DNA of 64,000 nt from Nitratireductor sp. B36. GTDB lineage: Bacteria; Pseudomonadota; Alphaproteobacteria; Rhizobiales; Rhizobiaceae. Of this stretch, positions 1-64,000 are shown in pieces; position 1 is the first letter of the stretch; each line of letters opens with the position of its first letter. The stretch is taken from positions 186,001 to 250,000 of the forward strand of contig NZ_JACKZY010000003.1 of assembly GCF_020833685.1 (NCBI RefSeq), given 5' to 3'. Below the pieces are notes generated by a model. That model saw only the letters and a list, made by a program, of their open reading frames with translations, had not been told where the DNA came from and made no database searches. The position numbers and the translations under genes were made by a program.

Positions 1-1958
1 ATGTGATCCAGGTACTCACGCTGCTTCTGATTGAGCGGACCCGTTTCCGGAAGGTTCAGGAGCTCGGTAAAGCCAATAATGTTCGTCAGCGGTGAACGCA
101 GCTCATAGGAGACATGCTGCACGAAATCGTTCTTGAGCTTGTCTGCCTTCTGCAGCGCATCGTTCTTCTCCTTCAATGCGCGTTCCACGTTCACGCTGTC
201 GGTCATGTCGACAAAGGTGATCATCACCTGGCCGTTGGGCAGCGGAATCGTGGCATGGCTCAATACCGACCCGTTAGAGAGCTCCACCTGACCATGCTGG
301 CTGCGCCGCTCGTCATCGAAGCCAGTGACAGAGGCAACAAAATTGTGCCACGGGCTGTCCTTGGCCAGTGGGTCGCACACCGCACGGATGTCGGCAATAT
401 GTGCCTCGGGCGTGACAAGCTGGTCAGGCAGGTTCCAGATGCGCTGGAAAGCCGGATTGGACAAGCGCAGGCGTCCATCCGGGCCGAACACCGCGACGCC
501 CTCGGTGAGATTGTCCAACGTTTCGCCTTGAACGCGCATCGCCGCATTGTAGCGGCTCTCGAGATCGAACTTCTCCGTCAAATTCTCGAAAACCCAGGTC
601 ACGCCACCCTTGGGCTGCGGATTGGCGATCACGCGGATCGTGCGTCCGTCGGGCAGGTGCCACCAGTGTTCCTGCGGTTTCATGCTGCGATAGGCGGACA
701 GGAGCCCTTCCTTCCAGCGCCGCCATTCGGGCTGTTCGGCCAGCGTACCTTCGCTGCGTAGCCGGTCGAGCAGCAGAGCATTGTCGGGTCTGCTTTCGAG
801 GAAAGGGGTATCGAGATCCCAAAGCTTCTGGAACGACTGGTTGAAGAAGCGCAGCTTCTGGTTCTCGTCGAAGATCGCCACCGCCGTTGTGAGCTGGTCG
901 AGTGTGTCGGAATGACTCTGGACCGTGCTTTCAAATTCCCGGCGGATCGTTTCCACTTCGCTGATGTCCGCCGCGATGCCTGCCGAGCCATGACCGCCAG
1001 CATAATCGGTAACCGCAAAAACGCGCCGCTCGCCATGAACAACGGCGGACAGGGATTGCCGGAACACCTCATTGGCTTCGCGATGACGGCTGATGATTTC
1101 CTCCCGCGCCGACATGGGCAGGAACTCGACCTGTTCGCGCAGAACGGCATCACTCGTGGGGGCATCCACCGCACCGGTGAACGCACGGTTGACCCAGGCC
1201 AGTTGTCCGGCCTTGTCGCGGAGCCAGAACGGCATGTCGAGCGCGTCGAGCAGGCCCAGAAGCGTGGCACGCTCAGACAAGAGATTGTCCTGCTCAAGCT
1301 GAAGACGTGCATGTTCTTCACGCACGCCGGCAAGCGAGACGAACCGTAGAACCGTGTGCTGGGCAGATTTCCGCCCCTGAGCCTCCAGCATCGTGCCGGA
1401 TCTCGTTTCGATGGTCAGGTCGAAATTCTCTCCGGTCTCGCGCAGGGTGGCGAGTGCGCGGTCGAGAGCGGAGGCGGACCGCGGCATCATCCAACGTCCA
1501 AATGCCAGGAACGCGGAGCGCTCATCCGGCGCACCGCACCCAGGCGCAAGATCGCCCACAATCGCCGGCTTGTCCGAGCCGCCGCCCCAGACGACCGCGC
1601 GTTGATCCTTCAGATTGAGAAGAGCCTCGGAGCGGCCGAGTGCCCCGCTCAGCTCTGCGATCCGTGCACGGAGTTCAAGATTTTCAGAAGCAATGCGGGC
1701 GCGCTGACGGATCAACCAGATGGCAGAGAGAAATGCTGCGCCCATGACACCGGCAAAGACGGCGATCTGAATGACTTCGAGAGCGGTGACCGAAACGCCC
1801 GGCGCAAGCTGCGCAGCCGCCTGCGCGGCGGCCACGGTTGGCACGGCCACGCCCGTCGTCAGCGTCAGCAACCGCATCAGTCCCCGCACGATGCCCACTT
1901 TGCGCTGTCGGCCCTTAGGGCCCGTAGATCCGCCGTTCAGCGGGTCCAGCCCCGGCAT
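1..1958 (-). CDS. divL: DivL-like PAS sensor kinase, tyrosine at the phospho-acceptor site (C-terminus cut by window edge)
   Basis: Open minus-strand frame, 652 residues visible, running off the left edge before the ATPase domain. A hydrophobic N-terminus (about 27-50) and a clear membrane segment (about 59-84) precede three PAS-like repeats (about 240-335, 355-465, 485-590). The dimerisation helix follows with HVSYELRSPLTNIIGF at 615-630. The canonical H-box His immediately before ELR[ST]PL is Tyr618 here, which is the hallmark of DivL, the CckA/DivK cell-cycle regulator of alphaproteobacteria. The ATG follows GGAGAAGGA at suitable spacing. A terminator separates it from ahcY, so it probably has its own promoter. 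The catalytic domain cannot be judged. It could also be another PAS pseudokinase. Confidence 0.82.
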   Translation of the reverse strand, partial: MPGLDPLNGGSTGPKGRQRKVGIVRGLMRLLTLTTGVAVPTVAAAQAAAQLAPGVSVTALEVIQIAVFAGVMGAAFLSAIWLIRQRARIASENLELRARIAELSGALGRSEALLNLKDQRAVVWGGGSDKPAIVGDLAPGCGAPDERSAFLAFGRWMMPRSASALDRALATLRETGENFDLTIETRSGTMLEAQGRKSAQHTVLRFVSLAGVREEHARLQLEQDNLLSERATLLGLLDALDMPFWLRDKAGQLAWVNRAFTGAVDAPTSDAVLREQVEFLPMSAREEIISRHREANEVFRQSLSAVVHGERRVFAVTDYAGGHGSAGIAADISEVETIRREFESTVQSHSDTLDQLTTAVAIFDENQKLRFFNQSFQKLWDLDTPFLESRPDNALLLDRLRSEGTLAEQPEWRRWKEGLLSAYRSMKPQEHWWHLPDGRTIRVIANPQPKGGVTWVFENLTEKFDLESRYNAAMRVQGETLDNLTEGVAVFGPDGRLRLSNPAFQRIWNLPDQLVTPEAHIADIRAVCDPLAKDSPWHNFVASVTGFDDERRSQHGQVELSNGSVLSHATIPLPNGQVMITFVDMTDSVNVERALKEKNDALQKADKLKNDFVQHVSYELRSPLTNIIGFTELLNLPETGPLNQKQREYLDH

Positions 1959-2093
1959 GTCTTGTTCCTTCTCCGCCGCATGATCTGGCAAGACCGCCCC
2001 TTCCTTTCGCCAGGCCCACAGCCCGGAAGGTCAGCCGCCTCGCGAATCACAGCACTGTACCGCGTGAGCGAATCGCCGTGAAGAAGGGCGCGC

Positions 2094-2133
2094 GACAAAA
2101 ATAATACCGGGCCAAAAGTCAATGGCCCGGTAT
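2094..2133 (-). terminator. Rho-independent terminator of ahcY
   Basis: Perfect 10-bp stem (ATACCGGGCC / GGCCCGGTAT) with a 10-nt loop, followed on the minus strand by the T-rich ATTATTTTTGT. It lies about 30 nt past the ahcY stop and upstream of the DivL-like gene, so it uncouples the two. Confidence 0.85.
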
Positions 2134-2161
2134 CAATATATTGTGCCTTAGTTAATTTTAC

Positions 2162-3562
2162 TTAATAGCGGTAGTGTTCCGGCTTGAACGGCCCCTGCGG
2201 CGTAACACCGATATAGGAGGCCTGTTCTTCCGAAAGCGTGGTCAGTTGAGCGCCCAGCTTGTCGAGATGCAGGCGCGCGACCTTCTCGTCGAGATGCTTC
2301 GGCAGAACGTAGACCTCGTTCTTGTACTGGTCGCCACGGACAAAAAGCTCAATCTGCGCCAGCACCTGATTGGTGAAAGATGCGGACATGACGAAGCTCG
2401 GATGGCCCGTGGCGTTGCCTAGATTGAGAAGACGGCCTTCGGACAGGAGGATCATCCGCTTGTTGTCCGGGAAGGTGATCATGTCCACCTGCGGCTTGAT
2501 GTTCGTCCATTTGAGATTGCGCAGGGCTGCAACCTGAATCTCGTTGTCGAAATGGCCGATATTGCCGACGATCGCCATGTCCTTCATCTTGCGCATGTGA
2601 TCGATGGTGATGACATCCTTGTTGCCGGTCGTCGTGATAACGATGTCGGCGGTGGGAGCGGCGTCATCAAGCGTGACCACCTCGAAACCATCCATGGCAG
2701 CCTGCAGGGCACAGATCGGATCGACTTCCGTGACCTTCACGCGGGCACCAGCGCCGGCGAGCGACTGGGCCGAGCCCTTGCCGACATCGCCATAGCCGCA
2801 AACCACGGCCACCTTGCCGGCCATCATCACGTCAGTTGCACGGCGAATGCCATCCACCAGCGATTCCTTACAGCCATATTTGTTGTCGAATTTCGACTTG
2901 GTCACGGAATCGTTGACGTTGATCGCCGGGAAGGGGAGGAGGCCCTTCTTCTGGAGCTGATAGAGGCGGTTCACACCGGTCGTGGTCTCTTCCGTCACGC
3001 CCTTGATGGCTGCCTTCTGGCGCGCGAAGAAGCCCGGGGTCTCAGCCATGCGCTTCCTGATCTGCGCGAACAGGACTTCTTCTTCCTCGCTGCCCGGGTT
3101 GGACAGAACGTCCTCACCGGCCTCGGCGCGGGCGCCGATCAGAATGTACATGGTGGCGTCGCCGCCATCATCGAGGATCATGTTGGAGGGTTCACCATCG
3201 CTCCACTGGAAGATCTGGTCCGTATAGGTCCAGTACTCCTCAAGCGTCTCGCCTTTCACGGCGAACACAGGTGTGCCGCTCTCTGCAATGGCTGCAGCGG
3301 CATGGTCCTGCGTGGAGAAGATGTTGCAGGAGGCCCAGCGCACATCCGCACCCAGCGCCTTCAGCGTCTCAATAAGAACAGCGGTCTGGATGGTCATGTG
3401 CAAAGAACCGGAGATGCGCGCGCCCTTCAGCGGCTGCTCCTTGCCGAATTCCTCACGGCAGGCCATCAGGCCCGGCATTTCCGTCTCGGCGATCTCGATC
3501 TCCTTGCGGCCCCAGTCGGCCAGAGAAATGTCAGCGACCACATAATCCTTGTCAGCGCTCAT
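2162..3562 (-). CDS. ahcY: adenosylhomocysteinase (S-adenosylhomocysteine hydrolase)
   Basis: 466-residue cytosolic NAD-dependent enzyme that splits S-adenosylhomocysteine into adenosine and homocysteine, relieving product inhibition of methyltransferases in the activated methyl cycle. Visible family signatures are [13 protein letters not shown] (from 55), [15 protein letters not shown] (78-92), [10 protein letters not shown] (218-227), the Rossmann motif GYGDVGKG (256-263) and the conserved C-terminal KPEHYRY. Length is normal for the bacterial enzyme. It is transcribed alone, with a terminator downstream and a perfect 16-bp palindrome about 100 bp upstream that may be its operator. Identification is certain; the regulator is inferred. 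Confidence 0.98.
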
Positions 3563-3664
3563 TGGCGTACTCTCCGATTTTCATGAATCCGGGCGCCACG
3601 AACAGCAGGCCGGGCGCGAATGCTGGTGTCTGACTACCAGATCATGACGCCGCTCACAATGGAT

Positions 3665-3680
3665 ATAAAGAAATCTTTAT
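3665..3680. promoter_or_regulatory. 16-bp perfect palindrome upstream of ahcY, candidate SahR-type operator
   Basis: ATAAAGA-AA-TCTTTAT has perfect 7-bp arms and lies about 103 bp upstream of the ahcY start, between ahcY and the HPr gene. Its A/T-rich form with AAGA/TCTT half-sites resembles the motif I remember for the ArsR-family regulator SahR, which controls methionine-cycle genes in Proteobacteria. The match to a published matrix was not tested. Confidence 0.5.
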
Positions 3681-3707
3681 TCGTGCATGTGTGAACCTAA
3701 ATAGGGC

Positions 3708-4028
3708 TCAGCACTCTTCACCGAAGCGCTCTGCTATGAGGGTCTGCAGGGCGTCGAGCAATGCTTCCGCCTCCGGGCCGCTGGCGCTCACGCGGATCTT
3801 GCAGCCCGGACTCGCGGCGAGCATCATCAGCCCCATGATGGAGGTTCCGCCGACGGCAATGCCATCCTTCTCGACCTCGACGTCAGCATCGTGGCTTTCG
3901 ACCATCTGCACGAACTTGGCCGAGGCTCGCGCATGAAGGCCGCGCTGGTTGACGATGCTGAACTCACGCGTCAACGCTTCCGAAGACCGCGCCCGCGCAG
4001 AGATATCGTTTGCCTGGGCCTCGGTCAT
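3708..4028 (-). CDS. ptsH: HPr family phosphocarrier protein
   Basis: 106-residue phosphocarrier of the phosphotransferase-type regulatory relay. GLHARAS places the phospho-accepting His at 32. GTSIMGLMML places the regulatory Ser at 62, the target of HPr kinase. About 20 extra N-terminal residues precede the family core. The ATG overlaps the stop of the upstream EIIA gene by 4 nt (ATGA), which supports translational coupling and this start. Without sugar permeases nearby, and with HprK and ChvG/ChvI in the same block, it most likely works in regulation rather than sugar uptake. Confidence 0.95.
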   Translation of the reverse strand: MTEAQANDISARARSSEALTREFSIVNQRGLHARASAKFVQMVESHDADVEVEKDGIAVGGTSIMGLMMLAASPGCKIRVSASGPEAEALLDALQTLIAERFGEEC

Positions 4029-4432
4029 TTTCCGCTCAGCACCTGGCTTGCAACATTGATGTATTTGCGACCAGCGGCCTGCGCCTCCTCGAGCGCCTGC
4101 GCCATGTCGTCATTGGCGCGTGCGGAAGAAAGCTTGATGAGCATGGGCAGATTTACACCCGCGATCACCTCGACACGGCCGGCGTCCATCACCGAAATCG
4201 CGAGGTTCGAGGGCGTTCCGCCGAACATGTCCGTGAGAATGATCACGCCTGAACCGGTGTCTGCCCGAGCAACCGCGTCAACAATATCGCGACGGCGTTG
4301 CTCCATGTCGTCCTCAGCACCAATGGAAACCGTTTCCAGGTTTTCCTGATGGCCCACCACGTGTTCCACTGCGTGGCGGAATTCCTCGGCCAACTGGCCA
4401 TGCGTCACCAAGACGAGCCCGATCATCGGCAC
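4025..4432 (-). CDS. manX: PTS EIIA component, mannose/fructose (ManX) type
   Basis: 135-residue single-domain EIIA-Man protein. The active-site His is 11 (LVTHGQL), and the fold signature ILTDMFGGTPSNLA spans about 65-78. It accepts phosphate from HPr. No IIB, IIC or IID partner is encoded here, matching the incomplete regulatory PTS typical of rhizobia and Brucella. Its stop overlaps the HPr start. A 242-bp gap containing a 9-bp-arm interrupted palindrome separates it from hprK, so it may have its own promoter. The exact regulatory target cannot be read from sequence. Confidence 0.93.
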   Translation of the reverse strand: MPMIGLVLVTHGQLAEEFRHAVEHVVGHQENLETVSIGAEDDMEQRRRDIVDAVARADTGSGVIILTDMFGGTPSNLAISVMDAGRVEVIAGVNLPMLIKLSSARANDDMAQALEEAQAAGRKYINVASQVLSGK

Positions 4433-4615
4433 ATCATCCGAATGCTTGGTTTTGCGCTCGAGCCTGTCACGCGTTTACTCCATCCACTGGCTTCACGGGT
4501 CTGCCCGTTTATCCGGTTTTTCTTCACTTAGTGTTCAGACCTTGTCGGTCCACCCTTGTTGGAAGCAGGTCCGGAGACGCCCCAGTCCCGTCCTGCCCCA
4601 AAGCAAGAGCGCTAT

Positions 4616-4642
4616 CTTGTCAACGCACAGGCCGTTGACAAG
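4616..4642. repeat. interrupted perfect palindrome between hprK and manX
   Basis: CTTGTCAAC and GTTGACAAG, 9-bp perfect arms with a 9-nt spacer, about 185 bp upstream of manX and 32 bp past hprK. No T-run follows on either strand, so an intrinsic terminator is unlikely. A dimeric-repressor operator or an RNA stem is possible. The arm reads TTGACA like a -35 element, but I see no convincing -10. Confidence 0.4.
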
Positions 4643-4674
4643 CCCAAAACTGCGGCGATTCGCCTAAATAAAGT

Positions 4675-5133
4675 TCAAACGGCGGCGCGACCCGGACCAA
4701 AAGGCGGCAATTGCAGGGTTGCGGCGATGGCGTGGACCGCCCTTCGTGCCTGTCGTTGCGGCAATACCACGCACGGAATCGCAATGCCCTCGCGGACAAT
4801 CTCCGTTTCCTCGGAGATGCGAGGCGCCTTTCGCTCGTCGACCAGAATAATGGCAAGGTCGATCACCGTGGCAGGGACATGGTCCAGCTTTGCCGGTCCC
4901 AGGCCGCGCGCTTCGGCCAAACCGGCGATGGAAGAAGGGGCTCTTGCAATCAAGCGCCCCGCTCTTGTCGAGAGGCAGACCTGATCGTCTGAAACAAAGG
5001 CTGCAAAGATGCCTGCCGCCTGGAAAAAAGCGAGGGCCTCCAGAGCGAGCATCGTCTTGCCGCTGCCTGAGTGACCCTCGACCAATATTCCGGATCCGGC
5101 GACAACAATGGCGGTGGCGTGGCAGTTGGGCAT
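4675..5133 (-). CDS. hprK: HPr kinase/phosphorylase, short alphaproteobacterial form
   Basis: 152 residues, which is only the C-terminal catalytic half of the roughly 310-residue Gram-positive enzyme. The Walker A loop GHSGSGKT is at 20-27 and an Asp-Asp pair at 49-50. The protein phosphorylates the regulatory Ser of HPr; the partner HPr two genes away retains Ser62. It follows chvG by 5 nt and probably shares its transcript. The missing N-terminal domain is a known feature of alphaproteobacterial HprK, so this is not a broken gene. Confidence 0.92.
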   Translation of the reverse strand: MPNCHATAIVVAGSGILVEGHSGSGKTMLALEALAFFQAAGIFAAFVSDDQVCLSTRAGRLIARAPSSIAGLAEARGLGPAKLDHVPATVIDLAIILVDERKAPRISEETEIVREGIAIPCVVLPQRQARRAVHAIAATLQLPPFGPGRAAV

Positions 5134-5138
5134 TTCGG

Positions 5139-6950
5139 TCAGGCCTCGGCGGGCAGAGCCACAATGAAGCGGGCGCCCTTGATGTCACCAGGCTTCGCCC
5201 CGGCGATGTTCTCCGCCGTCAACGTGCCGCCGTGGGCCTCGATAATCTGGCGACTGATTGAAAGGCCAAGGCCGGAGTTTTGGCCGAACGCTTCGCCAGC
5301 GGGTCGATCCGTGTAAAACCGCTCAAAAATCCGATCGATATTCTCCACGCGAATCCCCGGCCCGTTGTCTTCCACGGTGAGGATGATGCGCTTGCCGGCG
5401 CGCGACAGGCGTACATCGATCCGTCCCGTTTTTTCCGGAACGAAAGAACGGGCATTCTCGATGAGATTCGTGATCACCTGCCCCAAACGCAAATCGTGTC
5501 CCTGGATGAGATAGGCCGTCTCGGTTTCACCCTTCGGTTCGGCCGTGAAGGTGATCTCCACGGGCTTCTTCGTCGAACCTGCCTCACGGATCGCTCCGAC
5601 CAGATCGCCAACAAACTGCTTCAGTTCCACACGGTCTGCATCCTCACGGGAAAGCTCCGCATCGAGCCGGGAGGCGTCGGAAATGTCAGTGATCAGTCGA
5701 TCCAGCCGCCGCACATCGTGCTGGATGATTTCCAGAAGCCGTTCGCGTGAGCGCTCGTCTTTGGCAAGCGGAAGCGTTTCAACGGCGCTGCCCAAGGAGG
5801 TCAACGGATTTTTCAGCTCATGGGCCACGTCGGCAGCGAAGCTTTCGATGGCATCAATGCGCGCATAGAGCGCCTTGGTCATATCGCGCAGAGCCGAGGA
5901 CAAATTGCCGATCTCATCCTGGCGATGGGAAAAATCGGGAATTTCCTCTCGTGACCGTGCACCACGACGCACCCGCACCGCTGCCGCAGAGAGCCGCCGC
6001 AACGGGTTCGCAATGGTGGAGGCAAGAAGCAGGGAGAGGATGGCCGTCACCAGAGCAGCGACAAAGAAAACGCGCAGAATGGCTTTGCGCTCGGCAGCCA
6101 CGATCTTGTCGATGTCGCCACCCTGCGTCGACAGAAGCAACACGCCGAGGACAGCCCGGAAGCGCTGAATCGGTACTGCAACGGAGACAATCTGCTCGCC
6201 CTGTTCGCTGACGCGCACCACGTGGTTGGTGGTGCCGGTGAGTGCCCGCATCACCTCGGGATAGGCCACGCCGCTGCCTCCCGGCTGCTCTTTATAAACC
6301 GGCAGATCCCTGCGTCGGAAAATCTCTTTCATCCGCTGCCAAACCTGATCGAAAATGCTCGCATCGTCATCCTCAATGGACGGCAATTCGTAGCGAAGAA
6401 CCTGCCCGAGATACTGAGAATCCAGCAGCAGGTTGGCATCCGGATCATAGATGCGGGCGCGGGTGCGGGTTTGCGGTATGAGCCTTCGCAGAAGAGGGGC
6501 TACACGCTCCGGATTGATCGGGAAATCAAGGCTCTCCAACTGGTCGCCTCGCGGCGGAAGGCTTTGCCCCGCCTGCAGCTCGAGCAGCTTGTCCGGATCA
6601 ACAAGGATGGAGTCGGTTTCCACCTCGGCGGAACTCGCTATGGCGCCAGCAATAATTTCGCCCTGAGTCATCAGGCTCTCAACGCGGGCGCTGATCAGCT
6701 CTTCGCGAAACTCGTTCAGATAGAGAACCCCGACAACCAGAACGCCGAGACCAGCAAGGTTGAGAAACAGGATACGCCGCGTGAGGCTCGAAAATACATA
6801 GTGGCCAAAAAGACGGCGCAGCGGCACGGCAAGCCGACCCAGAAAGGGCTGACCTGCTGGACGTGCGGTCTTCGAGGACCGCCGCTCCGTCTTTTCAGTT
6901 TCTGCACTCATCGCCACTGTCTTGCCGACGCGCGCGCCGGGCAACCGCAT
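5139..6950 (-). CDS. chvG: sensor histidine kinase ChvG (ExoS/BvrS family)
   Basis: 603-residue inner-membrane kinase. Membrane segments at about 59-78 and 291-311 enclose a periplasmic sensor of about 210 residues. A HAMP region follows, then the H-box FAADVAHELKNPLTSLGS with His377, an N-box (NLIENARSF) and the G-box DNGPGI. It phosphorylates ChvI; in rhizobia, agrobacteria and Brucella the pair responds to acidity and envelope stress and is often essential. The gap to chvI is 20 nt. A second ATG 13 codons downstream (Met-Ser-Ala-Glu) is also possible, since GGAG directly abuts the first ATG. It is co-directional with hprK, so signalling and PTS regulation are probably co-expressed. Confidence 0.96.
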   Translation of the reverse strand: MRLPGARVGKTVAMSAETEKTERRSSKTARPAGQPFLGRLAVPLRRLFGHYVFSSLTRRILFLNLAGLGVLVVGVLYLNEFREELISARVESLMTQGEIIAGAIASSAEVETDSILVDPDKLLELQAGQSLPPRGDQLESLDFPINPERVAPLLRRLIPQTRTRARIYDPDANLLLDSQYLGQVLRYELPSIEDDDASIFDQVWQRMKEIFRRRDLPVYKEQPGGSGVAYPEVMRALTGTTNHVVRVSEQGEQIVSVAVPIQRFRAVLGVLLLSTQGGDIDKIVAAERKAILRVFFVAALVTAILSLLLASTIANPLRRLSAAAVRVRRGARSREEIPDFSHRQDEIGNLSSALRDMTKALYARIDAIESFAADVAHELKNPLTSLGSAVETLPLAKDERSRERLLEIIQHDVRRLDRLITDISDASRLDAELSREDADRVELKQFVGDLVGAIREAGSTKKPVEITFTAEPKGETETAYLIQGHDLRLGQVITNLIENARSFVPEKTGRIDVRLSRAGKRIILTVEDNGPGIRVENIDRIFERFYTDRPAGEAFGQNSGLGLSISRQIIEAHGGTLTAENIAGAKPGDIKGARFIVALPAEA

Positions 6951-6970
6951 CTCCGGGGTGACCCCAAGGT

Positions 6971-7672
6971 CTAGATCTCGCGGAAGCGATAGCCTACGCC
7001 ATAGAGCGTTTCGATCATGTCGAACTCGCCGTCAACCGCCTTGAACTTCTTGCGCAGGCGCTTGATGTGGCTGTCGATGGTGCGGTCGTCCACGTACACC
7101 TGCTCGTCATAAGCCGAATCCATCAGGGCATCGCGGCTCTTCACCACGCCGGGACGCTGCGCCAGCGAATGCAGGATCAGGAATTCGGTGACAGTCAGCG
7201 TGACAGGCTGCCCCTTCCAGGTGCAGGTATGGCGTTCCTGGTCCATGACGAGCTGCCCGCGTTCCAGCGATTGCGACTGCTTGCCCGGGGTCTTTGCAGC
7301 GGTTTCTCGATTGCTCGCGCGGCGCAGAACGGCCCGGACACGCTCGACCAGAAGGCGCTGCGAGAACGGTTTGCGGACGAAATCGTCAGCGCCCATCTTC
7401 AGACCGAAGAGTTCGTCGATCTCGTCGTCCTTGGAGGTCAGGAAGATGACCGGGACATCGCTCTTCTGGCGCAGTCGGCGCAACAGCTCCATGCCATCCA
7501 TCCGCGGCATCTTGATGTCGAGGATTGCAAGATTGGGCGGTCGGGCTCCAAGTCCCTCCAACGCCGAAACGCCGTCCGTATAGGTTTCGACCCGATAGCC
7601 TTCCGATTCCAGTGCTATGGAAACGGAGGTGAGAATGTTGCGGTCGTCATCGACAAGCGCGATTGTTGCCAT
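6971..7672 (-). CDS. chvI: response regulator ChvI (OmpR/PhoB family)
   Basis: 233 residues from the ATG chosen here. The receiver domain begins [10 protein letters not shown] and carries the phospho-acceptor Asp52 ([11 protein letters not shown]). A winged-helix DNA-binding domain of OmpR type fills the C-terminal half ([17 protein letters not shown]). The start was chosen because family members begin M[11 protein letters not shown] and GAGGGAG lies about 9 nt upstream; the frame extends 26 codons further to position 7750. It is the partner of ChvG and activates envelope and exopolysaccharide genes in related species. It is divergent from pckA across about 300 bp. Confidence 0.96.
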
Positions 7673-7843
7673 ATCCAGCGGCTCCCTCATGGGCATGTCG
7701 TCCCTATCTGCATCGATCGGCTGTGCAGATGCAGGACAAATTGGGTACAAAATGTGGCATATAAAGCCCCTCGTGTCACACAGGTGCTTCTCATGACACC
7801 TCCCGGCGCTGCGAAGCTGTGCAAATACTGGTCGAATCCAACC

Positions 7844-7888
7844 CGATTTAAACGATTTAAACGATTTTAAAAAATTTAAATCGATTAA
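7844..7888. promoter_or_regulatory. tandem 9-bp repeats plus inverted copy upstream of pckA, candidate operator
   Basis: CGATTTAAA occurs at 7844 and 7853, with a near copy (CGATTTTAA) at 7862. The inverse TTTAAATCG follows at 7875 and opens the palindromic core AATCGATT (7879-7886). The cluster lies 85-130 bp upstream of the pckA ATG in an otherwise ordinary chvI-pckA gap. A centred CG in an A/T-rich palindrome is typical of LacI-family operators. PckR, the LacI-type regulator of rhizobial pckA, is one candidate ligand; this is inference. Confidence 0.5.
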
Positions 7889-7972
7889 TGGTTTGATATC
7901 CCTCGCTTATTTGTGTTTTCAGCTTGGATCGCCTGCGCGGACAGGCATCTCAAGGGAAATCTGGTGGTTACG

Positions 7973-9583
<1,611 letters not shown>

Positions 9584-9624
9584 CCCGGCCCACTTGCATC
9601 CCGCTTGCTGAATGCGCATGTTCA

Positions 9625-9651
9625 GGCCCGGTCGTTGAGACCGGGCCTTTT
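9625..9651 (+). terminator. Rho-independent terminator of pckA
   Basis: Perfect 9-bp stem GGCCCGGTC / GACCGGGCC with a 5-nt loop and a TTTT tail, 42 nt past the pckA stop and 20 nt before arfB. Confidence 0.9.
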
Positions 9652-9671
9652 CATTATAGCGGACAGGAGCT

Positions 9672-10106
9672 ATGGCCGAGGACGACCTCAACATCAGGGA
9701 TGGCGTGACCGTTTTCGAGGACGAGTTGCAGGAGCAATTCATCCGGTCCTCCGGTCCCGGCGGTCAAAATGTCAACAAGGTAGCAACCGCGGTGCAACTG
9801 AGGTTCAACGCAAGGACAGCACGCGGCCTGCCGCAGCGTGTGCGTGAAAGGGTTCTGGAGCTTGCCGGAAGCCGTGCCACGAAAGAGGGCGAGATCGTCA
9901 TTGAGGCAGGCCGCTACCGCACCCAGGAAATGAATCGCGCCGACGCGCGCGACCGGCTCGCCCAACTTCTGACCCGCGCCGCCGAACCGCCGCCCAGACC
10001 CCGCAAGAAAACTAAACCCTCTCGTTCCGCGATAGAACGCCGGTTGAAGGCCAAAGCCGGTCGTTCATCGGTGAAGAAACTACGTGGGAAAATCAGTTTC
10101 GATTGA
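9672..10106 (+). CDS. arfB: alternative ribosome-rescue factor ArfB (peptidyl-tRNA hydrolase, YaeJ family)
   Basis: 144 residues with the release-factor GGQ motif at 30-32 inside SSGPGGQNVNKV. There is no codon-recognition domain. The C-terminal tail is very basic (about 105-140, rich in Lys, Arg and Pro) and in this family enters the empty mRNA channel of stalled ribosomes. It hydrolyses peptidyl-tRNA on non-stop complexes. GGAG stands shortly before the ATG. It stands alone between the pckA terminator and the LysM gene. Confidence 0.95.
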   Translation: MAEDDLNIRDGVTVFEDELQEQFIRSSGPGGQNVNKVATAVQLRFNARTARGLPQRVRERVLELAGSRATKEGEIVIEAGRYRTQEMNRADARDRLAQLLTRAAEPPPRPRKKTKPSRSAIERRLKAKAGRSSVKKLRGKISFD

Positions 10107-10226
10107 GATCGACATAGTCTCGTCGGCGAATCCGCTACCGTAACTTTTGCCCAGCAACTGTTTTGCAGTTGAAATTTTGAGCTGATACACGTCAAATATC
10201 AGCGAATTCTAACTGGAGACATTTCC

Positions 10227-10682
10227 ATGGGCATTTTCGATTTTGTCAAATCAGTCGGCAAAAAGCTCGGCATGGTGGACGAAGAGCCGCCGGCAGCAGA
10301 CCAACTGAAGAAGGAACTCGATTCCCACAAGCTCGGCACCGACAAGGTCGATGTGGTCGTAGAAGGTGACAAGGTTGTTCTCAAAGGCGAGGTGGCTGAC
10401 CAGTCGGCGTTTGAAAAGGCTGTCGTTGCGGTCGGCAACACGCTCGGCATTTCCAAGGTGGAGGCTGGCGAGCTCAAAGTCGCTTCAGCCGAGGCCAAGG
10501 CACCGGTCTTCTACACCGTGAAAAAAGGCGACAATCTCTGGAAGATTGCCGAGGCCAATTACGGCAAGGGCAAAGGTGCGAAGTACACTGTCATCTTCGA
10601 GGCCAACAAGCCCATGCTTGACGACCCGGACAAGATCTATCCCGGCCAGGTGCTGCGTATTCCCGATCTCGCCGAGGCGTGA
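10227..10682 (+). CDS. lysM: BON and LysM domain protein (Kbp/YgaU family)
   Basis: 151 residues without a signal peptide. A BON domain (about 25-88) is followed by a LysM domain opening YTVKKGDNLWKIAEANYG at about 96. Domain order and size match E. coli Kbp/YgaU, a cytoplasmic potassium-binding protein, so function in K+ homeostasis is the best guess; the LysM domain alone would suggest peptidoglycan binding. A terminator lies 27 nt downstream. It is not obviously co-transcribed with arfB. Confidence 0.9.
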   Translation: MGIFDFVKSVGKKLGMVDEEPPAADQLKKELDSHKLGTDKVDVVVEGDKVVLKGEVADQSAFEKAVVAVGNTLGISKVEAGELKVASAEAKAPVFYTVKKGDNLWKIAEANYGKGKGAKYTVIFEANKPMLDDPDKIYPGQVLRIPDLAEA

Positions 10683-10708
10683 TCGCAACTGTCATTATCT
10701 GGCATGAG

Positions 10709-10735
10709 ACGGCGGCTTTCGGGTCGCCGTTTTTT
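10709..10735 (+). terminator. Rho-independent terminator after the BON-LysM gene
   Basis: ACGGCG / CGCCGT stem with a 10-nt loop, followed by TTTTTTG. Confidence 0.75.
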
Positions 10736-10777
10736 GTTTGCAGGCGTAAGCTTCCTAAGTGAGGCTGTCTGTGTGAT

Positions 10778-10892
10778 GCGTGGTTCGACAAGCTCACCAT
10801 GAGGAGCGGGATTGGCTGCAAACCCCTCCATCATGTTCATGACCAGACTTGCCCGATACCACCTTCCTCATGGTGAGCTTGTCGAACCACGC
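10778..10892. repeat. 27-bp perfect inverted repeat around a 61-bp spacer
   Basis: The arms at 10778-10804 and 10866-10892 are exact reverse complements; each contains GGTTCGACAAGCTCACCATG or its complement. The arm resembles the TTCGACAAGCTCA-type intergenic repeats common in alphaproteobacteria. No reading frame fills the spacer. It sits between the lysM terminator and alkB and may be a REP-like or MITE-like element. Confidence 0.8.
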
Positions 10893-10946
10893 ACTCCATC
10901 AATGCAACGGTGCATCATGCACCTTACTCGGTTTAAGGAGATTTGA

Positions 10947-11561
10947 TTGCCCACCCTGACCGAAGGCGTGATCCACCTGCCCGAATATCTCGACCGCCCG
11001 GCGCAGGAGGCGCTGCTCGGCGAGATACGCGCCGTGGTGCGCGAGGCGCCGCTGTTCGTGCCTGCCATGCCGCGAACCGGCAAGGAAATGAGTGTCCGCA
11101 TGACCAATTGCGGCGCTCTCGGCTGGGTTACGGACAAGGAACGCGGATACCGGTATCAGGAGACGCACCCCGTCACCGGGAAGCCCTGGCCTGCCATCCC
11201 TGAAAGCCTTCTAGCCCTTTGGAATGAGGTGGCGGATTTCCCCGCTCCACCTCAAGCCTGTCTCGTCAACCACTATACCGACGGGGCAAAGATGGGCCTG
11301 CATCAGGATCGCGATGAAGAGGCCTTTGCCGCGCCTGTGGTCTCAGTATCGCTCGGCGATGCCTGCCTCTTTCGTGTCGGCGGCACGAAACGCAGCGACA
11401 AAACCTTGTCAGTCAAGCTCCAGTCCGGCGATGTGGTGGTGCTCGGCGGGGCAGGGCGACTTGCCTTTCACGGGGTCGACCGCATCTATCCGGGCACGTC
11501 GACGCTGCTCTCCGCTCCCGGCCGCATCAATCTGACCCTGCGGCGCGTCACAGCTTCCTGA
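10947..11561 (+). CDS. alkB: alpha-ketoglutarate-dependent dioxygenase AlkB
   Basis: 204-residue Fe(II)/2-oxoglutarate dioxygenase that removes alkyl groups from damaged DNA bases. Iron ligands are His119 and Asp121 (HQD) and His175; the 2-oxoglutarate-binding RINLTLR motif is at 193-199. [12 protein letters not shown] is the usual core. The start is TTG, chosen because AAGGAG lies exactly 6 nt upstream and no ATG precedes the conserved domain. The last 14 bp overlap the convergent coaA gene. No ada or alkA is adjacent. Confidence 0.94.
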
Positions 11562-12576
11562 GCGCGACCTCTTCGGTCAGGTGGTTGGCGCCTTTGCGCA
11601 GAATCAGGTCGGCGCGCGGCCTCGTCGGAAGAATGTTTTCACGCAGATTCTTGAGATTGATATTTTCCCAGAGTTGCTCGGCGATCGCGAGGGCGGCACT
11701 TGGTTTCAGTGTCGCATAACGATGGAAAAAGGACTCTGGGTTCTGGAACGCGGTCTCGCGCAGCCGCATGAATCGGTCGACATACCATTGATGGATGAGA
11801 TCTTCCGGCGCGTCGATGTAAATCGAGAAATCAAAAAAGTCCGAAACAACCGGAACCGCTGTTCCATCCTGCGGCAGATCACGTGTCTGCAGCACATTGA
11901 TGCCCTCGAAAATCAGAATATCCGGCCGGTCGATGGTGCGATATTCACCCGGCAGGACATCATAGGTAAGGTGCGAATAGAGCGGCGCCTGAACATTTGG
12001 CAGGCCGGCCTTGATGGCGGACAGAAACCGCAGCACCGCTCCGAGGTCGTAGCTTTCGGGGAACCCCTTGCGCTCCATAAGATTGTCACGCCGCAGAATC
12101 TCGTTGGGATAGAGAAAGCCATCCGTTGTCACCAGATCCACTTTCGGGCTGGAAGGCCAGCGGGCGAGCAGCTCCTTGAGCACGCGCGCAGTTGTGGACT
12201 TACCGACCGCCACCGAACCGGCGATGCCGATGATGAAGGGTGATTTCACAACATCCTGGCTGTCGAAAAACGCCTGTCTTTGGCGAAACAGAAGCTGCGT
12301 GGCCTCCACATGAGCCGAAAGAAGCCGCGACATGGACAGATATATCCGGCGCACTTCTTCAAGATCGACGGGGTCGTTCAGCGAACGCAGTCGCCGAACC
12401 TCATCCTCGGTCAGGGTGAGTGGCGTGTCGGCGCGAAACTTCGCCCATTTCTCCGCCGTAAAAATGCGATAGGGGGAGTATTTCTCCCCTGAGACAAGCT
12501 GGTCCATGAAGTTCGCGGCCCCCTTCCTCGCCGCCATGGCTGTCGTCGCCTTCCGGGATCTCTGGCTATCGCTCAT
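11548..12576 (-). CDS. coaA: pantothenate kinase, type I
   Basis: 342 residues. It phosphorylates pantothenate with ATP, the first and controlled step of coenzyme A synthesis. The P-loop GSVAVGKS is at 120-127, followed by [10 protein letters not shown], the substrate segment of the type I (CoA-feedback-inhibited) family. The first about 23 residues are poorly conserved in type; Met24 ([14 protein letters not shown]) would be closer to the family start. It is downstream of hisE by 33 nt on the same strand, a rhizobial arrangement, so it probably ends the hisFE transcript. Confidence 0.96.
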
Positions 12577-12609
12577 GCGCCAGATGATGCCATCCCGCGC
12601 AGAAACGAT

Positions 12610-12930
12610 CTATCCCTTTCGGGATGCCTTTTCTTCCATACCCGAGCGCGCGGTGCGTCGCTCGAGCTCGGACATCACCTCATCAAGCGTGACGCCCTCA
12701 AGAGCCAGAACCACCAACCAATGATAAAGAAGATCGGCGCTTTCGGAAATCAGCTCCTGCCTGTCGCGCGAGACAGCGGCGATCACCGTTTCAACGGCTT
12801 CTTCGCCCAGCTTCTGCGCGGCCTTGGGAGTGCCCTTTGCAAACAGCCTGGCCGTCCATGAGTTTTCGTCCCCCGAGCGCGCGCGCTCGGCGATGATGGC
12901 TTCCAGTCGGGTGAGGTCGAACTGGCTCAT
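12610..12930 (-). CDS. hisE: phosphoribosyl-ATP pyrophosphatase
   Basis: 106-residue monofunctional HisE, second step of histidine synthesis, cleaving pyrophosphate from phosphoribosyl-ATP. The MazG-like helices [13 protein letters not shown] and [13 protein letters not shown] carry the metal-binding Glu and Asp residues. Its ATG overlaps the hisF stop by 4 nt (ATGA), which fixes the start and indicates coupling. HisI, normally the next activity, is not in the window. Confidence 0.96.
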
Positions 12931-13727
12931 GCCTGCTCCGGGGTCTGTGCGGGATCGAGCCGCATGGGAATGCCCGCCGAGGCCATATATGCCTTGGCCT
13001 CGCCGATCGTATAAGTGCCGAAGTGAAAGATCGAGGCGGCCAACACGGCACTGGCATGGCCCTCGCGCACGCCTTCGACGAGGTGATCGAGCGTACCGAC
13101 GCCGCCGGAAGCGATCACCGGCGCACGCACCGCATTGGCTACGGCGCGGGTCAGAGGAATGTTGTATCCGGCCTTGGTGCCATCGCGGTCCATCGAGGTC
13201 AGCAGGATCTCGCCGGCGCCAAGGTCCACCACCTTTCGTGCAAACGCCACCGCATCGATGCCAGTCGGCGTGCGCCCGCCATGGGTGAAGATTTCCCAGC
13301 GCAGCGGTTCGCCTTCGCCCGACACCTGCTTGGCGTCTATCGCCACGACGATGCACTGATCGCCGAATTTGTCGGCCGCGCGCGCCACCAGTTCCGGGTC
13401 CTTCACAGCCGCCGTGTTGATCGACACCTTGTCGGCTCCGGCGAGCAGGAGTTTGCGAATGTCGGAAACCTCGCGCACGCCACCGCCCACCGTCAGCGGC
13501 ATGAAGCACTGTTCGGCAGTGCGCGCCACGACATCAAAGATCGTTTCGCGGTTGTCGCTGGAGGCGGTGATGTCGAGGAAGCAGAGCTCGTCTGCCCCGG
13601 CGGCATCATAGGCCTTCGCCGCTTCCACCGGATCGCCGGCATCGATCAGATCGACGAAATTGATGCCTTTGACGACGCGACCGTCTTTCACATCGAGACA
13701 GGGGATGACGCGGGCTTTGAGGGTCAT
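12927..13727 (-). CDS. hisF: imidazole glycerol phosphate synthase, cyclase subunit
   Basis: 266-residue (beta/alpha)8 barrel that uses ammonia delivered by HisH to form imidazole-glycerol phosphate and AICAR. Catalytic acid/base Asp12 ([13 protein letters not shown]) and Asp131 (VVAIDAKQ) are present, as is the phosphate-binding GGGVR. ATG at 13727 was preferred over an in-frame GTG five codons upstream because it matches the family start. Its usual neighbour hisA is displaced by a DUF3800 gene on the opposite strand. Confidence 0.97.
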
Positions 13728-13771
13728 TGGTTCACTTTGCACACAACTTTAAGTTCCATTAGTCTTGTCAG

Positions 13772-14518
13772 ATGGATTCTCTATCTGTTGACAGCGAATA
13801 CATAATCTATGCCGATGAGAGTGGCGATCACTCCCTTAGATCCATCGATCCATCCTATCCCGTATTTTCTTTATCTCTTTGCGGTTTCAGGAAAACCACC
13901 TATTGCAGCCGCATCGTTCCTCGATTTCAGGCCCTGAAATTCCGATATTTCGGGCATGACGCAATCATTCTTCACGAGCACGACATCCGCAAACAGAATG
14001 GCGCTTTCCGGATATTGACCGATCGTGTTGTCAGGGAAAATTTTCTGGACGACCTTTCCGACTGCCTCACCAATGCGCGGTTCAAAATATTCAGCACCGT
14101 GATTTACAAGCCGGACCTGAAGCTGGATCTCTTTCCCGAAAATCCCTACGCCATCTCCCTTCGCATCAGTCTCCAGCATGTGTGCGGTTTTCTGAAACGA
14201 AATGGACAATTTGGCAAGCGAACCTACTTCATTTTCGAGAAGCGCGGCGCAAAGGAAGACAGAGAACTGGAGCTCGAGTTTCGCCGGATCGTGTCTGGCC
14301 AAAACGATCTTTCCCTTCCACTGGACCGATTTGAGATTGTCTTTTGCGACAAGAAGGCCAATTCGACGGGAATGCAGATCGCCGATCTGACCGCACGCCC
14401 GATTGGATTAAGCGTTTTTAGGAAAAATCAGACAAACCGGGCGTTTGAACTGATCCGCGCAAAACTCTATCGAGGTCGACGTTACAGCCCACCAAGCCAG
14501 GGCATCATCGTGCCATAA
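13772..14518 (+). CDS. DUF3800 domain protein inserted in the his cluster
   Basis: 248 residues. The N-terminal YADESGD (13-19) and late NSTGMQIADLTARPIG are the two signatures of DUF3800, a family thought to adopt an RNase H-like fold; the acidic residues in these motifs are the likely metal ligands. It opposes the his genes and starts only 44 nt from hisF. AT content is higher than its neighbours and no good Shine-Dalgarno is visible. DUF3800 genes are accessory, and several candidate structured RNA classes have been described beside them. The 164 bp directly downstream can fold into several hairpins. Biochemical function is unknown. Confidence 0.9.
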   Translation: MDSLSVDSEYIIYADESGDHSLRSIDPSYPVFSLSLCGFRKTTYCSRIVPRFQALKFRYFGHDAIILHEHDIRKQNGAFRILTDRVVRENFLDDLSDCLTNARFKIFSTVIYKPDLKLDLFPENPYAISLRISLQHVCGFLKRNGQFGKRTYFIFEKRGAKEDRELELEFRRIVSGQNDLSLPLDRFEIVFCDKKANSTGMQIADLTARPIGLSVFRKNQTNRAFELIRAKLYRGRRYSPPSQGIIVP

Positions 14519-14520
14519 AA

Positions 14521-14652
14521 GCGAAAGGCCTCGGATTACTCCAAGGCCCGACGCCGACCGGGAAACCCCAATCCATTTGACTTCAATATACAGCATTGCC
14601 CAAAAAAGTCAAGAAAACAGAAGCGATTCCAATCGGTTATGGAAATCGAAGC
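14521..14652 (+). ncRNA. candidate structured RNA directly downstream of DUF3800
   Basis: Starting 9 nt after the DUF3800 stop: a hairpin GGCCT-c-GGA-TTAC-TCC-a-AGGCC (14527-14548), a small GGGAAACCC hairpin (14560-14568), a 7-bp inverted repeat TTGACTT / AAGTCAA (14577-14583 and 14606-14612), and an imperfect GCGATTCC / GGAAATCG stem (14623-14648). No protein is encoded. DUF3800-associated RNA motifs are known from comparative genomics; membership of one is my inference, untested by covariance search. Boundaries are approximate. Confidence 0.35.
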
Positions 14653-14682
14653 AAGTGATTCTATTTGCTGAGAAAATGACTT

Positions 14683-15414
14683 CTATCCGTTCTTCTGCAG
14701 AATTCTCAGCGCTTCCGCCGGATCGATCCGCCCGTCATAAAGGGCGCGGCCGGAAATGGCGCCTTCGAGCTTCGCCGCGTCGGGCATGGTCATGCGCACG
14801 ATATCAGCAATGGAGGCGAGGCCGCCAGAGGCGATCACGGGGATGGAGACCGCATCGGCGAGCTCTATGGTCGATTCCCAATTGATGCCGGTCAGAACAC
14901 CGTCCCGGTCGATATCCGTGTAGATAATGGCGGCCACGCCCGCGCCTTCGAACCGGCGAGCCAGATCAATGGCTGAAAGATCGGAGGTTTCCGCCCAGCC
15001 TTCCACGGCCACCTTGCCGCCGCGCGCATCGATGCCGACGGCGATCTTGCCCGGAAAGGCCCTGCAGGCTTCCTTCACCAGATCGGGATCGCGCACCGCC
15101 ACGGTGCCGAGGATCACGCGCGAGAGGCCCTTTTCGAGCCAGGCCTCGATATGGCCGAGCGTGCGGATGCCGCCGCCAAGCTGCACCGGGTTTTTCGTCG
15201 CTTTCAGGATCGCTTCGACGGCATCGCCATTGACACTCGCGCCCGCGAAGGCTCCGTTCAGGTCAACCACATGAAGCCATTCGAAGCCCTGCTCTTCAAA
15301 GCTGCGGGCCTGCGCGGCAGGATCCGTGTTGTAGACCGTTGCCTCGTCCATATCGCCCAGCTTGAGCCGAACGCACTGGCCGTCTTTCAGGTCGATGGCG
15401 GGAAAAAGGATCAT
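14683..15414 (-). CDS. hisA: phosphoribosylformimino-AICAR ribotide isomerase
   Basis: 243-residue (beta/alpha)8-barrel isomerase (ProFAR to PRFAR). Catalytic Asp8 (PAIDLKDG) and Asp129 (AVGIDARGG) are present, with phosphate motifs GGGIRT and ASGGLAS. It starts 4 nt downstream of a DUF1330 gene, which probably shares its transcript. Downstream, the DUF3800 gene points towards it, so hisA and hisF may no longer be cotranscribed. Confidence 0.97.
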
Positions 15415-15417
15415 GTG

Positions 15418-15708
15418 TCAGACGCCCTCGATGATGCTGAGCCTGGCTTTTGAAACGGGTTGCCGGAATGTGATGGCATGCTGGTATTCCGGCGAATGGT
15501 AACAGGCGAGCGCCTGCTCATAGGACGCGAACTCGATGACCACCTGACGGTCGCCCGTCGGTTCCTCCGGCGCGACCGACTGCCCGCCCCGCACCAGAAA
15601 TTTCGCGCCGTACTTCTCAAAGGCGGCGGCGTTGGCTTCGATATATTTCCTGTAGCCCTCGAAATCGGTGATCTCGACCTGCGCGATCCAGTAGCCTTTT
15701 TTGTTCAT
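15418..15708 (-). CDS. DUF1330 family protein
   Basis: 96 residues, the full length of the DUF1330 ferredoxin-like (dimeric alpha-beta barrel) family. KGYWIAQVEITDFEGYRKY opens it and DRQVVIEFASYEQALACYHSPEYQ is the diagnostic centre. No catalytic role is known; related folds are small-molecule or monooxygenase-like domains. It precedes hisA by 3 nt. Expression with hisA seems likely, a histidine-specific role is not shown. Confidence 0.88.
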   Translation of the reverse strand: MNKKGYWIAQVEITDFEGYRKYIEANAAAFEKYGAKFLVRGGQSVAPEEPTGDRQVVIEFASYEQALACYHSPEYQHAITFRQPVSKARLSIIEGV

Positions 15709-16044
15709 GCACTTTTAGAAGGGATTCAGAATGAGAAATAAGAATCCAGCGGTGTTCGACTTAAATAGAAGCTGCAATTCTCATTCGGCCACTTATCCCC
15801 AAAAAGCATAAGCGGCTGTTAATCTGCATTAAACCAATCTGGACTCCCTCACGCTCCCTACGTAAGACTCGATTCGCCAAATACAAAAAGCCGGGATTCC
15901 GGCCCGGCTTTTTGAAGCCCGCAACGAATTGGATGCCGAGGGCAATAGGATATTTCCTACTGGAGTTTCAAATCATATCGCTGAATCTCAGTCAACTTCC
16001 TTCCTTTGGCCGGCATCCGTATTTTCCTCCCAAGGAGAAGAGCG
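15709..16044. other. 336-bp intergenic region in the his cluster with a bidirectional terminator
   Basis: No protein frame is supported. The plus strand between the DUF1330 start and the terminator at 15885 has no gene to terminate, so a plus-strand small RNA of up to about 170 nt is possible. On the minus strand the same terminator would stop transcripts coming from hisH before DUF1330 and hisA, which then need a promoter within 15709-15884. The segment is AT-richer than the surrounding genes. Confidence 0.5.
15885..15913. terminator. bidirectional Rho-independent terminator between hisH and hisA units
   Basis: AAAAAGCCGGG and CCCGGCTTTTT, 11-bp perfect arms with a 7-nt loop, T5 on both strands. 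Confidence 0.88.
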
Positions 16045-16329
16045 ATGGCTCATGCCAAGTTAACACATACCGACGCCGTAAAGTCCTGGGTATTGAGGGC
16101 TTGCGGCTGGAAACTAAGAGACATTCAAGCACGCTTCGACGTCGACCCGCGTCGCCTATACGAGGTATGGGAAGAGATAGAATGTCCAGGCAGTAGAGAA
16201 GCTGCGATTAAAGTGTTCCGACGACTGCTTCCGAATCAACCAGTTAAGGATAGATTCGAGAAGCACCAGCCTCGCTTCATGCGCCTGCAGAAGCAGGCAA
16301 GTTCAGAACCGATGCTGCCAGGTTTCTAA
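16045..16329 (+). CDS. small orphan helix-turn-helix protein
   Basis: 94 residues from an ATG 7 nt after AAGGAG; the frame runs 13 codons further upstream without a ribosome site. Residues about 9-60 ([19 protein letters not shown], then [12 protein letters not shown]) look like a homeodomain-type HTH: an amphipathic helix, a turn and an Arg/Tyr recognition helix. The C-terminus is basic with no known domain. It lies on the opposite strand to the his genes, convergent with hisH, whose stop it overlaps by 4 nt. I do not recognise the family. It could be a small regulator or a remnant of a mobile element. Confidence 0.7.
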
Positions 16330-16976
16330 GGCCTCCAGCGAAGGAAATTGGCGATCAGCGCCAGGCCAAGCGCCTGGCTCTTTTCCGGGTGGAACTGTGT
16401 GCCCACCAGATTGTCCCGCGCGACCGCGGCAGTGATCGGCCCGCCATAGTCAGCGGTGGCGAGAACCTCCGCCTCATTGCGGGCCGCAAAGTAATAGGAA
16501 TGCACGAAATAGGCGTGCAGACCGTCGGCTCCGGTGGGGATTCCATCGAAAATCGGGTGCAAGTGTTTCACGTGAATCGTGTTCCAGCCGATCTGCGGGA
16601 TCTTCAGCTCCGGGTCGGCCGGGGTCATCTCGACCACATCTCCGGCAATCCAGCCGAGCCCTTCCGTGACCGACTTTTCCAGCCCGCGTTCGCTCATGAG
16701 CTGCATGCCTACACAGATGCCGAGGAAGGGACGCGCCTGATGAATGGCAACATCCGTGATCGCCTCGACCATGCCCGGCACGGCATCGAGCCCCCGCCGG
16801 CAGTCGGCATAGGCACCGACACCCGGCAGAACAACCCTGTCGGCGGTGCGGACGGCATCGGCGTCTGCCGTCACGTTGATTTCGGCTGCGATGCCGTTTT
16901 CATGCGCAGCACGCTCGAAGGCCTTTGCGGCCGAGCGCAGATTGCCCGAACCGTAATCGATGATCGCAACCTTCAT
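16326..16976 (-). CDS. hisH: imidazole glycerol phosphate synthase, glutamine amidotransferase subunit
   Basis: 216 residues, class I glutaminase that feeds ammonia to HisF. The triad is Cys88 ([11 protein letters not shown]), His196 and Glu198 (QFHPEKS); the YGSGNLRS N-terminus is diagnostic. ATG at 16976 was preferred to a TTG two codons upstream; it follows the DUF2628 stop by 2 nt, with GGAG about 10 nt before it. Here it is separated from hisA by a terminator and by the HTH gene on the other strand. Confidence 0.97.
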
Positions 16977-16978
16977 GG

Positions 16979-17464
16979 TCAACGCGCTCCAGGATAGGTG
17001 AAGAGACCAAGCGCCGGTTCGCTGGCACGGCCTGCAATCCTTGCCGGTCCCGGCGTTTCACGGAGAGCGGGAAGTGGTGTTTCCCTGCGGGCTTCCGGCT
17101 CGTCGGACAAGAGCCCGGCCATATAGCGGGTCTCGGCCTCGTCACGGTTTGCCGCATCAACCACTCCCCATTCACGCCAACCGCGCCGGGACAACATGGC
17201 AACACGCAAATTGCGCGCCTCGAGGGCAAGAAAAAGCGAGAGGCACAGCGAAGCGACCGTGGCAGGCGCAGACCAGCCTTCGAACGTCCCCGTAGCGCCG
17301 ATCAGAAGTGCAGCGGCAAGGGCTGCCAGTGCCTCCAGCCACATTCGGTGCCAGAGAAACCAGAGAAAGGGCATGATGAAAGCCAGCAGGGCAAAACCAT
17401 CGCGCACCAGAATTGCTTGTTCCGGTCCCCCCTCGGGCGGCTCCATCACCACATAGCTTGCCAT
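16979..17464 (-). CDS. DUF2628 membrane protein
   Basis: 161 residues. Two to three hydrophobic helices (about 24-40, 43-58, 64-82) are followed by a cytosolic tail of about 75 residues rich in Arg, Glu and Pro. DUF2628 between hisB and hisH is a conserved rhizobial arrangement. It follows hisB by 4 nt and ends 2 nt before hisH, so it is translated with them. Function is unknown; a link to histidine synthesis is only positional. Confidence 0.88.
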
Positions 17465-17468
17465 CGGC

Positions 17469-18077
17469 CTATCCCTTCAGGCTGCCCTTGGTGGAGGGTA
17501 CGGCGTTGCCCTGGCGTGGATCTGCCTCACAGGCGGTGCGCAGCACACGCGCCACCGCCTTGAAACAGGTCTCGGCAATATGGTGACTGTTGGCACCGTA
17601 GTGATTGGTCACATGGAGCGTGATGCCGGCGTTTTGCGCCAGCGCCTGAAAGAACTCACGCACCAGCTCGGTGTCGAACGTGCCGATCTTCTGGGTCGGA
17701 AACGCCACGTCCCAGACAAGGAAAGGACGCCCCGAAACATCGATTGCAGCGCGTGTCAGGCATTCATCCATGGCAAGGTCAAGCGAAGCATAGCGGGTGA
17801 TGCCACGCCGCTCGCCAAGCGCATCGGAGATCGCCTTGCCCAGCGCGATGCCGCAATCCTCGACCGTGTGGTGATCGTCGATGTGCAGATCGCCCTCAGC
17901 CTTGACTGCCATATCGATCAGGGAATGGCGGGAAAGCTGCTCCAGCATATGGTCGAAAAAGCCTACGCCGGTGGCCACATCAAAGCGGCCCTCGCCATCG
18001 ATACTTACCTTGACCGAGATGGCTGTCTCGTTGGTCTTGCGGCTGACTTCGGCGGTGCGTTTGTTGCTGGAAGCCAT
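17469..18077 (-). CDS. hisB: imidazoleglycerol-phosphate dehydratase
   Basis: 202-residue monofunctional dehydratase (IGP to imidazole-acetol phosphate); manganese sites are the two His-rich motifs [10 protein letters not shown] and [13 protein letters not shown]. There is no N-terminal phosphatase domain, as usual outside enterics. ATG at 18077 follows AAGGGACAGAGC and gives family length; the frame continues 15 codons upstream without support. First gene of the hisB-DUF2628-hisH unit, divergent from hslV. Confidence 0.97.
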
Positions 18078-18245
18078 GCTCTGTCCCTTTGCGCTGCGTG
18101 AAGGCCAGCCTTCTAGCAGCATGTTCGGGCAGCGCCAAGCACTCTCGCCAATCTCGGCTCTCGCGTTTGCATTCCACGATGTTCAACTTACATATTCGCT
18201 CTGACGGTGCCGTGCCTTTTCGGGCGGCACGAAAAGGAGTGTGCG

Positions 18246-18794
18246 ATGAGCAACGAGAATTCCATGCACGCCACGACGATCGTCACTGTGCGCAAAGGCG
18301 GCAAGGTGGTGATCGCCGGAGACGGGCAGGTGAGCCTGGGCAACACCGTGATGAAGGGCAATGCACGCAAGGTGCGCCGCATCGGCAAGGGCAATGTGAT
18401 TGCCGGCTTTGCCGGTGCGACGGCCGATGCCTTCACCCTTCTCGAGCGGCTGGAGGCCAAGCTGGAACAATATCCCGAGCAGCTGATGCGCGCCTGTGTC
18501 GAGCTGGCCAAGGACTGGCGTACGGACCGCTATTTGCGTCGCCTTGAGGCGATGATGCTTGTGGCCGATAAAAACATCACCCTGGCGCTGACGGGCAATG
18601 GCGATGTGCTGGAGCCGGAACAGGGCATCATGGCTATCGGTTCGGGCGGCAACTATGCGCTTGCGGCGGCGCGGGCGCTCTCCGACACCGACAAGGACGC
18701 CGAAGAAATCGCCCGCAAGGCAATGGAGATTGCTGCGTCCATCTGCATCTACACCAATGACAATGTCGTGGTGGAAACACTCGATGCCGGGTGA
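18246..18794 (+). CDS. hslV: ATP-dependent protease HslVU, peptidase subunit
   Basis: 182-residue precursor of the proteasome-like dodecameric peptidase. The mature chain should begin at a Thr in [20 protein letters not shown]. Start chosen from AAGGAG 7 nt before the ATG. Upstream, TTGCAT and ACATAT with 17-bp spacing (18167-18195) could be a promoter; I could not distinguish housekeeping from heat-shock type. It overlaps the next gene, an acetyltransferase, by 11 nt, and forms an operon with hslU. Confidence 0.97.
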
Positions 18795-19323
18795 TCCGGG
18801 GCAGATCGACTTCACCCCGGTCACGGCCGAGCATTATCCGCTCCTGCTTGACTGGCTCCACCAGCCGCATGTGCGGCGATGGTGGGGAGAACCTGAGACG
18901 GAGCTGGGATATATCCGCGATATGGTGGAAGGGCGTGATAGCTCCCGACCATTTCTGATCCTTCTGGATGGGGACCCGATTGGCTACATCCAGTACTGGT
19001 TTGTAGCCGACAACAGGGACCCGGAAATCCTCGCGGATGAGCCCTGGGTGGCCGAGTTGCCGCACGATGCCGTGGGCGTCGATTTGTCAATCGGCGAAGA
19101 AGCGCTTCTTTCACGAGGCATCGGCAGCCGCTCGGTGAACCAGATGGTCCAACGGCTTCTGGACGAGGGATACACCAACATCGTGATCGACCCGGAGCGT
19201 GAAAATAGCCGTGCCGTGCGTGCCTATGAGAAAGCGGGCTTTCGCCCGATTCCTCATCTCGAAGGACGCTCCGGAAGCGCTCTCATCATGCAATACGACA
19301 AGAAGAACGAGACGGACACATGA
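18784..19323 (+). CDS. GNAT acetyltransferase, aminoglycoside 6'-N-acetyltransferase-like
   Basis: 179 residues of the GNAT fold, closest in pattern to AAC(6')-type enzymes: [17 protein letters not shown] near the N-terminus, GYIQYWF in the middle, and the acetyl-CoA region ending [14 protein letters not shown]. It overlaps hslV by 11 nt and hslU by 4 nt, so it is tightly co-translated with the protease. This position is common in rhizobia. True substrate unknown; resistance should not be assumed. A protein or small-molecule substrate linked to HslVU would fit the context. Confidence 0.88.
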
Positions 19324-20630
19324 CCACATTTTCCCCGCGCGAGATCGTTTCCGAACTCGATCGCTACATCATCGGCCAGAAGGATGCCAAGCGCGCCGTG
19401 GCTATTGCACTGCGCAATCGCTGGCGCCGGCAGCAGCTCGAACCCAAGCTGCGCGAAGAGGTGATGCCCAAGAACATCCTCATGATCGGCCCGACAGGTG
19501 TCGGCAAGACCGAAATTTCCAGACGTCTGGCCAAGCTCGCCGGTGCGCCCTTTGTGAAGGTGGAGGCCACCAAGTTCACCGAGGTCGGCTATGTGGGGCG
19601 CGATGTGGAACAGATCATCCGCGACCTGGTCGAAGTGTCCATCGGGCTGACGCGCGAGAAAATGCGCGAGAACGTCAAGGCGCGGGCTCATATGAACGCC
19701 GAAGAGCGGGTTCTTGAAGCGCTGGTTGGCAAAACGGCAAGCCCCGCCACGAAAGACAGTTTCCGCAAGAAGCTGCGCAACGGCGAACTGGACGACAAGG
19801 AAATCGAGGTGGAGGTCTCCGATTCCGGCAGCGGCATGCCCGGTTTTGAACTGCCTGGAATGCCCGGGGCCAATATTGGGGTTCTGAACATCAACGACAT
19901 GCTGCAGAAAGCCATGGGCGGCCAGCAGACCAAAAAGCGCAAGACGACGGTCAAGGAATCCTACGAACTCCTGATCGCCGATGAATCCGACAAGCTTCTC
20001 GACCAGGACGAGGTGACCCAGCGGGCGCTGGAATCCGCTCAGAACGATGGCATCGTCTTTCTCGACGAGATCGACAAGATCGCCACAAGGGAAGGTGGCG
20101 TCGGAGCTGGCGTCTCGCGCGAAGGCGTGCAGCGCGACCTGCTTCCACTGGTGGAGGGCACGACCGTCGCAACGAAATACGGGCCGGTGAAGACCGACCA
20201 TATTCTCTTCATCGCCTCCGGTGCGTTCCATGTCTCAAAACCCTCGGACCTGCTGCCCGAGCTGCAGGGTCGGCTCCCGATCCGCGTGGAATTGCGAGCG
20301 CTGGAGAAGGATGATTTCCGCCGCATTCTCACGGAAACCGAAGCGAGCCTCATAAAGCAGTATGTGGCGCTGATGGAGACGGAAGGCGTGACGCTGGAGT
20401 TCACCGACGATGCTATCGACCGGCTGGCGGCCATCGCTGTGGACCTCAACGCCACTGTGGAGAACATCGGAGCTCGCCGGTTGCAGACAGTGATGGAACG
20501 TGTGCTCGACGAGATATCTTTCGATGCTCCCGACCGGTCAGGCAGCGCGCTGAAGATCGATGCGGAGTATGTCGATGAAAATGTCGGAGATCTGGCCAGA
20601 AATACGGATCTGTCCCGCTTCATACTTTAG
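19320..20630 (+). CDS. hslU: ATP-dependent protease HslVU, ATPase subunit
   Basis: 436-residue AAA+ unfoldase feeding HslV. Walker A GPTGVGKT is at 57-64 and Walker [12 protein letters not shown] near 243. The I-domain insertion (about 110-235) is present, and the C-terminus NTDLSRFIL is the conserved docking tail for HslV. Its ATG overlaps the acetyltransferase stop by 4 nt. A 7-bp stem-loop without a T-run follows the stop. Confidence 0.98.
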
Positions 20631-20643
20631 GGTCAATCGAAAT

Positions 20644-20668
20644 CATGGCCTTGCCTGGCAGGGCCATG
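20644..20668 (+). terminator. stem-loop after hslU, weak terminator
   Basis: CATGGCC / GGCCATG arms with an inner TGC/GCA pairing, 14 nt past the hslU stop. No T-run follows, so it may stabilise the mRNA 3' end rather than terminate. Confidence 0.4.
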
Positions 20669-20814
20669 AAGCCGGCTTCTCAAGTGTGACATCTCTGCCG
20701 CGGTCACGATGTCATCGCGCGCGGCCCACGAATGTCTCTCGACTTGCTGACAGGCTTTGCCTAACTTGCGCCTCATCCAAAAAAAGAATGCACCGGGGGC
20801 GCAAGCGGCGCGAC

Positions 20815-21792
20815 ATGGCATCACGGGCTCGATTGGTTATCGGCATTTGCGCCGGCTTGATGGGTGCTGGCGTTTTGCCCATCGCAGCGGCAAACCTGGT
20901 GCCGGAGGGCAATCGCAATGCCGAGCAGCCCCCCATACCCGGCGTTTCGGCAAAACGCACCAAATCCGCGCAAACCACTTATGATGCCAAATATGGCAAG
21001 GTCTATCAGCTACTGAAGAACGATAGCGGACTGGTTTCGAAGATCCGCTCCATTTCCGCCCGATATCAGATCGACCCCGTTCACATGGTGGGCGCTATCG
21101 TTGGCGAACACACCTACAATGTGGATGCGTATGACCGCCTGCAGACCTACTATGTAAAAGCCATTTCCTATCTGAAGAGTGATTTCTCCTTCTCCCATGG
21201 CGGCGAAACCGTTGGGCAGTTCATCAACCGACCCGAATTCGCCGAATGCGAGAAGGAAAAAGGCAGCTACGAGCTATGGAGCTGCCGCGAGGCGGTTTGG
21301 GACAAAACGTTCCGCGGAAAGAGCGTGGACGGGAAAAAATGGCCCAACGATCGTTTCGGTGCGGTGTTCTTCCAGCCCTTTTATGCCGGGCAGACCTTTG
21401 GTATCGGCCAGCTCAACCCACTGACCGCACTCAAAATGACTGACATGGTGCACAAGGTATCCGGGTTCAGACGGATCAGCCATGACAACCCGCAGGAAGT
21501 TTACCAGACCATCATGGATCCGGATAAGTCGCTCGCCTATGTCGCAGCGACCGTGAAAAAGTCTATCTCCGCCTATAAGCGTATTGCCGATTTCGACATT
21601 TCCGGAAATCCCGGCATTACGGCGACGCTCTACAATCTCGGCAATCCCGAGGCGCGCGCCGCGCGGCTTGCTGCCGAAAATCGCGTGCGCAGGGCAAAAG
21701 GCCAGAAGATAAAATTTCCTGAAGAAAACTATTATGGCTGGCTGGTGAATGACAAACTGGACGAGCTGAAGGCGCTCTTCCAAGATTCCTGA
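20815..21792 (+). CDS. DUF1402 family exported protein
   Basis: 325 residues. A signal peptide is evident (ARLVIGICAGLMGAGVLPIAAA, cleaved near 28). The mature part has the family's SKIRSISARYQIDPVHMVGAIVGEH and FGIGQLNPLTALKM segments, which recall lysozyme-like (transglycosylase) folds with a Glu in GEH. The function is not established. It is on the same strand as hslU but 184 bp away, and convergent with the XRE gene. A start 9 codons upstream (ATG at 20788) is also possible. Confidence 0.85.
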   Translation: MASRARLVIGICAGLMGAGVLPIAAANLVPEGNRNAEQPPIPGVSAKRTKSAQTTYDAKYGKVYQLLKNDSGLVSKIRSISARYQIDPVHMVGAIVGEHTYNVDAYDRLQTYYVKAISYLKSDFSFSHGGETVGQFINRPEFAECEKEKGSYELWSCREAVWDKTFRGKSVDGKKWPNDRFGAVFFQPFYAGQTFGIGQLNPLTALKMTDMVHKVSGFRRISHDNPQEVYQTIMDPDKSLAYVAATVKKSISAYKRIADFDISGNPGITATLYNLGNPEARAARLAAENRVRRAKGQKIKFPEENYYGWLVNDKLDELKALFQDS

Positions 21793-21798
21793 CGGCTT

Positions 21799-22179
21799 CT
21801 ATTTTTTGCCGACCGCGCGGTCCCCGGTGATATCACGCAACTGCTTCAGCAACAGGTCTATCTCGGCGCTCTTCAAAGAACCGATATGAGCCGCCAGAAG
21901 GTTGGCGAGTTCGGTGGCGTTGGGTGAAAGTCTTGCCGTGTCTACCACAACACGCGGGTGGGAAAGCTCCGCGATGCGCTGCATCTCGTCTGCGTCATCC
22001 CATATCACATTAAAATAGCCTATGATCTTTTGAACCATCGCCCAATTGGGCGGGCTGGCGCGGCCATGTTCCAAAGACGAGAGATAGGCAGCGCTTACGC
22101 CAATGGCTGCTGCCATTTCCTTCTGACTAACCCCACGCTCCCTTCGAAGCTGGCGGATTTTCTCACCAAGCGGTGTCAC
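21799..22179 (-). CDS. XRE-family helix-turn-helix regulator
   Basis: 126 residues. A Cro/CI-type HTH occupies about 5-62 (LRRERGVSQKEMAAAIGVSAAYLSSLEHG split over two helices), followed by a helical tail with NLLAAHIGSLKSAEIDLLLKQLRDI. No sensor domain is visible. The start overlaps the Smr gene stop by 4 nt, so it closes the mltA-smr operon. Regulated genes unknown. Confidence 0.92.
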   Translation of the reverse strand: MTPLGEKIRQLRRERGVSQKEMAAAIGVSAAYLSSLEHGRASPPNWAMVQKIIGYFNVIWDDADEMQRIAELSHPRVVVDTARLSPNATELANLLAAHIGSLKSAEIDLLLKQLRDITGDRAVGKK

Positions 22180-22739
22180 ATCCCGCTCCCGTGTTTCCGC
22201 TTCAGGCGAACATAAAACGCACCGCCTCCACCATGCCGGCGACTGGCCTCATCAATGCCGCTCACAAGCGAGGAAAACGGCGGCGTTGCAAGCCACTGCG
22301 GAACGGCACGCCGCAACACGCCATCACTTCCGAAAGAAGCTCCTTTTCCGGTGATGACCAACACATGGCGCACACCATCCGCATGGGCGCGGCTGAGGAA
22401 TGAAAGAAGAAGGCTATGTGCTTCGGGTTGCGTGAGCCCGTGGAGATCGACGCGGCCTTCCAAGGCAAGCCGGCCCCGCGCAAGCTTTGTATGGGTAGGC
22501 TTGTCTATTCGCCGTGTCGGATGGGCTTTCGGCGCAGGGGCCTCCCTGAGAACTGGCTTGGGAGAATTCTTACTGCCGGTGTTCTTTGCCACCAGGCGGG
22601 AAAGCTCTGCCATGGTTTCGTCGGTCGGCTCCGGCGCCTCTTCCAGCATCTTTCCCTTCAGCGGCTCGGTTGACCGCGCCACCCGGTTCCAAAGGATGCG
22701 GTCTTCCATGCTCAGGCGCTTGGGCGTGTGGGTGCTCAT
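22176..22739 (-). CDS. Smr domain nuclease
   Basis: 187 residues. A disordered N-terminal half is followed by a C-terminal Smr domain, with DLHG at 98-101 and TGKG at 130-133, the two motifs of the MutS2-type nicking endonuclease fold. Stand-alone Smr proteins cleave DNA or RNA; the substrate here is unknown. It follows mltA by 3 nt and is coupled to the XRE regulator. Confidence 0.93.
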   Translation of the reverse strand: MSTHTPKRLSMEDRILWNRVARSTEPLKGKMLEEAPEPTDETMAELSRLVAKNTGSKNSPKPVLREAPAPKAHPTRRIDKPTHTKLARGRLALEGRVDLHGLTQPEAHSLLLSFLSRAHADGVRHVLVITGKGASFGSDGVLRRAVPQWLATPPFSSLVSGIDEASRRHGGGGAFYVRLKRKHGSGM

Positions 22740-22742
22740 GGA

Positions 22743-23876
22743 TCAGCGTCCCAGGAGCGTGCGTGGAACCAGTGCATAGAAATCCGCTTTGTGGCGGATG
22801 CCGCCAGCGATCTCTCCTGCCGCAGTTCCGCTACCGATGAAAAGATCGGCGCGTGCCTGACCTGTAATCGCCGAACCTGTGTCCTGTGCGATCATCAAGC
22901 GGCGAAACGGGCCATTATCCACTGCATGAAGATCCGGCGCGTCAATGAAAAAGGGGGTGCCAAATGTGTGAAGGAGGCGATCAACCGCGATCGAGCGACC
23001 GGGTGTCAGCTGAACCTTCGCGGCAGCGACCGGGCCCAGTTCGCGATCACCCATTTCTGTTTCCCGAAAAAAGATGAACGAGCGATTCTGCCATAGAATC
23101 TCGTCGATCCGGTTCGGATTCTCCGAAAACCACGCGCGAATACTCTGCATTGTGACCGCATCTGGAGAAAGTTCGCCGCGTTCGATGAGCACCCTGCCTA
23201 CACCCGTGAAATGATGACCGGATTTGGCGGCGTAAGTGACACGCATTGCCGATCCGTCCTGGAGACGCAGGCGAGCAGCACCCTGGACATGGATGAAATA
23301 GGCATCGACCCTGTCATCCAACCAGACAAGCTCCAACCCGCGGCCCGTCAAGGCACCGCGATCGATTTCGCCGCGATCGTGAAAGGCGACAAGTCCGCGG
23401 TCCGTCTCCCTGGCAAACGCGAAATAGGGGTCCAGATCCGGCGGCCTGTTGCTGTCGTCGACATCAACCAAATCGTCCGGGCGCCGGTAAAGCGGGACAT
23501 GGAAACGCTCGGTTTTGACGCGTGAAGCTTCGACTTCAGGTTCATAATAACCCGTCACAAAGCCTGGGCCGCCATCCTCCGACTTGATACGGCAGGGAAT
23601 GAAATGACTTTCAAAAAAGGCGCGCGCTGACCGCTCATCGATATCCGGCATGGCGCGCGCTGCCGTGTACGCAGGGGCAAAGGCAGAAAGGACAATACCG
23701 AGAGAGCCCGAGCGATATGGCTTTGTCTCAACTTGGGTCGCCGAACGGGCAAAGGCACGAAAAGCCTCGAGAAGGGTATCCTGCCGCCATCCGGGCACAT
23801 CGTCGAAGGAGCAGCGCTCAATGCCTGGCGAAAGCGCCGCAAAAGATGCGGCCGTGCACGACGCTTCGCCCGACAA
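22743..23876 (-). CDS. mltA: membrane-bound lytic murein transglycosylase A
   Basis: 377-residue MltA barrel with a C-terminal 3D domain. FVTGYYEPEVEAS, VWLDDRVDAYFIHVQGAARL and the 3D-domain tail (DAPDLHAVDNGPFRRLMIAQDTGSAI read in two pieces) identify it. It cleaves glycan strands to 1,6-anhydro muropeptides in the periplasm. The only start ahead of the domain is TTG, directly after the Tim44-like stop; no clear lipoprotein signal is seen at this start, so export is unresolved. Operon: Tim44-like, mltA, smr, xre. Confidence 0.92.
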   Translation of the reverse strand: MSGEASCTAASFAALSPGIERCSFDDVPGWRQDTLLEAFRAFARSATQVETKPYRSGSLGIVLSAFAPAYTAARAMPDIDERSARAFFESHFIPCRIKSEDGGPGFVTGYYEPEVEASRVKTERFHVPLYRRPDDLVDVDDSNRPPDLDPYFAFARETDRGLVAFHDRGEIDRGALTGRGLELVWLDDRVDAYFIHVQGAARLRLQDGSAMRVTYAAKSGHHFTGVGRVLIERGELSPDAVTMQSIRAWFSENPNRIDEILWQNRSFIFFRETEMGDRELGPVAAAKVQLTPGRSIAVDRLLHTFGTPFFIDAPDLHAVDNGPFRRLMIAQDTGSAITGQARADLFIGSGTAAGEIAGGIRHKADFYALVPRTLLGR

Positions 23877-23879
23877 GGA

Positions 23880-24587
23880 TCAATCCTCGGCTTCGGTGGC
23901 GACAAGCTTCCAGTTGGGGTCGCGGGAACGCGTATCACGCGCGAAAGTCCAGACGTCCTTGACCTCAGCCACGGTCTCCGGATCACCGTCGATCACCTCG
24001 CCGGCGCTGTCGCGCGTGGCAGAGATGAGTTCGCTGACAATGCGCAAAGTGACATGTGCTTCGGAACCCTTCATCTCGGCTGCGATGATCGTCATGTCGT
24101 CAATGCCGACAAACGAGGATTCGATCTTCTCCTTGCGCTTCTCGCGTTCGTCGATGGCAGAGACAAAACCCTCGTATACCTCACGGGAGAGCAGGTTTTT
24201 CAGCGTACGACGATCACCATCGGCGAAAGCCATAACGATCATTTCGTAGGCCATTTTTGCGCCGTCAACGAAGCTCTTGGGCGCAAAGGAGGGATCCGCA
24301 TCCCGGATGGCGCGCATTCCTTTGTTCAATTCGGTGCCAGGTTTTGCAACCTTGTCGATATCGGCGTAGATCTGATCGGGTTCCGCGGCACCCTTGCGAC
24401 GCGGCAACGACACCACATTCTCCCCGTTAGCGCCCTGTTCTTTCCGGGATCCGTTGCGACCGGCCGTGTAGGGATCGAACGGTGGACGCTCATTGCCCGT
24501 GCGCCGGCCCAGCACATTGCGCAACTGGAAAAAGATCACCACAGCGGCAATCAGGAAGAAAATCGTGCCGAAATCGAAGAATTCCAT
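23880..24587 (-). CDS. Tim44/TimA domain protein
   Basis: 235 residues from the ATG of MEFFDFGTIFFLIAAVVIF; an upstream extension of the frame lacks homology. One N-terminal membrane helix (about 6-24) anchors it. A Pro/Arg-rich linker precedes the Tim44-like domain (about 90-230) ending SRDPNWKLVATEAED. Family members include mitochondrial import motor Tim44 and alphaproteobacterial TimA, which sits at the inner membrane. A role in protein secretion fits the nearby secB but is inference. Confidence 0.92.
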   Translation of the reverse strand: MEFFDFGTIFFLIAAVVIFFQLRNVLGRRTGNERPPFDPYTAGRNGSRKEQGANGENVVSLPRRKGAAEPDQIYADIDKVAKPGTELNKGMRAIRDADPSFAPKSFVDGAKMAYEMIVMAFADGDRRTLKNLLSREVYEGFVSAIDEREKRKEKIESSFVGIDDMTIIAAEMKGSEAHVTLRIVSELISATRDSAGEVIDGDPETVAEVKDVWTFARDTRSRDPNWKLVATEAED

Positions 24588-24725
24588 AACGTCCAGCCAA
24601 ACGAGCCACTGTGTTCCACAGCACCTGCCGGCTCGGGGCAGGCGCAGAGGCGACGGCATCCCGTCCCTAACGGAAATCATATAGAACGCAGGGAGCCATC
24701 ATTCAAATTTTCGGTCAGAATACCT

Positions 24726-25295
24726 ATGTTTTCTCAACTGGCCAGCATGGAACGGTCAGAATCGGCTGAAACACCCAACAAGGCTAACAGGTTCGTGCGC
24801 TTTTCCATCGTCCCCTTCCTGCTTCTCGCCATTCCGCTCGCTGAAATCGCGACTTTCGTCGTGGTTGGCAGCCAGATTGGCGTCTTCCCCACGCTCGGCC
24901 TGGTCGTTGTTACGGCTATTGCCGGCTCCATCCTGCTCCGGGTTCAAGGGTTTGGCGTTGTTCGTCGGATTCAGGAAACGATGAATGACGGCGGGGTGCC
25001 TGGCCGCGATCTTGTTCATGGCATGATGATCATGGTTGCCGGCGTGTTGCTGCTGACCCCGGGCTTTGTCACGGACACGCTGGGTTTCCTGCTCTTCGTT
25101 CCGGCTATCCGGGACGCGGGTTGGTCATTCCTGCGCAACCGCATCGTGATTTTGGGTGGTGCAGCATCTCCCCGCACGGATCGCGCCTCGGGCCGTCGGC
25201 GCGACCCCGATCCCCAGACAATCGATCTCACAGCGGACGATTACAGCGATACTGGAAACGACCGGTCACCATGGCGTAAACCCGATCAGGACTAG
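24726..25295 (+). CDS. fxsA: FxsA family membrane protein
   Basis: 189 residues with FxsA topology: helices at about 24-46, 50-70 and 97-125, with the loop GVPGRDLVHGMM and LLTPGFVTDTLGFLLFVP. The C-terminus is charged and disordered. In E. coli FxsA (suppressor of F exclusion of phage T7) titrates the phage-exclusion protein PifA at the membrane. The host role is unknown. Divergent from the Tim44-like gene across 138 bp. A start 7 codons downstream (MERSES) is equally possible. Confidence 0.9.
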   Translation: MFSQLASMERSESAETPNKANRFVRFSIVPFLLLAIPLAEIATFVVVGSQIGVFPTLGLVVVTAIAGSILLRVQGFGVVRRIQETMNDGGVPGRDLVHGMMIMVAGVLLLTPGFVTDTLGFLLFVPAIRDAGWSFLRNRIVILGGAASPRTDRASGRRRDPDPQTIDLTADDYSDTGNDRSPWRKPDQD

Positions 25296-25406
25296 TTTCC
25301 GGACCCGGCGCCGCCTTGTCATGCGCCAATGCCCATGCTAGCGAGCAGGCAAATTCAAAAAAGGGGAGCCGTGGCGGCTGCCGAACCACGCTTGAGGAAT
25401 AAACGC

Positions 25407-25904
25407 ATGGCGAAAAAACCAGAAGAAAAGACCGAAGCTGCCAAGGCAGGCAATGGTGCTCAGCCCTCTCTCAATGTACTGACGCAGTATGTGAAGGATC
25501 TGTCCTTTGAGAGTCCAGGTGCCCCCCAGTCGCTCCGCGGTCGTTCCGAGGCTCCAGCGATCAACATCAACGTCAATGTCAACGCCAACCCGCTTGGCGA
25601 CACGGACTATGATGTGGTGCTGACGCTCAATGCCAAGGCCGAGGCAGAAGGCAAAGTCCTGTTCAATGTCGAGTTGATCTACGGCGGTGTCTTCCGGGTG
25701 GCCGGATTCCCTCAAGAGCACATGCTCCCGGTTCTCTTCATCGAGTGCCCGCGTCTGCTGTTCCCATTTGCCCGTCAGGTCATCGCCGATACGACGCGTG
25801 CGGGTGGCTTCCCGCCGCTGATGATCGATCCGATCGATTTTGCCCGCATGTTCCAGCAGCGTGTTGCCGAGGAACAGGCGAAGGGGCAGGTTCAGGTTTC
25901 CTGA
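25407..25904 (+). CDS. secB: protein-export chaperone SecB
   Basis: 165-residue homotetrameric chaperone that holds preproteins unfolded and hands them to Sec[37 protein letters not shown] split over the core, and [16 protein letters not shown] are diagnostic. Length is normal from this ATG. A terminator follows. Co-directional with fxsA at a 111-bp distance. Confidence 0.98.
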
Positions 25905-25929
25905 AGCAAAAAAATTCCATGGTTTCAGA

Positions 25930-25961
25930 CGGGGCGGTGCTTTCGAGCGCCGCCCCGTTTT
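25930..25961 (+). terminator. Rho-independent terminator of secB
   Basis: CGGGGCGGTGCT / AGCGCCGCCCCG stem with one G-T wobble, TTCG tetraloop and TTTT tail. Confidence 0.9.
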
Positions 25962-26020
25962 GGTTCTGAGCAGATTATTCTGGGCAGGATCCACCACCGG
26001 GCATATTGAGGCGGCGGTGT

Positions 26021-26722
26021 TCAGCTGCGCAAAGTGTGCCAGAGGGACTTTTCACCGAGCTTCTCGACCAGTGCCTCATGCGCTGCCCGCTCGGCTTCGC
26101 TGATCCGGGGGGGTAGGGGTACAGGTCTTGCTGAAACTCTGATCGAGCTATGGTTCGCATCCCGTCCCGCATCATGGCCACCGGATGAAACCTCAAGCCC
26201 CAGCGCAGCCTGCTTTCCACCGATAAGCTCGATGTAGACCTCGGCAAGAAGCTCGGCGTCGAGCAAAGCGCCGTGCTTGGTGCGGTGGCTGTTGTCGATC
26301 CCATAGCGGCGGCAGAGCGCATCGAGCGAATTCGGGCCCATCGGATGTTTGCGCCGTGCGATCGCCAATGTATCAACGACCAGCCCCGGATCCACAGGTG
26401 GCACGCCGAGGCGGTCAAATTCGGCATTGATAAAGCCGATGTCGAAATTGGCGTTGTGCGCGACGAGCTTTGCACCATCGATAAATTCCAGAAATTCATC
26501 GAGAATTGCCCCGAACACCGGTTTATCAGCCAGATCCGCATCGGAAATGCCGTGAACCGCCTGGGCTTCGGGGTGAACGGAGCGCCCCTGTGCATTGATG
26601 AAATGATGAAGTGAGCGGCCCGTCGGAAACCGGTTGTCCAGTTCGACACAGCCAAGCTCAATCACCCGGTCCTCATTGGGATCAAGGCCTGTGGTTTCTG
26701 TATCAAAAACGATTTCGCGCAT
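26021..26722 (-). CDS. dnaQ: DNA polymerase III epsilon subunit (proofreading exonuclease)
   Basis: 233-residue DEDDh 3'-5' exonuclease. Exo I DTETTG is at 7-12, Exo II is in AHNANFDIGFINAEF, and Exo III-epsilon in HRTKHGALLDAEL. The C-terminus carries the short polymerase-binding extension. It is the last gene of the minus-strand run leading away from the candidate origin, downstream of coaE by 65 nt. Confidence 0.97.
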   Translation of the reverse strand: MREIVFDTETTGLDPNEDRVIELGCVELDNRFPTGRSLHHFINAQGRSVHPEAQAVHGISDADLADKPVFGAILDEFLEFIDGAKLVAHNANFDIGFINAEFDRLGVPPVDPGLVVDTLAIARRKHPMGPNSLDALCRRYGIDNSHRTKHGALLDAELLAEVYIELIGGKQAALGLEVSSGGHDAGRDANHSSIRVSARPVPLPPRISEAERAAHEALVEKLGEKSLWHTLRS

Positions 26723-26787
26723 TCCTACACTCCGGAGGTCGGACTAGATCAACATGCGCATCCGCCACGAAAGACGCAAGGCGGCGG

Positions 26788-27390
26788 TCAGGTTGGAACC
26801 TCATCCGCTGGGGAAAGTTCGCGTATCACGGCCCTCACAGCCTGTCGCGCCGGTTCCATACCCTCGCCCGTGTCGATAATGAAATCCGCGCGCCTGCGCT
26901 TTTCCGCATCGGGCACCTGTCGTGCGAGGATTGCCGCGAACTTTTCCTCCGTCATCCCGGGCCGGGCGAGGACACGTCTGCGTTGCTCTTCCGCAGAGGC
27001 AGTTACCACGACGATGCGGTCGACACGATCTTCCCCGCCGGTCTCGAAAAGAAGCGGTATATCGAGCACGACGATTGGTGTGGCATTCTCCCGGTGGCCG
27101 GCGACGAAATCATCAGCATCCTGACGCACAAGGGGATGGACGATCTCTTCCAGCGCTTTGAAGGCTTCCGGCTTGCCCATCACCGCTTCGGCAAGGCGGG
27201 CCCGGTCGACCGTGCCCTCGATCACGGTTCCGGGAAAGCGCGCCTCGATCAGCGGCGCGGCGACGCCAGTGTATAGACGATGCACCGCCGCATCAGCATC
27301 GTGAACCGGGATACCTTCGTCCATGAACATCTTGCCCGTGGTCGACTTTCCCATACCGATGGAGCCGGTCAGGCCGAGAACAACGGTCAT
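26788..27390 (-). CDS. coaE: dephospho-CoA kinase
   Basis: 200 residues. P-loop GSIGMGKS at 9-16 ([16 protein letters not shown]), then [12 protein letters not shown] and [18 protein letters not shown], all CoaE motifs. It carries out the last step of coenzyme A synthesis. Its ATG overlaps the aroE stop by 4 nt, so the two are coupled. coaA, the first step, lies elsewhere in the window with the his genes. Confidence 0.97.
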
Positions 27391-28220
27391 GATGTCTCTC
27401 CGCCCGCTAGCACGTGCGTACGCAGTGCCTCCGTCACGCTCGGTCGAACACCGAACCAGCGCTCGAATCCGGGCACGGCCTGATGCAACAACATGCCGAG
27501 GCCGTCGATCGCTTTCAGCCCACGCTTTTCGGCTGCAGCGAGAAGATCGGTCTTCAGCGGGGCATATACAATATCGCTGATTATTGCGCTGTCCGGCAAA
27601 GGCTCGAGCGAAATATCAAGCGCCGGCTGGCCCGTCATGCCGAGCGCGCTCGTGTTGACCAGAAGATCTGCATTGCGAAGGAGCGCAGGTATTTCCGCCC
27701 AGCCGTGAGCGCTGACGCCGGCGCCGAAACGGGTCGAGAGTTCCTGCGCACGGGCAAGTGTGCGATTCACGATGCAGATTCTCTTGTAGCCGGCTTTTTG
27801 TATGGCATGAACGATGGCTCGGGCCGCGCCGCCAGCACCAAGCACAATTGCTGCTTCACCATCTTTCCAGCCCGGGGCGCCGGCGCTCAAATGTGCGGCA
27901 AAGCCGTAGGCATCCGTGTTTCCACCAATCAATTTGCCGGATTCAAACCAAAGCGTGTTGACCGCTCCAATCATCTCCGCCGCTTCATCGCGCCGGTGAA
28001 CCGCGGCAAAAGCCGCTTCCTTGTGGGGCAGCGTGACGTTGCCGCCGGCATACCCAGAAGCCGGCAAATTCCTGAGAAAGGTAGCGAAATCAAGCGGAGC
28101 GACGTCCAGCTTTTCATAGCTGCCGTCGATGCCATGCTCGGCAAGCCAGAACCCGTGAATGAGCGGCGAACGGGAATGGGCGATCGGGTGCCCACAGACG
28201 AATGCGCGGATCTCAGCCAT
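27387..28220 (-). CDS. aroE: shikimate dehydrogenase (NADP)
   Basis: 277 residues. The N-terminal shikimate domain has [15 protein letters not shown] and the catalytic Lys67 in [11 protein letters not shown]. The NADP-binding domain has [11 protein letters not shown] and the NRTLARA phosphate-binding loop. Start at ATG 28220 gives the family N-terminus; the frame runs 18 codons further upstream. It overlaps maf by 8 nt and coaE by 4 nt. Confidence 0.97.
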
Positions 28221-28818
28221 CAATGGCACCCAGGCTGCGAAGCTCGGCCAGCAGCGGCAACAGCGGAAGGCCAACTATGGTGAACGTGTCGCCTTCGATC
28301 TTCTCAAACAGCTGAATGCCTTCTCCTTCGATCTGGTAAGCACCCACACTCGAAAGTGCCTTTTCTCCCACACTGGAAAGGTGGCGACCAATGAAGCCGG
28401 GATCGAGATCACGCATGGTGAGACGCGCAACACCCACATGCCGCCAGATCACCTCACCGTCCCGCGCGATGACCACAGCGCTGTTAAGCTGATGCGTTCG
28501 GCCGGATAGTTTTAGAAGATGGCGGCGCGCGCCCTCCATATCAGCCGGCTTGTGAAAGAGTTCATCACCCAGCGAAAGTGTCTGATCCGCGCCAATCACC
28601 AGCGCGCCCGGCTCACGTTCGGAGACATCGACGGCCTTGGCTTCCGCGAGGATCTGAGCCACTGTCTCGGGATCGGCGCCGCTGCCCTCAAGAGTATTTT
28701 CCACGGCGCGCTCATCGATTTCCGCGCGTTCAACACGGAAGGCCACACCGGCATCGCGCAGCATTTTCTGGCGAAAGACACTGCCGGACGCCAGAATGAT
28801 GTCGGTGTTGTCGGTCAT
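28213..28818 (-). CDS. maf: Maf family nucleotide pyrophosphatase
   Basis: 201 residues. [13 protein letters not shown] is the N-terminal Maf signature and [12 protein letters not shown] the second; [21 protein letters not shown] closes the active site. Maf proteins hydrolyse non-canonical or pyrimidine nucleoside triphosphates. The ATG follows GAGGGTGACGAC; ppsR ends 4 nt upstream. Subtype (YhdE or YceF) cannot be settled by eye. Confidence 0.95.
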
Positions 28819-28822
28819 GTCG

Positions 28823-29674
28823 TCACCCTCTGTTCTCCTTCGACTTCGCATATAATGCGAGAATGGCAGCAGCGGTTTCCTCGATCGAGCGGCGGGTTAC
28901 ATCTATCACCGGCCAGCCATGGCGTGCGCAGAGCTGGCGCGCATAGGCGATCTCCCGGGAAATGGTCACCCGGTCGGTATAGGGATTAAACGCGTTTTCA
29001 TCCACCGATCCCAGAATCCGGTTCTGGCGAATCTGCGAAATGCGTTCCGCAGATGCGACCAGCCCCACGATCAAAGGCCGTTTCGCACTGGAAAGCTGCT
29101 CCGGCAGCTTCATGTCCAGAACGATGGGCACATTTGCGGTCTTTACGCCCCTGTTAGCCAGATAGATGCTGGTTGGCGTCTTTGATGTACGGGAGATACC
29201 CACCAGGATGACATCGGCTTCCTCCACATCGAGTGGCAGTTGTCCATCATCATGATCCATTGTGAAGTTCAGCGCATCGATGCGATGAAAATATTGGGCG
29301 TCGAGCACGTGCTGAGCTCCCATGCGCCTTCCCGCCGGCGTGCCGAGATAAGACTGAAACACCATCAGAACCGGCTCGAGCACGGATACACAGGGCAGGC
29401 CGAGCACAGCGCAACCTTCATCCACCTGGCGGGCAAGCTTCTGGTCCACCACCGTATACAGCACGATGCCGGGCTCGCGCTCCACCTCGTCAAGCACACG
29501 AGCGAGCTGCTTCTCGTTTCGAATCAGCGGGTAGATGTGCTCGATCGCCCGCGCATCCTTGTATTGCGCGGCAGCAGCGCGTCCCGCGGCGAGCAGAGTC
29601 TCGCCGGTCGCATCAGAAATCATGTGAAGATGGAAGAAGCGCTGCGGCTGTTGCACGGATTTTTGCCCCGCCAT
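28823..29674 (-). CDS. ppsR: PEP synthetase regulatory kinase/pyrophosphorylase (DUF299)
   Basis: 283 residues of the DUF299 family, bifunctional serine/threonine kinase and Pi-dependent pyrophosphorylase of PEP synthetase or pyruvate phosphate dikinase. [19 protein letters not shown] is the diagnostic N-terminus, [18 protein letters not shown] the nucleotide loop and [14 protein letters not shown] the second phosphate loop. The start at MAGQK matches rhizobial homologues; the open frame upstream reaches into the candidate origin and is not used. It is divergent from hemE, the conserved oriC-flanking pair of alphaproteobacteria. Confidence 0.96.
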
Positions 29675-30055
29675 GTGGATGCCTGTTGATAACGCGGGCC
29701 CGAAAAAATGGCGAGGCCGCACCCTTTGATAACTCCACCTGTTCTTCCACAGACAGGCCTCGTGTGAATTGAGATCGTCCCATGTGGAGAACAATCGACG
29801 ATTCCTGAACCTTCCTTCACTGTCCACCAGACAAGGTCAACCCAAATTGCTGCAGCCTATTGAATCTGCGTGCTGAATCCGCATTATCCCCGTTCTTCTG
29901 AAGATGTGCGTTTCTGTGAGGCGCGGCAATAAGACCGGGCTCGCGATGCGCAAAACCGTGGACAGATTTGAATCCACATTACAAACAGAGTCTAAGAATC
30001 AGAAGAATCTTCAGATCTGTAATTATCTTTTGAATCCTGACTGTGGAGCAGCCTG
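29675..30055. other. candidate chromosomal replication origin (oriC) between ppsR and hemE
   Basis: 381-bp non-coding gap flanked by divergent ppsR and hemE, the gene pair at the experimentally known origin of Caulobacter and at rhizobial origins. DnaA-box-like nonamers with one mismatch to TGTGGATAA are TGTTGATAA (29684) and TGTGGAGAA (29783); with two mismatches TGTGGATGC (29674), TTATCCCCG (29884) and GAATCCACA (29970). Eight GANTC sites lie within 29800-30036. The hemE-proximal part (29965-30040) is AT-rich and could unwind. Gene strand bias reverses here, and parABS is 6-11 kb away. Confidence 0.75.
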
Positions 30056-31081
30056 ATGGGGCAGCGGAAAATCCTTGATGTGCTTAGAGGCGAGACGGTG
30101 TTTCCGCCTCCCGTCTGGATGATGCGCCAGGCCGGACGATATTTGCCGGAATACCGGGAAGTCCGGAAGCAGGCAGGGAGCTTTCTTGATCTCTGTTACA
30201 ACCCCGATCTGGCAGTGGAAGTGACATTGCAGCCGATCCGTCGTTTCGGGTTTGATGCATCGATCCTCTTTTCCGACATTCTCGTGGTGCCGCATGCGCT
30301 CGGCCGCGGCCTGCGCTTCGAGGAGGGCAGAGGTCCGCTTCTGACGCCAATCGATGCTAGCGGTATCGCAAAACTTGAGACATCGGGTTTTCACGATCAT
30401 CTGGCGCCGGTCTACGAAACGGTGCGGCGGCTTCGCAGGGAGCTTCCCGATGAAACGACACTGCTCGGATTCTGCGGAGCGCCCTGGACGGTGGCGACCT
30501 ACATGATTGCCGGGCATGGCACACCGGACCAGGCACCGGCCCGCATGTTCGCGCTTGAGCAGCCGGAGGCCTTTTCCACCCTGATCGACTGCCTTGCGGA
30601 CTGTTCCGCCGAATATCTGATCCGCCAGATCGACGCCGGCGCGGATGCGGTACAGATTTTCGATTCCTGGGCAGGCGTTCTCGATGAACTGTCTTTCGAG
30701 CGGTGGTGCGTGAAGCCGGTGGCACGGATGGTGGCCAAGGTGCGGGAAAAGCATCCCGACACACCGATCATCGGCTTTCCGAAGGGTGCAGGCGCGCTTT
30801 ACGCAGGCTATCGCCGGGAGACGGGCGTGACGGCACTCGGGCTCGACTGGACGGTTCCTCTGGGCACAGCGCGCCGCCTGCAGGCCGAGGGGGCGGTTCA
30901 GGGCAATCTGGACCCTCTGAGGCTGATTGCCGGCGGAGAGGCGCTCCACGAGGGCGTGGACGCGATTGTGGAAGCGCTGCGGCATGGCCCGTTCATCTTC
31001 AACCTTGGGCACGGCATCACGCCGAAGACGCCCATTGAGCATGTGGAAGCAATGCTGAAACAGATTCGGGAGGCCGAGTGA
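30056..31081 (+). CDS. hemE: uroporphyrinogen decarboxylase
   Basis: 341 residues. [16 protein letters not shown] near the N-terminus and [18 protein letters not shown] in the middle are the family signatures. It removes four acetate carboxyls from uroporphyrinogen III to give coproporphyrinogen III. GGAG stands 8 nt before the ATG. The stop overlaps the hemJ ATG by 1 nt, so two steps of haem synthesis are co-translated. First gene on the right of the candidate origin. Confidence 0.98.
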
Positions 31082-31611
31082 TGGCTGCGAGCGATACAAG
31101 CGGCAAGAAGGCTGCAGGCCGGGCTTTCGCGGCGCTTGCGATCTTCATCGGTCTGACAGCGCTTCTGTTTTTCTATAATCCGTCCGGTTTCTATCCCTGG
31201 GCCAAGGCCATCCATGTGATCGCGGTGATCGCCTGGATGGCGGGTATGCTCTACCTGCCGCGTCTCTTCGTTTATCACGCGGATGCCGCGCCGGGCTCGG
31301 AGACATCCGAAACCTTCAAGATCATGGAGGGGCGCCTCTTACGGCTGATCATCAACCCGGCGATGATGGTCACCTGGGTGCTTGGCCTGTGGCTTGCCTG
31401 GAACGGCTTCGGCTTCTCCGGTGGGTGGCTGCATGCCAAGATCGGGCTGGTGGTCGCCATGTCCGGTGTGCACGGTTATTTCTCGGCATCTGTTCGCCGG
31501 TTTGCCGCCGACCAGAACACGAAGCCGGCGCGTCATTGGCGTATAATGAACGAAGTGCCGACGGTTCTGATGATCGTCATCGTTATCCTTGTTATCGTCA
31601 AACCCTTCTGA
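31081..31611 (+). CDS. hemJ: protoporphyrinogen oxidase HemJ
   Basis: 176 residues, integral membrane protein with about four to five helices (about 14-33, 40-58, 86-104, 113-130, 155-173). AIHVIAVIAWMAGMLYLPRLFVYH contains the conserved His and the family signature in two pieces. HemJ converts protoporphyrinogen IX to protoporphyrin IX in bacteria lacking HemY/HemG. The ATG overlaps the hemE stop (TGATG). Confidence 0.95.
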   Translation: MAASDTSGKKAAGRAFAALAIFIGLTALLFFYNPSGFYPWAKAIHVIAVIAWMAGMLYLPRLFVYHADAAPGSETSETFKIMEGRLLRLIINPAMMVTWVLGLWLAWNGFGFSGGWLHAKIGLVVAMSGVHGYFSASVRRFAADQNTKPARHWRIMNEVPTVLMIVIVILVIVKPF

Positions 31612-31653
31612 TACGGGTTTTTGAAAGACCGCCCGTGAGATGAAACCGGGAAA

Positions 31654-31680
31654 GCCGTCTTGCCCTTTGGCATAGACGGC
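31654..31680 (+). other. stem-loop in the rho leader
   Basis: GCCGTCT-TGCC-CTTT-GGCA-T-AGACGGC: 11 paired bases with one bulge. There is no T-run, so it is not a classical terminator. It is followed by a pyrimidine-rich, G-poor stretch up to the rho ATG (21 C against 6 G in 31751-31800), which is the composition of a Rho-utilisation site. Confidence 0.5.
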
Positions 31681-31800
31681 GGTAAGAGATGGTTCCTTCC
31701 TTTTTGTCCGGTTCCACGAATATCTTCCGTTTCGAGTGAAGCCGGCCGGCACCAAATACGCCTACCTCCACCTTTTCCGTTGCCTTTCCAGAGTCCGCAC

Positions 31801-33066
<1,266 letters not shown>

Positions 33067-33101
33067 TCGGTTTGCGCCTTTCGCAGATCGTTTTGAGAAG
33101 T

Positions 33102-33130
33102 GTAAGGCGGCGCTGCTGTGCCGCCTTTAC
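33102..33130. terminator. terminator-like hairpin between rho and the DUF255 gene
   Basis: AAGGCGGC / GCCGCCTT arms with an 8-nt loop between the two convergent stops. The T-tract is short (TTTACTGTTTG). Confidence 0.55.
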
Positions 33131-33137
33131 TGTTTGT

Positions 33138-35153
33138 TCACCAAGAAGTCGTTGCCTGACCGGCTTGGCGCAGGGCGGCGTCTAACGCCTCAGGCGTCTC
33201 AAAGGGCGGCAGGCAGACTTTCCCGATGCAGAGATAGGCCGCTCTCTTTTCAGCGTTGATGCTCATGCCGTCTGGTAGGCTTTGAGGACGGTCATCGGTG
33301 ATGACAATGTCGAACCGGGATGGATCCAGGTGTCGATTCGCTACCGGAACGAAAACGCGCTGATTGTCAGGCTCAACCATAAGAAGCTTTTTGGACATCT
33401 CAACCAGTGCCGAGGCGTAGACGACGCCCGCCTGGCCATAGGCTTGTCTGACTGTTCGGCCCAGAGCAGACTCTGCCACGTCTGAAACATGGTTGTTAAG
33501 CGTTTCGTGGGAAAGCATGGAGAGGGCCAGGAGGGCCTCAATGATCTGGCTGGTAGCGGATGGTATGGCTTCATCCACGTCTCCGCGTATCCGCATGGGC
33601 AGGTCTGCTGCATCGCTCGCCGAGAGATAATAGCCTGTTCCGCTCTCATCGAGGTACCAAGAGCGAAGTTTGTCAGCCCAATCATTTGCCTGGGCGAGAA
33701 AATCTTGCTCTGCGGTTGATTGAAAAAGCGATGCCGCGGCGGAAATCATGCAGGCGTAATCGCTCGAGAGACCAGGAAAAACCGCTTTTCCCTCGCGTAG
33801 GCTGTGCGGAACACGCCCATCTCGCATCGATTCGCTTACGAAACGAAAAGCCTGTCGCGCGGCGTTCAACCAATCTGGGCGCTGGAGCAGACGTGCTGCC
33901 TCTGAAAGTGCACTGATCGTGAGACCATTCCAATCAACAAGGACTTTGTCGTCGCGGCCGGGTTGGTCACGCTTCTGTCTTGCAGTGAGAAGCTTATCCA
34001 GCATGGATCGCAGCTGCGTTTCCCGCGCCGCGCCGAGATATTGAGGTTGATGGCGGCGGTGAAGGATCGGATCTCCATCCCAATGCTCTGGACTGGCCAA
34101 AGAGAAGGTTTCGAAGAAGAGGTCCGCCTGATCGCCCAGGACGTCCGCAATCTGCGCTCTCGTCCAAAGATAGGTTTTTCCTTCAACACCACGAGTATCG
34201 GCATCAAGACTGGAGGCGAAGGCGCCACTCTCCAAACGCATCTCGCGCAGCAGCCAGGCAACAGTCTCTTCGATTCGGATGCGGAACAACTCGTTCGCTG
34301 TTTCGCTATAAGCCCAGCAAAGCAGGCGCAGGAGCTGAGCATTGTCGTACAGCATCTTCTCGAAATGGGGAACAAGCCAGCGCTCGTCAGTCGAGTAGCG
34401 TGCCAGCCCACCGCCGACATGATCGTAAATCCCGCCAGCCAGCATCGCTGTGAGGCTTTCGATCACGGCGGATCTATGGTCATCAGCCTGGCTCAGCCAC
34501 AGCGTGCGCATGAACGGGGCGTTGGGAAACTTGGGAGCACCACGCAAGCCGCCCAGATCCTTATCGATCATCGAATGAATCTTGGCGGCAAGCGACTCAA
34601 GTGCTGTGCGCGGAGAAACGGGACCTCCTGCATCGGATGCAAGTTGCGCTTTCACGTGAGCGCTGAGTACGCTGGCACTTTTCAAAAGCTCGCTTTGCTT
34701 GTTCTGCCAGGCTTCATTCACCGCGTGCAGCACTTGCTGGAAACCTGGCCGTCCATACTGCTGCCTTGGAGGGAAATATGTGCCGCCCCAAAAAGGCTGT
34801 GCGTCGAAATCGAGGAACATCGTCAACGGCCAGCCGCCTTGCTCTCCCATCGCGGAAAGCGAAGCCATGTAGATCTGGTCGATCTCCGGCCGCTCTTCCC
34901 TATCAACCTTGATGTTGACGAAATACCGGTTCATCACCTCTGCGACTTCGGGATCTTCAAAAGACTCATGTGCCATCACGTGGCACCAGTGACAGGCCGC
35001 GTAGCCAACGGAAAGCAGAATTGGCTTGCCTGTTTCTCGTGCCTCCCGTAGGGCATCTGCGGTCCAGGGCCTCCAGTGAACGGGATTATCCTTGTGCTGG
35101 AGCAGATACGGACTTGTCTCGTCCGCCAGAAGATTTTTTGCGGGCAGCGGCAT
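33138..35153 (-). CDS. thioredoxin-domain protein (DUF255, YyaL/Spermatogenesis-associated 20 family)
   Basis: 671 residues. The N-terminal thioredoxin-like domain (DUF255) has CHWC at 54-57 (GYAACHWCHVMAHESFEDPEVA over two pieces), after the family opening NLLADETSPYLLQHKDNPVHW. The remainder is a six-hairpin glycosidase-like alpha/alpha barrel typical of these proteins. AAGGAG 5 nt before the ATG fixes the start. No exact reaction is known. It is convergent with rho and divergent from mnmE across about 90 bp. Codon use is somewhat less GC-rich than its neighbours. Confidence 0.92.
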   Translation of the reverse strand: MPLPAKNLLADETSPYLLQHKDNPVHWRPWTADALREARETGKPILLSVGYAACHWCHVMAHESFEDPEVAEVMNRYFVNIKVDREERPEIDQIYMASLSAMGEQGGWPLTMFLDFDAQPFWGGTYFPPRQQYGRPGFQQVLHAVNEAWQNKQSELLKSASVLSAHVKAQLASDAGGPVSPRTALESLAAKIHSMIDKDLGGLRGAPKFPNAPFMRTLWLSQADDHRSAVIESLTAMLAGGIYDHVGGGLARYSTDERWLVPHFEKMLYDNAQLLRLLCWAYSETANELFRIRIEETVAWLLREMRLESGAFASSLDADTRGVEGKTYLWTRAQIADVLGDQADLFFETFSLASPEHWDGDPILHRRHQPQYLGAARETQLRSMLDKLLTARQKRDQPGRDDKVLVDWNGLTISALSEAARLLQRPDWLNAARQAFRFVSESMRDGRVPHSLREGKAVFPGLSSDYACMISAAASLFQSTAEQDFLAQANDWADKLRSWYLDESGTGYYLSASDAADLPMRIRGDVDEAIPSATSQIIEALLALSMLSHETLNNHVSDVAESALGRTVRQAYGQAGVVYASALVEMSKKLLMVEPDNQRVFVPVANRHLDPSRFDIVITDDRPQSLPDGMSINAEKRAAYLCIGKVCLPPFETPEALDAALRQAGQATTSW

Positions 35154-35244
35154 GGCGGCTCCTTGCACATCGAACGGTTATGGAAAATATCTAGCCCTGA
35201 CTTCAGCGCCACGGTAAGGCGCTTTCCACGCGAGAGCAAACGAC

Positions 35245-36558
35245 ATGAGAGAAACCATATTCGCACTCTCGAGCGGTGCTTTGCCATCAGGCGTCGCCGT
35301 CGTGCGATTGTCGGGCCCAGGTGCAGCCGATGCGCTCGTATCGTTGGCAGGTGAGAGGCCTCACCCGCGTCGTGCTACGCTAAAAACCTTGCGAGATCAG
35401 GACGGCGTTGTTCTGGACAAGTCTCTTAGTCTGTTCTTTCCGGGGCCACACAGTTTTACCGGTGAGGATTGTGTTGAGCTGCATCTTCATGGCGGGCGCG
35501 CAGTCGTGAGAGCTGTGCTGGAGACGCTCTCTCGCCGAAAAAACTTCCGGATGGCAGACGCCGGTGAATTTACGCGGCGCGCTTTTCTGAACGGGAAGTT
35601 CAATCTCACGGAGGCCGAAGCACTTTCGGATCTGATCGCTGCGGAGACAGAAACACAGCGCCGCTTCGCCCTGTCTAACTCGGAGAATCGCCATAGGGCT
35701 CTCTATGATGGATGGCGGAGAACGCTCATTCAGACCCGGGCTATGATCGAAGCGGAGCTGGATTTTTCGGACGAGGAAGATGTTCCGGGCTCCGTTGCCG
35801 ATCAAGTGTGGAAAGACGTCGACACTCTGCGAAATTCGCTGAAGCGACATGCAGCCGGTTATCGCACCGCTGAGATCATCAGAGAGGGGTTTCGTGTGGT
35901 TATTCTCGGCGCTCCGAATGCCGGAAAATCGAGCCTGCTGAATACCCTCGCGCGCCGTGACATAGCCATTGTCACAGAGGAACCAGGCACCACGCGTGAT
36001 GTTCTCGAGGCCAGTCTGGACATTAACGGCATCAAAGTCATCGTCACGGACACAGCCGGGATTCGTGCGAATCCCGGCAGGGTAGAAGCCATGGGTATCG
36101 ATCGCGCGATTGATCGCGCACGCGAAGCCGACCTTCTCTTGCTGCTGGAAGATTGCAATGAGCCCGTTCCGGTGGAGATCCCTCATGTGACTTCAAGCTT
36201 GAGGGTGGGAAACAAGATCGATCTGGCTCCCGATGTACCGCTCAAAGGCCGGTATGATTTCGTTATCTCGGCACGCACAGGCGAGGGGATTGATAAACTT
36301 CTGGACAAGGTGCGTTCTCTCGCGACATCGGCAACTGAACGAGCGGGGGAGACACTTCCCTTTCGCGAGCGGCACGTGCAGCTGATCCTGGATGCGGCAA
36401 CGCACGTTGAACGCGCGGCGGAAGGGCAGGATCTGCCACTCGAGCTTCGCGCTGAGGAGTTGAGACTGGCTGCCGAATCGCTTGGACGTATTACCGGTGC
36501 GATTGATGTGGAAGATCTACTCGATACGATCTTCTCGCAGTTTTGCATCGGCAAGTGA
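35245..36558 (+). CDS. mnmE: tRNA uridine-5-carboxymethylaminomethyl modification GTPase MnmE
   Basis: 437 residues. N-terminal folate-binding domain (about 1-120), helical domain, and an inserted G domain with GAPNAGKS at 222-229 and DTAGIR as switch II. The C-terminus CIGK holds the essential Cys434. With MnmG it installs the carboxymethylaminomethyl group on U34 of tRNAs. Its TGA stop is at the same time the first three bases of a parS-like site. mnmG lies 281 bp downstream behind the parS array. Confidence 0.98.
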   Translation: MRETIFALSSGALPSGVAVVRLSGPGAADALVSLAGERPHPRRATLKTLRDQDGVVLDKSLSLFFPGPHSFTGEDCVELHLHGGRAVVRAVLETLSRRKNFRMADAGEFTRRAFLNGKFNLTEAEALSDLIAAETETQRRFALSNSENRHRALYDGWRRTLIQTRAMIEAELDFSDEEDVPGSVADQVWKDVDTLRNSLKRHAAGYRTAEIIREGFRVVILGAPNAGKSSLLNTLARRDIAIVTEEPGTTRDVLEASLDINGIKVIVTDTAGIRANPGRVEAMGIDRAIDRAREADLLLLLEDCNEPVPVEIPHVTSSLRVGNKIDLAPDVPLKGRYDFVISARTGEGIDKLLDKVRSLATSATERAGETLPFRERHVQLILDAATHVERAAEGQDLPLELRAEELRLAAESLGRITGAIDVEDLLDTIFSQFCIGK

Positions 36559-36571
36559 TTCACGTGAAACA
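36556..36571. other. parS-like site 1, overlapping the mnmE stop codon
   Basis: TGATTCACGTGAAACA: 15 of 16 match the ParB consensus TGTTTCACGTGAAACA. The single mismatch (T to A at position 3) creates the TGA of mnmE. Confidence 0.85.
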
Positions 36572-36592
36572 AGTCAGGTTCTGATCTTCGGA

Positions 36593-36608
36593 TGACTCAC
36601 GTGAAACA
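36593..36608. other. parS-like site 2
   Basis: TGACTCACGTGAAACA: 14 of 16 match the consensus, with the palindromic core TCACGTGA intact. Confidence 0.75.
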
Positions 36609-36627
36609 ATAGAGAGCAGCCACGGTG

Positions 36628-36643
36628 TGACTCACGTGAAACA
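36628..36643. other. parS-like site 3
   Basis: TGACTCACGTGAAACA, identical to site 2, 35 bp further on. Confidence 0.75.
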
Positions 36644-36674
36644 TTCGCCACCCATCTTCAGTTCTGCGAAACAA

Positions 36675-36690
36675 TGTTTCACGTGAAACG
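36675..36690. other. parS-like site 4
   Basis: TGTTTCACGTGAAACG: 15 of 16 match the consensus and the inner 14 bp (GTTTCACGTGAAAC) form a perfect palindrome. Confidence 0.9.
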
Positions 36691-36756
36691 AGCGCATTTC
36701 GCAAGTGGCTTGACTGCGTGGGCAGAAAGAGACATGTCTGCCCTCCTCATTCCTGA

Positions 36757-36791
36757 AGAGTCCGGGGAGAGTCCGGTGGGAGAGTCCGGGG
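36757..36791. repeat. three copies of an 11-bp repeat upstream of mnmG
   Basis: AGAGTCCGGGG at 36757, AGAGTCCGGTG at 36768 and AGAGTCCGGGG at 36781 (2-bp gap before the third). Each contains a GAGTC (GANTC) methylation site. No protein product is supported. Confidence 0.7.
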
Positions 36792-36839
36792 CCTTGCGGG
36801 CCTTTCACAATGCCCTGGACGGCCGTTTGGAACCGCACA

Positions 36840-38711
36840 ATGACGAACAGCAAATATGATGTAATTGTTATCGGAGGTGGACACGCTGGTACCGAAGCGG
36901 CGTCTGCTGCAGCGCGATCCGGTGCCAGGACCGCGTTGGTCACGCTGCATTTCGATACGATCGGGGCGATGTCCTGCAACCCGGCTATCGGAGGGTTGGG
37001 TAAAGGCCATCTCGTGCGGGAGGTGGATGCACTTGACGGTATTATGGGCCGCGCGGCAGATGAAGCAGGAATTCAGTTTCGACTGCTTAATCGCCGCAAG
37101 GGCCCCGCTGTGCGCGGACCGCGGACGCAGGCGGACCGAAAACTCTATCGAAACGCCGTCCAGAAAGCGATCAAGGCAATCCCCAATCTCGACGTCATTG
37201 AAGGGGAAGCTTTGGAGCTTCAGATCAGTGCGGGCCGGATTACCGGGCTTGTGGTGTCCGGTGAACGCCATTTGACCTGTGGCGCTGTGGTTCTGACGAC
37301 CGGAACTTTCCTGCGCGGTCTTATCCACATCGGGGAGAGGACTTTCCCTGCGGGGCGGATGAATGAACAGGCAGCCGAGCGTCTTTCGATTTCCATGGAA
37401 GCAGCAGGCTTTCGTCTGGGCCGCCTGAAAACCGGGACACCTCCGAGACTCGATGGACGGACCATCGATTGGGCGTCGCTTGATATGCAGCCGGCGGATG
37501 ACGAGCCCACACCTTTCTCCTTGCTGACGGAACGGATCACCAATCGTCAAATCGAATGCGGCATTACGCGTACGACCAATGAGACACACGCGGTTATCCG
37601 CGCGCATCTTCATCGCTCTGCTATGTACTCTGGTGCCATTGATGGCATAGGGCCGCGTTATTGCCCCTCAATTGAAGACAAGATCGTCAAATTTGGTGAC
37701 CGGGAAGGGCATCAGATATTTCTCGAGCCGGAGGGGCTCGATGACCATGTCGTGTATCCCAACGGTATCTCCACATCGCTGCCGGAGGATGCGCAGCTCG
37801 CTCTGCTGAAAACGATCCCGGGGCTGGAACATGCGGTCATGCTGCAGCCTGGTTACGCCATCGAGTATGATCATGTGGATCCACGCGATCTGGAGCCCAC
37901 GCTCGAGACGCGACGGGTTCGTGGCCTTTTCCTGGCGGGCCAGATCAACGGTACAACAGGTTATGAGGAGGCCGCGGCGCAAGGGATACTCGCAGGTCTC
38001 AACGCCGCGCGTTTTGCATCAGATGGGCAGATGATCACACTCGGGCGGGCCGATGCTTATATTGGGGTTCTGGTCGATGATCTGGTGACGCGCGGGGTGA
38101 GCGAACCCTATCGCATGTTCACGTCGCGTGCAGAGTTTCGCCTGTCCCTCCGCGCTGACAATGCAGATACACGCCTGACGCCGCTGGCGATTCGCCTCGG
38201 TATTGCCTCTCAGGAGCGGACGAAGAAATTCGAAGCGCTGGAAGGGGCTTTGTCTATGACACGTGAACTTCTTCAAAGCCGGGATATCAGCCCCAATGAA
38301 GCGGCGCGACACGGCATCAATCTCAATAAGGACGGGGTGCGTCGCTCGGCCTACGAGCTGTTATCCTACCCGGATATGAGCATAAGCCGGCTTATAAAAA
38401 TATGGCCGGACTTCTCAAGCATCTCCTCGGATCTCGCGGAAAAAATTGAAACGGAAGCACGGTATGCGGTCTATCTTGACCGGCAGGGCGCCGACGCGGC
38501 CATGTTACGCCGCGAGGAGGCACGCTTGATTCCGCCAAAGTTGATGTTTGATTCCATCGCAGGGCTTTCGAATGAGCTCAAACAGAAGCTCAGGGAGCGA
38601 AGACCCAGGAGCATCGCTGATGCTCAGCGGATCGATGGCATGACTCCGGCTGCATTGGCGCTGATACTTGCCAGTATGCGTCAGTTTGAGAACCGCCGGG
38701 GCGCAGCCTGA
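36840..38711 (+). CDS. mnmG: tRNA uridine-5-carboxymethylaminomethyl modification enzyme MnmG (GidA)
   Basis: 623-residue FAD enzyme partnering MnmE. The dinucleotide-binding motif GGGHAG is at 12-17; [21 protein letters not shown] is spread over the substrate region, with [11 protein letters not shown] and [16 protein letters not shown] typical of GidA. The start was set at the Met preceding TNSKYDVI; ten upstream codons in frame have no homology. It joins rsmG by a 1-nt stop/start overlap. Confidence 0.98.
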
Positions 38712-39343
38712 TGGAATCAGCGCAATTTTCGCGACTATCGGAGGTGGCAGGGCCGGTTTCACGTGAAACATATGAACGGCTGGTCGCGTTTGAAAGCGTT
38801 TTCCGGCGTTGGTCAAGACGAATCAATCTGGCTGCGCCGTCGACGTTGAACGATCTTTGGGAGCGGCATATCCTCGATAGCGCGCAGTTGCTTCGCCTCG
38901 CACCTGAGGCACTGCGTTGGCTGGATGTGGGCTCGGGCGGCGGCTTTCCGGGGGCGGTGATGGCCATTCTGCTGGCGGACAAGCCGGGTGCGGAGGTGCA
39001 TCTGGTTGAAAGCAACAGAAAAAAAGCTGCGTTCCTGATCGCAGCCCTTAATGAAGTGGGTGTTTTCCCCCGCGTTCATGCAAAACGAATCGAAGACTGC
39101 TACGATGTTGTTCCGACGCCGCAAATAGTTACAGCACGGGCCCTGGCGTCGTTGCCGCTGCTGATCGAGCTGACGGAGCCCTGGCTAAGAACTGGAGCAA
39201 GAGCTCTCTTTCACAAAGGTCGGGATTACCAGCGAGAAGTCGAAGAAAGCGGTAACACGTGGCGATTCGATCTGATAGAACATGAGGATAAGGTTGATGC
39301 GGCAGCCATCATTCTCGAGGTGAGCAACCCGGTTCGGCGATAG
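38711..39343 (+). CDS. rsmG: 16S rRNA (guanine-527-N7) methyltransferase RsmG (GidB)
   Basis: 210 residues. SAM-binding motif LDVGSGGGFPG at 71-81, VESNRKKAAFL as motif II, and RALASLPLL as the RsmG-specific loop. It methylates G527 of 16S rRNA; loss gives low-level streptomycin resistance in many bacteria. The ATG overlaps the mnmG stop. Codons 15-20 (Val-Ser-Arg-Glu-Thr) are a parS-like sequence. Confidence 0.97.
   Translation: MESAQFSRLSEVAGPVSRETYERLVAFESVFRRWSRRINLAAPSTLNDLWERHILDSAQLLRLAPEALRWLDVGSGGGFPGAVMAILLADKPGAEVHLVESNRKKAAFLIAALNEVGVFPRVHAKRIEDCYDVVPTPQIVTARALASLPLLIELTEPWLRTGARALFHKGRDYQREVEESGNTWRFDLIEHEDKVDAAAIILEVSNPVRR
38755..38770. other. parS-like site 5, inside the rsmG coding sequence
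   Basis: GGTTTCACGTGAAACA: 15 of 16 match the consensus, and the inner 14 bp are a perfect palindrome. It encodes Val-Ser-Arg-Glu-Thr of RsmG. Confidence 0.9.
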
Positions 39344-39395
39344 CCGGCTTTGCCGTAGGGCCTTTCAGTAGGATCAGATCGGGGTAGCAGCAGCG

Positions 39396-40184
39396 ATGAA
39401 CAGCGGCACGCGAATCATCACAGTCGCAAACCAGAAGGGTGGGGTCGGCAAGACGACAACGGCCATCAATCTCGCTACGGCGCTGGCCGCGATCGGCGAG
39501 AATGTTCTCGTGGTTGATCTTGATCCTCAGGGTAATGCCAGCACGGGATTGGGTATTGATCGCCAACAGAGGCTGATGTCTTCCTACGATGTCCTGACGG
39601 GCAATGCGGGCATTCTCGAAGCTGCCATGGAAACCGCAGTTCCTGGTCTCTCTATTGTGGCATCCACTCTTGATCTTCTTGGTATCGAGATGGAGATATC
39701 CAGCGCCCCGGATCGCGTCCTCAAATTGCGCAACGCGCTGAATGCCGATGGCATTCCTTATTCCTACGTTCTGATCGACTGCCCGCCATCGCTCAATCTC
39801 CTCACGTTGAACGCCATGGCGGCGGCAGATTCCATCCTGGTGCCGCTGCAGTGTGAATTCTTCGCGCTTGAGGGGTTGAGCCAGTTGCTTGAGACAGTCG
39901 AACAGGTGCGCGGATCGATCAACCCGCATCTTGGCATTCAGGGGATCGTTCTTACCATGTTCGATCGGCGCAACAACCTTGCCAATCAGGTGGTGGAGGA
40001 TGTGCGCGCGCATATGGGCGACACGGTCTATGACACGATCATCCCGCGCAACGTCCGGGTTTCTGAGGCGCCGTCCTATGGAAAACCGGCAATTCTTTAT
40101 GATCTGAAGTGCTCAGGTAGTCAGGCTTATCTGCAGCTTGCGTCTGAAGTGATCCGACGGGAGCGCCGTCTGCGCGCCGCGTAG
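39396..40184 (+). CDS. parA: chromosome partitioning ATPase ParA
   Basis: 262 residues, small chromosomal (type Ib-like) ParA without an N-terminal DNA-binding domain. The deviant Walker A KGGVGKTT is at 14-21, and VLIDCPPSLNLLT is Walker B. It forms dynamic nucleoid-bound dimers that pull ParB-parS complexes apart. parB follows after 56 bp; five parS-like sites lie within 3 kb upstream. Confidence 0.98.
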   Translation: MNSGTRIITVANQKGGVGKTTTAINLATALAAIGENVLVVDLDPQGNASTGLGIDRQQRLMSSYDVLTGNAGILEAAMETAVPGLSIVASTLDLLGIEMEISSAPDRVLKLRNALNADGIPYSYVLIDCPPSLNLLTLNAMAAADSILVPLQCEFFALEGLSQLLETVEQVRGSINPHLGIQGIVLTMFDRRNNLANQVVEDVRAHMGDTVYDTIIPRNVRVSEAPSYGKPAILYDLKCSGSQAYLQLASEVIRRERRLRAA

Positions 40185-40240
40185 GTCGGATGCGGAGACG
40201 CTCGCAGGAAAACTGAGTTATTGGTTGATGGTGTTGTGAC

Positions 40241-41110
40241 ATGAACGAAGATCCCTCACGCAAGCGCCTGGGGCGCGGTTTGGCCGCGTTGATTGGCGAG
40301 ATGGACAAGCCGGAAACCGAGCAGAAGGAGGCTGTACGGGCCGATCGCTCTGTTCCGATCGAATTCATTTCTCCCAACCCGCGTAACCCGCGCCGGCAGT
40401 TTGCGGAGAGTGATCTGAGTGATCTTGCGCAGTCGATCCGCGAACATGGCATCGTGCAGCCGGTGGTTGTCCGTTCCGGGGATGCTCCAGGCCGTTTCGA
40501 GATCATCGCTGGTGAGCGTCGCTGGCGGGCTGCGCAGCGCGCCGGCCTCACGGAAGTGCCGGTGATCTTGCGTGAGGTGGACGACAAGGCAGCGCTGGAA
40601 CTTGCCATCATCGAGAATGTTCAGCGTGCGGATCTCAACCCTTTGGAAGAGGCCCGGGGCTATCAGCAGCTTATCGATGAGCATAACTACACGCAGGCTG
40701 ATCTTGGTCAGGTGATCGGCAAGAGCCGCAGCCACGTCGCCAATACATTGCGCCTTTTGAAGCTTCCGGACGCGATTGGTGACCTGATCGTGGACGGATC
40801 CCTGTCGGCCGGCCATGCACGCACATTGGTCACGGCGGAAGACCCTGTCGCTCTAGCGCAGCGCATTGTTGAGGACGGTCTTTCCGTCCGACAGGCAGAA
40901 GCGTTGGCCGCCGCCCCGCATGGCGAGGAGAAGGCGCCTCGGTCCCCCAAGAAGGACAAGGATGCCGATACGCTGGCGCTACAAAAACTTCTGAGCGATC
41001 GGACCGGGCTCAAAGTCGTGATCAATCATAAGGAGCGAGGAGGCGAAATGCGGATTGCCTATCGTTCTCTCGAGCAATTAGACGAGTTGTGTCGGCTTCT
41101 TCAGCAATGA
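40241..41110 (+). CDS. parB: chromosome partitioning protein ParB
   Basis: 289 residues. RKRLGRGLAALIGE at the N-terminus is the ParA-stimulating region. The CTPase domain has IREHGIVQPVVVR and the catalytic GERRWRA at 91-97. An HTH (YTQADLGQVIGKSRSHVAN, about 145-163) recognises parS, and the C-terminus (RGGEMRIAYRSLEQLDELCRLL in two parts) dimerises. It loads at the parS array upstream and slides as a CTP clamp. Convergent with holA over 222 bp in which I see only a 7-bp stem (TCAGCGT / ACGCTGA). Confidence 0.98.
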   Translation: MNEDPSRKRLGRGLAALIGEMDKPETEQKEAVRADRSVPIEFISPNPRNPRRQFAESDLSDLAQSIREHGIVQPVVVRSGDAPGRFEIIAGERRWRAAQRAGLTEVPVILREVDDKAALELAIIENVQRADLNPLEEARGYQQLIDEHNYTQADLGQVIGKSRSHVANTLRLLKLPDAIGDLIVDGSLSAGHARTLVTAEDPVALAQRIVEDGLSVRQAEALAAAPHGEEKAPRSPKKDKDADTLALQKLLSDRTGLKVVINHKERGGEMRIAYRSLEQLDELCRLLQQ

Positions 41111-41332
41111 ACTCCGGGGCATCCGCCGTCGGGTAGATACGCTTAGCGCCCGAATAAATGCGAAAACGAAAAGAGACCGAGTTCAGCGTGTTTCCATGAG
41201 ACGCTGAGCAGTTCCACACGCGTGGAGAAGGGAGCCTGACCGGCCCCTGGACGCTGCCTTCCGAACACGCCGGAAAGCATCTCGGGAATAAACTTTCGTT
41301 ATCGTTCAGTATTTTACATGGTTATCAATGCG

Positions 41333-42373
41333 TTAACGACGGGCTCGGGCGCCCTCCACCGTGAGGGCAAGCAGTGCTTGCCGGGTGATTGACCCGGCGA
41401 GTGACGGTTTTTGACGCGTGCGCAAGATCGTCGCCTGCAGCCGCTCAGCCGCATTCTGCAATGCGATGCCGCTCCAGCGAGCAAGCGCATTCTCGACGGT
41501 CTTTCGTCGTGAGAAGAAGATTGGAGGGCGAGCTCCGGCCACCGCAGCACTGGCAGTCACGCCCTGGGTGTCCATCGCTTGGCGCATGATCTGCAATGCC
41601 TGTATCTGTCGGAGCGTGGCAGAAAGTACAAGAAAAGGTGGGTTGCCGGCGGCGAGAAAGCGCTGAAAGGCGATGTCAAACGCCTGGAAGCGGCCGGAAA
41701 TAACCGCGTCAACGGCCTCATCCGCACTTAGACCGGCCACATCCCCAATGAGAAGCCGAATATCCTCGGGGTTTACCTCTTTGGCGGCAGCACAATAGAG
41801 GGTCAGCTTTTCCAGCTCACCACGGGTCGCGAGACGGTCGCCGCCGAGGTTGGCTTTCAACAGCTGGCGCGCTTCCAGCGAAATCGTGAGTCCTGCAGCA
41901 CCAAGAGTTTCATCGATCACGGTGTCGATACCGCGGCCATCGTCTGCGTAGCAGGGCAATGCCATGGCGCTTGCGCTCCGCTCCACCGCCGAACGCAGAG
42001 AGGAACCTTTGCGAAGATCTCCAGCCTCAATGAGAATAGTACAATCGGTTGGGGGTTCCGAGATGAGCATGGTGACGTCGCTCACCAAAGCCTTCTGGTT
42101 TCCTGCGCCTTTTACCCAAATCAGACGCTGGTCGGAAAACATCGGCACCGTTTGGGCTTCATCGGCAAGCCGGCCGGGCTGTTGCTCTACTTCACTTGCC
42201 TCCATACGCACGACAGTAAAAGGGTCATCCAGCGGAAGACCCGACCCTGTGGCGAAGCGTTTTGCACGCTCACTGACGAGCCCGCGATCCGGCCCGTATA
42301 TCAAAACGATCCGGTAGGCCTGCTCGGGCCTTGCCAGCCAGCGATCGACTTCATGCGCTTTCTTCTGTCCCAT
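41333..42373 (-). CDS. holA: DNA polymerase III delta subunit
   Basis: 346 residues. IVLIYGPDRGLVSERAKRF is the N-terminal AAA-like segment that lacks an active P-loop, and the C-terminus holds the clamp-opening collar domain. It opens the beta clamp in the clamp loader. In rhizobia holA usually forms leuS-lptE-holA next to parB; here it starts next to a non-coding stretch and an unrelated plus-strand operon, so lptE and leuS are not adjacent. Confidence 0.95.
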   Translation of the reverse strand: MGQKKAHEVDRWLARPEQAYRIVLIYGPDRGLVSERAKRFATGSGLPLDDPFTVVRMEASEVEQQPGRLADEAQTVPMFSDQRLIWVKGAGNQKALVSDVTMLISEPPTDCTILIEAGDLRKGSSLRSAVERSASAMALPCYADDGRGIDTVIDETLGAAGLTISLEARQLLKANLGGDRLATRGELEKLTLYCAAAKEVNPEDIRLLIGDVAGLSADEAVDAVISGRFQAFDIAFQRFLAAGNPPFLVLSATLRQIQALQIMRQAMDTQGVTASAAVAGARPPIFFSRRKTVENALARWSGIALQNAAERLQATILRTRQKPSLAGSITRQALLALTVEGARARR

Positions 42374-42503
42374 GTCGGCTGAATACCACAGCAGACCGCC
42401 GAGAGCATCAGCGAAAAGGGAGCGATTGTCGTCGCGTTATGGATGGTTCCGCGCCGAGCCTCTTCCTCTCGCGGGGGCTACTGAAACCCTGGAAGCCCAT
42501 TCA

Positions 42504-42521
42504 TTTCATATGCATTTGAAA
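42504..42521. promoter_or_regulatory. candidate MarR-type operator 1
   Basis: TTTCATATGCATTTGAAA, inverted repeat TTTCA / TGAAA with an 8-bp spacer, about 218 bp upstream of the cyclase start. It shares CATATGCATT with site 2. Confidence 0.4.
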
Positions 42522-42654
42522 CCTTTATCACATACATTGGATCGCGCGAAAGGCGACGGATTGATGCGGCTTCATTGTTTAACTTGTGGGGATGTGGCCC
42601 GCTTGGTGTCGCTGTCCGTTTTTTGCGGAGGTGGTCAACGCTCTCGAAGATATT

Positions 42655-42666
42655 TGCATATGCATT
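42655..42666. promoter_or_regulatory. candidate MarR-type operator 2
   Basis: TGCATATGCATT contains the 10-bp palindrome TGCATATGCA, 73 bp upstream of the cyclase ATG. The MarR gene two positions downstream could encode the cognate repressor. Confidence 0.4.
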
Positions 42667-42738
42667 CTTTTTCAGTTAAACCATTCTGGGCCGCGTGTGA
42701 TGTTCTGCAGCGGTCTCAACGTTTTTGGGAGGAGACCT

Positions 42739-43527
42739 ATGAGCCAGTCCATTATGAGCGAATTTGCGGACCAGTTGCTGTCAGGCAAAGTCGAGGTTGT
42801 CGACCTTTCGGCGGTGTTGGGCCCCAACACACCCCTTCTAAAGCTTCCACCGGAGCTTGCTGTTGATACGCCCAAGATCGAGATCCACAAGATCTCGGCT
42901 TACGACGATAATGGTCCCTGGTGGGCCTGGAACTGGCTCAAGCTTGGCGAACATTCGGGCACGCATTTCGATGCCCCGATCCATTGGATTACCGGACGCG
43001 ATCATCCGGATGGCTCCACGGACACGATTGACCCGAAGAATTTTGTAGCGCCGGTTAATGTCATCGATTGTTCCAAGGAAACGGCGGAGAATCCCGATTT
43101 TCTTCTGACAGCGGATCACATCAAGGCCTGGGAGGCCGAACATGGTGAAATTCAGAAGGGTGAATGGGTGGTGTTGCGCAGTGACTGGTACAAGCGCAAT
43201 GGCTCGGAAGAAAGCTTTTTGAACGCGGATGAAACAGGCCCGCATTCACCGGGACCAACACCCGAAGCGATCACCTACCTGCTTGACAAGGGGATCATCG
43301 GCTGGGGCAGCGAGACGATCGGCACCGATGCCGGCCAGGCCGGTGGAATGGAGCCTCCATTCCCCGCGCACAACCTTCTACACAAGGCCAATCGCTATGG
43401 TCTCGCCAGTCTCGCCAATCTGGACAAATTGCCGCCGAAAGGAGCGATTCTCATAGCAGCACCACTTAAAATCGAGCATGGCACGGGAAGTCCCTGTCGG
43501 GTGCTGGCGCTCGTGGCGCGCAGCTAG
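42739..43527 (+). CDS. cyclase family metallohydrolase (isatin hydrolase / kynurenine formamidase-like)
   Basis: 262 residues. HSGTHFDAPIHW gives the metal set His72, His76, Asp78 and His82 of the cyclase family (PF04199). NGPWWAWNWLKLGEHSG precedes it with several Trp residues. Relatives hydrolyse cyclic or formyl amides, including N-formylkynurenine and isatin; spacing of the metal ligands fits isatin hydrolase. GGGAGGAG precedes the ATG at good spacing. It is followed by MarR and indolepyruvate oxidoreductase genes, suggesting metabolism of indole or tryptophan derivatives. The substrate is inferred from context only. Confidence 0.88.
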   Translation: MSQSIMSEFADQLLSGKVEVVDLSAVLGPNTPLLKLPPELAVDTPKIEIHKISAYDDNGPWWAWNWLKLGEHSGTHFDAPIHWITGRDHPDGSTDTIDPKNFVAPVNVIDCSKETAENPDFLLTADHIKAWEAEHGEIQKGEWVVLRSDWYKRNGSEESFLNADETGPHSPGPTPEAITYLLDKGIIGWGSETIGTDAGQAGGMEPPFPAHNLLHKANRYGLASLANLDKLPPKGAILIAAPLKIEHGTGSPCRVLALVARS

Positions 43528-43688
43528 GTTCGCGCTTTCGTGCTGAGCCTTCACAACATGATCACGGGCAGCGGTATTACGCGCTGCCCGCCTCTGCGAG
43601 GGAGCCTTCAGGCTGGTCGGACTATCCTATTCCGATGTCATGGAGTGTAGGTCGGCATTTCAGCCTTCCTGTCGGCGGAGAGACTTTG

Positions 43689-44171
43689 ATGGACGAACGC
43701 TTGGATAGCAGGAATTCGAGAATTGAAACGCTGGGCCAAATGGGGCTCCAGCAATTCGCGCCCTATCTGATGAACCGCATTATGGGTCGCTACAATGCGA
43801 CCCTGCGGCAGGATTTGCGCCGACAGGGATTGACGGTGCCGCAAGTCCGGGCACTCGCAGTTCTTGCGGTCGGCGATGGCATGTCGATCAACGAGCTCTC
43901 TGTCTACACAGTGATTGAACAATCGACCATGAGCCGTACGCTTGATGCGTTGGAGGCGCAGGGTTTGGTCCGCCGCGAGGCCTGCCAGGACGATAGCCGT
44001 ACACGAAATATCTTCCTCACAGACAAAGGGCGGGAAGAGTTCAATCGGGCTTGGCCGGCCATGCACAACGCGTTCTCCGAGATGTTCAGGGACATTGATG
44101 ACGCGGAATATGCAGCCTTCGTTGCAACGCTTCAGAAAATCCTGGGCAACATCAGAAAGCACAATTTTTAG
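43689..44171 (+). CDS. MarR family transcriptional regulator
   Basis: 160 residues. The winged helix covers about 45-125: LTVPQVRALAVLAVGDGMS, INELSVYTVIEQSTMSRTLDALE (two parts) and the wing DDSRTRNIFLT. Long N- and C-terminal helices form the dimer. ATG 43689 matches the family better than an in-frame start 18 codons upstream. It lies between the cyclase and iorA on the same strand. The ligand could be an aromatic acid or indole compound, as often for MarR. Confidence 0.92.
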   Translation: MDERLDSRNSRIETLGQMGLQQFAPYLMNRIMGRYNATLRQDLRRQGLTVPQVRALAVLAVGDGMSINELSVYTVIEQSTMSRTLDALEAQGLVRREACQDDSRTRNIFLTDKGREEFNRAWPAMHNAFSEMFRDIDDAEYAAFVATLQKILGNIRKHNF

Positions 44172-44222
44172 CAAGCTTGAACGCGGCACTAAGCTGCGCC
44201 GCTAGCGACGGGAGACTGGATT

Positions 44223-46376
44223 ATGGCTGAACGTTCGTTTGTGAAGGAGGTCCAGAAGCTTAGGCTTGGGGCCGGCGAGACCTTTCACGGCGAAGGCATT
44301 CTCGCCATCACCAAGGCGCTTTTGCAATGCGGTGTGGGCTATGTGGGCGGCTATCAGGGCGCGCCGATCAGTCATTTGATGGACGTTCTGGCCGATGCAC
44401 AGGACATTCTGGGTGAGCTCGGCGTCCATTTCGAGGCCAGCGCATCGGAGGCGACGGCGACGGCCATGCTGGCAGCCTCCGTCCACTATCCCATTCGTGG
44501 CGCCTGCACGTTCAAGTCGGCGGTGGGCCTCAATGTCGCTTCGGATGCGCTAGCCAATCTCGCCTCTGGCGGTGTGACCGGGGGTGCGCTCATCATCGTT
44601 GGCGAGGATTATGGCGAAGGCTCTTCCATCATGCAGGAGCGCAGCCACCCCTTTGCCATGAAGAGCCAGGTCTGGCTGCTCGATCCGCGTCCCAATCTGC
44701 CCTCCATCGTCAAGGCCGTGGAAGATGGGTTCGAGCTTTCGGAAGTTTCCAACACCCCGGTCATGCTGATGGTGCGCATTCGCAGCTGCCATGTGACCGG
44801 CAGTTTCGAGACAAAGGACAACAAGCGCCCGGAAATGACCGTTGCGGACGCGCTGGAAAATCCGCGGCGCGACACCAACCGCATCGTTCTGCCGCCCGCC
44901 TCCTTCCTGCATGAGAAGGAGAAGGTGGAGAAGCGCATGCCGGCCGCGGTGGATTTTATCCGCTCGCGCAGGATCAACGAGTTCTTCGGGCCCGAGCGGG
45001 GCAAGGCCGGCATCATTCTGCAGGGCGGCATGTATAACAGCGTCATCCGGGCGCTGCAGCGCATCGGCCTTGCCGATGTCTATGGCGAGACGGACGTGCC
45101 GCTCTATGTGCTCAACGCCGTCTATCCGCTCATCGATGACGAGGTGATCGACTTCTGCGCGGACAAGGATTCCGTTCTGATCGTGGAGGAGGGGCAGCCC
45201 AACTATCTTGAGCAGGCCATCGCCTCGATGATGCACAAGAAGGGCATCGACACACGCATTCTTGGCAAGGATGTCCTACCCATGGCGGGTGAATATACCG
45301 GCCAGGTCATGCTCGACGGCATCAGCGCCTATCTGCGTGCCAATGCGCCGGAGCTTCTGGCGGCGCAGGTTCTGGCCCCCAATGCGCCGGGCGAAAACAC
45401 GCTGGCAGCGGATCTCGCCAAGGTGGTTCCGGGCCGGCCGCCGGGGTTTTGCACGGGCTGTCCCGAGCGGCCAATCTTCGCTGCCACCAAGCTGATCGAA
45501 CAGGAAATGGGACCGCACCACATCTCGTCGGATATCGGCTGTCATCTGTTCTCGATCATGCCGCCCTTCGAGCTTGGGGCGACAACGATGGGCTATGGGC
45601 TTGGGCCGGCATCTGCATCTGCGTTCAATTCACCGGACGCGAAGCGGCGCTCAATCTCCTTCGTCGGCGATGGCGGCTTCTGGCACAACGGCCTGACCTC
45701 CTCGATCGGCAATGCGGTGTTCAACGAGAATGACGGCGTCATTGTCGTGGTCGACAACTTCTATTCGGCGGCGACCGGCGGGCAGGACATTCTTTCTTCC
45801 CGTGCCGACAATCCCACAAAGTCGACGAAACATCCGATCACCGATGCGGTGAAGGGGATGGGCGTGAAATGGGTTCGGCATATCGACCGCACCTATGATG
45901 TGACCAAGGTACGCGCCGCACTGCGCGAGGCGCTGACGACAAAGGAGAAGGGGCCGAAGGTGATCGTGGCCTCCTCCGAATGCATGCTCAACCGCCAGCG
46001 CCGGGAAAAGCCCCTTGTGGCAAAAGCGATCTCGGGTGGCGAGCGGGTGGTGAAGCCGCGTTTCGGCGTAGACGAGGATGTCTGCACCGGTGATCACGCC
46101 TGTATGCGGCTTTCAGGCTGTCCGTCGCTTTCGGTCAAGAAACTGGATGATCCGTTGCGGGACGACCCGGTGGCCTCGATCGACCACACCTGCGTGGGCT
46201 GTGGGAATTGCGGCGAGGTGGCCGATGCGGCTGTTCTCTGTCCGTCCTTCTATCGCGCGGATGTGGTGCACAATCCCGGCTGGTGGGACCGTTTCGCCAA
46301 CAGGGTGCGCAGCACGGTGACCGGCTTTCTGCAAACCCGCCGCGAAAAGCGGCGCCTGACATTCGCAGACGCTTGA
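44223..46376 (+). CDS. iorA: indolepyruvate ferredoxin oxidoreductase, alpha subunit
   Basis: 717 residues. An N-terminal pyruvate-oxidoreductase pyrimidine domain (YQGAPISHLMDVL near 45) is followed by a TPP domain (GDGGFWHNGLTSSIGNAVF near 482) and a C-terminal 4Fe-4S region (about 620-672) with CTGDHACM and CVGCGNCGEVADAAVLCP. It oxidatively decarboxylates indolepyruvate and other aryl pyruvates to acyl-CoA, reducing ferredoxin. iorB follows after 10 bp. The N-terminal Cys set looks degenerate compared with two standard clusters, so cluster number should be tested. Confidence 0.94.
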   Translation: MAERSFVKEVQKLRLGAGETFHGEGILAITKALLQCGVGYVGGYQGAPISHLMDVLADAQDILGELGVHFEASASEATATAMLAASVHYPIRGACTFKSAVGLNVASDALANLASGGVTGGALIIVGEDYGEGSSIMQERSHPFAMKSQVWLLDPRPNLPSIVKAVEDGFELSEVSNTPVMLMVRIRSCHVTGSFETKDNKRPEMTVADALENPRRDTNRIVLPPASFLHEKEKVEKRMPAAVDFIRSRRINEFFGPERGKAGIILQGGMYNSVIRALQRIGLADVYGETDVPLYVLNAVYPLIDDEVIDFCADKDSVLIVEEGQPNYLEQAIASMMHKKGIDTRILGKDVLPMAGEYTGQVMLDGISAYLRANAPELLAAQVLAPNAPGENTLAADLAKVVPGRPPGFCTGCPERPIFAATKLIEQEMGPHHISSDIGCHLFSIMPPFELGATTMGYGLGPASASAFNSPDAKRRSISFVGDGGFWHNGLTSSIGNAVFNENDGVIVVVDNFYSAATGGQDILSSRADNPTKSTKHPITDAVKGMGVKWVRHIDRTYDVTKVRAALREALTTKEKGPKVIVASSECMLNRQRREKPLVAKAISGGERVVKPRFGVDEDVCTGDHACMRLSGCPSLSVKKLDDPLRDDPVASIDHTCVGCGNCGEVADAAVLCPSFYRADVVHNPGWWDRFANRVRSTVTGFLQTRREKRRLTFADA

Positions 46377-46386
46377 GGGAACGACC

Positions 46387-47928
46387 ATGGCCAAGCGTAT
46401 GAAAGCAAAAGAAGAGCAGAAGATCATCAAGCTCGCCATCCTTGCCGTGGGCGGGCAGGGCGGCGGTGTTCTCACCAACTGGATCACCGATGTGGCCGAG
46501 CGCAACGGCTACCTTGCACAGGCAACATCCGTTGCCGGCGTGGCTCAGCGCACCGGGGCGACTATCTATTATGTGGAGATGTGTCAGGATACCGGTCGCC
46601 GGCCGGTTTTCTCGCTGGCGCCGGCGCAGGGCGACATCGACATTCTGATTGCTGCCGAGCTGATGGAGGCGGGGCGTGCGGTGATGCGCGGCTTCGTGAC
46701 GCCCGACCGCACCACGCTGATTGCCTCGGCGCACCGCATTGCAGCCGTTTCAGAGAAGATCGAACCCGGTGACGGGCGCGCGGATTCGCCCACCGTTCAC
46801 CGGAATGCGCGCGAAGCGGCGAACCGCTATATCTGTTTCGACATGGAGAAGGTGGCTGTCGAAGCCGGCTCAGTGATCTCATCGAGCCTGTTTGGCGCAC
46901 TCGCGGGCTCGGGCGCGCTGCCATTTCCGCGCGACAGTTATGAAGAGACCATCGCAGCGTCAGGGCGTGGTGTGAAAGCCAGCCTTGCCGCATTCGGCAA
47001 GGCGTTCGACCTCACGGTATCCGGTGCCGGTGTGGAAGTAGGCCCCCCGGATGCCGCACCCGCTTCGAAGCAAATCGCCGTGGATGGACCGCAGAAGCTT
47101 GTGGCGCGGTGGAACGCGCTTGCTGCCCGTGCGGGGGCGTATCCCGAACCAGTGAGGGCCATGGCGCTCGCCGGGCTGCGCAAGGTCGTTGATTACCAGG
47201 ATCTTGCCTATGGCGCGGAATATCTCGATCGGCTCGACGAGGCCGTGGCGCTGGACAGTGCGGAAAAGAGTTTTGCTTTGGGAGAGGCTGCGGCAAAGCA
47301 TGTGGCAAACGCCATGTGCTATGACGACATTCTGCGCGTGGCCGATCTCAAAACGCGAACTGCGCGCGCTGAGCGCATTCGCAAGGAGATGAAAGTCGGC
47401 GAGGCGCATGTTCTGCAGGTGACGGAGTTCTTTCACCCGCGCGTGGAAGAATTCTGTGGCACGCTGCCGGCGGGGCTTGGCCGCTTCATCGAAAACAGGC
47501 CGGGACTTGCCCGCTGGGTCGACCGACGCATCAATCGCGGAAGGCGGATCCGGACCGACAGCCTGTTCGGCTTCGGCGCTCTCTGGCTGATCGGCACACT
47601 GCGGCCATGGCGCCGCTCGCTGCTGCGTCATCAGGTGGAGAAAGCGCATCTGGAGCGCTGGTATGCGCTGGCGCTCGACACGGCGCAGCGCGACTATGCG
47701 CTGGCGGTGGAAATTCTCAACTGCCGACGGCTCATCAAGGGTTACAGCGACACCCATGTGCGCGCGCATTCCAAGTTCGACCGCGTGCTCTCAGGTCTGC
47801 CCTTGCTGGAGGGCCGTGACGACGCCGCAGACTGGCTGCGGCGGCTGCGCGAAGCTGCGCTCAAGGACGAAAAAGGCGAGATGCTCGACGGGGCGCTCAA
47901 GACGGTGGCGACGCTGGAAGCGGCCTGA
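46387..47928 (+). CDS. iorB: indolepyruvate oxidoreductase beta subunit with long C-terminal extension
   Basis: 513 residues, about 2.5 times the size of archaeal IorB. The N-terminal gamma-type domain (about 15-205; AVGGQGGGVLTNWITDVAER) is the standard subunit. The remaining about 300 residues match what I know as a DUF6537-type extension in proteobacterial IorB and include Arg-rich helices (RPGLARWVDRRINRGRRIR). Function of the extension is unknown. It is coupled to iorA and ends the operon 185 bp before argG. Confidence 0.92.
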   Translation: MAKRMKAKEEQKIIKLAILAVGGQGGGVLTNWITDVAERNGYLAQATSVAGVAQRTGATIYYVEMCQDTGRRPVFSLAPAQGDIDILIAAELMEAGRAVMRGFVTPDRTTLIASAHRIAAVSEKIEPGDGRADSPTVHRNAREAANRYICFDMEKVAVEAGSVISSSLFGALAGSGALPFPRDSYEETIAASGRGVKASLAAFGKAFDLTVSGAGVEVGPPDAAPASKQIAVDGPQKLVARWNALAARAGAYPEPVRAMALAGLRKVVDYQDLAYGAEYLDRLDEAVALDSAEKSFALGEAAAKHVANAMCYDDILRVADLKTRTARAERIRKEMKVGEAHVLQVTEFFHPRVEEFCGTLPAGLGRFIENRPGLARWVDRRINRGRRIRTDSLFGFGALWLIGTLRPWRRSLLRHQVEKAHLERWYALALDTAQRDYALAVEILNCRRLIKGYSDTHVRAHSKFDRVLSGLPLLEGRDDAADWLRRLREAALKDEKGEMLDGALKTVATLEAA

Positions 47929-48113
47929 GCACATTCTGCGTGGGGGGCGGGGCCATGCCGGAAACGGCGTGGCCTCTTTCATGTGCTGGCACTGGCATTT
48001 GCCGGGACTGGTCTTGCCCGCGCCGCCATTCCTGATATTAGTCGCCTCGACTTCCAAGGCTCCGGCGTGCGGAGCCGGCCGGCCATGCCGTACCTCTCAT
48101 ACCGGGAAAGACC

Positions 48114-49337
<1,224 letters not shown>

Positions 49338-49359
49338 TCGTTCCAGCATTTGGATAATG

Positions 49360-49388
49360 AAAAAGCCGGCTGTGAGGCCGGCTTTTTT
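49360..49388. terminator. bidirectional Rho-independent terminator after argG
   Basis: AAAAAGCCGGC / GCCGGCTTTTTT, 11-bp perfect arms, 6-nt loop, 22 nt past the argG stop. Confidence 0.92.
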
Positions 49389-49460
49389 GTGTGTTTAGCA
49401 GCAGGCGGCAGGGTTTGGCATCTGCCGGCCCTTCGCTATGGCTCCGGGCGTTCGTCGCTC

Positions 49461-49484
49461 AAAAAGCCAAATCGTTGGCTTTTT
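49461..49484. terminator. terminator of the MltB-type gene
   Basis: AAAAAGCCAA / TTGGCTTTTT, 10-bp perfect arms with an ATCG loop, 21 nt past the minus-strand mltB-type stop. Confidence 0.85.
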
Positions 49485-49505
49485 GCCCGCTACGCGGGAC
49501 GCTCC

Positions 49506-50321
49506 TCACCCATCGATTTCCTTGGCCATGATGGCGATGGCCTGCTGGTAGACGCTTGCCGCGTTCCAGCCCTGAATGGCGCGGAAGTTCGGCTGTCCCG
49601 GCTGATAGCCGGCACCGCGCTGCCAGCCATGAGCCCGCAGAAAGTTTGCGGTGGAGGCGAGCGCGTCAGCGCTGGAACGGATCATGTCAACTCGGCCATT
49701 GCCGTCACCATCGACGCCATATTTCAAAGCGTTGCCCGGCAGGAACTGGGTCTGGCCGATCTCGCCATGGGCGGCGCCCCGTGCGTCAGGGTGTAGCATT
49801 CCACGGTCTACCATGGTCAATGCGCCATAGAGATGGCCTGTAAAGAAGTCGGAACGACGGCAATCATAGGCGAGCGTGGCAACCGCTGAAACGATATTCT
49901 GATTTCCGAGAAAGCCACCAAAGCCCGTTTCCATGCCCCATATCGCGATCAGCGGGCCGGCAGGAACACCGTAGCGCTTCTCGATATTGGCGAAGAGACG
50001 AGCATATTTCTTCTTCATCCCCTTGCCGCGCGATATGATTGCGTTCGAACCCCGCTTCTGCATGAACGAATTCAGCGATAGCTTGAAGCTCTTCTGTCCG
50101 CGATCCGCAGCGATGGTCTTGCTGGCATACCGGGTCTTCGCCAGCGCATTGAGGCCGCGCTGGCCGATACCGCGTGACGCCGCTTCCTGGCTGAACTGCG
50201 CCTTCCAGGCCTCGAAGCCCCCAGCGTTGTTGCCACACTGTGCGGCGGAGGCATGCCCCGCCATGAGAAGTGAGGCGCTAACCGCAGCGGCCAGGACCAC
50301 CGCTCTTCCCCCGAAAGCCAT
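49506..50321 (-). CDS. lytic murein transglycosylase, MltB/SLT_2 family
   Basis: 271 residues with a signal peptide (VVLAAAVSASLLMAGHASA, cleaved after about 27). The catalytic Glu131 is in IAIWGMETGFG. SDFFTGHLYGAL, GEIGQTQFLP and GVDGDGNGRVDMIRSSADAL are diagnostic of MltB-like enzymes. It cuts the glycan strand to anhydro-muropeptides in the periplasm. There is no C-terminal peptidoglycan-binding domain, as usual for the short rhizobial form. It is a monocistronic unit with its own terminator. Confidence 0.95.
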   Translation of the reverse strand: MAFGGRAVVLAAAVSASLLMAGHASAAQCGNNAGGFEAWKAQFSQEAASRGIGQRGLNALAKTRYASKTIAADRGQKSFKLSLNSFMQKRGSNAIISRGKGMKKKYARLFANIEKRYGVPAGPLIAIWGMETGFGGFLGNQNIVSAVATLAYDCRRSDFFTGHLYGALTMVDRGMLHPDARGAAHGEIGQTQFLPGNALKYGVDGDGNGRVDMIRSSADALASTANFLRAHGWQRGAGYQPGQPNFRAIQGWNAASVYQQAIAIMAKEIDG

Positions 50322-50534
50322 GTTGCTCTCCTTAAGATAAATGATGGCTATATAATGTGATGCTGCCAGCGATTACACAACATGTCGGCGGTCGCAAGCG
50401 TTGAGTTTCCTAGCATAGCGGTCATTACTGAACCCTTTCGCGATAAAAATCGTCTCATTTGTGGTTGTCCTTTGCGGAACTGATCGCGGTCCGGTCCGTT
50501 TTGAGCCCCAGTTGAAACCGACTGGAGATGAGTC

Positions 50535-51158
50535 ATGAATACGATGCTTCTCAAAAGTACAGCTGCTGGTGCAGCGCTTCTGGCCTTGACCGGTGTTGCC
50601 GGTGCCGAGGTGCTTGCCAGAGCAACGGCCGACCTCAACATTCGCTCAGGACCGGGCCCGCAATATCCCATCGTTGGCGTTATCGGCGTGAATGAGGAAG
50701 CCGAAATCGAAGGTTGTCGGGAAGGCAGCAAATGGTGCGCAGTCAACCATGCCGGTGTTGATGGCTGGGCTTACTCGGACTATCTGACAGCGCCATTCGA
50801 GGGCGGTGAGGACTATGTGGTGGTGACCGAACGTCCAGCCGAGGCGTTGCCCTCGGTCTCCTTTGAAGCGACCTCGAGTGTGGAAGTCGAACCTGTTCGT
50901 GGAGAACTGATCGGCCGTAAAACGGCTATCGGGACCGTGGAACCGATCGCCCCACCTCCAGCGGAGGTCACCACCTATATTCAAAGCAACCGGGCTGAAC
51001 CTGTCTATCTGGAAGGTGAGGCAGTGGTCGGAGCCGTTCTTCCGGAAACGGTGGAGGTGCGTGAGATCCCCGACTACGAATACCGCTATGTCTATGTGAA
51101 CCAGCAGCCGGTCCTGATCGAGCCGGAGACGCGTCGCATCGTCTATGTCGTGCGGTAA
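50535..51158 (+). CDS. exported SH3b and DUF1236 protein
   Basis: 207 residues. A signal peptide (SKSTAAGAALLALTGVAGA-like; cleavage near 24) is followed by a bacterial SH3 domain (about 25-88: ATADLNIRSGPGPQYPIVG). A spacer with Pro/Glu runs to a C-terminal DUF1236 motif (EIPDYEYRYVYVNQQPVLI, about 175-205). SH3b domains bind peptidoglycan or peptides; DUF1236 has no known role. GGAG precedes the ATG. The gene stands alone before a terminator. Confidence 0.9.
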   Translation: MNTMLLKSTAAGAALLALTGVAGAEVLARATADLNIRSGPGPQYPIVGVIGVNEEAEIEGCREGSKWCAVNHAGVDGWAYSDYLTAPFEGGEDYVVVTERPAEALPSVSFEATSSVEVEPVRGELIGRKTAIGTVEPIAPPPAEVTTYIQSNRAEPVYLEGEAVVGAVLPETVEVREIPDYEYRYVYVNQQPVLIEPETRRIVYVVR

Positions 51159-51201
51159 CCGGCGGCTTCGGCACCTAATTGATTAATCGGCTAATTGTGA
51201 T

Positions 51202-51236
51202 GCGCTGCGGCGAGATTCTCGTCGCAGCGCTTTCTT
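51202..51236 (+). terminator. Rho-independent terminator after the SH3/DUF1236 gene
   Basis: GCGCTGCGGCGAG / CTCGTCGCAGCGC stem with one G-T pair, ATT loop, TTTCTT tail. Confidence 0.85.
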
Positions 51237-51432
51237 GATTGATCTTTTGCGGACACTTGACGCAAGGCACTAAAAGCGGCAATTTAACACTTATTATTAG
51301 CCAGCTAATTTATAACCTTCTCCCGATCTGGCACCACTCGTTGGCTTTTCGCCATGAATGTCTGTTTTCCGGCGGGGTCTGCGTGTGAGGGTGCTGCGTT
51401 CATGCGGGATTATTTCAAGAACAGGAATTTCT

Positions 51433-51831
51433 ATGAAAGCTCAAGACGGAGTTAGACCGGCAGGCGCCTCTCTATTGGCGATGATCATGGCTGCCATCAT
51501 CGTTTATTCGTTCTCCCGCCCGGCTGAGGCGGCCCATCAGGATAGCTACAGCCTTCTGTCACCTCCATTGTCCGCTGACCCTCACGGCGCATGGGTGGTG
51601 ACTGCACCTGGTAATGCGAGCAGCGTGCCTCTGCCCGCGCAACATCCTCTCCTTACCACCGCTGAGCCGATCGAGCGTCAGGTTGCATCCAGCTGGTTCA
51701 TTGTCTGGCTGGCTGCGCGATACTATCCTGGCTTCTGCGAGGACCTTCCCACTCATCTCCTGGAGATGTGTGGGGAAGAGAAACGAAAAGCAGAACTGGA
51801 GAGACGCCTTCCCTTGGAAGCAAGACACTGA
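51433..51831 (+). CDS. unknown single-pass membrane or exported protein
   Basis: 132 residues after AGGAATTTCT and ATG; a frame extension upstream lacks support. One hydrophobic stretch (about 13-32, ASLLAMIMAAIIVYSF) followed by ARPAEA-like small residues suggests a signal peptide or anchor. The rest has low complexity (Ser, Pro) and then SWFIVWLAARYYPGFCEDLP, with two Cys near the C-terminus (FCED and EMCGEE). I do not recognise a family. It has its own promoter region of about 200 bp that is AT-richer than the coding context. Confidence 0.6.
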   Translation: MKAQDGVRPAGASLLAMIMAAIIVYSFSRPAEAAHQDSYSLLSPPLSADPHGAWVVTAPGNASSVPLPAQHPLLTTAEPIERQVASSWFIVWLAARYYPGFCEDLPTHLLEMCGEEKRKAELERRLPLEARH

Positions 51832-51989
51832 GAGCCTTGGTCTGCCGACCGCAACGAGAGGCAAACAACGCTTTTTCTTGACTCCGGAGACGATTTCCTG
51901 TCTACAAGCGCGAAATTCCGCGACGAGTGACAACTCCGAGCAGCCGACCAGGGCACCTTTCGATAGAAAGTAGCGATCCTGGAGGTCAA

Positions 51990-52023
51990 CACCCGGCAGC
52001 GTGATGCGCCCCCGGGTGCTTTT
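51990..52023 (+). terminator. possible terminator between the unknown gene and ffh
   Basis: CACCCGG / CCGGGTG stem with a 15-nt loop and CTTTTC tail, 159 nt past the preceding stop. Apart from this hairpin the 276-bp gap shows nothing further. Confidence 0.5.
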
Positions 52024-52107
52024 CGGCTTTGCGCGATATTTGAAGCTCAGGCGCGGATGCATTACCTCTCGCATGACCACGAAAGATGCGAGACATGAGG
52101 AACGCGG

Positions 52108-53676
52108 ATGTTTGAATCGCTTCAGGAACGCCTTGGTTCCATCCTGAATGGCCTGACGGGCCGCGGTGCGCTGTCGGAGGCGGATGTCTCTGCGGCCCTG
52201 CGCGAGGTGCGCCGTGCGCTGATCGAGGCGGACGTGGCGCTCGATGTTGTGCGTTCCTTCACCGACCGGGTGCGCGAGAAGGCTGTCGGCGCCGAGGTTC
52301 TGAAATCCATCAAGCCCGGCCAGATGGTCGTCAAGATCGTTCATGACGAACTGGTCGAGATGCTGGGCACCGAGGGCGAGACCATCGACCTCAACGCACC
52401 GGCACCGGTTGTCATCATGATGGTCGGTCTGCAGGGCTCCGGTAAAACCACCACCACCGGCAAGATCGCCAAGCGCCTGACCGAGAAGCAGGGCAAGAAG
52501 GTGTTGATGGCGTCGCTCGACACGCGCCGCCCCGCCGCCCAGGAACAGCTCAAGCAGATCGGCGAGCAGACCGGTGTCGCGACGCTGCCGATCATTGCCG
52601 GCCAGACGCCGGTTGAGATCGCCAAGCGCGCCACGCAGGCAGCCCGTCTCGGCGGCCATGATGTGGTGATCCTCGATACGGCCGGCCGTACGCATATCGA
52701 CGAGCCGCTGATGGTCGAGATGTCGGACATCAAGAGCGCGTCGAACCCGCACGAGATCCTGCTCGTGGCCGACTCGCTCACCGGTCAGGACGCGGTCAAT
52801 CTCGCCAACAACTTTAACGACCGTGTTGGCATCACCGGCCTCGTTCTGACCCGTATGGACGGTGACGGGCGTGGCGGTGCGGCGCTCTCCATGCGCGCTG
52901 TCACCGGCAAGCCCATCAAGCTGATCGGTGTTGGCGAGAAGATGGATGCGCTCGAGGAGTTCTATCCCAAGCGCATCGCCGACCGCATTCTGGGCATGGG
53001 CGATATCGTTTCGCTGGTCGAGAAGGCCTCCGAGACCATCGACGCGGAAAAGGCCGCGGCGATGGCCAAGAAGATGCAGGCCGGCAAGTTCGACCTGAAC
53101 GATCTCGCCGAGCAGCTGCGCCAGATGCAGAACATGGGTGGCATGGGCGGCATCATGGGCATGATGCCGGGCATGGGCAAGATGAAGGACCAGATGGCTG
53201 CCGCCGGTCTCGACGACAAGATGTTCGGCCGCCAGATCGCCATCATCCAGTCGATGACGCCGAAGGAGCGCGCCAATCCTGAGCTGCTCAAGCACAGCCG
53301 CAAGAAGCGCATTGCCGCCGGCTCCGGAACGGATTCGGCGCAGATCAACAAGCTCTTGAAGATGCACCGCCAGATGGCCGACATGATGAAGGCCATGGGT
53401 GGCAAGGGCCGCAAGGGCGGCATGATGCGCGGCCTCATGGGCGGCATGGCGCAGAAGATGGGGCTCGGTGGCATGCCGGGTGGTCTTGGGGGAGGTATGC
53501 CCGATCTGTCCAAGATGGATCCGAAGCAGCTTGAGGCTCTGCAGAAGCAGGCAGAAGCCGCGGGCCTTGGCGGCGGTCTGCCCAAGGGCGGTTTGCCGAA
53601 GGGCCTTCCGGGAATGCCGGGTGGCGGCTTGCCGGGGTTGCCTGGCGGTCTGCCCGGACTGCCGAAGAAGAAATAA
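52108..53676 (+). CDS. ffh: signal recognition particle protein Ffh (SRP54)
   Basis: 522 residues. N domain, G domain with GLQGSGKT at 107-114 and DTAGR in IDTAGRTHI-like context, then a Met-rich M domain (about 325-430). The last 90 residues are a Gly/Met/Pro-rich tail (GLPKGGLPKGLPGMPGGGLP), longer than the E. coli protein and usual in alphaproteobacteria. With 4.5S RNA it targets membrane proteins to FtsY. GAGGAA precedes the ATG. First gene of ffh-aroQ-GNAT-rpsP. Confidence 0.98.
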   Translation: MFESLQERLGSILNGLTGRGALSEADVSAALREVRRALIEADVALDVVRSFTDRVREKAVGAEVLKSIKPGQMVVKIVHDELVEMLGTEGETIDLNAPAPVVIMMVGLQGSGKTTTTGKIAKRLTEKQGKKVLMASLDTRRPAAQEQLKQIGEQTGVATLPIIAGQTPVEIAKRATQAARLGGHDVVILDTAGRTHIDEPLMVEMSDIKSASNPHEILLVADSLTGQDAVNLANNFNDRVGITGLVLTRMDGDGRGGAALSMRAVTGKPIKLIGVGEKMDALEEFYPKRIADRILGMGDIVSLVEKASETIDAEKAAAMAKKMQAGKFDLNDLAEQLRQMQNMGGMGGIMGMMPGMGKMKDQMAAAGLDDKMFGRQIAIIQSMTPKERANPELLKHSRKKRIAAGSGTDSAQINKLLKMHRQMADMMKAMGGKGRKGGMMRGLMGGMAQKMGLGGMPGGLGGGMPDLSKMDPKQLEALQKQAEAAGLGGGLPKGGLPKGLPGMPGGGLPGLPGGLPGLPKKK

Positions 53677-53685
53677 GGGAATCCG

Positions 53686-54018
53686 ATGAGCGACAACACG
53701 GATCAGGCCATGGCAAAGCTTCTCGAGCTGCGCGCTTCCATCGACAACATCGATGCCGCACTCGTTCACATGCTGGCGGAGCGCTTTCGCTGCACCCAGG
53801 CTGTCGGGCATCTTAAGGCCGTTCACGATCTGCCGCCGGCGGATCCAGCGCGTGAGGAGCGTCAGATCGCGCGCCTGCGCCGGCTTGCCGACGATGCGAA
53901 TCTCGATCCGGATTTTGCGGAAAAGTTTTTGAACTTCATCATCCGCGAGGTGATCCGTCACCATGAGGCGATTGCCGAGGAGCATGGCAACGGTTCAAAG
54001 GGCGGTGGGAACGCTTGA
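53686..54018 (+). CDS. chorismate mutase, AroQ type
   Basis: 110-residue all-helical AroQ domain: LLELRASIDNIDAALVHMLAERF carries the N-terminal active-site Arg (read in two helices) and REERQIARLRRLADDANL-like helices follow. It converts chorismate to prephenate for Phe and Tyr. No prephenate dehydratase or dehydrogenase is fused. It starts 9 nt after ffh and its stop is 2 nt before the GNAT start, a conserved rhizobial linkage of ffh and rpsP. Confidence 0.94.
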   Translation: MSDNTDQAMAKLLELRASIDNIDAALVHMLAERFRCTQAVGHLKAVHDLPPADPAREERQIARLRRLADDANLDPDFAEKFLNFIIREVIRHHEAIAEEHGNGSKGGGNA

Positions 54019-54020
54019 GC

Positions 54021-54524
54021 ATGACACCGGTCCTTGAAAGCGAGCGCTTGATCCTGCGCGGCTGGCAGCGGGACGATTTCCCTGCGTATGCGGCTTTTTG
54101 CGCGGATCCTGAGCGTACACGCCATATTGGGGGGCCGAAAAACGGGTTTGAGTCGTGGACAAGCTTTTCATCCATGGCCGGTGCCTGGGCGCTGAACGGC
54201 TATGGCATGTTCGCTGTTCAGCCGAAAGACACGGATGCGGTGGCCGGCTGTGTGGGTTTGTGGCACCCACCACTGCTTGATGAGCCTGAGCTCGCATGGA
54301 GCCTTTATGCTGGTTTCGAGGGCAAGGGTTACGCGGTTGAGGCGGCCCGCCGTGTGCAGGTCTGGGCGGCTGAAGACCTGAAACTGCCGCCGCTTATGAG
54401 CTTCGTCCATCCGGACAATCTGGCCTCACAGGCCGTTGCCAAGAGGCTGGGTGCCGAGCCTATGTCTCCCACTGAACTGCGCGGCGAGCCGCGCCTGAGA
54501 TTCCGGCACGCTTTGCCGGCTTGA
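54021..54524 (+). CDS. GNAT acetyltransferase, RimJ/RimL-like
   Basis: 167 residues. [19 protein letters not shown] opens it like RimJ/RimL ribosomal protein acetyltransferases, and [18 protein letters not shown] binds acetyl-CoA. Position between ffh and rpsP fits a ribosomal or other protein target, but the substrate is unknown. ATG was preferred over an overlapping TTG two codons upstream. It precedes rpsP by 25 nt. Confidence 0.9.
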
Positions 54525-54549
54525 AAGCCATTATCGAAAGGAAGAAACC

Positions 54550-54960
54550 ATGGCACTGAAAATTCGTCTGGCCCGTGCGGGCTCCAAGAAGCGTCCTTAC
54601 TACCACGTCGTCATCGCCGATGTGCGCAGCCCGCGCGACGGCCGTTTCATCGAGAAGGTCGGCTCCTGGAACCCGATGCTCCCCAAGGATGGTGAGCGCG
54701 TCGTTCTCAACGAAGAGCGCATCAAGCATTGGCTCGCAAACGGAGCCCTGCCGACTGACCGTGTTCTTCGCTTCCTCGATCAGGCTGGCATCGCCAAGCG
54801 TCCGGAGCGCAGCAACCCGAACAAGGCGAAGCCCGGCAAGAAGGCACAGGAGCGTCTTGACGCCGCCAAACAGGCCGAGGAAGACGCAAAGGCAGCTGCA
54901 GCTGAGGCTGAAGCCGCCGCCGCCGAGGCACCGGCTGAAGAGGCTGCTGCAAGCGAGTAA
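54550..54960 (+). CDS. rpsP: 30S ribosomal protein S16
   Basis: 136 residues. The first about 80 are S16 ([30 protein letters not shown]). The C-terminal 50 are a Lys/Ala/Glu-rich helical extension seen in alphaproteobacteria. AAGGAAG is placed well before the ATG. A terminator 25 nt downstream ends the transcript. The usual downstream rimM, trmD and rplS are absent here. Confidence 0.98.
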
Positions 54961-54984
54961 GCTTTGCAGGCATGGCTATTTAAG

Positions 54985-55013
54985 ATGGCGGGTCGAAAGG
55001 CCCGCCATTTTTT
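54985..55013 (+). terminator. Rho-independent terminator after rpsP
   Basis: ATGGCGGG / CCCGCCAT stem, 8-nt loop, TTTTT tail. Confidence 0.88.
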
Positions 55014-55046
55014 GTTTTGAGATGTGGTGTGACGCTATCCGAGATG

Positions 55047-55170
55047 GCGCTCGCCCCTCACCCTTACCCTCTCCCCGCTCGCGGGGAGAGGGGGGCATCC
55101 ACGTTGCGGCCATCCTCCTTCTCCCCGTATGCGGGGAGAAGGTGCCGGCAGGCGGATGAGGGGCCAGCGC
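55047..55170. repeat. RIME-like rhizobial intergenic palindromic element
   Basis: Two hairpins 26 bp apart: CCTCTCCCCGC / GCGGGGAGAGG (55068-55091) and CCTTCTCCCC / GGGGAGAAGG around GTATGC (55117-55142), followed by GGTGCCGGCAGGCGGATGAG. This layout matches the RIME-type intergenic mosaic elements known from rhizobia. A related single hairpin lies at 56360-56381. Confidence 0.75.
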
Positions 55171-55199
55171 CGGCCTCGTCACACAAACACCGCGCAAAA

Positions 55200-55223
55200 G
55201 AAAAAGCGGGCCCGAAGGCCCGC
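55200..55223 (-). terminator. Rho-independent terminator of asd
   Basis: GCGGGCC / GGCCCGC with a tetraloop, followed on the minus strand by TTTTTCTTTT, 35 nt past the asd stop. Confidence 0.88.
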
Positions 55224-55257
55224 TTTCTCACGCTTTTATCGAAGAACCCACCTTGTC

Positions 55258-56292
55258 TCAGGCAGCTTTCTTCTTCGGCTGGATCAGGCCCTTGGCGACC
55301 AGAAGTTCGGCGATCTGCACCGTGTTGAGAGCAGCACCCTTGCGCAGATTGTCGGAGACAACCCAAAGCGCCAGCCCGTTGTCGACCGTGGGGTCTTCAC
55401 GCAAGCGGCTGATATAGGTGGCGTCTTCGCCGGCGCTCTCGTAAGGCGTCACGTAGCCACCATCCTCGCGCTTGTCGATCACCTGGCAGCCCGCTGCCTC
55501 GCGCAGGATCTCGCGCGCCTCGTCGGCCGTGATCGGCTTCTCGAATTCAAGATTCACCGCTTCCGCATGGCCGATGAACACCGGCACGCGCACACAGGTG
55601 GCCGTGAGCTTGATCTTCGGGTCGAGCATCTTCTTGGTCTCGGCGACCATCTTCCACTCTTCCTTCGTAAAGCCGTCTTCCATGAAGACGTCGATATGGG
55701 GAATGCAGTTGAAGGCGATGCGTTTGGTGAATTTGTTGGTCGAGATCGGATCGGCGACGAAAACGGCGCGCGTCTGCTCGAACAGCTCGTCCATGCCTTC
55801 CTTGCCTGCGCCGGAAACCGACTGGTAGGTGGAAACCACCACGCGCTTGATGGTTGCTGCCTCATGCAGCGGCTTGAGCGCGACCACGAGCTGCGCGGTG
55901 GAGCAGTTCGGATTGGCGATGATGTTCTTTTTGGTAAAGCCCTCGACCGCGTCGGGGTTCACTTCGGGAACGATCAGCGGCACGTCCTGATCGTAACGCC
56001 AGGCCGACGAATTGTCGATCACGACGCAACCCTGCTTTCCGATTTTCGGCGAATACTCCTTGGAGACCGAACCGCCCGCCGACATCAGGCAGATATCGGT
56101 GTCGGAAAAGTCATAGGATTCGAGCGCCTTTACCTTCAGCGTCTTGTCGCCGTAGGAAACCTCGGTGCCGACTGAACGGCGTGAAGCAAGCGGGACGATC
56201 TCGTCTGCCGGGAAGCCGCGCTCTTCGAGGATATTGAGCATTTCGCGGCCGACATTCCCCGTGGCGCCGGCGACAGCTATCTTGAAACCCAT
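55258..56292 (-). CDS. asd: aspartate-semialdehyde dehydrogenase
   Basis: 344 residues. NADP-binding GATGNVGREML at the N-terminus and active-site Cys130 in NPNCSTAQL. It reduces aspartyl phosphate to the semialdehyde for Lys, Met, Thr and diaminopimelate synthesis. Transcribed towards rpsP with its own terminator; leuB lies 324 bp upstream on the same strand. Confidence 0.98.
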   Translation of the reverse strand: MGFKIAVAGATGNVGREMLNILEERGFPADEIVPLASRRSVGTEVSYGDKTLKVKALESYDFSDTDICLMSAGGSVSKEYSPKIGKQGCVVIDNSSAWRYDQDVPLIVPEVNPDAVEGFTKKNIIANPNCSTAQLVVALKPLHEAATIKRVVVSTYQSVSGAGKEGMDELFEQTRAVFVADPISTNKFTKRIAFNCIPHIDVFMEDGFTKEEWKMVAETKKMLDPKIKLTATCVRVPVFIGHAEAVNLEFEKPITADEAREILREAAGCQVIDKREDGGYVTPYESAGEDATYISRLREDPTVDNGLALWVVSDNLRKGAALNTVQIAELLVAKGLIQPKKKAA

Positions 56293-56616
56293 CTGGTTTG
56301 TTACTCCTGTCTCTCTCCGCTTGGCTTTTATTTGAAGGCCTGCATCTGGCAGGCACCTTCTCCCCGGCTGGGCCCGGGGAGAGAACGAGCAGCCGAGGCG
56401 TCAGACCGTTTTGGTCGTCGTTTTGGCTGTCGTTTTGGTAAAGCGGAAACCGACGCTGCCGTTCCCGGCCGCGTTCAAAAAACTTTGTGCTGATGGCGCT
56501 TCATGGTGCGCGCACATGGCAAAGGGGTCTCCGTTTCCGGGCGTTGTTTTACGCTGAATCGGGCGCAAGTCAACGAAATAGCACGAGCGGCCGGCATTGC
56601 CGGCCGCAAAGAGGCC
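56293..56616. other. 324-bp leuB-asd intergenic region
   Basis: Contains, from left: a hairpin CTCCCCGG / CCGGGGAG (56360-56381) like the RIME arms; three CGTTTTGG at 12-bp period (56407, 56419, 56431) forming the end of a possible minus-strand small frame; and a stem-loop GCGGCCGG-centred on CATTG (about 56588-56609) just past leuB without a T-run. Confidence 0.6.
56401..56517 (-). CDS. possible 38-residue small protein with TKTT repeats
   Basis: ATG to TGA frame in the leuB-asd gap. The C-terminus reads FTKTTAKTTTKTV because of a 12-bp tandem repeat of CCAAAACGAC type. GGAG is about 11 nt upstream of the ATG, wider than usual. I know of no family. It may be a real conserved small ORF, a leader for asd, or just repeat DNA. 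Confidence 0.25.
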   Translation of the reverse strand: MCAHHEAPSAQSFLNAAGNGSVGFRFTKTTAKTTTKTV

Positions 56617-57726
56617 TTAGGCGAGCGCCTTGTACTTGGCGACAATGGCGTCACCCATGGCGGTGGTTCCGACTTCGGTCATGCCCTCGGACATCAGGTC
56701 TTTCGTGCGGAGGCCGTCGTCCAGAACCGAAGCGATGGCTTTCTCCAGCCGATCCGCTTCCTCGACCATGTTGAACGAGTAGCGCAGGCACATGGCGAAT
56801 GAGGCAATCATGGCGATCGGGTTTGCGATGCCCTTGCCGGCAATGTCCGGTGCGGAACCATGCACGGGCTCATAAAGCGCCTTGCGGGAGCCGGTCTTCT
56901 CGTCCGGTGCGCCAAGTGAGGCCGAAGGCAACATGCCAAGCGAACCGGTGAGCATGGCGGCAACGTCGGACAGCATGTCGCCGAACAGATTGTCGGTGAC
57001 GATGACGTCGAACTGCTTGGGCCAGCGCACGAGCTGCATGCCGCCAGCATCAGCCAGCATATGCGTCAGCTCGACGTCGGAATATTTGGCCTTGTGCGTG
57101 TTGGCGACGACCTCTTTCCAGAGAACGCCCGACTTCATGACGTTGTGCTTTTCCATGGAGCAAACCTTGTTGCTCCGGGTGCGGGCCAGCTCGAAGGCCA
57201 CGCCGGCAATGCGCTCAATCTCGTAGGTGTCGTAGATTTGGGTATCGATGCCGCGCTTCTGGCCATTGCCGAGGTCGGTGATCTCCTTGGGCTCGCCGAA
57301 ATAGACGCCGCCCGTAAGTTCGCGCAGGATCAGGATGTCGAGCCCTTCCACCACTTCCGGCTTGAGAGAAGAGGAGGCAGCCAGCGCCGGATAGCAGATG
57401 GCCGGACGCAGGTTGGCGAACAGTTCCATCTCCTTGCGCAGGCGCAGGAGGCCGGCTTCGGGCCGAACCTCATAGGGCACGCCATCCCATTTGGGGCCGC
57501 CGACAGCGCCGAACAGAACGGCATCCGCCGCCATGGCCTTGTCCATGTCGGCATCGGAAATCGACTGGCCGTGCGCATCATAGGCGCAGCCGCCCACCAG
57601 CCCTTCCTCGGTCTCGAACCCGGCGTTGAAGTCGGCGTTCATCATGTCGATGAGTTTCTTGACCTCGGCCATTGCCTCGGGGCCGATGCCATCGCCGGGG
57701 AGGAGAAGAAGTTTGCGCGTTGCCAT
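56617..57726 (-). CDS. leuB: 3-isopropylmalate dehydrogenase
   Basis: 369 residues. [16 protein letters not shown] at the N-terminus, [14 protein letters not shown] as substrate segment, and [20 protein letters not shown] with the metal-binding Asp residues, plus [16 protein letters not shown]. It oxidises and decarboxylates 3-isopropylmalate in leucine synthesis. leuD and ridA lie just upstream on the same strand, so leuD-ridA-leuB probably form one unit; leuC is not in the window. Confidence 0.98.
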
Positions 57727-57761
57727 GAAAAGCCTCTCGAACTGGTAATTCGAGGGACTTG

Positions 57762-58220
57762 CTAATCCGCCGCGCCCGATTGCGCAAGGCTGTTGCCGTA
57801 CGAAGCGGTACGGTTGCGCTTCAGCGCGGTCACCTCGATCTCGATCTTCATCTCCGGTTCGTTCAGCTCGCAGACGATCATCGTTGCTGCGGGTCGAATA
57901 TCGCCGAAGGCTTCTCCGAGAATCGGAAAGACACGGGACACATAAGAGCGGCTGGCTACGTAGTAATGCGCGCGCACCACATCGGCGAGCTCGAAGCCGC
58001 CCTCGGTCAGCGCTGCGCGAATGGTGGAAAGGCAGTTGCGTGTCTGCTCTTCCACGCTGTCGGGCATGGCCATGGTGGCATAGTCATAGCCCGTGGTGCC
58101 GGAGACGAAGCACCATTCTCCATCTACGACCGCGCGGCTGTAGCCTGCGGTCTTCTCGAAGGGAGACCCCGTGGAGATGAGGCGGCGCTGGCCGCCTCTA
58201 TCATCCAGGTCTACGCCCAC
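57762..58220 (-). CDS. ridA: RidA family protein
   Basis: 152 residues of the YjgF/YER057c/UK114 fold: [33 protein letters not shown] and [20 protein letters not shown]. Canonical RidA deaminates reactive enamines such as 2-aminoacrylate; this subgroup lacks certainty about that activity. The only plausible start is GTG, 10 nt inside the leuD end; no clear Shine-Dalgarno is visible. The position between leuD and leuB points to a role with branched-chain synthesis. Confidence 0.85.
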
Positions 58221-58816
58221 GGATGGCTTTCCGTGTATTTGTTCTCGAAGGTCTCGATGGCCGGGGCCTTCTCCATGGTGAGGCCGATGTCGTCGAGGCC
58301 GTTCAGCAGGCAGTGCCGCTTGAAGGCGTCGATCTCGAACTTCACCACGCCGCCATCCGGGCCGCGGATTTCCTGCTCTTCCAGATCGACGGTCAGGGTC
58401 GCATTCGCGCCGCGCTGCGCGTCGTCCATCAGCATGTCCAGTTCTTCCTGGCTGACCTTGATGGGCAGAATGCCGTTTTTGAAGCAGTTGTTGTAGAAAA
58501 TGTCGGCGAAGCTGGTGGAGATGACGCAGCGAATGCCGAAGTCGAGCAGAGCCCATGGGGCATGCTCGCGGCTTGAGCCGCAGCCGAAATTGTCGCCGGC
58601 AACGAGAATGCTGGCATTGCGGTAAGCGGGCTTGTTGAGCACGAAGTCGGGGTTCTCGGAACCGTCTTCGTTGAAACGCATTTCGGCGAAAAGCCCGGCG
58701 CCGAGGCCGGTGCGCTTGATCGTCTTGAGATAATCTTTCGGGATGATCATGTCGGTGTCGACATTGACGATCGGCATGGGCGCGGCAACGCCCGTCAGCT
58801 TGATAAACTTGTCCAT
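58211..58816 (-). CDS. leuD: 3-isopropylmalate dehydratase small subunit
   Basis: 201 residues, swivel domain of the aconitase-type isomerase that works with Leu[18 protein letters not shown] and [17 protein letters not shown] are the diagnostic motifs. Its end overlaps the ridA start by 10 nt. Divergent from the citrate-lyase-like gene across 115 bp. Confidence 0.97.
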
Positions 58817-58931
58817 GAATCCTGGTCCGTTGTCTGCGCGGCCATTTTATCTGCCGCCTCTCCATACACAAGCCGCCCCCGCAAAGCAAAGCTCTCTTGC
58901 GCCGAAAGCGCGGCTGGGCCATGAAACGCAT

Positions 58932-59828
58932 ATGCACCATCACCCAGCACAGCTTCGCCGATCGGTTCTCTACGTGCCCGCCAGCAATGAAAAAGCGTTG
59001 GCAAAAAGCGCAACGCTTGGCTGCGACGCGGTGATCTATGATCTGGAGGACGCCGTCGGACCGGAGGAAAAGCTCGACGCGCGGGAGCGCCTCCGCGATT
59101 TCCTGAACGGCGGAGACCGCCCGCACTGCGAGGTCGTGGTGCGCATCAATGCGCTGAAGAGTATCTGGGGGACGGAGGATCTTCTCGCTGCGCGCGCGGT
59201 AAAGCCCGATGCCATTCTCCTGCCCAAGGTGAATGGCCCCCGCGACATTCTCGACGCGGATGCGGCGCTTGATGAAACCGATGCCCCACGCAGCCTGAAA
59301 CTCTGGGCGATGATCGAGACACCGCGCGCCGTGCTCAATCTGGGGCCGATAGCGGAGCTCGGGCGCGATCCGGCTGCGCGCCTCGCCTGTCTCGTTGCCG
59401 GGACGAATGACCTTGCCAAGGAAACCGGGGTCGCCCTGACCGAAGACCGCCGCTATATGGCGCCGTTTCTGTTTCAGCTGGTCATGGCGGCGCGCGCCGG
59501 CGGCATCTCGGTGCTTGATGGCGTTTCCAATGATTTCCGCGACCTCGACGCATTCGAGAAAGGCTGTCGGGAGGCGCGGTCGATGGGTTTCGACGGCAAG
59601 ACGCTCATTCACCCGGCGCAGATCGCGCCGGCCAATGCGGTTTTTGCACCTTCCTCCGAAGCCATTGCCGAGGCCGAGGCCATCGTTGCCGCCTTCGCAG
59701 ATCCCGAAAACGCCGGACGCGGCGTGATTTCGCTCAACGGGCGCATGGTGGAGCGCCTGCACCTGGAGATGGCGCAGACACTGCTCGAGCGCGCCAGCGC
59801 AATCAGATTGAAAGTGCAATCAGACTGA
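58932..59828 (+). CDS. HpcH/HpaI aldolase, CitE-like CoA ester lyase
   Basis: 298 residues. RRSVLYVPASNEKAL and DLEDAVGPEEK place it in the CitE-like family; Glu in MIETPRAVLN and Asp in AGTNDLAKE are metal ligands, and GFDGKTLIHPAQI is the C-terminal signature. Relatives are malyl-CoA, citramalyl-CoA or beta-methylmalyl-CoA lyases. No citrate lyase partner subunits are adjacent, so it acts alone. The exact CoA ester is not deducible. Confidence 0.9.
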   Translation: MHHHPAQLRRSVLYVPASNEKALAKSATLGCDAVIYDLEDAVGPEEKLDARERLRDFLNGGDRPHCEVVVRINALKSIWGTEDLLAARAVKPDAILLPKVNGPRDILDADAALDETDAPRSLKLWAMIETPRAVLNLGPIAELGRDPAARLACLVAGTNDLAKETGVALTEDRRYMAPFLFQLVMAARAGGISVLDGVSNDFRDLDAFEKGCREARSMGFDGKTLIHPAQIAPANAVFAPSSEAIAEAEAIVAAFADPENAGRGVISLNGRMVERLHLEMAQTLLERASAIRLKVQSD

Positions 59829-59850
59829 AAGAGAGTGGGGAGACGGCCCG

Positions 59851-60057
59851 ATGAGGCTCTATCGTTTTTTGACCGGCCCGGACGATGCAAGCTTCTGTCA
59901 CAAGGTGACGGCTGCTCTCAACAAGGGCTGGTTGCTGCACGGATCGCCCAGCTACGCCTATGATGCCGAAGCCAAATCGATGCGGTGCGGACAGGCGGTC
60001 TACAAGGAGGTCGAAGGGGTGGAGTACACACCCGAGATGAAGCTCGGGGAGTATTGA
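59851..60057 (+). CDS. DUF1737 protein
   Basis: 68 residues: YRFLTGPDDASFCHKVTAAL, NKGWLLHGSPSYAYD and the C-terminal KEVEGVEYTPEMKLGEY are DUF1737 signatures. It follows the CoA ester lyase by 22 nt and is probably co-transcribed; members are often near citrate-lyase-like or fatty-acid genes. Biochemical role unknown. Convergent with the metallopeptidase, stops 1 nt apart. Confidence 0.85.
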   Translation: MRLYRFLTGPDDASFCHKVTAALNKGWLLHGSPSYAYDAEAKSMRCGQAVYKEVEGVEYTPEMKLGEY

Positions 60058-60058
60058 G

Positions 60059-60481
60059 TCAGGCCACAGCCTCTTCGATACGCGCCATATCATCATCGGT
60101 CAGGCCGAAATGGTGGCCGACTTCATGAATGAGAACGTGGTTGATGATGTCGCCCAGCGTCTCCTCATTTTCGGCCCAGTAATCAAGAATGGCGCGCCGG
60201 TAAAGCGTGATGCGGTTCGGCCCTTCGCCGGTGGCGGGGTTCCAGCGTTCAGCGATGCCGCGCCCCTCAAACAGACCGAGGAGGTCGAAAGGCGTCTCCA
60301 GGGCGAGATCGTCCATGATTTCCTCGGTGGGGAACTCCGCCACCTGAATGATGATCTCGCCCGTTAGCTGACGGAACTCCTCGGGAAAATTTGCATAAGC
60401 TTCGAGCGCTAAAAGCTCCATCTCCTGAAGCGAAGGCGAAAGCTGGTTTTCCCAGGCCCGTGTCTGATAGATGCGTGCCAT
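60059..60481 (-). CDS. zincin-like metallopeptidase family protein
   Basis: 140 residues. HEVGH at 119-123 (IHEVGHHFGL) is the zinc motif of the minimal metallopeptidase family (MPN/DUF1025-like acidic zincins); Asp in the following DDDDMARIE may be the third ligand. No signal peptide, so it is likely cytoplasmic. Substrate unknown. Transcribed away from cpoB; the intervening 176 bp presumably holds the cpoB promoter. Confidence 0.9.
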   Translation of the reverse strand: MARIYQTRAWENQLSPSLQEMELLALEAYANFPEEFRQLTGEIIIQVAEFPTEEIMDDLALETPFDLLGLFEGRGIAERWNPATGEGPNRITLYRRAILDYWAENEETLGDIINHVLIHEVGHHFGLTDDDMARIEEAVA

Positions 60482-60657
60482 TCCTAGTCCTTTGAGGCGC
60501 CATATAGCGGTTTATGTGACCGGTTTCGAGAGTGAAATGCGCCTTTGCGTTCGGCGTCAGATGCCAAAATTCAAAATTTGGCCGAAGTCTCGCGCCCTGA
60601 TAAAGAGCAAATGGGGCGAAGAACAGCCCTGTTGTCTATTGCGAAAGCGAGATTGGA

Positions 60658-61611
60658 ATGTTTTTGCGAACTATTCTCGGCGGCGTTCTAGCGTTGCCGT
60701 TTCTCATGGCGGGGCACGCTTTTGCGTTTGGTCCCGCGACAGCGCCAACAGCCGGCTTTGCCAAACAGAATGGCGGTCACGTTGTTCTTGTCCAGGCGGG
60801 CGATCCACGGGTCAGCGGCCTGGAAGAGCAGGTCCGTGAACTCAATGGACGTGTGGAAGAGCTGAACTTCCAGATTCTGCAGATGCAGGATCAATTGCGT
60901 CGCATGCAGGAGGATAACGAGTTCCGTTTTCAGGAGTTGGAAAAAAACGGCGGATCGGGAGCAGCGCCGGCAGGGGGGCTTTCCGACCAGCGTACCGAGC
61001 GGCTGCCGCCTTCGAATAGCCCGGAGGGCAATCTGAACGGTGGAACCCAAAGTGCGTCACGGGACGCGCCGACCGTTGGTGAACCACCACGAACGCTCGG
61101 CAGCGTTCGTTTCGATGCAAATGGTAATATTGTCGGCGGAGAAGTCGGCGAGCCCATCGATCTCACCCGCTCGGGTGAGATTGGTCCGATCGGACAAGGT
61201 GACCAGATGGCCTCGCTCCCCTCTGCGGATGACCCGGAAGAGCTCTACAGGAACTCTTACGAATTCATCCTTTCGGGCGATTACAAGACGGCGGAAGCCG
61301 GCTTCCGTCAGCATATTGACCGCTTTCCAAGCGATACCCGTACACCGGACGCGCATTTCTGGCTCGGAGAGTCGCTTCTTGGGCAGGACCGTTATCGCGA
61401 TGCAGCGGAGATCTTTCTGCGCGCAAGCCGGGAGTATCCAAATGCCGACAAGGCCCCTGATATGCTTCTCAAGCTCGGCATCTCGCTTGCTGCGATGAAC
61501 CAGCGCGACGTGGCCTGTGTCACCTATAACGAAATTGGCCAGAAATACCCTGATATCTCCACGGCGCTGCGCGAGCGCGTGAAGCAGGAACAGGCGCTCG
61601 CGGGTTGTTGA
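60658..61611 (+). CDS. cpoB: cell division coordinator CpoB (YbgF)
   Basis: 317 residues. Signal peptide (about 1-22, LGGVLALPFLMAGHAFA). A trimerising coiled coil (about 50-100) is followed by a disordered Gly/Pro linker and three TPR-like repeats (DPEELYRNSYEFILSGDYKTA, about 195-310). CpoB sits in the periplasm with the Tol-Pal complex and coordinates outer-membrane constriction with PBP1b. tolQRAB-pal, normally just upstream, are not present here. tilS follows after 8 bp. Confidence 0.95.
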   Translation: MFLRTILGGVLALPFLMAGHAFAFGPATAPTAGFAKQNGGHVVLVQAGDPRVSGLEEQVRELNGRVEELNFQILQMQDQLRRMQEDNEFRFQELEKNGGSGAAPAGGLSDQRTERLPPSNSPEGNLNGGTQSASRDAPTVGEPPRTLGSVRFDANGNIVGGEVGEPIDLTRSGEIGPIGQGDQMASLPSADDPEELYRNSYEFILSGDYKTAEAGFRQHIDRFPSDTRTPDAHFWLGESLLGQDRYRDAAEIFLRASREYPNADKAPDMLLKLGISLAAMNQRDVACVTYNEIGQKYPDISTALRERVKQEQALAGC

Positions 61612-61619
61612 ACCCGGTG

Positions 61620-62912
61620 ATGCAGCCAGATCCGCGACAGCTTTTCGACGGTATCGCATTCTCCCGGCATCATGGGGTGGTTGCAGCGGTCTCCGGCGGT
61701 GGCGATTCCCTCGCTCTACTTCTTCTTCTTCAGGAATTCCTCGATTCACAGGCAGATGCTCCGGCTCTTACAGCCGTGACGGTCGATCACGGGCTAAGGG
61801 CGGAAGCCGCAGATGAGGCGCGCTTTGTTGCCGGGCTTTGCGCCTCCCGCGGCATCGCACACCGCACGATGGTCTGGCGCGGCGAAAAGCCGGCGACGGG
61901 CCTCTCGGCCGCTGCGCGCTCGGCTCGGCTGGAGCTTCTTGCGCAGGCGGCGCAGTCAGTCGGGGCAGGGCTTGTCTTTACGGGCCATACCCGGGATGAC
62001 CAGGCCGAGACGGTATCCATGCGTGCTGCGCGCGGCACCGGACGTGGTGGTGCCGGCATCGCCCCGGCTTCACTCCACAACAGCGGAATCTGGTTTGTGC
62101 GGCCATTGCTTGCTTGCGGACGGGCGGAGCTCCGCAATTATCTGGCGAAGCAGAACATTCGCTGGATCGATGATCCGACCAATGATGATCCCAATTATGA
62201 GCGCGTGCGTGTGCGCCGCTCACTAACTCCTGAAGGGGTGGCAGGATGCGTTGCAGAAGCTGACGACGTCGCTAGCGAGCGTCGTTTGCTTGGAACGCGC
62301 GCGGCGCGGCTAATCGACGATCATGTACGCCAGATGGCGCCGGGGCTCTATCGGGTTGATCCGGCTCTTGTGGAAGACACGGACAGTGCGGGGGCGCTCT
62401 ATGCCTTGAGGGTCCTGGCAGCGATGGTCGGAGGCGCGTCCCACTTGCCGCCCGAGAACGCATCGGAGCGTGTCTTTGCCGCGCTTCGGGGCGGCGTTTG
62501 CGCCACATTGTCGCGGTCCGTGATCGACTATCGTTCCAGCGGCGTCTATCTTCACCGTGAACGGCGCAACCTGCCCGTCAGAATGCGTGTTAGGCAGGGG
62601 ATGCTCTGGGATGGGCGCTATCGGATCACCGATGGCGACGGTCTGCATGTGGCTCCATTCGGGGGCGTCGCACGCGATCATCCAGCCGAGGCAGACCCTG
62701 ATCTGCCCCAGGATCTTCAATTTGCAGCACAATTTGCCGAGCCGGCCCTGTGGCGCGGCGATGCATTGATCGGGGCGGCCCTGGATGCGGATGGAGGGGT
62801 CAAGGTCGGTGTACCTGCGCCCTGGGCGACGCTGCTTCCCTCCTTCGACGTTGATGTGGCGAAGGCCCTTATCCGTCTGTTGGGCGGGAAAACTGTTCTC
62901 GCCTTGCCTTGA
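61620..62912 (+). CDS. tilS: tRNA(Ile)-lysidine synthase
   Basis: 430 residues. The PP-loop SGGGDS is at 25-30, and HTRDDQAETVSMRAARGTG is the catalytic core. It turns C34 of the CAU-anticodon tRNA-Ile into lysidine. C-terminal domains are shorter and less conserved than in E. coli. ATG was chosen; TTG 5 codons upstream overlaps cpoB. cpoB-tilS-ftsH order is conserved in rhizobia. Confidence 0.95.
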   Translation: MQPDPRQLFDGIAFSRHHGVVAAVSGGGDSLALLLLLQEFLDSQADAPALTAVTVDHGLRAEAADEARFVAGLCASRGIAHRTMVWRGEKPATGLSAAARSARLELLAQAAQSVGAGLVFTGHTRDDQAETVSMRAARGTGRGGAGIAPASLHNSGIWFVRPLLACGRAELRNYLAKQNIRWIDDPTNDDPNYERVRVRRSLTPEGVAGCVAEADDVASERRLLGTRAARLIDDHVRQMAPGLYRVDPALVEDTDSAGALYALRVLAAMVGGASHLPPENASERVFAALRGGVCATLSRSVIDYRSSGVYLHRERRNLPVRMRVRQGMLWDGRYRITDGDGLHVAPFGGVARDHPAEADPDLPQDLQFAAQFAEPALWRGDALIGAALDADGGVKVGVPAPWATLLPSFDVDVAKALIRLLGGKTVLALP

Positions 62913-63056
62913 GCGCACCACATTCAGTGACGAAGCTTAACCTAAAGGCGAGCTGGTGCAGTGCTTCGGCTTGGCAAGAAAGCGCCGGCTCCCTATGTTA
63001 ATTCAGACCATGAAAAACGGACGATCGCCGGGCTACGGCGAGTATGCGGGACTTAT

Positions 63057-64000
63057 ATGAATCCGAATTACAGAAACTTTGCGCTCTGGGCGATTATCGC
63101 CGTCCTGCTGATTGCGCTCTTCAACCTGTTCCAGGCTCCCCAGCAGCGCGGTGCGACGCGCGATATTGCGTATTCGCAGTTTCTGGAAGAGCTTTCCTCG
63201 GGAAGCATTGAATCGGTGACGATCACCGGTGATCGCATCACCGGCACCTATACGGGCAATCGCACGCCCTTCCAGACCTATTCGCCGGGCGATCCCTCGC
63301 TTGTGCAGCGCCTGGAAGAACGCGGCGTGACGATCAATGCGCGTCCTGAAACCGACGGTTCCAATTCTTTCCTCGGCTATCTCGTGTCGTGGCTGCCGAT
63401 GATCCTGATCCTGGGCGTGTGGATCTTCTTCATGCGCCAGATGCAGTCGGGCTCGGGCCGGGCGATGGGATTCGGCAAATCCAAGGCCAAGTTGCTGACG
63501 GAAGCTCATGGCCGCGTCACCTTCCAGGACGTGGCGGGTGTCGATGAGGCCAAGGAAGATCTTGAGGAAATCGTCGAGTTCCTGCGCGATCCGCAGAAAT
63601 TCCAGCGACTCGGCGGCAAGATCCCGCGTGGCGTGCTGCTTGTCGGCCCGCCCGGAACCGGCAAGACGCTTCTTGCCCGCTCGGTGGCGGGTGAGGCCAA
63701 TGTGCCGTTCTTCACCATTTCGGGTTCGGATTTCGTGGAAATGTTCGTCGGTGTCGGTGCATCCCGCGTGCGCGACATGTTCGAGCAGGCCAAGAAGAAT
63801 GCGCCCTGCATCATCTTCATCGACGAAATCGATGCGGTTGGCCGTCATCGTGGTGCCGGTCTTGGCGGTGGTAACGATGAACGCGAGCAGACGCTGAACC
63901 AGCTCCTGGTCGAGATGGACGGTTTCGAGGCGAATGAAGGCATCATCCTGATTGCCGCCACCAACCGCCCGGACGTTCTGGACCCCGCGCTTCTGCGTCC
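63057..64000 (+). CDS. ftsH: ATP-dependent zinc metalloprotease FtsH (C-terminus beyond window)
   Basis: 314 residues visible. Two membrane helices (about 7-25 and 105-126) flank a small periplasmic domain. The AAA+ module has Walker A GPPGTGKT at 197-204 and [18 protein letters not shown] as Walker B. The SRH start [21 protein letters not shown] is cut by the right edge; the HEAGH protease site is outside. It degrades membrane proteins and regulators such as RpoH and LpxC. 144 bp separate it from tilS. Confidence 0.98.

Follow-up and report, generated by a model that had tools for sequence, protein, structure and literature searches.

Where on its chromosome does Nitratireductor sp. B36 start replication? 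The initial annotation proposed the intergenic gap between ppsR and hemE, and our analysis leads to the same answer: the 381-bp gap at 29675-30055 is very probably a chromosomal, DnaA-dependent oriC, as predicted from its sequence. The genome (4.19 Mb) is in nine contigs (C1, C2 and so on). We analyzed a 64-kb stretch of C3 (C3:186001-250000), which we call the window, and positions given without a contig are positions in the window. In contig numbering, the gap is C3:215675-216055.

The gap and its flanking genes

The gap and the genes on either side of it are:

28823-29674, minus strand: ppsR, regulator of PEP synthase/PPDK, left flank (NCBIfam PRK05339, 341 bits)
29675-30055, unstranded: intergenic oriC candidate, 381 bp (skew minimum, density of DnaA boxes and GANTC, hemE/ppsR pair)
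30056-31081, plus strand: hemE, uroporphyrinogen decarboxylase, right flank (TIGR01464, 418 bits)

The start codons are ATG at 29674 on the minus strand (ppsR) and ATG at 30056 on the plus strand (hemE), and the gap between the two genes runs exactly from 29675 to 30055. The ppsR gene (PRK05339) is, we presume, the COG1806 gene. An origin of the hemE/COG1806 type should lie between hemE and the ppsR gene, have a cluster of DnaA boxes beyond chance, have above-average AT content or an unstable stretch, and coincide with a switch in GC skew from negative to positive. The gap lies between these two genes, and we found the other three features there as well (see below). The closest named relatives of PpsR are from Nitratireductor sp. 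pb3 (98%) and from other Nitratireductor. We also considered a longer ppsR coding region that would begin at the GTG at 29827, which we rejected because two relatives (L010 and L011) have a one-base gap there.

The proposed strand reversal is present too. On the left side, ppsR and the ORFs that we assigned by eye as dnaQ, coaE, aroE, and maf are transcribed leftward; on the right side, hemE, rho, mnmE, mnmG, parA, and parB are transcribed rightward. The exception on the right side is one long leftward ORF (33138-35168). Elsewhere in the window, we noticed a match to Rfam RF01793 (ffh sRNA) at 51975-52026 (58.3 bits).

This arrangement is widespread among relatives. In all 80 named loci (the best 80 of 424 from a search with PpsR), hemE is divergent and next to ppsR, and ppsR is present within 1.5 kb in 24 of 30 further hemE loci (this genome included). 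After setting aside the 6 loci without ppsR within 1.5 kb, the 110 hemE loci (L003-L112, where L003 is this genome) left 104 gaps. The relatives' gaps include 97 distinct sequences, and the named and other locus sets overlap. The relatives in all of our conservation counts share kinship, and the counts are without phylogenetic correction. Gap length is 365-459 bp in 102 of the 104 gaps and 742-743 bp in the other two. These two long gaps are from Mesorhizobium (L055 and L063) and exceed the rest by about 350 bp.

GC skew switches inside the gap

We computed the cumulative GC skew per base across 100 contiguous kb (C3:160001-260000). The minimum is at 29898, inside the gap, where the skew switches from negative to positive, and all of the positions within 30 counts of the minimum are at 28841-30725. 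A skew minimum elsewhere would speak against this locus, as the initial annotation had pointed out. We looked for one in 20-kb samples from the five contigs of more than 200 kb, plus all of C6; together, the samples amount to roughly half of the genome (2.08 out of 4.19 Mb, in nine contigs of undefined order). At this half density, we found no rival clean switch: among the chromosomal contigs, C3 alone has a clean negative-to-positive switch, at 200-240 kb.

Samples from C3 have a weak skew left of the gap (-0.036 to +0.001), and to the right, single samples are negative at 600 and 840 kb. On C1, the skew approaches zero at 520-640 kb. Separately, the skew in C1:40001-120000 goes from positive to negative, which makes this region a candidate for the terminus. 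C5 (288 kb) has a skew switch at about 100-120 kb, at its repC gene (C5:107900-108388). Because C5 carries repC at its skew switch, the evidence points to C5 being a separate repABC replicon.

In a congener (G008), the skew minimum across 80 contiguous kb is at 646844, which is about 0.8 kb away from the gap (approximately 645648-646028). To the right of the origin in G008, the samples are weakly positive, and the 1.0 Mb sample is negative. In another congener (G001), 20 of the 21 samples at 0-1.22 Mb are negative, as expected, since all of them are left of hemE (1.72 Mb).

Degenerate but conserved DnaA boxes

As had been claimed for this locus, a scan of the 381-bp gap for perfect matches to TTATCCACA, the DnaA box, gave none. 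The only perfect TTATCCACA in the 64-kb window is at 37321, within mnmG. The gap does contain six sites with up to two mismatches:

29684-29692, minus strand: DnaA-box-like TTATCAACA, 1 mismatch (9/9 columns invariant across 10 genomes of the genus)
29743-29751, plus strand: DnaA-box-like TCTTCCACA, 2 mismatches; TCATCCACA in some congeners (8/9 columns invariant)
29783-29791, minus strand: DnaA-box-like TTCTCCACA, 1 mismatch (9/9 columns invariant)
29884-29892, plus strand: DnaA-box-like TTATCCCCG, 2 mismatches, the weakest candidate (6/9 columns invariant)
29970-29978, plus strand: DnaA-box-like GAATCCACA, 2 mismatches, overlapping a GANTC site (8/9 columns invariant; GAATC in 10/10 genomes)
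30042-30050, minus strand: DnaA-box-like TGCTCCACA, 2 mismatches, the most hemE-proximal (7/9 columns invariant)

These nonamers are more numerous than in dinucleotide shuffles of the gap. The two sites with one mismatch compare with a shuffle mean of 0.066 (4 of 2,000 shuffles reached two), and the six sites with at most two mismatches compare with a mean of 0.95 (none of 2,000 shuffles reached six). In the 64-kb window overall, the excess of boxes with no more than one mismatch is mild (11 versus 5.7 expected). None of the six sites matches the stricter consensus TTATNCACA, which is the one used in the portion of PMC1914354 that we consulted.

Among 101,983 windows of 381 bp in the 2.08 Mb sample, no locus has a higher box density than the gap, and one locus on C1 equals it with 6. 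For TCCACA motifs, the gap shares first place in the genome sample with one locus on C2, at 4. Of the places sampled, C2:485361-485900 looks most like the origin, with four copies of TCCACA and as many as five of GANTC; perhaps this is a DnaA-titrating or DnaA-regulated site.

The boxes are also conserved. When ten genomes from the genus are aligned, 47 of the 54 box columns are invariant, while 23.2 are expected, and none of 380 circular shifts (mean 23.2) reached 47. With no perfect box and with degenerate boxes that are conserved, the idea that binding would rely on degenerate sites holds up: the predicted binding of DnaA would use degenerate boxes, a conclusion that the sequence supports.

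An unstable and conserved region at the hemE end

The gap is 51% AT, as compared to 41% for the window, and AT content rises to 68% at 29975-30024. The AT-rich end that had been described is the hemE side, where we mapped three features:

29920-29930, plus strand: invariant block GGCGCGGCAAT (10-genome alignment)
29957-30009, plus strand: most conserved core, from CGTGGACAGA to GAAGAATC, where the candidate unwinding region starts (alignments; low duplex stability on the right part)
29977-30036, unstranded: candidate DNA unwinding element, the 60 bp of lowest duplex stability in the gap, with 70% AT (nearest-neighbor energy scan)

In the 2.08 Mb sample, just 0.05% of all 60-bp stretches have a lower stability than 29977-30036. 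The ten genomes share further invariant blocks: TGGCGAGGC at 29709, CGTGGACAGA at 29957, TTGAATCCAC at 29968, and TTACAAACAGA at 29979. The GGCGCGGCAAT block does not match the DnaA box, CtrA, or IHF motifs.

The core contains a pentamer that is mostly GA[CG]TC. We counted this pentamer from its flanks alone, without requiring GANTC: of 97 distinct relatives, 67 have GACTC and 20 have GAGTC (87/97 together); six differ and four have no match. Among 17 genomes from other genera of the family, 13 have the exact core pattern ACMGASTCWNAGAA at most 120 bp from their hemE match, and the other 4 lack it in the vicinity of hemE. It is by hemE in 5 of the 6 genomes of the family that lack ppsR within 1.5 kb. 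In the other families of the order, none of the 23 genomes that we searched has it next to hemE. This analysis covered 40 of 59 hemE-bearing relatives (17 of the 26 from other genera and all 23 from other families). Five of the 17 family genomes are also represented among the 104 gaps, as are all 9 of those omitted. In two gaps, presumably those of L055 and L063, the match to the core pattern is 430 bp before hemE. We rejected ACMGASTCWNAGAA as a class-wide pattern, as it was matched in just 17 of 142 genomes of the class; this genome aside, none of the matches listed is by a listed ppsR.

We also asked if the gap contains a basal unwinding system. The published rule (a DnaA box, a spacer of 0-16 bp, and three or more DnaA-trios of the published polarity) gives no matches in the gap, so we rejected a standard DnaA-trio module. 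We took the rule from passages of PMC8287927 and the polarity from passages of PMC8235120, and the orientation of the box is our own reading of them. The rule is a low-information pattern: it matched 40 of the 104 related gaps. Like a basal unwinding system, the gap has unstable, purine-rich triplets with a middle A (AAG AAT CAG AAG AAT, 29994-30008) near DnaA boxes; unlike it, the gap does not fit the published polarity and spacing as we read them. Because the DnaA-trio rule has no match in the gap, we infer, rather than observe, melting at the hemE end.

GANTC sites cluster in the gap

GANTC is the site of the methyltransferase CcrM, and the gap has eight of these sites:

29800: GANTC site, kept in 1/10 genomes of the genus
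29862-29879: GANTC sites at 29862 and 29875, kept in 7/10 and 10/10 genomes
29970: GANTC site, constant across the genus alignment
29988-30009: GANTC sites at 29988, 29996, and 30005, kept in 10/10, 9/10, and 10/10 genomes
30032-30036: GANTC site, kept in 8/10 genomes (GAATC in 6, GACTC in 2)

At three of these sites (29875, 29988, and 30005), variation within the genus is restricted to N, with GA and TC fixed. Shuffles of the gap have 2.4 sites on average, and 5 of 2,000 reach eight. In the genome sample, GANTC has a density of 1.37 per kb, and no window off the gap reaches eight sites (2.08 Mb). The gap is also the only place in the sample with at least six GANTC together with at least four boxes. 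Separately, there are seven GANTC in 381 bp at 15621-16100, between ORFs that we assigned by eye as hisA and hisH; this is among the few places in the genome sample with at least seven.

Across the 80 named loci, there are 13.6 GANTC per kb in the gap and 1.9 per kb in the flanks, and 66 of the 80 gaps contain at least four. We ranked 136 abNcd patterns by enrichment, and GANTC came first in each of the three locus sets that we tested. These sets overlap: they are all 80 named loci, 25 loci that we picked by hand for spread, and 33 loci (L080-L112) that are mostly from Rhizobium, Shinella, and Ensifer. In L080-L112, TANAA and CTNAG are close behind GANTC (6.5 versus 6.7). Because the flanks are mostly coding, part of the excess of GANTC over the flanks may be a general intergenic preference; the ranking of windows within this genome does take in other intergenic DNA. 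The cluster is kept as GANTC, as would be expected of an origin that is gated by methylation, though not in all relatives: the number per gap ranges from 1 to 9, and some relatives have only one or two. Among the proteins encoded in the genome are GcrA and one with a RAMA domain, the domain type of CcrM.

parS sites and parAB

The nearby parABS system that had been noted consists of parA, parB, and six parS-like sites spread over 16564-38770:

39396-40184, plus strand: parA, ParA-family ATPase, below equivalog cut-offs
40241-41110, plus strand: parB (TIGR00180 parB_part, 193 bits; cut-off 58)
36556-36690, unstranded: cluster of parS sites between mnmE and mnmG (36556, 36593, 36628, and 36675)
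38755-38770, unstranded: parS with a perfect 14-mer core, within ORF 38711-39343 (rsmG by eye)
16564-16579, unstranded: isolated parS-like site left of the origin

Four parS hits in the genome have at most one mismatch in the 14-mer, and all four are within 14 kb of the gap. In 6 of 6 congeners among the matches listed, the variant at 16564 is about 14 kb from hemE.

Four of the six parS-like sites (16564, 36556, 36593, and 36628) have GANTC in one arm, in the forms GAATC, GATTC, GACTC, and GACTC. The sites at 36675 and 38755 depart from GANTC by one outer base only. The GATTC and GACTC variants are at matching places in congeners, among the matches listed. In Caulobacter, GANTC sites at the parS locus already serve as methylation controls, according to passages in PMC5172544.

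How the origin would work, and where else it might be

The position of the skew switch, the clustering and conservation of the boxes, the instability of the hemE end, and the clustering of the parS sites are features of the sequence itself. In the mechanism that we propose, DnaA would bind the six degenerate, conserved boxes that are spread over the gap and would open the AT-rich duplex at the hemE end (about 29977-30036). Forks would then leave the gap in both directions, and ParB, on parS sites within 14 kb, would segregate the new origins. We infer the binding of DnaA, the melting site, and bidirectional firing at the gap.

Could the gap merely be the promoter region of two divergent genes, with the DnaA and GANTC motifs serving transcription and the origin elsewhere nearby? 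ppsR and hemE do need promoters, DnaA and CcrM/GcrA are described as controlling transcription in Caulobacter in parts of PMC3973325, and a protein with a RAMA domain, as in CcrM, and a GcrA are encoded here. Nevertheless, we consider this very improbable: promoters alone do not account for a skew minimum that falls inside the gap (and about 0.8 kb off in G008), for a motif core that stays by hemE in 5 of 6 genomes without ppsR within 1.5 kb, or for a combination of motifs that occurs at no other place in the 2.08 Mb sample. Even less credible is an origin at some other place, such as beside dnaA, where many bacteria of other classes have theirs. The one match to dnaA is on another contig (C4:81042-81527), the order of the contigs is undefined, and our sampling covered half of the genome, all of which leave room for such an origin; but the 9 samples from C4 have no clean negative-to-positive switch at the position of dnaA, and we rejected an origin there on these grounds. 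The switch on C5, at about 100-120 kb, coincides with repC (at 107900), which fits a repABC replicon. An oriC between ppsR and hemE remains our strongly preferred reading. It would place the origin of this genome in 381 bp, with a conservation map of which bases of the degenerate sites matter.

Might methylation control initiation?

The GANTC cluster is the unusual point of an otherwise ordinary and very well supported origin. Tentatively, and with low confidence, we suggest that the origin of this family carries CcrM sites under selection, clustered in the unwinding region and within one DnaA box (GAATCCACA), and that hemimethylation after firing would alter the binding of DnaA or melting and so delay re-initiation. 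If true, this would be an alphaproteobacterial counterpart of Dam control, and the parS sites with GANTC arms might follow the same clock. We think it probable, instead, that the cluster is a by-product of the DnaA-box and unwinding sequences, or of GcrA-based transcription of hemE, and has no role in initiation. This fits with the variable number of GANTC per gap among relatives, and with published results: Caulobacter without CcrM has a DNA content profile like the wild type's in minimal medium (as described in PMC3973325), and in Agrobacterium, depletion or excess of CcrM altered ori2 but not, visibly, ori1 (as described in PMC11514494). A by-product does not readily explain why GANTC is the most enriched spaced pattern, out of 136, in all three of the overlapping locus sets or why only the middle letter varies within the genus at three of the sites in the gap.

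The origins of Caulobacter and its close relatives are reported to contain several GANTC, and CcrM is reported to be dispensable for the control of initiation in Caulobacter (both in the sections of PMC3973325 that we consulted). Over-expression of CcrM gives extra chromosome copies, as cited in the same sections. The Caulobacter and Agrobacterium data argue against strong control of initiation by methylation. As described in the consulted sections of PMC3973325 and PMC11514494, both tests changed methylation across the cell, and neither used an origin with altered GANTC sites. A literature search that excluded most subscription journals gave us no study of clustered GANTC sites in the DnaA-dependent origins of Rhizobiales. 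The cluster makes an old question testable: does methylation by CcrM affect initiation at these origins?

Comparison with known origins

The origins of Caulobacter and Rickettsia are reported to lie between the same pair of genes, hemE and the COG1806 gene (PMC1914354, in part). Like our gap, Cori of Caulobacter crescentus is between these genes and has an AT-rich stretch, with five DnaA boxes (PMC1914354), and several GANTC motifs are reported there too (PMC3973325). In contrast, Cori is described as having five CtrA sites and one IHF site (PMC1914354), and the gap has none at the thresholds that we tested. For CtrA, there were no matches to TTAA-N7-TTAA in the gap with at most one mismatch (there were 2 with two mismatches) and no matches to TTWW-N7-TTWW on either strand. 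For IHF, there were no matches to WATCAN5WTR on either strand. We therefore rejected canonical control by CtrA or IHF, and judging by these motifs, control by CtrA via TTAA-N7-TTAA sites at the gap is unlikely. The lack of CtrA sites agrees with Brucella, whose CtrA was reported as not binding the Brucella origin in the portion of PMC2877005 that we consulted. The analogy to Caulobacter that the initial annotation had drawn is right for the gene neighbors and the degenerate boxes and fails for the CtrA and IHF consensus sites.

Another comparison is to the oriC of Sinorhizobium meliloti, which reportedly (Sibley, in 2006) adjoins hemE and supports autonomous replication, with mapped DnaA sites. 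The core ACCGACTCTAAGAAATAGAA is common to the five gaps from Ensifer, among the matches listed in a comparison of the 102 gaps of 365-459 bp. Unlike the gap studied here, which has 8 GANTC, these five have 3 each, and their sequence differs off the core.

The oriC of E. coli, which is under the control of Dam and SeqA, is dense in methylation sites. The gap resembles it in having dense methylation sites, one of which overlaps a candidate initiator site; the methylase and the motif are different. Passages of both PMC3973325 and PMC11514494 bring up Dam/SeqA of E. coli as a contrast.
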